Below, piece after piece: positions 1-33,415 of a DNA stretch of 33,415 nt. The translations under genes were made by a program, and so were the position numbers. The DNA comes from Candidatus Nanoarchaeia archaeon (lineage in GTDB: Archaea; Nanobdellota; Nanobdellia; Pacearchaeales; GW2011-AR1), in assembly GCA_028713045.1 (NCBI GenBank), contig JAQTOY010000006.1, positions 1 through 33,415 on the forward strand, given 5' to 3'. Position 1 is the stretch's first letter. Every line of letters begins with the position of its first letter. The notes below the pieces were generated by a model, which searched no databases, was not told the origin of the DNA, and saw only the letters and a list, made by a program, of their open reading frames with translations.

Positions 1-769
1 TCGGAGGAGTTTCAGGGTCAGTTATATAATCAAATTGAACCGGATTGTTCAAAACCTTTAAATCAAACGCATCATAACTTTCTCCATCAGGTATTCCTCT
101 CAAATAAGTCTTATAGTTGCTTTCTTTTCCGATTTTATTAAAAACAGCAATCAGATCATTGGAATCTTTATTGTATACCTCTATTTTTGACCCATCCATT
201 GAAATGCTTTTTGCAAAAAGAGTTATATCATTTTTATTTGTAAGGTTCTTTTCAAAATAAGCTCGTACATATTCTCCAGGATTAACCAGGCTCCATAGGT
301 CATCCTTCTGGATGACGGAATCCGTTATATCCCTTAAAGAAGTTCTAGAAGAATCAAAATGCTCTGCTTTAATTATGTTTGTCTGTTCAATATTCTTCGA
401 ATAATTTTTAATATCAATTAGTCCATCTAAATATGCAGCAAGATTAGTAGAAAAAGTATCTAATTTCTGCACTATATTCTGATTTTCAATAATCGCAAAT
501 CCCGAAGTCTTTGAAAAATTATTTAATCCAAGAGCTAAAATAAAGAATAGAACAATCATAAAAAAAGCTACAAACCCAAATAATACTCCTTCAATAATTT
601 TTTTAAAATTTTTGTTAATATTTGGGGTTATCTTATTTAACAACTCATCTTTTTTTGTTGGACCAGAAACAAATTTAGAAATGACCCTCCCTTTTTTATC
701 CCTATGACTTTCATAATAGTAAGGTCCAAAAATTTTATTATTGCGCTTTATATATTTTTTATACACCAT
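1..769 (-). CDS. Partial membrane-anchored protein (C-terminus beyond window start); begins MVYKKYIKRNNKIFGPYYYESHRDKKGRVISKF, then a hydrophobic segment
   Basis: Read by eye on the minus strand from ATG at 767-769; open to base 1, so absent from the ORF track. TM segment GVLFGFVAFFMIVLFFILALGL. Confidence 0.8.
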   Translation of the reverse strand, partial: MVYKKYIKRNNKIFGPYYYESHRDKKGRVISKFVSGPTKKDELLNKITPNINKNFKKIIEGVLFGFVAFFMIVLFFILALGLNNFSKTSGFAIIENQNIVQKLDTFSTNLAAYLDGLIDIKNYSKNIEQTNIIKAEHFDSSRTSLRDITDSVIQKDDLWSLVNPGEYVRAYFEKNLTNKNDITLFAKSISMDGSKIEVYNKDSNDLIAVFNKIGKESNYKTYLRGIPDGESYDAFDLKVLNNPVQFDYITDPETPP

Positions 770-773
770 CTTT

Positions 774-808
774 TTTGTAAGGTAACTCTGAAAATTTGTA
801 AGGTAACT
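774..808. promoter_or_regulatory. Two direct copies of TTTGTAAGGTAACT, 21 bp apart, just upstream of the 1-769 minus-strand gene
   Basis: Identical 14-mers at 774-787 and 795-808. Confidence 0.5.
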
Positions 809-1280
809 TTAACTAAAATAGTCAATTATTATCAAATAAATGTTAATCTGACCATTCTTTCTTTTTTATTGAATTGCACTACGGATAATTAGAAAACTTT
901 GTTTAAAAAGGTTGCGAAACAATAGAGATTATTGAATTAAATCAAAAGAATTTAAAGATTTAATAAACTCTATTAAAAGTGAACTAAAAAATAAACAATA
1001 ATAGAGATAATTCATTAAAAAATATCTTTTAAAATAGATTTTACTTTCTATTTTGCTTCTATTTGCTAATCTTGTAGCTTTTATCCTATCTATTGTCCAT
1101 TAATCCCTTGGAAGACACTTAGATTTTCTTTTTAGAGATTATAAAATTTTTATTTTTAAAGTATTTTTGTTTTTAAGCCTTTAAGAGGCATATTTTGAAA
1201 ACATTATAAAATTTCAGAGGGTCTAACTTAAGCCATTTTTCGTAAAAGTTTAAAAAGAGTGCTTTTTAATTGATTATAAA

Positions 1281-2312
1281 ATGGAAAAAAATCAAACAAA
1301 TAAATCGAAGAGAACTAGAAAGAAAATATTGTTTAATTTAGTAGGGTTTTTAGGATTAGTTTTAACTTCAATATCCTTAGGGGTAAAGAAATTTCAAGAT
1401 TACCATCAGGATTTTCAAACTGATCATTTTGGAACAAGAGAGAATCCTGCCTATACTGTAAATAAAAGCATTAATGAACAAGATACAGAAACCTATTCTT
1501 CATTTTATGGAGCTTTATATGAAAAAAGAATAAAAGATTTAGAAATTGCCCTCCGAGAGTATAAATCTGATCCAAAATTAAAGTCGAACCTTGAACAGCT
1601 GTTAAAACAGATAAATGATGAAGACCAAAGATTAATGGAAGAATATCAACTTGTCTTTCTAAGAAATCAGGATAATCAGTTAAATGCTGATTCTGAGAAT
1701 AACGACTCTGTTGCAAAAAGGGCAAAAACGCTTTTTTTATCAATGACTGGAAAAGAGTATCCTCCAGAAATAAAATTAAGATTAGGAAGACCAATAATTA
1801 ATGGCGAAGAGGTGCAGGGAGGTTATCAGCCTACAAAAAGGAGAATAACTGTTTATCCTAGCAATTTTGAGGATACTTTGTTAAGTTCCATGCATGAAAT
1901 TGGTCATTCAATAGAGGCACATACAAAAGATCGATTATTTGGAAACCATAGCTACGAAGAGCAGTTAATGAGCGAGGCTTCAGCATATTGCTTTCAAAAT
2001 GCCTCTTGTTATTTTGAAGATCCAAAGACTCGAAAATTAATGTTGCAAACTCATAGAATTGAACTATTTGAAGATGTCATGTTGTCTTCTAGAGGCAGAA
2101 AAGACTATCGTATTGAAGCAATGATTTTATCAGATGCAGCTACTACACATTTCGGAAATCCGGTTACAGCATTTCAGTATCTTCAAAAAACTCCTTACAG
2201 GGAATTGGACCCAGACATTCTGCATTTAATGCAAAGAAATAAATCTATTTTTCTAAGGCAAAATCAACTTAAAACAGAAGCGGAAAATATCCTAAGGGCC
2301 CCTGGAAATTAA
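1281..2312 (+). CDS. Membrane-anchored putative zinc metallopeptidase (HEIGH motif)
   Basis: N-terminal TM segment; SSMHEIGHSIEAH contains HExxH. Confidence 0.6.
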   Translation: MEKNQTNKSKRTRKKILFNLVGFLGLVLTSISLGVKKFQDYHQDFQTDHFGTRENPAYTVNKSINEQDTETYSSFYGALYEKRIKDLEIALREYKSDPKLKSNLEQLLKQINDEDQRLMEEYQLVFLRNQDNQLNADSENNDSVAKRAKTLFLSMTGKEYPPEIKLRLGRPIINGEEVQGGYQPTKRRITVYPSNFEDTLLSSMHEIGHSIEAHTKDRLFGNHSYEEQLMSEASAYCFQNASCYFEDPKTRKLMLQTHRIELFEDVMLSSRGRKDYRIEAMILSDAATTHFGNPVTAFQYLQKTPYRELDPDILHLMQRNKSIFLRQNQLKTEAENILRAPGN

Positions 2313-2417
2313 ATCTAAAAATTAGGGCAATATATATCTGAAAGTTAGAACCGGACAGAGTTATTAAATTAATTTTTCTGTCTAAAATAAATAGAATAAA
2401 ATTTAATGCAGACTAAC

Positions 2418-3173
2418 CTAGTATTCATAAAAAATGACTAAATCTCCTCTATCATCCCTCATAAAAAACCTGTCTCCTCCATCATTCCAAACTTCTATTT
2501 CAGAATTATAGTTTTTTGCTTTATTGCTGTCCAGATTATTAAGATAAAAAAAATGATTTGCATCATCCTTAACAAACCATCCAGTTAAATTACAATTAAA
2601 ATCACATCTATTCTCTATAATAAAATACTCAATTTCTGCGTTTAATTCCTTAAGCTTGATGCACTCTGCGCATTTTTCAGAGCTCTCTTTCCAAATCCCG
2701 ATTTTGCTTTTCCTTGCAAAATCTTCTGCATCTTCAAGATTTTTCTGATAACTTAAACCATCAATCATAAAAGAAGTAGCTAACCCTTCCTGTAAAATCT
2801 CTGCATTAATTAGATTTCCTCCATAAAAAAGATACCTCAATTTCCGTTCATATCGGTCAAAATCTTCATTATCTCTTAATAATTCCACATCTTTTCCTTC
2901 AAAGGTTTTCAAGAATTCTGTTGCTTTTTTTGAATAAGGCATTCCTTTTTCAAGAGTGTTTATTCCCAATAACCTTATTTTTTCCTTGTTTCCATTAATT
3001 TCAACCTCAATAGTATCTCCGTCTATTGCTCTTGTAAAAAAAGCCGGCTCTTTTTCATAGCCCGAACCAGAGTCTTTGACAGATTCTCCTGTAAAATTAG
3101 GATAGTAATAAGCGAGTATTCCGAGCAGAATTACTATTATAAAAAATGTGAACAACCTTTTTATGAACCCCAT
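2418..3173 (-). CDS. Thermonuclease (SNase-like) with signal/TM segment and a possible C-terminal lamin-tail-like domain
   Basis: AIDGDTIEVEINGNKEKIRLLGINTLE...YERKLRYLFYGGNLINAEILQEGLA is SNase-like. The start MGFIKRLFTFF at 3173 is more plausible than the ORF-track start at 3218. Confidence 0.8.
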   Translation of the reverse strand: MGFIKRLFTFFIIVILLGILAYYYPNFTGESVKDSGSGYEKEPAFFTRAIDGDTIEVEINGNKEKIRLLGINTLEKGMPYSKKATEFLKTFEGKDVELLRDNEDFDRYERKLRYLFYGGNLINAEILQEGLATSFMIDGLSYQKNLEDAEDFARKSKIGIWKESSEKCAECIKLKELNAEIEYFIIENRCDFNCNLTGWFVKDDANHFFYLNNLDSNKAKNYNSEIEVWNDGGDRFFMRDDRGDLVIFYEY

Positions 3174-3275
3174 AAATGAACAATAAACCCAATAATTAAA
3201 AATCTTGTGCCACAGCAAGCTTTTTAAACATCTCTAATTAATTAACTTTATAAATTACAGATTTAATAGAACACC

Positions 3276-3584
3276 ATGTCAAAAGTAAGAATAAAACTCA
3301 AAAGCATGAAGATTGAGGATTTGAACAAAATCTGCAATCAGATAAAAGATATTGCCTCAAAACTAGGTGTGCCTATTTCAGGTCCAATTCCTCTTCCAAC
3401 AAAAAAGCTTAAAATAACAACAAGAAAATCTCCATGCGGAAATGGAACTGCTACTTTTGACAACTTTGAGATGAGAATCCATTCAAGAGTTATTGATTTG
3501 CCTGCCGATGATAGAGTTCTTCATGCAGTAATGAGATTATATGTTCCAAGGAACATAACCATAAAAATAGAGATGAAAGAATAA
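3276..3584 (+). CDS. rps10: 30S ribosomal protein S10
   Basis: Size and motifs KVRIKLKSMKIEDLNKICNQIKDIA...GPIPLPTKKLKITTRKSPCGNGTATFDNFEMRIHSRVIDL. Confidence 0.95.
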   Translation: MSKVRIKLKSMKIEDLNKICNQIKDIASKLGVPISGPIPLPTKKLKITTRKSPCGNGTATFDNFEMRIHSRVIDLPADDRVLHAVMRLYVPRNITIKIEMKE

Positions 3585-3615
3585 TTTTTCCTAGAACACA
3601 AAATAATTTATTGAA

Positions 3616-5070
3616 TCAGTATGATTTCCCAACCCTTGCGATGTAATTTGCAGGCTTATTACAAATAACACAATTGCCTTTTTGTTTAGGTTGATTTTCC
3701 GAAATATTCAGAATCTTTGCACCATTAGTCTTAAATTTTAACATATCTTCACACTCCCTTGAAGAACATAAAGGAGTAAGCGCTATTTTTTTGTCTTCAA
3801 TTGCTTTTTGAAGATTTTTCAAGGATTCCACTTCAACAAGATTATCCTTTAATAATTTTTCAGCTTTTTTATAAAGATTTTTCTGTATATCCTCCATAAT
3901 TTTTGGGATTTCTTTGTTCAAATCTTTTATCTTTATGGATTGTTTTTTAAAATTGTCTCTTCTAAATAAAGTGACTTCCTTTTTCTGTAAGTCTCTTGGG
4001 CCAATTTCAATTCTCATAGGTATTCCTTTTAATTCATATTCATTGAATTTAAAACCCGGCCTTTGATCTTCCCGGTCATTCAAGATAGGATTAAATTCCT
4101 TGAGATTTTTTTGTATTTCCCTTGCTTCTGAAAGAACTTCTTTTTTTGTTTTTTCATCAAAAATGGGTATTATAACTATTTTATTTACTGCTATTCTAGG
4201 AGGAATAACTAATCCTTTTTCATCTGAATGTATTGCAAACATTACTCCGAGCATCCTTGTTGATATTGCAAAAGTGTTCTGCCATGCATATTCCTCTTTT
4301 CCATCTTTGTTCAAAAACTTTATGTCATAGGCTTTTGCAAAATTTTGTCCATCAAAATGAAAGTCAGGACCTTGGACAGATTTTCCATTAGGCATATAAA
4401 ACTCCATAGAGACAGTGTATTCAGCTCCTGCAAATTTTTCTTTTTCAGATTTTTTTCCAATCAAAGAAGGCAATGCCAAGAATTCTTCGCAAATTTCATT
4501 ATAAACTCCGATTATTTCATTTTTTTCATTTTCAGCTTCTTGTTTTGTTGAATAAACTGTATGCCCCTCATTCCATAGGAATTCCCTTGTCCTCAAAAAT
4601 GGAACTGGATGTTTAAATTCCCATCTAACAACATTATTCCATTGATTAAGTTTTAATGGCAAATCCTTCCAGGAACGTATCCATTTGGAATAAGAAGGAT
4701 ACATTATTGTTTCAGAGGTTGGACGGACTGCAAGCCTTTCGCTTAATTTCGTATCTCCTGCATGAGTCACCCATGCAACTTCTGGAGAAAATCCTTCCAC
4801 ATGCTCTTTTTCTTTTGAAAGAAATTTTTCAGGTATGAATAATGGAAAATAAGCATTTTTAATGCCTAATTTTTTGAATCTTTTATCAGTCTCTTCCTTT
4901 ATTTTTTCCCAAATCTCATAAGCAGTTGGTTTAAAAACAATGCATCCAGAAACATCAGTATAATCTGCCAAATCTGCTTTAAGCATTATTTGAGTGAACC
5001 ATTCTGAGAATTCATCCTTTTCAGCGGTTATCCCTAAATCAGATTTTTTATCATCCTTGGTCTTTGTCAT
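3616..5070 (-). CDS. proS: Prolyl-tRNA synthetase, archaeal/eukaryotic type
   Basis: 484 aa; RPTSETIMYPSYSKWIRSWKDLPLKLNQWNNVVRWE, AYDIKFLNKDGKEEYAWQNTFAISTRMLG, Cys-containing C-terminus ending RVGKSY. Confidence 0.95.
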   Translation of the reverse strand: MTKTKDDKKSDLGITAEKDEFSEWFTQIMLKADLADYTDVSGCIVFKPTAYEIWEKIKEETDKRFKKLGIKNAYFPLFIPEKFLSKEKEHVEGFSPEVAWVTHAGDTKLSERLAVRPTSETIMYPSYSKWIRSWKDLPLKLNQWNNVVRWEFKHPVPFLRTREFLWNEGHTVYSTKQEAENEKNEIIGVYNEICEEFLALPSLIGKKSEKEKFAGAEYTVSMEFYMPNGKSVQGPDFHFDGQNFAKAYDIKFLNKDGKEEYAWQNTFAISTRMLGVMFAIHSDEKGLVIPPRIAVNKIVIIPIFDEKTKKEVLSEAREIQKNLKEFNPILNDREDQRPGFKFNEYELKGIPMRIEIGPRDLQKKEVTLFRRDNFKKQSIKIKDLNKEIPKIMEDIQKNLYKKAEKLLKDNLVEVESLKNLQKAIEDKKIALTPLCSSRECEDMLKFKTNGAKILNISENQPKQKGNCVICNKPANYIARVGKSY

Positions 5071-5159
5071 AGAATTATATGAATCTTAAGGTATTTATAA
5101 ATTTAACAGAAATCTCCAACCAATAATCTTATTAATTGATTTTTATTAGAGTTATTAAA

Positions 5160-5290
5160 GGGCCCGTAGTTCAATGGATAGAACACTTGGTTTCGGTGAG
5201 AATTTTTCACCTGACTATCTTCAGTGATAGATTAACAGGTGGAAAAATCGAAAAACCCAGGTGATCGGGGTTCAATTCCTCGCGGGCTCG
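5160..5290 (+). tRNA. tRNA-Arg(TCG) with intron (about 5197-5255)
   Basis: Acceptor GGGCCCG/CGGGCTC, D-arm GTTCAATGGATAGAAC, anticodon stem CTTGG/CCAGG, T-arm CGGGGTTCAATTCCTCG, discriminator G. TTTCG/CGAAA with a 3-nt AAC bulge is consistent with a BHB splice motif. Confidence 0.88.
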
Positions 5291-5293
5291 TAT

Positions 5294-5312
5294 TTGCCAC
5301 TGAAAGTGGCAA
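5294..5312 (+). other. Perfect hairpin TTGCCACT-gaa-AGTGGCAA in the tRNA-Arg 3' trailer
   Basis: 8-bp perfect stem with a triloop, 3 nt after the tRNA. Confidence 0.75.
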
Positions 5313-5324
5313 TTATGTCTTGAG

Positions 5325-5458
5325 AATTGAACCACAAGGGGTTCAATTACTTCAATTCGATAGAAGAGAATTGAAGTCACCAAGAATTTTGTGGATTAAA
5401 AAATCCTAGATTTTTTACCTGCTATCCAAAATTGTTGAGTGCCTCGCAGGCTCGTATT
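5325..5458 (+). repeat. Partial second copy of the tRNA-Arg T-arm and 3' acceptor, interrupted by a hairpin array (5349-5441)
   Basis: GGGGTTCAATT 5338-5348 equals tRNA 5267-5277. CCTCGCAGGCTCGTATT 5442-5458 matches tRNA 5278-5294 at 16/17. Inverted copy AATTGAACC at 5325-5333. Confidence 0.8.
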
Positions 5459-6317
5459 ACACACTCTCAATAATTATCGCAAGAACAACGCATACAAGAA
5501 TCACTATAGAAGAAATTATATTTCTTAAGGTAAGCTTTTCTTTAAGGAAAATCTTTGCAAAAACATATATGAATATTGGTGTCAATATGAACAAGATTGT
5601 TGTAAAAACTATCCCATAAACCTCATAGCCGTAATACAATATCACTCTATAAATAACCCAGATTATTCCTGTTAATAATATGAACAAACCTGTTTTCTTA
5701 TCTGTTTTTAATTTTGGCCTGAATATAAGCAGAGTAATAATAAAAATCACAGAACACCTTAAAAAATAAAATGTGAAACCATTATAATATGAAAGAATAA
5801 ATTTTGAAAGAACTAATTCAACTGCAAAAAACAAACTCCCTAACAATGCGGCGATTATGTATTTATCAAAAACCAAGTGATGTTTTTTAATATGAGAAAC
5901 AACTAAAGTAATGCTTGCTATAAATCCCAATAATAAAATAGAATAATTCCTCTCATTATAGTAGATTTCAAAGAAAAAACTCATTATAAATGCGAACAGA
6001 ATTGTTAACAAAGGTTGCATCAATCTTATAGGTTCAATCACACTAAGATTCTCCCTTTTAAGTGCAACAAAAGTCAGAAGATTTGCAATTATTGAAAAAA
6101 ATATTACCAAGAAAAATACAAATAGATTTTTAAATAAATAAGCTTCTGGTGAAACTCTCCAAAAAAAGAAACTCAAAGGAAGCGTTGCAATTACAATTGC
6201 CAAGAAACCAAAAACAGTATAATTTTTGTAGTTCAAAGACCTCTTTTTCAAAATAATCTTTTCAATAGTCATTCCAGCACCTTCAAGGAATGCTCCGATT
6301 ATAGGTAAGTATATCAC
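5457..6317 (-). CDS. EamA/DMT-family transporter-like membrane protein
   Basis: About 10 hydrophobic segments, EKIILKKRSLNYKNYTVFGFL...AKIFLKEKLTLRNIISSIVILVCVVLAI. Confidence 0.7.
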   Translation of the reverse strand: MIYLPIIGAFLEGAGMTIEKIILKKRSLNYKNYTVFGFLAIVIATLPLSFFFWRVSPEAYLFKNLFVFFLVIFFSIIANLLTFVALKRENLSVIEPIRLMQPLLTILFAFIMSFFFEIYYNERNYSILLLGFIASITLVVSHIKKHHLVFDKYIIAALLGSLFFAVELVLSKFILSYYNGFTFYFLRCSVIFIITLLIFRPKLKTDKKTGLFILLTGIIWVIYRVILYYGYEVYGIVFTTILFILTPIFIYVFAKIFLKEKLTLRNIISSIVILVCVVLAIIIESV

Positions 6318-7237
6318 TTTTTTTGCCTCTTTTTTTGTCTAAATTTATTGAACAATATTATTACGGCAAATATAAAGAATATTATAAACGCTATTAAATA
6401 AATGTTAAAAGAATTATTAGAGGTGTTAATTGCATAACCAGTATATTTATTCATATTTATTAATAAAATGAACAAAACAAAAATTCCTATAATCCATATA
6501 AATTTCAAAACTTGTTCTAATCCAAATTTCTCCCTTTCTGAATTTAAGGACTTACTTTTTCTTTTTGTTATTTTTCCAGGCTTAATCCGCCCATGTAATT
6601 TATACTGGGGATCTTCTCTAAAAAACCTATGCCTAACCTCCTGATTTGGAAGAGAGAATAATGTCCCATAATCGTCAATTCTTCTTAAGTCTACCTGATC
6701 TGCAAATTCATAAGCTCTCTGATGTTTTAAGATTTCCTTCCTATAACTTTCAGCCTCTTGTTTTTCTGATGGATCTAAACTTGTTCGTCTTGTTTTTCTA
6801 GCTCTTTTTAATTCATTCATTATATGCTCTCGAGTGTATAAATCCCTAGCAAAAACCAATTTATCTGTAGGTTTTGTAACTTGTTCTAAAATTTTTCTAC
6901 CCAGATAACCAAAAAATTCATCAGTTTGAGATTCTTTTCTTCTGCCCGAAGGTTTTATTGGAAATCCAAAAATAGATCTTATGTAATCACCAAAACCTAT
7001 TCTCTGCGAGCTCTTTCCTTCAGCATAATGCCTTAAAAAATGTCCTATCTCTTCACCTAAAATATTTCCAGAATTCAAAGCCCTTTCTGGAATTTGAATA
7101 GAATTAAAAATAAGATTATAACTAGGCTCACATTTTTCAGTAATCTCTATTTTAGGATATTGTTCTCTTGGAATTTCAACACCTATCTTTTTAGACATTC
7201 TTCCAATTAAATCGTAAACTTTAGCTTGATAATCCAT
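6314..7237 (-). CDS. Hypothetical protein with degenerate metalloprotease-like EEIGHFLRHY motif and two C-terminal TM segments
   Basis: ORF overlaps the 5457-6317 start by 4 bp, suggesting an operon. Confidence 0.6.
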   Translation of the reverse strand: MDYQAKVYDLIGRMSKKIGVEIPREQYPKIEITEKCEPSYNLIFNSIQIPERALNSGNILGEEIGHFLRHYAEGKSSQRIGFGDYIRSIFGFPIKPSGRRKESQTDEFFGYLGRKILEQVTKPTDKLVFARDLYTREHIMNELKRARKTRRTSLDPSEKQEAESYRKEILKHQRAYEFADQVDLRRIDDYGTLFSLPNQEVRHRFFREDPQYKLHGRIKPGKITKRKSKSLNSEREKFGLEQVLKFIWIIGIFVLFILLINMNKYTGYAINTSNNSFNIYLIAFIIFFIFAVIILFNKFRQKKRQKK

Positions 7238-7376
7238 CTCTTCTTATTTTACCTCTTTATCCTTAAACAAAGGTTATTTGTTATTTAAATTATTTTACTT
7301 TTTAGCTTTTTAGTGACAGCATAAATATAAAAAGACATTTTAAGATAACTTATAGTTTTATAAAAAGGTGATATCA

Positions 7377-8135
7377 ATGGATAGCCAATATACCAAAAAT
7401 ATAGAAAAGGAATTAAAAGTTGAAATTCTTACTGACCAAAATCAGATTTTAAAGGGTACTGTTGATGATATTCTAACAAAAGACCGTTATCACATCAAAG
7501 GTGTTAAGGTAAGACTGAAAAATGGCGGGATTGGAAGAGTTCAGAGAATATTTTTTAATGATGAACAGAAAAATAAAAAAAATTTAGATGATACAGAGGC
7601 GTTAATCAAGAATGGGGAAAATTTCTTTAATGAGTTCAAATTAAACTGTTCATGGAGCGAGAATTACTCTTCTGAACAAATAAACCAGAGCAAATCTCCA
7701 GAAGTACATAACTTTGGAAGAAAAGCCTGCAAAGTTATAATTGCAAAGTCTATTGCTAGTTTTTTAAACTCATCTGGAGGCAATTTAATAATAGGTATAA
7801 AAGAGAAAAAAGAAGAAAATAAGTTTGAGATAATTGGCATTGATGAAGAGATAAAATCCAATAATGGCAAGGATGGATATAAAAGGATGATTCTAGATAA
7901 TGTGATAAGAGCATATTTCCCGCCAAGAATTTATAATCATTTAAACGATTATATTTCAATAAATTTTACAGAAATTTCAGGAAAAACATTGTGCTTGATT
8001 AAGATTAAAAAAAGCGAATCCAAAGTTTTTTTAAAATTAAATGATAAAGAAGTTTTCGTGATAAGGGTTGAATCAGAAAACCGGGTCCTAGAAGGGGAAA
8101 AGATGGTTGATTATTGTGTGAAGCATTTCAAATGA
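7377..8135 (+). CDS. YwbE (DUF2196)-like domain fused to an AlbA_2/Schlafen-type putative DNA-binding domain
   Basis: N-terminus LKGTVDDILTKDRYHIKGVKVRLKNGGIGRVQRI; C-terminus FFNEFKLN...VIIAKSIASFLNSSGGNLIIGIKE. ATG at 7377 follows a GGTGAT SD; the track starts at GTG 7368. Confidence 0.7.
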   Translation: MDSQYTKNIEKELKVEILTDQNQILKGTVDDILTKDRYHIKGVKVRLKNGGIGRVQRIFFNDEQKNKKNLDDTEALIKNGENFFNEFKLNCSWSENYSSEQINQSKSPEVHNFGRKACKVIIAKSIASFLNSSGGNLIIGIKEKKEENKFEIIGIDEEIKSNNGKDGYKRMILDNVIRAYFPPRIYNHLNDYISINFTEISGKTLCLIKIKKSESKVFLKLNDKEVFVIRVESENRVLEGEKMVDYCVKHFK

Positions 8136-8161
8136 GTTTTCTGAAGATATTTGTAAAAAAT

Positions 8162-8190
8162 AGTCTGACTTCGTCTAAGACTCTTTTTCT
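8162..8190 (+). terminator. Intrinsic-terminator-like hairpin plus T-tract
   Basis: AGTCT-GAC-TTC-GTC-TA-AGACT followed by CTCTTTTTCT. Confidence 0.5.
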
Positions 8191-8365
8191 AATAAATTTT
8201 TATTAGTGTCTCAATCAGGAGATTAAAAAATCAACAATCAAAGCAAAATCTTATTTACATAACTTATTATAACTATTACATTAATTACTAATATAAGAAA
8301 TTTAACATTGCTGAAAGCATATTAAATTTCAATTATTTCTATTAGGAAAGATGAATTCATATTTT

Positions 8366-9754
8366 TCAGCTTAGCTTTCCCTCTAGCAATCTTTTGATTG
8401 TCTGAAAATCTGCCCGCTTATTTGTCTTTTGCATGACCTGCCCTATCAAAAAATTAATAGCTTTCTGCTCTCCTTGCCGGTAATCATCAACTGATTTTTT
8501 ATTATGATTTATTACTTCATCCACGATTTTTTCAATCTCTGATTCATCGGTAATCATTTGAGATTCTTCTGCCTCTTGTTTTGGAGAAAAAGATTTTGGG
8601 ATGAATTTTCTTAAGATATCCTTTGCTTTTAATGGAGTTATCTTATTTTTCTGCAAAAGATCCAATAATTCAATAAAATGCTCAGGATTCATATCTACCT
8701 GGTCTGTTGTCAGTTTGTTATGATTCAGAACACCTAGCCATTCAACTGTAATCCAGGGCAATGCAATATCCTGCGTTATTTTTTCAGCAACTTTTTCAAA
8801 CAATTCAACTATCTCAAGATTTCTTGTAAGTATTTCAGCTTCTTTTTTGTTTATTTTGTATTTCTTGATTAATTTATCCAGTTTTTCCATTGGGGATTCT
8901 GGAATCCTCTCTTTTATTTCTTGAACTCTCTGCTTAGTTATCTTTATTGCAGGAAAATCTGGATCCGGAATAAACCTGTAATCTTCCTGTTCCTCCTTGC
9001 TCCTCATCAATTCTGTTTTTCCGGTTTCAGAATTCCATCTTCTAGTCTCTTTTCTCTGAGGTTTTTCTGTTTCATGCCTCTTAATTTCAGAATCAATTGC
9101 TTTGACTATCTCAGTTATTGAATTTACATTTTTTATTTCAGCCCTTACTGAGATTCCATGAATATTAACATTAACATCGGCTTTTATTCCCGCATCTTTG
9201 TTTAAAACCCTTACATAAGAAAGTGTTAAAACCAGCTGCCTAAGCCAATTTTCAACCTCTTCTGATGATTTAAAGTCCGGTTCTGTAACTATTTCAACTA
9301 GAGGCGCTCCTGCCCGATTATAATCTACCTGTCCTGTTTCTGGATTCCAGGCTGCAGGATCTTCTTCAAGATGAACTTCGGTTATTCTAATTCCTAGGAA
9401 TTTTCCTTTTTCAGCAACTGGAATAGAATAAGCTCCTGAAATGGTTTTTTGATATCCATGAGGCATATCTGGCCAAGAATAATGTTTTCTCTGAAAAATC
9501 AAGGGTTTGTTATTTTCAATCAGATTTGGCTTGCAGTTTAGCATCATTCCTATCTCCAATATTTTATTTATCGCAGAAGAATTTGGAAGCATAGGTTTTG
9601 AGCCCGGCTGACCCGTGCAAATAGGGCAGATGTTTGTGTTAGGTTTTATAACCTTCATATCATGAAAGTTTTTACAATTGCAAAAAAGCTTTTCTTTTGT
9701 ATCAATATACCCGTGAATTTCCAGGCCTATCATAGGAGAGTTTTGTTTGGGCAT
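8366..9754 (-). CDS. gatB: Aspartyl/glutamyl-tRNA amidotransferase subunit B
   Basis: GLEIHGYIDTKEKLFCNC...NTNICPICTGQPGSKP...FQRKHYSWPDMPHGYQKT...LEEDPAAWNPETGQVDYNRAGAPLVEIVTEPD. Confidence 0.95.
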   Translation of the reverse strand: MPKQNSPMIGLEIHGYIDTKEKLFCNCKNFHDMKVIKPNTNICPICTGQPGSKPMLPNSSAINKILEIGMMLNCKPNLIENNKPLIFQRKHYSWPDMPHGYQKTISGAYSIPVAEKGKFLGIRITEVHLEEDPAAWNPETGQVDYNRAGAPLVEIVTEPDFKSSEEVENWLRQLVLTLSYVRVLNKDAGIKADVNVNIHGISVRAEIKNVNSITEIVKAIDSEIKRHETEKPQRKETRRWNSETGKTELMRSKEEQEDYRFIPDPDFPAIKITKQRVQEIKERIPESPMEKLDKLIKKYKINKKEAEILTRNLEIVELFEKVAEKITQDIALPWITVEWLGVLNHNKLTTDQVDMNPEHFIELLDLLQKNKITPLKAKDILRKFIPKSFSPKQEAEESQMITDESEIEKIVDEVINHNKKSVDDYRQGEQKAINFLIGQVMQKTNKRADFQTIKRLLEGKLS

Positions 9755-9795
9755 ATATAATTGACAATGAGCAGATTTAATAAGGTTTTGGAAAT

Positions 9796-10218
9796 TTAAA
9801 CCTCATCCTGCATCTTTTTCAGTTTTTCTAAATTTTGAATTAAATATTGTTCAACATAAACGGGAAAATGCGGGATTGAACAATCAGAGCAATCCCATAC
9901 TCTTCCAGAAGCAGAATGCAGATACGGATAATGCCACTTTCCTAAGGGATGATTTATTCTGCAACCTCCCTCATCTTTTTTAGAATCAAATTCCGGACAA
10001 GCGCATAAAAAACAATTAAAATCTAAAACATCAGAAACGCAGGGTTTTCCGGTTTTGTAATAAGGACATTCATCCGGATGATTTTGACTTCTTCTATCAA
10101 AACTTGTTTCTTCTATTATCCTAGGAATATTTTCTCCCATTATATCAATTCCAATGGTTTTTAATTCCTGTAAAATTTTTCTTATATGATAAGATTCAAA
10201 GTTTTCAAGAGGATTCAT
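9796..10218 (-). CDS. Cysteine-rich small-domain protein (PF04071-like)
   Basis: CPYYKTGKPCVSDVLDFNCFLCACPEFDSKKDEGGCRIN...GRVWDCSDCSIPHFP. Confidence 0.7.
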   Translation of the reverse strand: MNPLENFESYHIRKILQELKTIGIDIMGENIPRIIEETSFDRRSQNHPDECPYYKTGKPCVSDVLDFNCFLCACPEFDSKKDEGGCRINHPLGKWHYPYLHSASGRVWDCSDCSIPHFPVYVEQYLIQNLEKLKKMQDEV

Positions 10219-10513
10219 GGTTTTTTATGCTCATTATATTTTATTAATTAGGAAATTTAATTATTATAAACATTATCAATCTTAAATCTAAAATTAGGTT
10301 AAATAGATAAATTATTATGTTTTAATGACACCAACAACTAACCTTACTTTTAACTCCAATAGCATAACTTGCATCACATTAAGAATATTTATATTTTAAT
10401 ATGAAAAATTTTTGTTTATTCATCAAGTTCAAGTAATCAAAAATTTAATATTTTGTATTCTAATAATCTTTAAATAATTAAATTATTTAAAACACTTACT
10501 AAAGAGGTTAAAA

Positions 10514-11008
10514 ATGCCAGTCAAAAAAAGAGGAACAAAAAAATCTGCTAGAGAAGATGAATCTATTTTAAATGAAACCCCTATTTCTGAGAAAGTTGTT
10601 TATGATATTGAAAACAAACCAGAGTTAAAAGAAACGCCAGTTGTTCCTATCAATCAGCCTGAACAATCCATATTAAAAGAAAGTCCGGTTATGGAAACTT
10701 CTGAGAAAAAACCAATAAGAAAAGAGGTCAGGGTTCTGGTAATACTTGTCATAATACTTCTGATTATTGACTGTCTTTCTCTATATCTTTACTACAAACC
10801 AGATTTATCCGATATTTTTAAATTTAGAAGCGGAGGGACTATTGGCAGCCCAAATAGTTCAAATAAATGCCAAGACGGAACTGCTTATGATAATTGTTCA
10901 AAAGACAAACCCCTTTATTGCTATAACGGAGAATTGATTAAGAAAGCAGCAACCTGCGGTTGTCCATCAGGATACAAGGTTGATTTCCAGGACTGCAAAA
11001 AGGTTTAG
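10514..11008 (+). CDS. Single-TM protein with repeated LxExP(I/V) N-terminal motifs and Cys-rich C-terminal domain
   Basis: SD-like GAGGTT upstream; ILNETPI/ELKETPV/ILKESPV; TM VLVILVIILLIIDCLSLYLYY; six clustered Cys. Confidence 0.6.
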   Translation: MPVKKRGTKKSAREDESILNETPISEKVVYDIENKPELKETPVVPINQPEQSILKESPVMETSEKKPIRKEVRVLVILVIILLIIDCLSLYLYYKPDLSDIFKFRSGGTIGSPNSSNKCQDGTAYDNCSKDKPLYCYNGELIKKAATCGCPSGYKVDFQDCKKV

Positions 11009-11071
11009 AAATTTTCAGTTTTATTTAATTGAATCAACAGATTTTTATATACAATCTAACTTCTTTGATTC

Positions 11072-12376
11072 ATGAAAAAACCATTTAAAAAACCCGAGGC
11101 AGGAGACAAAATTGAAGTAATTCTTAATAATAGAACTGAAAAAGGAATTTTTCTTGAATCGCATGATGCTGGAATCCTGCTTCTTAAACTTGAAAATGGA
11201 TACAATATTGGCTTAAAAAAAGAAGACATTAAAGAAATTAAAATAATTGAGTCTAAGAAATCTGATAATAAAAACGAAACTGAAGAAAAATTCGAGCTAT
11301 CCCACAAAAAACCTCTGATTGACTTTATAATAACCGGAGGGACAATTTCCTCAAAGCTCGATCCTTCCACTGGCGGGGTAAAAGATTTAACAAATCCAAA
11401 AGAATTTTTTTCTGTTTATCCTGAAATCTTTAATATAGCAGATGTAAGAATCCAAAGTCCATTTATGAAATGGAGTGAGAACATGGATTCTAATGACTGG
11501 ATAAGAATTGCAAAGATTGTTGAAAAATCTTTGAACGATGAAAATGTAAAAGGGGTGATAATTTCACACGGTACTGATACTCTTCATTATACTTCTTCTG
11601 CACTTTCATTCATGCTTGGAAAATTGAACAAACCTGTTGTCCTGACTTACTCGCAAAGAAGTTCTGACAGAGGAAGTGCAGATTCAAGGATGAATTTAAT
11701 ATGTTCTGCTTATGCCGCTCTTTCAGAAATCGCAGAGGTTATATTGGTCGGGCATGCTAATATGAATGATGAATATTGTTATGCATTAAGGGGAACCAAA
11801 GTAAGAAAAATGCACACTTCAAGAAGAGACACCTTCAGACCAATCAATTGCAAACCTGTTGCAAAAATTTTTCCAAATGGAAAAATAGAGTTCATTTCAG
11901 AGTATAATAAAAAATCCCCAAGTTTTTTTAAAGTAAAATCAGATGCTGTTTTTGATGAAAAAACTGCTTTAATCAAATTTTATCCTGGACAAAGTCCAGA
12001 TATCCTAGATTATTATCTTAAGAATAAATACAAGGGATTAATAATTGAATTTGTTGGCATTGGGCAGGTTGCAAACCAAGGAAAAAACAACTGGATTCCT
12101 AAATTAAAGGAAGCCATTGAAAGCGGAATGTTAATTTATGCTGCTCCCCAGACATTGTATGGAAGACTAGACCCTTATGTCTATGAATCTGCAAGGAGAA
12201 TTTTGGAAACCGGAGTTGTTTATTTAGAGGACATTCTGCCTGAAACCGCGCTTGTGAAACTCGGATGGGTTTTAGGGCATAAAGAATGGAGGGGCAGTGT
12301 TGCAACAAAAATGAAAATGCTAGAGAATTTTGCAGGTGAGTTCAACAAAAAATTAGGGAAGGAATTCTTAGATTGA
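11072..12376 (+). CDS. gatD: Glutamyl-tRNA(Gln) amidotransferase subunit D
   Basis: Asparaginase-like IITGGTISSKLDPSTGGVKDL, ISHGTDTLHYTSSALSFML, N-terminal GatD domain. Confidence 0.95.
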   Translation: MKKPFKKPEAGDKIEVILNNRTEKGIFLESHDAGILLLKLENGYNIGLKKEDIKEIKIIESKKSDNKNETEEKFELSHKKPLIDFIITGGTISSKLDPSTGGVKDLTNPKEFFSVYPEIFNIADVRIQSPFMKWSENMDSNDWIRIAKIVEKSLNDENVKGVIISHGTDTLHYTSSALSFMLGKLNKPVVLTYSQRSSDRGSADSRMNLICSAYAALSEIAEVILVGHANMNDEYCYALRGTKVRKMHTSRRDTFRPINCKPVAKIFPNGKIEFISEYNKKSPSFFKVKSDAVFDEKTALIKFYPGQSPDILDYYLKNKYKGLIIEFVGIGQVANQGKNNWIPKLKEAIESGMLIYAAPQTLYGRLDPYVYESARRILETGVVYLEDILPETALVKLGWVLGHKEWRGSVATKMKMLENFAGEFNKKLGKEFLD

Positions 12377-12438
12377 AGATGTAACTTTGTAGTGGTTATA
12401 AAAGAAAGGTTTAAAAACCAAATCTAATAAATTTTATT

Positions 12439-13335
12439 ATGAATTTAGAAATAAGAGTTACTAGTGAAAAGAAAGGTTCTAACCCTGGAGGATGTTGCCA
12501 AATCCAAGAATATCCGCATTCAAGTCCTTGGACAGCTTATTTAAAACATTGCAATTCTTCTTCTATTAAGCAAGAAACTACCACTTTTAGATATGTTCAT
12601 CAACCATTTTATGAGGCAATTACCTGTCAGATACTTACTGAGTTGGGCCTGCATATCCCTGAATTTTTTGTATTATTAAATAAAAAAGCCAAAACAGAAT
12701 CCGATGGCAGATTTTATTCTGATAAGACTAGAGAAATAAATTTTTCATCTGAAAGAGATGTTAAATGCGAAATAAAATCCGGGATGCCTTATTATTTTGT
12801 TACTCGATTTATTGAAAGGCCAAAAACAGAGGATGTTTCTGCTGCTGAAGAAATAATTGGAAGAGAATCGATATATCTTAATCTATTACAAGTTTCAGAT
12901 ATTAAAGGAAAAAAACAAAATTATGTTATAACAGAAGAAATTTTTGAAGATGATTCAGAAATAAATACTAGACCTGTTGTTTTTTATCTTGATTTAGGAT
13001 GTAATTTTGTTAATGCAGTTAATGGGTCATTACAATTTCATGGCAGCCATTTTAAACCATTACAAAAGAAGGACCTTAAAAAAGCGCTTAGGAATTTAGA
13101 AAAACATTCGATTGTTGATATGAAAGGTTCTAGGGCGATATCTTTAACAGAACTTGTTGAATCTCCAAGGTTTATGGAAATTCCAGTCTTAAATCCAAGA
13201 TGCAGAGTAAGATTAGATAGATTTTTATCGGAATATGAAATTGAAGAGATAATTGCAAGACTAGCTTCGGGAGTTCAAACTCAATTACATAAACTAAGAG
13301 ATTCACCCTACATCCGAGCTAATCGTAATCACTAA
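12439..13335 (+). CDS. Hypothetical protein between gatD and gatE; faint HipA/kinase-like features
   Basis: PFYEAITCQILTELGLHIPEFFVLL and VVFYLDLGCNFVNAVNGS; family uncertain. Confidence 0.5.
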   Translation: MNLEIRVTSEKKGSNPGGCCQIQEYPHSSPWTAYLKHCNSSSIKQETTTFRYVHQPFYEAITCQILTELGLHIPEFFVLLNKKAKTESDGRFYSDKTREINFSSERDVKCEIKSGMPYYFVTRFIERPKTEDVSAAEEIIGRESIYLNLLQVSDIKGKKQNYVITEEIFEDDSEINTRPVVFYLDLGCNFVNAVNGSLQFHGSHFKPLQKKDLKKALRNLEKHSIVDMKGSRAISLTELVESPRFMEIPVLNPRCRVRLDRFLSEYEIEEIIARLASGVQTQLHKLRDSPYIRANRNH

Positions 13336-13369
13336 TTTTATTAACCTATTTTCTTTGCTATATTTTAAT

Positions 13370-14806
13370 ATGAATGAAATCAAATCAGGCTTGGAAATCC
13401 ATCAACAATTGGATACTAGTAAATTATTTTGCGAATGCCCTTCTATTCTTAGAAATGACGAACCTAATCTAGTTGTGAAAAGAAAGCTTCATGCTGTAAA
13501 AGGTGAGAGCGGAGAGATTGACATTGCTGCAAAGCATGAGGCTGAAAAAGACAAAGAATTTCTTTACTATGGCTATGACACTACCTGTTTAGTTGAATTA
13601 GATGAAGAACCCCCTCATCTAATTAATCAAGAAGCATTAAAAATTGCATTGCATATTGCCTTGCTCTTAAATTGTGAAATACTGCCGGTTAGCCAAATAA
13701 TGCGAAAAACAGTTATTGATGGGAGCAATACTTCTGGATTCCAAAGAACCGTATTGATTGCAAGAAATGGATTTGTTGAAACAAGCTATGGAAAAGTCAG
13801 AATAAAAACCTTATTTTTAGAGGAAGATGCTTGTCGTCCCGGAACAGCAAACTCTAATGAAGATAATCCAAATCAAAAAATCTGGAAACTTGACAGATTA
13901 GGAATACCTTTGGTCGAGATTGCAACTGAACCAGATATAAAATCAGCTGAACAATGCAAAGAAGTTGCATTGCATATTGGAGATGTTTTAAGAAGTTGCA
14001 AAGTAAAAAGAGGCATTGGAACAATAAGGCAAGATGTAAATGTCTCAATACCTGGACATCCCAGAGTTGAAATAAAAGGCTTTCAAGAAATGAAAATGTT
14101 TATTCCAGTAATTGAAAATGAAATAAAAAGGCAGGAAGAAACTCTTAAATCCAAACAAGAATTGAAAGGTGAAGTAAGAAATGCTCATGAAGATGGAACA
14201 ACTAGTTTTCTCCGTCCGATGCCTGGAAGCGCAAGAATGTATCCTGAAACTGATTTGCCATTACTATATATTTCAAGGGATATAATCAACGAAGCTAAAA
14301 AAACTCTTCCAAAATTAAGGGAAGAAATAAGAGAGGAATTAAAACATAAAGGACTTTCCGAGGAAATGATAAGATTATTGGTCTCTGAAAACAAGGTTGA
14401 AGAATTCCTGTCATTATTTAAAATAATTGATGATGCAAATCTTATCGCTAAAACAATGGTTTTAATTCCAAGGGATATTGCTTCTCATGAAAATATTTCA
14501 AACATAGATAATATTTTGACTTTGGATATTATTGAAAGCATACTTCATGCAATTGTTTCTGAGAAAATAAAAAAAGAAGATATAAAAAATATAATGGAAG
14601 CTGTTGCAAAAGGAAAAAGTTTTGAAGAAGCGATTAAAATAGAAAAAGTTGATTTAGGCGAAGTTGAAGAGGAAATTGCAAAAATAGTGAAAGAAAAGCC
14701 CGGACTTTCTATTGGAGGTTACATGGGCTTGATTATGCAGAAATTCAAGGGAAAAATCAACGGCAAAGATGCAACTGACATCTTGAATAAATTGATTAAA
14801 AAGTGA
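13370..14806 (+). CDS. gatE: Glutamyl-tRNA(Gln) amidotransferase subunit E
   Basis: IKSGLEIHQQLDTSKLFCECPS...VIDGSNTSGFQRTVLIARNG...LEEDACRPG. MNEIKSG (about 13370) is the more likely start than track start 13355. Confidence 0.93.
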   Translation: MNEIKSGLEIHQQLDTSKLFCECPSILRNDEPNLVVKRKLHAVKGESGEIDIAAKHEAEKDKEFLYYGYDTTCLVELDEEPPHLINQEALKIALHIALLLNCEILPVSQIMRKTVIDGSNTSGFQRTVLIARNGFVETSYGKVRIKTLFLEEDACRPGTANSNEDNPNQKIWKLDRLGIPLVEIATEPDIKSAEQCKEVALHIGDVLRSCKVKRGIGTIRQDVNVSIPGHPRVEIKGFQEMKMFIPVIENEIKRQEETLKSKQELKGEVRNAHEDGTTSFLRPMPGSARMYPETDLPLLYISRDIINEAKKTLPKLREEIREELKHKGLSEEMIRLLVSENKVEEFLSLFKIIDDANLIAKTMVLIPRDIASHENISNIDNILTLDIIESILHAIVSEKIKKEDIKNIMEAVAKGKSFEEAIKIEKVDLGEVEEEIAKIVKEKPGLSIGGYMGLIMQKFKGKINGKDATDILNKLIKK

Positions 14807-15096
14807 TTCTTGTTAATAAGATTTGTTAATTGTTAAAAAGATAAGTTATGTTGTGAACTGATTATAAAAATATTCCACGTTTCTTGCTTGCTTTTACATT
14901 TCATAACTTGAATAGAATTACTAAAAAAGTATCTATAAATTTGGATTTAATTAATGTTTATGCAGGACAGGACATGTGGGAGTAAGAGATTAATGAACTT
15001 TCAATGATATACTCTACAATAGAAAAGTCTATATATTTCTTAGTCTTATAAATAACATAAAGTGGCATAGAGAGCAACCTGAAGAGGTGATCTATT

Positions 15097-15264
15097 ATGG
15101 AAAACCACATTTTAAAAGTTCCTGGTGAATGGGAAGAGATTGATATCAGATGTCCAAAATGCGGAAGCAATATGGTATCAGTCCTTACAAATTCTTTTGG
15201 ATACTATGAAGTGTCTGAATGCAAGAAATGTGGATACAAAAATACTGCTGAACTTGTTTCGTGA
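15097..15264 (+). CDS. Small zinc-ribbon protein, 55 aa
   Basis: MENHILKVPGEWEEIDIRCPKCGSNMVSVLTNSFGYYEVSECKKCGYKNTAELVS; two CxxC pairs; SD GAGGTGAT. Below track length cut-off; translated by eye. Confidence 0.75.
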   Translation: MENHILKVPGEWEEIDIRCPKCGSNMVSVLTNSFGYYEVSECKKCGYKNTAELVS

Positions 15265-15274
15265 GAATTCTCAC
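15261..15274. repeat. Perfect 14-bp palindrome GTGAGAATTCTCAC holding the stop codons of both convergent small ORFs
   Basis: TGA at 15262-15264 (+) and 15271-15273 (-). Confidence 0.7.
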
Positions 15275-15420
15275 TGCATACTATAATCAACTTTTTCTGA
15301 ATAATCTGAATTCAAAGAATTTTTATATTCAATTGGTTTCAAAGCCAAATAATTATGCAACTCATAAGAACCTGTGCAAGAATCACAATTTCCTAAACAA
15401 GGGTGGTTAATATATTCCAT
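15271..15420 (-). CDS. Small Cys-containing ORF, 49 aa
   Basis: MEYINHPCLGNCDSCTGSYELHNYLALKPIEYKNSLNSDYSEKVDYSMQ; translated by eye; CxxxCxxC. Confidence 0.45.
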   Translation of the reverse strand: MEYINHPCLGNCDSCTGSYELHNYLALKPIEYKNSLNSDYSEKVDYSMQ

Positions 15421-15463
15421 AGTATTTTTTCTTTCTGAAGTTTCTTTTTAAAGAAAAATCGTT

Positions 15464-17758
15464 TTATCCCAAATATTCTATTGGCTTTTCCAAAGCCGCT
15501 TTCGCTGATTTTAGATAATCTGTTTCAATTTTTCTATATCTGTCAATATCGGATTTTGAAACAGAAGCTCCGACTTTTTTTAGAGCCTCTTCAAAATGCT
15601 TCATTTTAACTTCTTTGTTTTCAATGTCTTCTCTTAATGCAAGCATTGCAGCTTCTCTTACTAAACTTTCAACATCTGCTCCAACATAACCCTCAATCTT
15701 ATTTATTATTTCTTTTTTATTTACATCTTTGGATAGGGGCATATTTTTAGTATGAATATTAAATATTTGTTCAACTCCTTCTTTGCTCGGAGCTCCAACT
15801 AATAAAATTCTGTCAAATCTTCCAGGCCTTAGCAAAGCACTATCAAGCATATCTGGTCTGTTAGTTGCTCCTATTACAATTACATTTGCCAAATCTTCTA
15901 TTCCATCCATCTCAGCAAGCAATTGATTCAAAACCCTTTCAGTAACTTTTGTCCCTTGTTCAATTCCTCTTTTAGAAGCTAAAGAATCCATTTCATCAAA
16001 AAATATAATGCATGGAGAAACCTGCCTTGCTCTTTCAAAAACTTTTCTTACTCCTTCTTCAGATTTTCCGACCCACATCGACAATAATTCGGGCCCTTTT
16101 ACTTGTATGAAATTTGCCTCAGATTCTTTTGCAACTGCTTTTGCCAAAAGTGTCTTTCCAGTTCCAGGAGGCCCGTATAATAAAATTCCCTTTGGAGGCC
16201 TTATGCCCAGTCTAGTAAATGATTCTGGATATTTCAACGGCCATTCAACAGCTTCTTTTAATTCTTGTTTAATACTATCCAAACCGCCGACATCATTCCA
16301 ATTTATATTTGGAGTTTCAACCAGCACTTCTCTCATTGCACTTGGACGAACAACTTTTAGCGCATCTTCAAAATCTTTATGAGTAACTTTCAATTCTTTC
16401 AAAACTTCTTCTGGAATTTCCTCTCCATCTTTTAATTCAATTTTAGGAAGAACTCTTCTTAAGACAATCATTGCAGCCTCTTTTGCAAGTGCATTAATAT
16501 CTGCTCCAACAAAACCATGAGTCACTTGTGACAATGCCTCTAAATTAACATCTTTTGTCAAAGGCATCCCCCTTGTATGAATTTTCAAAATCTGCAATCT
16601 TCCTTTTTTATCAGGAGCTCTTATTTCTAATTCTCTGTCAAATCTTCCAGGTCTTCTCAATGCCTGATCAATTGAATTAGGCCTATTGGTTGCACCAATA
16701 ACAACAACTTTTCCTCTTGCCTGCAATCCATCCATCATTGTCAATAATTGCGAAACAACTCTTCTTTCAACTTCTCCGGTTGCATCTTCTCTTTTTGGAG
16801 CAATTGCATCAAGCTCGTCAATGAAAATAATTGAAGGTGCATTCTTTTCAGCCTCCTCAAATAAGTCTCTTAATTTTTTTTCACTCTCTCCATAAAATTT
16901 GCTCATGCATTCAGGACCATTTAATAGCAAAAAATTAGCTTCAGATTCTGTTGCAACAGCTTTTGCCAAAAGTGTCTTTCCAGTTCCGGGAGGCCCGTGC
17001 AATAACACTCCTTTTGGAGGCTCAATTCCTAATCTTTCAAAAACTTCGGGATGTTTTAAAGGTACTTCAACCATTTCCCTTATTTTCTTAACTTCGTCTG
17101 TCAATCCCCCAATATCTTCATAAGTTACTTGTGGAATTTTTTCTTCTGAAATTTCAACAGATTTGTTGCTTAAAACTAATTCAGTATTTTCAGATATGAA
17201 ACAAGGTTTGTTTGGCATAGTGTTTACAACAACGAATCTTATCTGCTGTATTGAACCTCCAAGATTTCCAAAACCCATTCCACCGAACATTTCATTCAAA
17301 TTTCCAAAAATATCATTCATATCTCCAAATTCATCGCTTAACAAATCTCTTCTTCTTTGCACTCCTCCTAAAACAATAATGTCTCCTTTAACAACTGCCC
17401 TTCCTAATAAACCTGGTTTTAAGTCCCCTTGAACTCTTATTCCTTTTTGAGCAGGTGCAATAATGACTTTTGTAGCTTCTTTTATATCTGCTTTTCCAAT
17501 TGCAACATTCTCAGAAACCCCTGTCCTTGCATTTTTTCTAATTATCCCATCAATCCTTATTATTCCTTCCCCAACATCTGCAGGATAAGATTTATCAGCA
17601 ATTGCAATTGTTTCTCTTCCACCCTTAATAGTGATTATATCTCCTCTTTTGATTCCAAGCTCTTTCATGATTTCTGAATCAATCCTAGCTATTCCTTTAA
17701 ATGCATCATCAACTAATGCTTCTGCAACTCTTAATTTAACTGGTTTTTTTTCATTCAT
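15464..17758 (-). CDS. cdc48: CDC48/VAT-type AAA+ ATPase with two AAA domains
   Basis: Two Walker A ([15 protein letters not shown]), Walker B ([22 protein letters not shown]), N-terminal double-psi-barrel-type domain. Confidence 0.96.
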
Positions 17759-17759
17759 T

Positions 17760-18170
17760 TTAATTCAATTCTCCTTTTTTAATATTTGAATTTATTTTAT
17801 TATTAATATTATTTAAATTATTACTAGCATTCCCATTTCCGAAATTAATGCTTATTCTTCCGAATTCTTCAAAGCATAATTTGACCATATCATCCATTAT
17901 TTTTTCCTGTTCTTTCATAAAATTTACAATTTCTTTTGGAATTGAAACCGCATAGCTGTTTCCAACGAATCTCATCTTAACATTAAATTCTTTTTTCTTT
18001 AAATTTATAAAACCTTCATATTCTTGCTCATCTCTTGGATGGATTATTTTTGAATTGCATTTTGGGCAGATCACCGCCCTTAGCACAAATCCATCTTTGT
18101 TGACATTTCCAAGCTCCATCTTAACATTGCATTTCGCGCATAAAATTTTGTTGTCAAAAATATCGGTCAT
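17760..18170 (-). CDS. Zinc-ribbon protein with SpoVT/AbrB-like segment, apparently co-transcribed with cdc48
   Basis: CAKC...CPKC; VKMRFVGNSYAVSIPKEIVNFM; 1-bp gap to the cdc48 start. Confidence 0.6.
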   Translation of the reverse strand: MTDIFDNKILCAKCNVKMELGNVNKDGFVLRAVICPKCNSKIIHPRDEQEYEGFINLKKKEFNVKMRFVGNSYAVSIPKEIVNFMKEQEKIMDDMVKLCFEEFGRISINFGNGNASNNLNNINNKINSNIKKGELN

Positions 18171-18298
18171 GGTGAATTAAAAAATTTTTTAAAATTTGTG
18201 TATTTAAAGTATGAGAATTAAAATTGAAAACGTAAGGATTCGTAATATTTTCAGTTTCTAATCTTTCTAAAATTTTTTGTTTCATATTGGATTTTAAA

Positions 18299-18346
18299 CC
18301 CTGAGGAGCTAGTTTCATACTAAGGTATGTCTTTGCTCTTACAGGG
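18299..18346 (+). ncRNA. Candidate structured RNA: bulged stem CCCTG-AGGAGC/GCTCTTA-CAGGG with inner hairpin CATAC-taag-GTATG
   Basis: Nested complementarity in a non-coding region. Confidence 0.35.
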
Positions 18347-18365
18347 GAAAAGAGGTGTTTGAAGT

Positions 18366-18413
18366 ATAGTGTATATACTTAACGTATATACCATAAAGGT
18401 ATACTATATAAAT
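18366..18413. promoter_or_regulatory. Cluster of palindromic GTATATAC/GTATAC motifs next to a TATA-like element
   Basis: GTATATAC at 18371 and 18384, GTATAC at 18399, then CTATATAAATC. Confidence 0.45.
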
Positions 18414-18557
18414 CTTCCGAATTTTAAATCCAGAATATAATAAAATATATGTTGGATAATATTCTTTTTAAAACAATAATCCTTTAAAAAGTAATTATCA
18501 CTACAAAGTAATGAATATTATAGAAATTATTAAATTAATGAAAGGAGGAATAATAAA

Positions 18558-18800
18558 ATGAAAACCTCTAAATTAGGAGCTTTAGTTCTTTCAACAGCAG
18601 CATTGCTTTCTGGAATTTCTGGATGTGAAGTTTGTGTAGGAATGCGAGGAACTCAACAGGGATGTTATCAAGCAGCCCCGTTCGTTGGATATCAAAGCCC
18701 ATGCTCATCAGGATGCTATATGCCTTCAGATGGATGTGGTTCAATGCTTCCCGCAACACCAACACCAATGCAATCAGCACCAATAACACCTAACAATTAA
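18558..18800 (+). CDS. Small secreted Cys-rich protein, possible lipoprotein
   Basis: SD GGAGG; signal peptide with lipobox-like LSGISGC; seven further Cys/Gly-rich positions. Confidence 0.7.
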   Translation: MKTSKLGALVLSTAALLSGISGCEVCVGMRGTQQGCYQAAPFVGYQSPCSSGCYMPSDGCGSMLPATPTPMQSAPITPNN

Positions 18801-18881
18801 TTTTAAACTAGGTAACAAAATTATTTTTTATTTTAATTTTTAATTATTTTAAAAGAATATAAATTGAAAGGAGGAAAAACA

Positions 18882-19271
18882 ATGAAAAACCCATTAGCAA
18901 AAATCGCTGCAACAACAACAATGGTTTTAGCATTAGTATCGCCTGCTTATGCAGCCGATCAATGTTCAACAAACAGATGCCCAAGACCAATCAGAGATAC
19001 TGTTGAAAGTATAGGGGTAGCAATAGCGGATTTGAACGCGAAAGTTTGGGAAAACACTCTAGTGAGGGCACATGAAAGAGCAGAAAGACAATCAGATAGA
19101 TTGCAAAGAACATTATTAAATGCTCAATATAAGATACTGGATAACGAATATCATAAACAATGTGTGCCTCATTATCATCTGCTTCAACCAAATAAAGCAA
19201 CATTTCCAAAACCAATGCCTTTTGATTGCGAAACAAATCCAAGGTATATGTTTCCAGCAAATCAAAAATAA
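18882..19271 (+). CDS. Small secreted protein
   Basis: SD GGAGG; signal MKNPLAKIAATTTMVLALVSPAYA|AD. The start at 18882 fits the SD better than the track start 18864. Confidence 0.7.
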   Translation: MKNPLAKIAATTTMVLALVSPAYAADQCSTNRCPRPIRDTVESIGVAIADLNAKVWENTLVRAHERAERQSDRLQRTLLNAQYKILDNEYHKQCVPHYHLLQPNKATFPKPMPFDCETNPRYMFPANQK

Positions 19272-19532
19272 TCATTGAACATATAATTTTTTTTATTTAT
19301 TTTTTAAAATTTTTATTGTAAAACCTGCTTTTAAAAAAAGATTATCCAAAACAATCTTGCTTATATACTAAATACCATTCTATCAGATAAAAAGATAATC
19401 AATAGAAAGCATATGAATTTTTATTTATTTCTTAATATTTTTATTAAAAAATATATTTCTTAAGACAAGATTATTTAAATATGAAATTCTTTTCAAATTT
19501 CACAAAGTAATAACTGAAAGGGGGTAATAAAA

Positions 19533-20258
19533 ATGAGACAAACATTAACAAAACTCGCAAGTTCGGCAGTTTTAGCAGCAGCATTGGTTCCAAGTATTTC
19601 AGCTCAAGAACCTGCAAACGTAAGAGTAGACTCATATAGATGGGGTTTGCTTGGAGCAGGTAAGACTACTGTTTACACACAGACTCAACCAGGTGTTGTT
19701 TATACTCCTCGTGCAGTTTTATACAGCGATGGATGTTGTACTAGACCCGGAATAGGATTAGTTCCAACACAAGCAGAAATTGTAACCGGAAGATGCATAG
19801 AAAACCAAATAGATTGGGGTAAAAGTGTTTTTGCACTACCTGGAAAAGCAATTAGGGAGGTTGGAAAAGGTTTAACACATCTTGGAGAGGCTGTAACTCC
19901 TAGAGGAGTTTATGATAAAACTCGTTGTAATTCAAGGCCTTATTGTGCACCTGTTGTAAGCCCATGTGACCCATGCGCTACTCCATCTTATAATAATGGA
20001 AAAAGTGCTATTCAACAAGGCGATAGTGTATTAAAACGAGAATATGATCAACCTCAAGCAACAATGCCCGCTGATCAGCCTACACCTGCAGTACCTGCGC
20101 CTAAATCGTCAGCACCAACAGTACCATTACCACCGACACCAGGAGAATCAGAAACTCCTAAAATCGAAGGCCCTACTGATTTATTGCCACCGACACCTTC
20201 AAATCCAGCTTTAAAAACTGGATTCAATACAAAGGTTGCAAATAGAGGCAGATACTAA
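19533..20258 (+). CDS. Secreted protein with Cys-rich body and Pro-rich LPPTP-repeat C-terminus
   Basis: SD GGGGG; signal LASSAVLAAALVPSISAQ; LPPTPGES and LPPTPSN. Confidence 0.7.
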   Translation: MRQTLTKLASSAVLAAALVPSISAQEPANVRVDSYRWGLLGAGKTTVYTQTQPGVVYTPRAVLYSDGCCTRPGIGLVPTQAEIVTGRCIENQIDWGKSVFALPGKAIREVGKGLTHLGEAVTPRGVYDKTRCNSRPYCAPVVSPCDPCATPSYNNGKSAIQQGDSVLKREYDQPQATMPADQPTPAVPAPKSSAPTVPLPPTPGESETPKIEGPTDLLPPTPSNPALKTGFNTKVANRGRY

Positions 20259-20295
20259 TCAGTAATTTTAAAAACCCAATTCCACAATTATAATA

Positions 20296-20970
20296 ATGAC
20301 TTTTGCAGAAATCAAAACAAAGGCCAAAAAGTTTTGGAACTGGGTTTGGCATTCAGATTCTATACTGAGTTGGCTGGTAGCCTTAATTTTTATTTTTATT
20401 TTTGTAAAATTTATTTTTTTTCCGATACTTTCACTTATAATGGGGACTTCTCTCCCTCTTGCAGGAGTTGAATCTTCAAGCATGGATCATCAAATTATTG
20501 AAAATGAATTAGGAATGCTGAATCTTTGCGATAAAAGTTATCTAAAAAAAGACAAAGTATTTGTTGATTTTGATAATTACTGGAAAAACTGCGGGGAATG
20601 GTATGAAAATAAAGGTTTGTCAAAAAATGAATTTTCAAATTTCCCAATAAAAAATGGATTTAGCAAGGGAGACATAATAATTGTTTGGGGAAGATTTGAA
20701 CCAAAAGTCGGAGATATAATAATATTTAGACCAAACAAAGAATCTTCTGCTCCAAGGCCAATAATACACCGAATAATAAAGATTGAAAATGGAATGATTC
20801 AAACAAAAGGAGATCATAATCCTGACCAGTTAAAGAGTTCAAACAATTATTATAAAACCGACGAAACATCCATTCAAAAAGAACAGATAATCGGTAAGGC
20901 AATTTTTAAAATACCTTACCTTGGATGGATTAAAATAGTCGCATCAGACATCTTGAAAAAAATATTTTAA
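20296..20970 (+). CDS. Signal peptidase I (S26, archaeal Sec11-like)
   Basis: GVESSSMDH catalytic Ser region; GDIIIVWGRFEPKVGDIIIFRPN...PIIHRIIKIENGMIQTKGDHNPD. Confidence 0.85.
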   Translation: MTFAEIKTKAKKFWNWVWHSDSILSWLVALIFIFIFVKFIFFPILSLIMGTSLPLAGVESSSMDHQIIENELGMLNLCDKSYLKKDKVFVDFDNYWKNCGEWYENKGLSKNEFSNFPIKNGFSKGDIIIVWGRFEPKVGDIIIFRPNKESSAPRPIIHRIIKIENGMIQTKGDHNPDQLKSSNNYYKTDETSIQKEQIIGKAIFKIPYLGWIKIVASDILKKIF

Positions 20971-21136
20971 GGATTATAAAATGAAAAAGATATTACTCTT
21001 GAGAAGTAAGAAAAACTTATATAGATTTTTTAATTAAAATAAAGTTCAAAAATTAACAGTTAATAAACTTATATTCAAAAGAAAGGAGGATTTTGTTTAT
21101 CAGAAAGATTTTTAAATAATAATAAGATAAAAACAG

Positions 21137-21445
21137 ATGGAATTTTGCCAAAAATGTGGTTGTGTTTTAGTTGAAAAAAATAAAGATTTTAGATGTCCTA
21201 GATGCAATTATAAAGCTAAATCAAAAGTAAAAATAGAATCTTCTGAAAAAATTAATTCTAAACCTGAAATAGGAGTTATAAGAGACAAAGATACGGATAT
21301 TTTTCCTTTAACAAATGCAACCTGCCCAAAATGCCAACACAAAGAAGCATATTTCTGGACCTCTCAGACAAGAGCCGGCGATGAAGCTGAAACAAAATTC
21401 TATCGTTGCACAAAGTGCAAGTTCACTTGGCGGGAATATCACTGA
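21137..21445 (+). CDS. Transcription factor S (TFIIS/RPB9-like), paralog 1
   Basis: MEFCQKCGCVLVEK...CPKCQHKEAYFWTSQTRAGDEAETKFYRCTKCKFTWREY. Confidence 0.93.
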   Translation: MEFCQKCGCVLVEKNKDFRCPRCNYKAKSKVKIESSEKINSKPEIGVIRDKDTDIFPLTNATCPKCQHKEAYFWTSQTRAGDEAETKFYRCTKCKFTWREYH

Positions 21446-21449
21446 AACA

Positions 21450-21475
21450 CTAGGTTTAACTATCGATTAACCTAG
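21450..21475. terminator. Inverted repeat CTAGGTT...AACCTAG at the convergent ends of TFS-1 and the 21456-21734 ORF
   Basis: 7-bp perfect stem with ATCGAT in the loop; covers the minus-strand gene's stop. Confidence 0.45.
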
Positions 21476-21734
21476 CACCTGGATTTTCTTCAAGTAATGC
21501 TCGAAGCACACGCTTTCTTGACACACGTTGTCCGCTATCACCTCCAGCAAGATTAGTCGCTTCTCCAGTAACTATTCTATAAGAAGTTGAATTTAAAAAA
21601 TCCCTATAACCGAACTCCCTTAAAGAAGCAATACAAATATCCCTTTCATCTCTGCCCGGAAAAACATAGATTACATCTCCATAAAAAACTTGCGGCCTTA
21701 CAGAACATTGAAAAATTAGTCTTTGAACAGGCAT
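21456..21734 (-). CDS. Small hypothetical protein, 92 aa
   Basis: Fills the gap between the two TFS genes; plausible composition. Confidence 0.5.
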   Translation of the reverse strand: MPVQRLIFQCSVRPQVFYGDVIYVFPGRDERDICIASLREFGYRDFLNSTSYRIVTGEATNLAGGDSGQRVSRKRVLRALLEENPGARLIDS

Positions 21735-21867
21735 TTACGGATAATTCTCCATTTATTTAAAAAGATTATGATTGTGAAAGGAAATAGGAATATAATTCAA
21801 TATTTATTTAATTATCAAGCGATATTCTAATGCATATATTTATAACCTTTAAATAGAATAATCTAAA

Positions 21868-22164
21868 ATGGAATTCTGCCAAAAATGCGGTTCAATGATA
21901 ATGGGAAAAAATTGTGTTAGCTGTGGCTATGAGTGCGAGAAAGAAGTGAAAATTGAATCGAGCCAAAAAATAGAACCAAAAAAAGAAGTTGTAGTAATAG
22001 GTGAAAAAGATAGCGAATTTAATCCAGTTACTGAAATGGAATGTCCTAAATGCGAACATAAAGAAGCATATTTCTGGTCAAAACAAACAAGGTCAAGTGA
22101 TGAAGCTGAAACAAAGTTCTACAAGTGCACAAAGTGCAAATATACTTGGAGAGTATACCGTTAG
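21868..22164 (+). CDS. Transcription factor S (TFIIS/RPB9-like), paralog 2
   Basis: MEFCQKCGSMIMGKNCVSCGY...CPKCEHKEAYFWSKQTRSSDEAETKFYKCTKCKYTWRVY. Confidence 0.92.
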   Translation: MEFCQKCGSMIMGKNCVSCGYECEKEVKIESSQKIEPKKEVVVIGEKDSEFNPVTEMECPKCEHKEAYFWSKQTRSSDEAETKFYKCTKCKYTWRVYR

Positions 22165-22241
22165 AATAATATGTTCTACAATCACAAAAATATTTATATA
22201 CCTTAATTCGCAATAACTTCCATACAAAAAGATTTGTTAAA

Positions 22242-22520
22242 ATGGAAACTCAGATAAAAATGATTGCAGCGGCCACAGCAGTTCTGGAATTAAGAAAGCA
22301 GAAACCTTTGGCCATTGATGAGGAAATTTTTCAATTTGTATCGGATAGGATTGAAAGAGAGCGTATAAAAGACGAAAAGGTGAAAATGGCAATGATTGCC
22401 GCGGCGGATGAAACATTCAAGATAGCAAGACAAAATCCGAAGTTTTCTGAAAAAGAAATTTTAAAAGAGCTGATGGAAAAGATTCCTTTTATTGTTGAAA
22501 GAATAGAAACTGAAGAATAA
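22242..22520 (+). CDS. Small hypothetical helical protein with internal repeat
   Basis: MIAAATAVLELRKQKPLAIDEEIFQFVSDRI / MIAAADETFKIARQNPKFSEKEILKELMEKI. Confidence 0.65.
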   Translation: METQIKMIAAATAVLELRKQKPLAIDEEIFQFVSDRIERERIKDEKVKMAMIAAADETFKIARQNPKFSEKEILKELMEKIPFIVERIETEE

Positions 22521-22545
22521 TTATTTTCAAAAGGATTTTTAAATG

Positions 22546-22736
22546 TCAAAAATGTGAATTTTTGAGACTGAAAAAATCTTTTTTTCGCAACCTCGTAGGT
22601 TTTAACCCCAAGTAAGAAAAAAGATTTTCGAGGCACTAAAAAAACTTTCAGAAGTTTTTTTGTGCCCTAAAATTCCGTAAAGGAATTTTTTGGTGATCAA
22701 GAACTCACACTATGGGTTTTAACTCAAAGTTCTTGA
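22546..22736 (+). ncRNA. Candidate structured RNA or hairpin-array element (five consecutive stem-loops)
   Basis: Perfect stems 22546-22565, 22573-22628, 22632-22666, 22669-22689, 22697-22736; promoter-like AAGGATTTTTAAAT just upstream. Confidence 0.5.
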
Positions 22737-22794
22737 CAGTTAAAAATACTCCAAGGATTTTTAAATCAAGTATTTCTAATTAAATTATAAACAA

Positions 22795-22869
22795 GGATCC
22801 GTAGCTCAGCCCGGTTAGAGTACTGCCCTCTTAAGGCAGGTGTCGGGGGTTCAAATCCCCTCGGGTCCA
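22795..22869 (+). tRNA. tRNA-Lys(CTT)
   Basis: Acceptor GGATCCG/CGGGTCC, anticodon arm CTGCC-CTCTTAA-GGCAG, T-arm GGGGGTTCAAATCCCCT, discriminator A. Confidence 0.93.
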
Positions 22870-22871
22870 TA

Positions 22872-22896
22872 AATGTATCGCTTAAAGCGATACATT
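22872..22896 (+). other. Near-perfect palindrome AATGTATCGCTT-a-AAGCGATACATT in the tRNA-Lys 3' trailer
   Basis: 12-nt arms, fully complementary. Confidence 0.75.
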
Positions 22897-22908
22897 ATAG
22901 TTCTGTGG

Positions 22909-23004
22909 ATTTTCACCCACGTGCGGGTTCAAATATCTTAAAATTCCTATGGAATTTTAATGAGACAGAGATTTTTACAAAATCTCTGTACCCTCGGGTC
23001 CATA
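22909..23004 (+). repeat. Partial second copy of the tRNA-Lys T-arm and 3' acceptor, interrupted by two hairpins (22935-22990)
   Basis: GGGTTCAAAT 22925-22934 equals tRNA 22847-22856. CCCTCGGGTCCATA 22991-23004 equals tRNA 22858-22871. Degenerate inverted copy ATTTTCACCC at 22909-22918. Confidence 0.8.
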
Positions 23005-23068
23005 TAAGTATTTCTTAAAAGTGGTAACAAATAACAAGGTTTAAAAATTTAGAATTTTTGTTAAATTT

Positions 23069-24082
23069 ATGAAAAATAGAATGTCAAGATTAAAGAAAAC
23101 TCTGGTATCCATAGCTTTAGCTACATCGGTTTTATTTCCAATAAGCTCAAGAATTGAGGATTCTCCTAGAGATTCTTTAACCCAAATAACTCAATCCGAG
23201 CCTCAAATATCCCCAGAAAGCAAACCTGTAGATGAACCTAGTACAAAGATAGAGAAGTATAACCCAGAATCTCCCTTACCCAAACCTGAAAAGATTAAAA
23301 AAAGCCATAAATTCGATAAAGATTACAAGTTATGGGCCTTAGATTATGGAGTTGATCCAATTAAATTTGAATTTCAAGCCGAGCCATCTAAACCTGAAGG
23401 CGCATTACAAAGCAATCCTATTGATGAAATAACAAAATTAAGTTTCAAGGATTATGAATTTGAACAATTATTGACTGAACTCAAATTTAAGTTCGATTAT
23501 GAAAACCCGCAATTTAATGAATTGGATAGATTAGGAACAAATGATTATGAAACCTGGAGATTATTTGAAGATCTTACCATTAAAAGAAGGGCATTAGCAG
23601 GTTTAAGGGCTTCTGTAGAGAATTGGGAATTGGTAAGAGACTTAAAAAGAGATATTCCTGATTTCAGAGGATATAAATTGTATGAATCTGAAAAAACCAA
23701 AACTAATGAAACTCAAGAAGATGAAACTGGAGAAAGATGGTTTGAAGCAGACACCTCTGCAGGAATTAAAGCTTATCTGAGCAAAGGAAAAATTCCTGTT
23801 GCAGGATTTTATACAGATTTCAAAGACCCTTCTTTTTTAGGTTATAAACCTATTAAAAAAGCAAGAATAGGTCTGAATACCTTAGGAGAATTAGAACTTA
23901 CATTGCAAAAAGAACTTTATTTTGATTGGGCTGCAGAATTTGCAACACAGGCAAGCCCTTCAGGGCTTGGTGGAAGAGTATCTTTTTCAAGAGAAATCAG
24001 AAACCAATCAAGAGCTGGAATAAGTGTTAGCGGAACACAAAAAGGGGCTTCTTTAGGTGTTGATTACATACTTTCATATTAA
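23069..24082 (+). CDS. Secreted hypothetical protein with beta-strand-rich C-terminus
   Basis: N-terminal signal; Pro/Lys linker; alternating beta-like C-terminal segments ending VSGTQKGASLGVDYILSY. Confidence 0.6.
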   Translation: MKNRMSRLKKTLVSIALATSVLFPISSRIEDSPRDSLTQITQSEPQISPESKPVDEPSTKIEKYNPESPLPKPEKIKKSHKFDKDYKLWALDYGVDPIKFEFQAEPSKPEGALQSNPIDEITKLSFKDYEFEQLLTELKFKFDYENPQFNELDRLGTNDYETWRLFEDLTIKRRALAGLRASVENWELVRDLKRDIPDFRGYKLYESEKTKTNETQEDETGERWFEADTSAGIKAYLSKGKIPVAGFYTDFKDPSFLGYKPIKKARIGLNTLGELELTLQKELYFDWAAEFATQASPSGLGGRVSFSREIRNQSRAGISVSGTQKGASLGVDYILSY

Positions 24083-24120
24083 TTCTCAATATTTAAATAA
24101 CAAAATATGATGTTTATTTA

Positions 24121-24786
24121 ATGGATTCAAAAGATTATTTAAATAACATAGAATCAATTATGAAGATTCTTGAACAGCATTTTCATTATGCAGAAAGAAC
24201 CACTCTTAATCGGATGAGGAAAAATCCAAATGCTTTCAAAATTCTAATAAGCTGTCTATTATCTTTGAGGACAAAGGACAGCACAACTGAAAGCATTTCA
24301 GAGAGATTGTTTAAAATAGCAGATACTCCTGAAAGAATCCTTAAACTTCCTTTAAAAAAATTGGAGAGAATAATTTTTTCCTCAGGGCATTATCATAAAA
24401 AAGCCCTGACTTTAAAGCATGTTTCAAAAGAGATTATAACCAGATTCAATGGAAAAGTCCCTAACAAAAAAGAAGAATTATTATCAATAAAAGGCATAGG
24501 CCCTAAGACTGCAAATATCGTCTTAAATTTTGCATTTGGAGAGCCTGTATTGCCAATTGATACCCATTGCCATAGAATACCCAATAGGTTGGGATGGGTA
24601 AAAACAAAAAATCCTGAACAAACTGAAAAAGAACTTGAAAAAATCCTTCCTAAAAATTATTGGTTTGAATTCAACGGAATTTTCGTATTATTTGGGAAGA
24701 CAATCTGCCAGCCAATTTCACCCTGGTGCAGCAAATGTCCAATTAATCATCTCTGTCCAAAGATTGGTGTTGAGAAATCAAGATGA
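24121..24786 (+). CDS. nth: Endonuclease III
   Basis: HhH LLSIKGIGPKTANIVLNFAFG, PIDTHCHRIPNRLG, FeS Cys CSKCPINHLCP. Confidence 0.93.
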   Translation: MDSKDYLNNIESIMKILEQHFHYAERTTLNRMRKNPNAFKILISCLLSLRTKDSTTESISERLFKIADTPERILKLPLKKLERIIFSSGHYHKKALTLKHVSKEIITRFNGKVPNKKEELLSIKGIGPKTANIVLNFAFGEPVLPIDTHCHRIPNRLGWVKTKNPEQTEKELEKILPKNYWFEFNGIFVLFGKTICQPISPWCSKCPINHLCPKIGVEKSR

Positions 24787-24857
24787 AAAAAAGATTAAAC
24801 CCTTAAAAAAGGAAAAATAGAATTAAAAATAAAAAAACACCCTATCCAAAGCTAATA

Positions 24858-25124
24858 TTACATTAATTGTCTTCTTATTGAATCAATGTTTTCTGCGATT
24901 TCTTCGCCTTTCTTTGTTAATTTGATTAGCTTGATTCTTCCTTTTTTCTCAAAAAGAACCAACCCCAAATCTTCCAAAGTTTGGAGGATTTTAACTGCAT
25001 GTGAATAAGTGCAGTCAACTTCCTTGGCTAAAACAGAACCATATCTAGCCTTGGACATTTTTTTCAAAGCTACCAGCATTAGAGCAGGTTTTCTTCTAAA
25101 AAAAATATCAAAGTTATCTTTCAT
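24858..25124 (-). CDS. Winged-helix transcriptional regulator
   Basis: RYGSVLAKEVDCTYSHAVKILQTLEDLGLVLFEKKGRIKLIKLTKKGEEIA. Confidence 0.75.
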   Translation of the reverse strand: MKDNFDIFFRRKPALMLVALKKMSKARYGSVLAKEVDCTYSHAVKILQTLEDLGLVLFEKKGRIKLIKLTKKGEEIAENIDSIRRQLM

Positions 25125-25317
25125 TTTATAAAATTTATTTATTAAGCATTTTAAAAAATACACTTTATTATGTATTTTTCAAAAACTATATATTAAAGTA
25201 CCATAATGGCTTATAAAGCTTTCTATTGAAAAAATTCATCAGTCAGTAGCGAAATTTACAAATATCAAAATTAAACAATAGTAACTTAATGTTACTACTT
25301 TCTTGATTTATTTATTT

Positions 25318-25914
25318 TTATGAATTCAAAGCGTTGTATAAATCCAGATATCCTTTTGCTAATAACTCGGGTTTTCCAGCTATCATTTCTATCTGAGTTT
25401 TTCCATCTATCACCGAACCCTTCATAAACTGTTTTATATCTTGAGAAAGCAAAGCCCTTACTGTCTCTTCCTTTGAAATCGTAAATCTTATGTCTCTATT
25501 TTCATTGGAACTTTTTTTAGTCATAAGAACATTTCCAGAAATTTCTGAACTCCAAATTTCATTATCAACGACTAATTCAACAATAGGATTTCCAAAACCA
25601 GGAAAACTATGAAGCAAGTTGACATTCAAAGCGAGTAATATGTAATTAATATAATCGACATTAAAATCTTTCATACCTTCCTGAACAATCTGTTCCAGAC
25701 TGACTTGTTCATTTTTTAAAAGATGTGTGTCAACAATTTTTTTCAAAGGATTCTCAATAATAATCTGATTTGAACTTTGTTTATTTTGATAACTTCTTAA
25801 AATATATATACCTATTGAAGCTATCAAAATAAATAGAATTAAAATAACAATAATCAATATTAGTTTAGATTTAGTTCCATCTTTCAAATTTTTATCCACA
25901 CCCCTTTCTTTCAT
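25318..25914 (-). CDS. Single-TM hypothetical protein
   Basis: N-terminal TM LILIIVILILFILIASIGIYIL. Confidence 0.6.
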   Translation of the reverse strand: MKERGVDKNLKDGTKSKLILIIVILILFILIASIGIYILRSYQNKQSSNQIIIENPLKKIVDTHLLKNEQVSLEQIVQEGMKDFNVDYINYILLALNVNLLHSFPGFGNPIVELVVDNEIWSSEISGNVLMTKKSSNENRDIRFTISKEETVRALLSQDIKQFMKGSVIDGKTQIEMIAGKPELLAKGYLDLYNALNS

Positions 25915-25938
25915 TTAATAATAAAAATGGAATTCTAT

Positions 25939-26523
25939 TTAAATATTACTTCGCATCTCTAGATTTGCATCAGAAATGTTTGTATCTCTTGTATCAGTTA
26001 TTAATCTTGTTTCTGCAGAAGAAGGAACAAGTTTTTTTGTATAATAATAGGCTACTGTATTTTTCGGCCCCCATCTTGCGAGGGGATCTTTTTTTGTTCT
26101 AGCAAAACCAAGCCTTCTGCATAATCTTATCATTGATGGAAAGCCATTATAAGTTTTAAGATTCACATGAGTATAACCCAATCGCTCCAAATCAGTTAAA
26201 CAATATCGCATTAGTTTTTCTCCAATTCCCATCCTTTGATATTGTGGTGAAACCCCCTGAATCCAAAACCAGGGTTGATTATCCTTAAGGTTCTCATACC
26301 ATATATTAAAGCCTGCAAATTGAGAATTTTTTCTATCTCTTGCAACGTAAACTCCCGAATCCTCATGAGAAAGAATAGTTTTAGCAATTTCTTCAAAAGT
26401 TATAGGTTCTGGAAAAAGAACTGCCGATAGTTCTGAAGCGTTTATTAAAGCAGCTAAATATTCAGGATTTCCGGGAATCATTTTTCTTATAGCTATGGGT
26501 AAAGGCAATCTTTTGGATTTCAT
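25939..26523 (-). CDS. GNAT-family N-acetyltransferase
   Basis: WFWIQGVSPQYQRMGIGEKLMRYCLTDLERLGYTHVNLKTYN...RRLGFARTK. Confidence 0.8.
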   Translation of the reverse strand: MKSKRLPLPIAIRKMIPGNPEYLAALINASELSAVLFPEPITFEEIAKTILSHEDSGVYVARDRKNSQFAGFNIWYENLKDNQPWFWIQGVSPQYQRMGIGEKLMRYCLTDLERLGYTHVNLKTYNGFPSMIRLCRRLGFARTKKDPLARWGPKNTVAYYYTKKLVPSSAETRLITDTRDTNISDANLEMRSNI

Positions 26524-26600
26524 TTAATTAATCTCTAACTAATCCTTTTAAAAGTTTGGGTTTGCATCAATGTTTAAATACTATTAATTTTTGGTATCAT

Positions 26601-27644
26601 ATGCTAACAGAAAAACAAACACAGGAAATAAAAGAACATCTGGAAAAGGCGCAGAATCCGCTTTTCTTCTTTGATAATGACAATGATGGGTTGTGTAGTT
26701 TTTTATTATTAAGAAGATTTTTAGACCGAGGAAAAGGTGTTGCAATAAGGTCTTTTCCGGATTTGAATAAGTCCTATTACCGAAAAGTGGAAGAATTAAA
26801 ACCAGATTATATCTTTATTCTAGACAAGCCCGTTGTTTCAAAAGAATTCATAGAAAAAGCAAAAGAAGACAATCTTCCAGTTGTCTGGATAGATCATCAT
26901 GATGTTGAAGATATAAAAAATGATTATGTCGCCTATTATAATCCTTTTTTAAATGACAAGACTTACGAACCAGTTTCCTCAATCTGCCAAAAAATGATCG
27001 GAAATAAAGAAGATGTTTGGCTTGCCGTAATTGGCTCAATAAGTGACTGCTATCTTCCGGATTTTTATAAAGAATTTGAAAAAAAATATCCTGAATTAGG
27101 GAGGAAAAACCCTGCCTCTGCTTTTGAATTATTATATAAAACTGAAATCGGAAGAATTTCAAGAATACTTGATTTTTCCCTGAAGGACAGCACAACCAAT
27201 GTTGTGAATATGATAAAATTCATGATGAATGCGCAAGGACCTATGGATATCTTAGAAGAAAATACAAAAACAAAACCAATAATTAAAAAGTTCAATGAAA
27301 TTGACAAAAAATACCAGTCATTGATTGAAAAAGCAAGAAAATTAAAAGAAAAAAAATTCATTTATTTTCAGTATGGGGGCAGTTTGAGCTTAAGCGCAAA
27401 CCTTGCAAATCAGCTGAGTTTTGAATTTCCAGATAAAATAATAGTTGTAGCTTACATCAACAAGGATATTGCAAATATTTCTATAAGGGGAAAAAGCGAT
27501 GTAAGAAAATTAACTCTTGAAGCTATTTCAGATATTGAAGGCGCGACTGGCGGAGGGCATAAGAATGCAACCGGAGCCAAGATGAATGTCATTTATCTGC
27601 CAAGATTTAAAGAAAAAATTGAGAAATTAATTCTGGAACTTTAG
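26601..27644 (+). CDS. DHH-family phosphoesterase/RecJ-like protein
   Basis: FFDNDNDGLCSFLLLRRF, VVWIDHHDVED, C-terminal ATGGGHKNATGAKM (DHHA1). MLTEKQ at 26601 is the more likely start. Confidence 0.85.
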   Translation: MLTEKQTQEIKEHLEKAQNPLFFFDNDNDGLCSFLLLRRFLDRGKGVAIRSFPDLNKSYYRKVEELKPDYIFILDKPVVSKEFIEKAKEDNLPVVWIDHHDVEDIKNDYVAYYNPFLNDKTYEPVSSICQKMIGNKEDVWLAVIGSISDCYLPDFYKEFEKKYPELGRKNPASAFELLYKTEIGRISRILDFSLKDSTTNVVNMIKFMMNAQGPMDILEENTKTKPIIKKFNEIDKKYQSLIEKARKLKEKKFIYFQYGGSLSLSANLANQLSFEFPDKIIVVAYINKDIANISIRGKSDVRKLTLEAISDIEGATGGGHKNATGAKMNVIYLPRFKEKIEKLILEL

Positions 27645-27648
27645 AGAA

Positions 27649-27743
27649 TCACCAAAACCTAAACGCGTGGGTTTGACTTTGTTTTGGTGAGACTGAATGA
27701 AAAACCAACAATCGAAAGCATTACCTTAAAATAATGGTTTTTT
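27649..27743 (+). other. Two-hairpin intergenic element after the DHH gene
   Basis: TCACCAAAAC/GTTTTGGTGA (27649-27690) and AAAAACCA/TGGTTTTT (27700-27742). Confidence 0.5.
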
Positions 27744-27772
27744 ACTCTGTATAATAAAGATAGCAATTTAAT

Positions 27773-28180
27773 TTACAATATGCAGATACAATTAAGCCTG
27801 TCTAAATCACAATTATAACCTTTAAACTCCAGCATTCTTTCTGAACATAATTTTTGGCATATTTCTCTTTTAAAACCGGCTGCGTTATAATCTCTAGATG
27901 CTGCATTCGAATCAATAAAAGAACAACCTGCATCAGAAATATTCCCAAAATACAATATCCCTGCATCTTCGATAATAAAATCATTAGGTTCTATTTGAAG
28001 ATTTTCTTGGTTGAATAAATTTATCGAAAAATATCTGCTATTAAAAAGATAAATGATTCCTAATAGGATTAAAATAATTAAAACAATGAATATAATTGCT
28101 AATAACCATTTTTTATTTTTTCTTCGATAATCATAACCTTTGATTCTACGTAATTCAGAAGTATCAAACTCTCTTCTCAT
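27773..28180 (-). CDS. Single-TM hypothetical protein
   Basis: MRREFDTSELRRIKGYDYRRKNKKWLLAIIFIVLIILILLGIIYLF. The start at 28180 is preferred; the upstream extension lies in palindromic DNA. Confidence 0.6.
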   Translation of the reverse strand: MRREFDTSELRRIKGYDYRRKNKKWLLAIIFIVLIILILLGIIYLFNSRYFSINLFNQENLQIEPNDFIIEDAGILYFGNISDAGCSFIDSNAASRDYNAAGFKREICQKLCSERMLEFKGYNCDLDRLNCICIL

Positions 28181-28201
28181 TTTAACCCCATTTTTGAATA
28201 T

Positions 28202-28322
28202 CAAAAAATCTTTGTACCACACCTTAAAAGGTGTGGTTTGTTTTAGATTTTTTGGGACAGGAGAAAAAGACAAAGCAGAGCTTTGTCCTCTGCCTAAAGG
28301 CAGAGGTTTACTTTTTTCCTGT
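28202..28322. repeat. Compound nested palindromic element
   Basis: CAAAAAATCT/AGATTTTTTG enclosing CCACACCTT/AAGGTGTGG. ACAGGAGAAAAAG/CTTTTTTCCTGT enclosing GACAAAGC/GCTTTGTC and CCTCTGCC/GGCAGAGG. Confidence 0.7.
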
Positions 28323-28507
28323 ATGAAAATATTATACATTAAAAATCTGCCGATTCCATGACTTAATTTTAAATACCAAATCTCAGTTAATTTTATAAAT
28401 ACAATAAATTTAAATTTTTTATGAATGCTGAAAGATTAAGATTTATTTTAGAAAGTTTAGCTATACCTGTTCTATCTTAATTTGAATTCTATTAAATCTA
28501 ATTTAAA

Positions 28508-29506
28508 ATGAATAACCTTAAAAAAACTAACACTGAAAAGACATCTAGAGGAAATGTTCTCTTTGATTCGAAAGAGATAAATGGAATTTCCATAAGAGGA
28601 TATGATTTTAATCAGGGAATAGACTATGATAAATTATTAAATAGTTATTTATCAACTGGATTCCAGGCAACTCATCTTGCAAAAGCGATTGCAATTATTG
28701 ATAAGATGATAAAAGATAAAGCTACCATCTTTCTAGGCTATACTTCAAATCTTGTCACCTCTGGAATAAGAGATGTTATAAGATATCTTGCAGAACATAA
28801 AAAAATCCAGATCCTTGTCACAACCGCTGGCGGTATTGAAGAGGATATTATAAAATGCCTAGGAGATTTTAAGCTTGGAGAATTCTCAGCTTCAGGAGAA
28901 TTATTAAAGAAACAAGGAATCAACAGGGCAGGAAATATTTTCATCCCAAATTCTAGATACTGCAAATTTGAAGATTTTATAAATCCAATATTGGAAAAAA
29001 TCTACAAAGAACAAAAAGAAACTGGAAAAGTGATAAGTGTCTCGGATTTGATAAAAACTCTTGGAAAAGAGATAAACAACAAGGAAAGCATTTATTATTG
29101 GTGCTATAAGAATGACATTGAAGTTTATTGTCCCGCAATTACAGATGGAAGTTTTGGGGATATGATACATTTTTTCATGTACAAACATCCAGATTTCAAG
29201 ATTGATATTGCAGATGATATCCATAAGTTAAATGAGTTCACAATTGTCCAGAAAAAAACAGGAATTATTTTACTTGGAGGAGGTATAATGAAGCATCACA
29301 TATGCAATGCAAACATGATGAGAAATGGGGCAGATTATGCGGTTTATATAAATTCAGGAGAAGAATGGGATGGTGCAGATTCAAATGCCCGTCCGGATGA
29401 AGCGGTTTCCTGGGGAAAAATCAAGAAAGATTCAGAATCCATAAAAGTTTTTGGTGATGCAACCATTTTATTTCCATTAATTGTTGCAAAAACTTTCGCC
29501 AAATAA
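28508..29506 (+). CDS. dys: Deoxyhypusine synthase
   Basis: FQATHLAKAIAII, IFLGYTSNLVTSGIRDVIRYL, TTAGGIEEDIIKCLG, CPAITDGSFGDMI, GGGIMKHHICNANMMRNGADYAVYINSGEEWDGADSNARPDEAVSWGKI. Confidence 0.97.
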   Translation: MNNLKKTNTEKTSRGNVLFDSKEINGISIRGYDFNQGIDYDKLLNSYLSTGFQATHLAKAIAIIDKMIKDKATIFLGYTSNLVTSGIRDVIRYLAEHKKIQILVTTAGGIEEDIIKCLGDFKLGEFSASGELLKKQGINRAGNIFIPNSRYCKFEDFINPILEKIYKEQKETGKVISVSDLIKTLGKEINNKESIYYWCYKNDIEVYCPAITDGSFGDMIHFFMYKHPDFKIDIADDIHKLNEFTIVQKKTGIILLGGGIMKHHICNANMMRNGADYAVYINSGEEWDGADSNARPDEAVSWGKIKKDSESIKVFGDATILFPLIVAKTFAK

Positions 29507-29553
29507 TACTTTGTTAAGATACATTGTCTAAAGTTTTTGGCAAAAACTTTCGC
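29486..29553 (+). repeat. 3' end of dys repeated downstream as inverted then direct copy
   Basis: GCAAAAACTTTCGC at 29486-29499 and 29540-29553; AAAGTTTTT-ggc-AAAAACTTT hairpin at 29530-29550. Confidence 0.75.
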
Positions 29554-29563
29554 GAAAAATTGA

Positions 29564-29818
29564 TTATCTCCTTTTCCTATTTATACAACAACGAGGATCC
29601 CCTGGATCATAATATCCTAAATCTCTTAATTCCTGGCGTGCATCAGGTTCATAAGAATCTTCAAATGCATCCAATACAGATAAATCTTCTGCTATTTCGA
29701 CTTCGGTAACTATTTCTAAATTTCCAAGATTTCTCCCAAAACGTTGTCTAAGAATTTCTTCTAATTCTACTTCCTCATCAAGCGTAGTATCCTCTTCGTA
29801 GAGATTATAATCTGGCAT
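29564..29818 (-). CDS. Small acidic hypothetical protein
   Basis: 84-aa ORF; acidic composition; modest support. Confidence 0.5.
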   Translation of the reverse strand: MPDYNLYEEDTTLDEEVELEEILRQRFGRNLGNLEIVTEVEIAEDLSVLDAFEDSYEPDARQELRDLGYYDPGDPRCCINRKRR

Positions 29819-29877
29819 TTATTTTTTATATAAAATATGCTTATAAATTTTTTTATACTAAATTAAGATCAATGAAT

Positions 29878-30234
29878 TTATTCTTCAACAATACCAAAAA
29901 TATTTCCAGTCTTCTCAAGATTTTTTATCATCTCTTTATTCTCAGAAATTTCCTTTTTGTTCAGGACAAGAATTTTTCTTGCGTTTATAAATGCGTTACA
30001 TAATTCAAGATTTAGGGGGCATTTTTTCTCACAGGCCTTGCACAAATTGCAGTCATACACAATCTTCTCAAAAAAATTTTTTTCAAGGAGTATAGCTTTG
30101 CCCCTAGGAGAAAACTGCTCTTCCCGGAGCACCCTAAGAACTGGACAGACACTTCTACACATTCCGCATTTTATGCATTTTTCAACAATTTCTTTTATCT
30201 CTTCTCTTGCATTTTCAACTTCCAGATTGCCCAT
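29878..30234 (-). CDS. 2x[4Fe-4S] ferredoxin-type subunit of GlcD/LldEFG-like oxidoreductase
   Basis: CIKCGMCRSVCPVL and CNLCKACEKKCPLNLEL. Confidence 0.85.
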   Translation of the reverse strand: MGNLEVENAREEIKEIVEKCIKCGMCRSVCPVLRVLREEQFSPRGKAILLEKNFFEKIVYDCNLCKACEKKCPLNLELCNAFINARKILVLNKKEISENKEMIKNLEKTGNIFGIVEE

Positions 30235-30267
30235 TGATAGTATATACCGATAAACAAAGTTTATCAG

Positions 30268-31605
30268 TTATCTTTTTCCTCCATTGTTATTCATACGATT
30301 AGTCATTATACTATTAATTAAATCTTGTTCAGCTTTTTTGTTTGAGTCTGAAGGCTTTTCAGAAGCATCTTTGATTTTAGCTTTCTCTTTTTCAGATTTT
30401 TTTTCTTTTGCAATCATTTCTTGAATTTCTTTCTTAAATTCTTCTTTTCTTTTTGAATCTGAATCTTCAGTTTTTCCAATTGAAAAATCAATGTCAATCA
30501 TCTTTCCCTTGTTAATTTTATTTTTTGGATCGTATCTTAATTTTACTCTTTGGATGATTTTTGCATCAAAGCTATCTAAAAAATCTTTTCTTAAAATCCC
30601 AATACCGTAATTTCCAAATTTTGCTTTTAACTTTTTCATCGCAGTCCGCACCATGCCCCTCTTATTATCTTCCAAATCCTTGAAAAATGCATAAATAATC
30701 CCCGTTCCCAAATCTCCGAAATAAGGCACATTGTTTATTTCCAAAAATGTTACAAATTCCTTTAATTTGTCGAAAAATAATTTTGGGTCTTCGCTATTAT
30801 AATATCCTTCTGAAATAAGAATCCTAGTTATGTTATTCAACTTTCTAATAAGCTCCTCATACTCTTCCCCCCTTATTTTTCCCCTATAAGAATCAAACTC
30901 AACTATAAGATAATATTTTTCTGGAAACCCCAGCAATTTTGAAACATTCTTTGAAAGAATTTTAAGCATTGAAACTTCTTTTTCAGAACGGATTTTCCGA
31001 GCAATCAAAAAAATCTCGCTAAGATTATCTGTCTGGAAAATAGAGGCGCTTCTTTCAATTATAGGGGCGACCCTTAGATTCGCAGAAACAATTATCCCAG
31101 TAATTCCCTCCATCCCGCAAATATCCATTAAATCAGCTTTTGTTGTTTTAATTAGTTCACCTTTTCCGTTTACAAATTCAATCTCTTCAATCCAGTCTTT
31201 CACATTTCCATACTTCATGCTTCTTGCTCCTGAAGAGTTCAAGGCGATCATCCCCCCTATTGTAGAGATTTCATTTTCAGAAGAATATATTGGAAATTCT
31301 AGACTTGCTTTTCTTAATTTTTCATTCAATTCTTTTATTGTTGCTCCGGCTTCAACCCTTACTTGCATCTTTAAAGGATTAAAATCAATTATTTTATTCA
31401 TCTTGCATAAGTCTATAATCGAGGATTTTTCGGGGATGCAACCTCCTTCCAAGCCGGTTCCAGCGCCCCTTATAACAATGGCACCATCTATTTCCTTTAT
31501 TATTGCCTGAACTTCTGTAACATTTTTTGGAAAAAATACAACTTCAGTTTCTCCGAATAATCTTGAGGCATCAGTATTATAGCAGGATAATTCGTGTTTA
31601 TTCAT
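30268..31605 (-). CDS. FAD-binding oxidoreductase (GlcD-like) with charged C-terminal tail
   Basis: VIRGAGTGLEGGCIPEKSSIIDL, STIGGMIALNSSGARSMKYGNVKDWIEEIEFVNGKGELIKT. Confidence 0.88.
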   Translation of the reverse strand: MNKHELSCYNTDASRLFGETEVVFFPKNVTEVQAIIKEIDGAIVIRGAGTGLEGGCIPEKSSIIDLCKMNKIIDFNPLKMQVRVEAGATIKELNEKLRKASLEFPIYSSENEISTIGGMIALNSSGARSMKYGNVKDWIEEIEFVNGKGELIKTTKADLMDICGMEGITGIIVSANLRVAPIIERSASIFQTDNLSEIFLIARKIRSEKEVSMLKILSKNVSKLLGFPEKYYLIVEFDSYRGKIRGEEYEELIRKLNNITRILISEGYYNSEDPKLFFDKLKEFVTFLEINNVPYFGDLGTGIIYAFFKDLEDNKRGMVRTAMKKLKAKFGNYGIGILRKDFLDSFDAKIIQRVKLRYDPKNKINKGKMIDIDFSIGKTEDSDSKRKEEFKKEIQEMIAKEKKSEKEKAKIKDASEKPSDSNKKAEQDLINSIMTNRMNNNGGKR

Positions 31606-31630
31606 CTGAGTTTCGTAAGAAACGAATAAT

Positions 31631-32482
31631 TCATTTTTCTCCCTCCATTTTTAACTCCTTTATTTTATTTTCAACACCATTTATGGCAGAATTTGCATTA
31701 AATTGATTATTATCCAAAGTTTCTAAATTCACAATTTTTTTGACACCTATCCCAAGTGCTTTTGCAAGGACTTCTGAAAAATCCATTATCTCAATCCCAC
31801 TTCCGGGTAAATTCTTTTTCAATATCTCATAATCATTTAGTGAACTAGTGATTATTTTTTTTGCATTTATTCTTCTAGCCTGAATTATTTTCTCCTTTGC
31901 GATTTCATTTGCAGCCTCGGGATTAGTCCTGTTTAAACCCCCGCAACTCCCACAGCAAAAACTTTCCTCTTTTGAATTAAAAAATTCTTTTAACTCATAA
32001 CCCAAAAGCTTCAGGATTTTTCTAGGTTCTTCATACATTCCACAATATCTTCCAAGATAACAAGAATCATTATAAACAATAGATTCATTAGCTTTGTTTC
32101 TTATTAATCCTGGATTAAGCTCAAGCTTGTAAAGAATAATTTTCCATATGCTCTTAACATCAATATTCCAGTCTGGCAGGATTTTTGGATAATCGCTTAA
32201 GAACATTTTATAACAGCAGGGAGAACTTGCTATTATTGAAGTTATCTGCTCCTCCTTAAAGATTTCATAATTTCTTTTCGCTAATTTTCTAGCTTCATTC
32301 TCATAACCAGCCTCAAGTGCAGGCAGACCGCAGCAAATATTTTTCTCTACTGTCCGGAACTCAATACCAAGTTTCTCAAAAATCTTCTTATACAACTCAA
32401 AGTTATCCTTGAATTTAAAATAAGTCAGACAACCTGGAAAATAAATGGTACTACTTTTTTTAAACACTGAAAACAATCCCAT
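31631..32482 (-). CDS. CCG-domain Fe-S oxidoreductase subunit (GlcF/LldE/HdrB-like)
   Basis: YFPGCLTYFKF, EKNICCGLPALEAG, YNDSCYLGRYCGMYEEPRKIL, SFCCGSCGG. Confidence 0.88.
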   Translation of the reverse strand: MGLFSVFKKSSTIYFPGCLTYFKFKDNFELYKKIFEKLGIEFRTVEKNICCGLPALEAGYENEARKLAKRNYEIFKEEQITSIIASSPCCYKMFLSDYPKILPDWNIDVKSIWKIILYKLELNPGLIRNKANESIVYNDSCYLGRYCGMYEEPRKILKLLGYELKEFFNSKEESFCCGSCGGLNRTNPEAANEIAKEKIIQARRINAKKIITSSLNDYEILKKNLPGSGIEIMDFSEVLAKALGIGVKKIVNLETLDNNQFNANSAINGVENKIKELKMEGEK

Positions 32483-32567
32483 AATCCCTCCACTTTTAAA
32501 GAAGGATTTTACTTTTAAAGTATATATATAATATCAAGAATATTTTACAGGATATAGATTTTAATGA

Positions 32568-33389
32568 TTATTTAATTCTTTTTATCAGTCTGTTGACATA
32601 ATCCATACTGCCGTCATTCCGGATAATGACATCAAATCGCTCTTTAAACTGTTCAAGTCCTTTTTGATAATTTGCACTCCCAAATTTTTCATTATAAAAC
32701 CCTATACTCAATAAAGTTTCGTAAGGAAAACCCTCCACCATGCCTAAATCTTCAATATCGTCCCCTAATAAAATAACATTCCTTCTGATTTTAAGCTTTT
32801 TGTAAAATGGAAATTTTTTTACTTCTACCTCATGTTTATTGCATGAATGTATAATTGGCTCCTGCACTCTAGTTACTTTTCCATCTGAATCAAATTCTAA
32901 AAAATTAGAAATCACATGATAATTATCATAAAGTTTTCTTTCTTGCTTTAGATACTCTGTAATCATATCTCCAAGGCCTGCGGACATAATAACTAGGGGT
33001 ATTTCTCTTCTATACAATAAATAAAAAAAATCCAAGGAACCTTTTCTAAATTCTAAAGTTCTTTTCCTAACAATCTCGTCTATAATCTCTCTTGTCAATC
33101 CACACTCAACAAGCAATTCGAGATGCAATTTCCACCATTCATGCATCTTCCTGCTTTTTTCCGCATGAGAAATCTCTGGATCAATTTCAATTGGATGATA
33201 TTTATCAAAAAGAGCTTGCGCCCTTTGTGGATAATTTAGGGTTAGATAATTTCCATTTCTTATTTGCGCAAAAACGGTGGGAGATTTTACACCTCTAGCA
33301 AAAGCTTTGGTAAGAGTCCTATCAAAATCACTAACAACATGCAGATTATCCTTCCCTCCATCAACTAGACTTTCAAATTTTTCATGCAA
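32568..33389 (-). CDS. Pyrimidine 5'-nucleotidase, UMPH-1/cN-III-like HAD hydrolase
   Basis: VVSDFDRTLTKAF, KSRKMHEWWKLHLELLVECGLTREIIDEIV, IPLVIMSAGLGDMI, VILLGDDIEDLGMVEG. Confidence 0.8.
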   Translation of the reverse strand: MHEKFESLVDGGKDNLHVVSDFDRTLTKAFARGVKSPTVFAQIRNGNYLTLNYPQRAQALFDKYHPIEIDPEISHAEKSRKMHEWWKLHLELLVECGLTREIIDEIVRKRTLEFRKGSLDFFYLLYRREIPLVIMSAGLGDMITEYLKQERKLYDNYHVISNFLEFDSDGKVTRVQEPIIHSCNKHEVEVKKFPFYKKLKIRRNVILLGDDIEDLGMVEGFPYETLLSIGFYNEKFGSANYQKGLEQFKERFDVIIRNDGSMDYVNRLIKRIK

Positions 33390-33415
33390 ACTTGTTTGAT
33401 TAAGAATAATAATAT

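Follow-up and report, generated by a model that had tools for sequence, protein, structure and literature searches.

Duplicated tRNA 3' Ends Interrupted by Shared Hairpin Families Downstream of tRNA Genes in Pacearchaeota

Introduction

How does an intact tRNA gene come to be followed by a second, interrupted copy of its own 3' end? The question is raised by a tRNA-Lys gene in the window analyzed here, a 33,415-nt stretch of DNA that constitutes contig C31 of the genome G000 (0.96 Mb, 68 contigs, 87.6% complete). The relatives of the G000 proteins belong to the Pacearchaeota/Nanoarchaeota, which identifies the host as a DPANN archaeon. A literature search among papers outside subscription returned no report of such an interrupted tRNA self-copy arrangement; the nearest case is Caldiarchaeum, in which an extra tRNA fragment near a tRNA gene was tied to intron gain and a mobile element (PMC3293823).

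Results

Organization of the Two tRNA Tails in the Window

The tRNA-Lys gene (table 1) is followed by a tail of ~135 nt that consists, in this order, of a palindrome, a T-arm hairpin, a copy of the T-loop up to nt 60, two hairpins (P2 and P3), and a copy of the T-stem 3' strand and the acceptor strand. These pieces had been listed in a sequence-only reading of the DNA; each was located where that reading had placed it, and the palindrome and the two hairpins are perfect. The sequence CCCTCGGGTCCATA at 22991–23004 has the same letters as 22858–22871, as had been noted, and the full direct repeat is longer (29 nt at 86%, 22858–22886 vs. 22991–23019). Since the repeat reaches the trailer, the duplication covers trailer sequence and not the tRNA end alone. 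No ORF of at least 80 amino acids was found between 22869 and 22991. Upstream of the gene, a weak antisense match to the R2 model described below was observed at 22629–22708 on the minus strand (33 bits, E 0.005), and the intergenic region there contains further hairpins of the same style.

The tRNA-Arg gene of the window had been described as a parallel case and proved to be one: its tail follows the same plan and extends to about 5459. Its T-arm copy scores 11 (control 6.5) and the inverted copy 10 (control 6.8). The intron of the tRNA-Arg gene forms a single strict bulge-helix-bulge (BHB) exactly at the intron borders and resembles the hairpin family R1 (see below). The perfect triloop hairpins of the window cluster at its two tRNA loci.

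Table 1. Features of the tRNA-Arg and tRNA-Lys loci in the window.
Feature	Position	Strand	Evidence
tRNA-Arg (TCG) with 59-nt canonical 37/38 intron at 5197–5255	5160–5290	+	Rfam, 47.8 bits
Trailer palindrome 3' of tRNA-Arg	5294–5312	+	Hairpin check
Inverted and direct T-arm copy of tRNA-Arg, AATTGAACC..GGGGTTCAATT	5325–5348	+	Sequence, copy scoring
R2 model match in the tRNA-Arg tail	5335–5446	+	60.2 bits, E 4.6e-8 (sequence outside the R2 seed)
Hairpin nested within the P3 loop of the tRNA-Arg tail	5397–5417	+	R2 match region
Distal copy of the tRNA-Arg 3' end, 78% over 32 nt	5434–5465	+	Repeat search
Intact tRNA-Lys (CTT)	22795–22869	+	ARAGORN; Rfam RF00005, 64.5 bits
Direct repeat, copy 1 (T-stem 3' strand, acceptor strand, trailer)	22858–22886	+	Repeat search
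Trailer palindrome AATGTATCGCTTaAAGCGATACATT, perfect	22872–22896	+	Repeat search and hairpin check
Degenerate inverted T-arm stretch ATTTTCACCC, can pair with 22925–22934	22909–22918	+	Sequence
R2 model match (T-loop copy, P2, P3)	22921–22997	+	63.1 bits, E 1.3e-8 (member of the R2 seed alignment A3)
Second copy of T-stem 5' strand and T-loop, GGGTTCAAAT, last base nt 60	22925–22934	+	Score 10, control 6.8
Hairpin P2, 10-bp stem, triloop, perfect	22938–22960	+	Hairpin check
Hairpin P3, 11-bp stem, triloop, perfect	22965–22989	+	Hairpin check
Distal tRNA 3'-end copy CCCTCGGGTCCATA and trailer	22991–23019	+	Repeat search; 14 nt exact

Recurrence of Tails among tRNA Genes and Relatives

The tRNAs of G000 and six relatives were mapped, and the 350 nt that follow each tRNA were compared with its final 18 nt. 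Copies of the 3' end with a score of at least 10 follow 20.7% of the 145 tRNAs in the seven genomes compared with 0.16% when the ends of other tRNAs are swapped in, so the copies are not a product of chance, and the earlier argument from two unrelated tRNAs is borne out. A strict tail set, defined by a score of at least 9 and a copy that reaches the last four nt, contains 30 tails among 137 tRNAs (seven genomes) and 15 out of 33 tRNAs in G000, contig C46 left out. That small contig holds eight clustered tRNA genes, several with an encoded CCA (L068, G000:C46:1-3000); no tail was seen at any of the eight, and the contig is probably viral or extrachromosomal.

Tails occur in tandem or in series at the Leu, Gln, and Val tRNAs of G000 and at tRNA-Lys of G011, and they are patchy among orthologous tRNAs: tRNA-Asp and tRNA-Phe carry tails in G000 that are absent from G013. 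The inserts almost always have one orientation, mostly sense to the tRNA, with one inverted insert at tRNA-Lys of G010.

Copies of the 5' end upstream of tRNAs (score of at least 12) are rarer than 3' copies (2.1% vs. 0.28% in the control). Some tRNA-Lys genes in G006, G010, and G011 are intact and flanked on both sides by partial copies of themselves, the upstream copy being interrupted at about nt 9/10, and 5' partial copies also lie upstream of a tRNA in G024, G031, and G019. At the two-sided tRNA-Lys loci (L124 and L130 in G011, L129 and L141 in G006, L187 in G010) the 5' copy was observed near the promoter and mostly interrupted by another type of hairpin. Separately, a leader hairpin of the form AAGTTCA(stem)TGAAGAGAAA, or similar, recurs directly 5' of tRNAs of differing identity and species (L018 in G000, L093 and L156 in G013, L182 in G015). 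Loss of RNase P was considered as the cause of the odd leaders and trailers and rejected, as RNase P RNA is present.

Lone tRNA 3' halves with a P2-P3 insert in the T-loop were observed at G012:C144 (L296) and G041:C74 (L255); no 5' half was found upstream of either, and each might be a trans-split tRNA half or a relic. The copy of tRNA-Lys seen in G042 (L062, contig C3) has a short insert inside the T-loop, possibly a non-canonical T-loop intron within the same order.

Position of the Break and Local Origin of the Copies

The left part of the interrupted copy stops at nt 60, the last base of the T-loop, in 16 out of the 24 tails whose T-arm copy is informative, and the right part resumes at nt 61–64 in 23 out of 30 tails. 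The two parts are thus consecutive, nearly or exactly, which locates the insert at the border of T-loop and T-stem. The sequence-only reading had asked whether the break always follows nt 60; the position stands as the majority pattern but "always" does not, as inspection places the split of the Val and Arg-GCG copies of G000 in the anticodon loop, and in some tails it falls on the 5' side of the T-arm at positions 52–55.

The same reading had derived the copies from the local tRNA, and the scores agree: T-arm copies match their host tRNA with a mean of 7.6 and other tRNAs with 5.6. Its inverted T-arm copy holds over the whole set (mean 8.3 for the host, 6.0 for other tRNAs) but not at tRNA-Lys alone, where ATTTTCACCC scores 6 against a control mean of 5.1 with other tRNAs and the difference is not significant. 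In the 30 tails, 82–260 nt separate the copies, and the sequence of the repeat differs at every tRNA. Some positions of the distal acceptor copies have changed and no longer pair with the 5' strand (C6.A67 in Arg, and Ser), as fits decaying copies.

Two Insert Families

Whereas the flanking copies are of local origin, the inserts fall into families that different tails share, and the earlier statement that the copies are not a fixed part of a shared element was not supported. The Lys and Arg inserts fit a single model, R2 (63 bits for Lys, whose tail is in the seed, and 60 bits for Arg), that recurs behind tRNAs across the order. A second hairpin family, R1, is shared among other tails.

R2 is the composite of T-loop copy, P2, and P3 in the Lys, Ile, Leu, Gly, and Arg tails, and it is a conserved, covarying structure: 11 out of 12 pairs of the P3 helix covary (30 sequences), with wobbles nearly absent (4 G.U, 2 A.C). 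With few exceptions, the strongest matches (to about E 1e-6) are located behind tRNAs, in families f1, f2, and f4. Weaker matches with the same plan were found at tRNA-Thr of G036 (f6), tRNA-Arg of G032, and tRNA-His of G004, so that the structure stands behind tRNAs in at least four families (f1, f2, f4, f6) of the Pacearchaeota order. Exceptions include G041:C74 (f7), with no intact tRNA upstream, and G012:C153, which is preceded by a mere portion of a tRNA 3' end. Among 234 genomes sampled across the class and searched with strict filters, six contained a match, all in the Pacearchaeota order; in the two that were new, a tRNA and an acceptor copy are likewise present. The module order of R2-type tails (T-loop copy, P2, P3, acceptor copy) is kept across families.

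R1 is a hairpin with the foot (C/T)GAG...CGA(G/A) and matches in 18 out of 50 genomes. Among 56 distinct copies, aligned to a model that leans towards its own structure, 96.6% of the stem cells are paired and 14 out of 14 pairs covary, compared with 72% paired in shuffles and at most 50% when the partner is slid. The 5' foot has GA in 56 out of 56 copies, and the 3' foot has A in 56 and G in 53 out of 56. The outer foot pair varies among C-G, U-A, and U.G. An exact pattern search in the relatives gave matches in G000 only, because the stems vary. Hammerhead and kink-turn readings were rejected: there is no matching core, and the outer foot pair alternates without a bulge.

Dispersal and Strand Bias

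R1 also occurs away from tRNAs, among other places in frame inside genes, where it is mostly on the opposite strand, and is thus a dispersed repeat. In most of these genes a basic N-terminus precedes the site and a transmembrane helix follows it, and the encoded peptide, NSRxxF..LxSKRSQ, is at times doubled. Such antisense, in-frame copies were observed in genes for single-pass membrane or pre-pilin-like proteins, with NSRxxF..SKR(S)Q directly before the hydrophobic helix (L231 and L230 in G000, L233 and L234 in G013, L243 and L222 in G002, L245 in G017, L198 in G008, L226 in G011). The SKRS↓Q sequence resembles a class III signal-peptide cleavage site, and the insert may therefore be clipped off. 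In G012, a near-identical multi-hairpin repeat of ~300 nt with similar modules is present at about 13 sites (L281–L292, L295); it starts near TGTC and ends in TTTTTTGAT, and the trailer of tRNA-Met in the same genome (L251) has sequence like it.

The stems of R1 contain 77 G.U but 5 A.C pairs, an excess that marks one strand as the folded one. Within genes the bias persists on the strand opposite the mRNA (11 vs. 1, a small sample), which points to single-stranded DNA, HUH-like, rather than to a function of the transcript, and suggests that R1 is a single-stranded-DNA element. The argument does not apply to the tRNA-Lys insert, as P3 of R2 is nearly free of wobbles; perfect double changes of this kind would also fit template switching (PMC8794818). 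Y1_Tnp (PF01797) is absent from G000 despite its many R1 copies and present in G001, G002, G003, and G005; with G000 only 87.6% complete, a Y1 gene may have been missed.

Discussion

Origin of the Tails

The tails are tentatively explained, at a confidence a little short of even, as local duplications of tRNA 3' ends with a T-loop invaded by hairpin repeat elements. The duplication, local and redundant, would take in the T-arm, the acceptor strand, and some of the trailer, and palindromic hairpin elements of several families in the order would invade the T-loop of the copy just after nt 60. The upstream tRNA would keep or regain an intact 3' end, so that the insertion is tolerated, and the interrupted distal copy would be a by-product open to slow decay, tandem duplication, and renewed invasion. 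Serial and tandem tails, patchiness, and decayed acceptor copies fit a duplicated 3' end with its T-loop occupied by hairpins. The hairpins may be mobile and may act, in the single-stranded state, as one particular strand of the DNA; insertion and duplication may be mechanically linked, and an enzyme is presumably involved. Against this explanation stand the absence of a transposase tied to the elements (no Y1_Tnp in G000), the constant module order of R2 across families, which a purely selfish element does not require, the nearly uniform orientation of the inserts, and, for R2, a P3 stem that does not mark the strand and strong matches that with few exceptions keep to tRNAs. More broadly, it is possible but doubtful that Pacearchaeota have tRNA-directed elements that target nt 60 of the T-loop and regenerate the 3' end on insertion (some relatives would have 5' counterparts, with the break at about nt 9/10), or else a conserved tail RNA with a function.

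The tail could alternatively be a functional structured RNA derived from the transcript of the tRNA. Selection would keep it as a scaffold for processing, as a tRNA-like decoy, or as a guide, with T-arm and acceptor copies that co-evolve with the host tRNA. This is unlikely, although the order of T-loop copy, P2, P3, and acceptor copy, conserved over several families, speaks for it; moreover, both helix types covary strongly, inserts are mostly sense to the tRNA, and the fold of 22868–23010 is far more stable than shuffles (z −6.75). However, selection on a tRNA-linked RNA sits poorly with the patchy occurrence among orthologous tRNAs, with acceptor copies that decay without keeping their pairing, and with R1 being under the same structural constraint where it is antisense in genes. 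Searched against Rfam, the tails gave only tRNA at the gathering score and thus no match to a known RNA family. An acceptor-swap fold switch was also rejected: the distal copy wins the 5' acceptor strand in 29 out of 30 folds but does so in 27–28 out of 30 with poly-A, shuffled, or random-hairpin interiors, so the preference is generic.

Template switching during replication at tRNA or other hairpins might have made the tails from nearby templates without any mobile element; RNA hairpins are reported to arise and to be maintained by this process (PMC8794818). It would account for the mixture of direct and inverted local copies, for the clustering of the window's perfect triloop hairpins at its two tRNA loci, and for a P3 nearly free of wobbles despite many double changes, as one-step re-copying of a stem gives. 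Nevertheless, it leaves unexplained both the single breakpoint and the motif-bearing insert families shared among different tRNAs, genes, and genera, and is judged distinctly unlikely.

Integrative elements of Archaea use tRNA genes as attachment sites and leave a direct repeat of the 3' end beside an intact tRNA, and the tails show the same kind of repeat. They might accordingly be remnants of elements integrated by archaeal tyrosine recombinases at a T-arm/acceptor site, the body having been deleted; integration targeted to a tRNA classically leaves the 3' end in duplicate, and the tRNA fragment in Caldiarchaeum was likewise tied to a mobile element. That case, however, concerns one tRNA and a 1.8-kb recombinase-coding element, whereas the tails of the G000 type involve many tRNAs and hairpin-only inserts (PMC3293823). 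With only about 80–260 nt between copies at 30 tRNAs, a common structure, no integrase or other gene, a repeat that differs at every tRNA and is interrupted inside the T-arm copy, and nearly half of one genome's tRNAs affected, this origin is highly improbable.

Hardly tenable, finally, is the reading of the insert as a BHB-type archaeal tRNA intron in the T-loop with the distal part as an alternative 3' exon: the tRNA-Arg 37/38 intron resembles R1 and has a perfect BHB, and the tRNA-Lys of G042, seen in a single copy, has an insert in its T-loop, but a strict BHB is found at 7 out of 30 tail junctions, which is no excess over the mean of 0.58 matches per tail at shifted positions.

Comparison with Known Systems

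Non-canonical archaeal tRNA introns interrupt loops, the T-loop included, and the tails also interrupt tRNA sequence in a loop; the tail junctions, however, have no excess of BHB motifs and the interrupted copy is not the only copy of the tRNA. The palindromic elements of Rickettsia are palindromic repeats in frame in protein genes. R1 shares this property but is unrelated in sequence, has a defined place in membrane proteins, and is associated with tRNA copies. Such tRNA introns are described for Archaea (PMC4090602). REP/REPIN sequences are palindromic repeats with RAYT (Y1) transposases (PMC2817692, PMC3116915, PMC3733652). R1 is similar to them in being a short, strand-specific, imperfect hairpin with invariant foot nucleotides that is dispersed and sometimes paired; the description of a dispersed imperfect palindrome with an invariant foot fits R1 but not demonstrably the P2-P3 insert at tRNA-Lys. 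R1 differs from REP/REPIN sequences in its presence within copies of tRNA 3' ends and, in frame, within genes, its greater length (about 55–60 nt), its archaeal host, the absence of a Y1 transposase from the G000 search, and its foot, which is (C/T)GAG / CGA(G/A) instead of the GTAG/CGTC tag.

Implications

If the hairpins are mobile, they would constitute a hairpin element that lands in the most conserved tRNA loop at many tRNAs while the gene is spared, and the pattern may help to explain how tRNA genes become targets of mobile hairpin DNA. It would also offer a testable route to fragmented, intron-bearing, or nested archaeal tRNA genes, whose emergence is an open question in tRNA evolution. 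If the tails are functional, an unrecognised RNA would be joined to almost every second tRNA in a DPANN lineage. On either reading, tRNA annotation and counts of tRNA fragments in DPANN genomes are affected, and a tRNA-directed class of elements or a conserved tail RNA would, if true, represent a new kind of tRNA-linked system.
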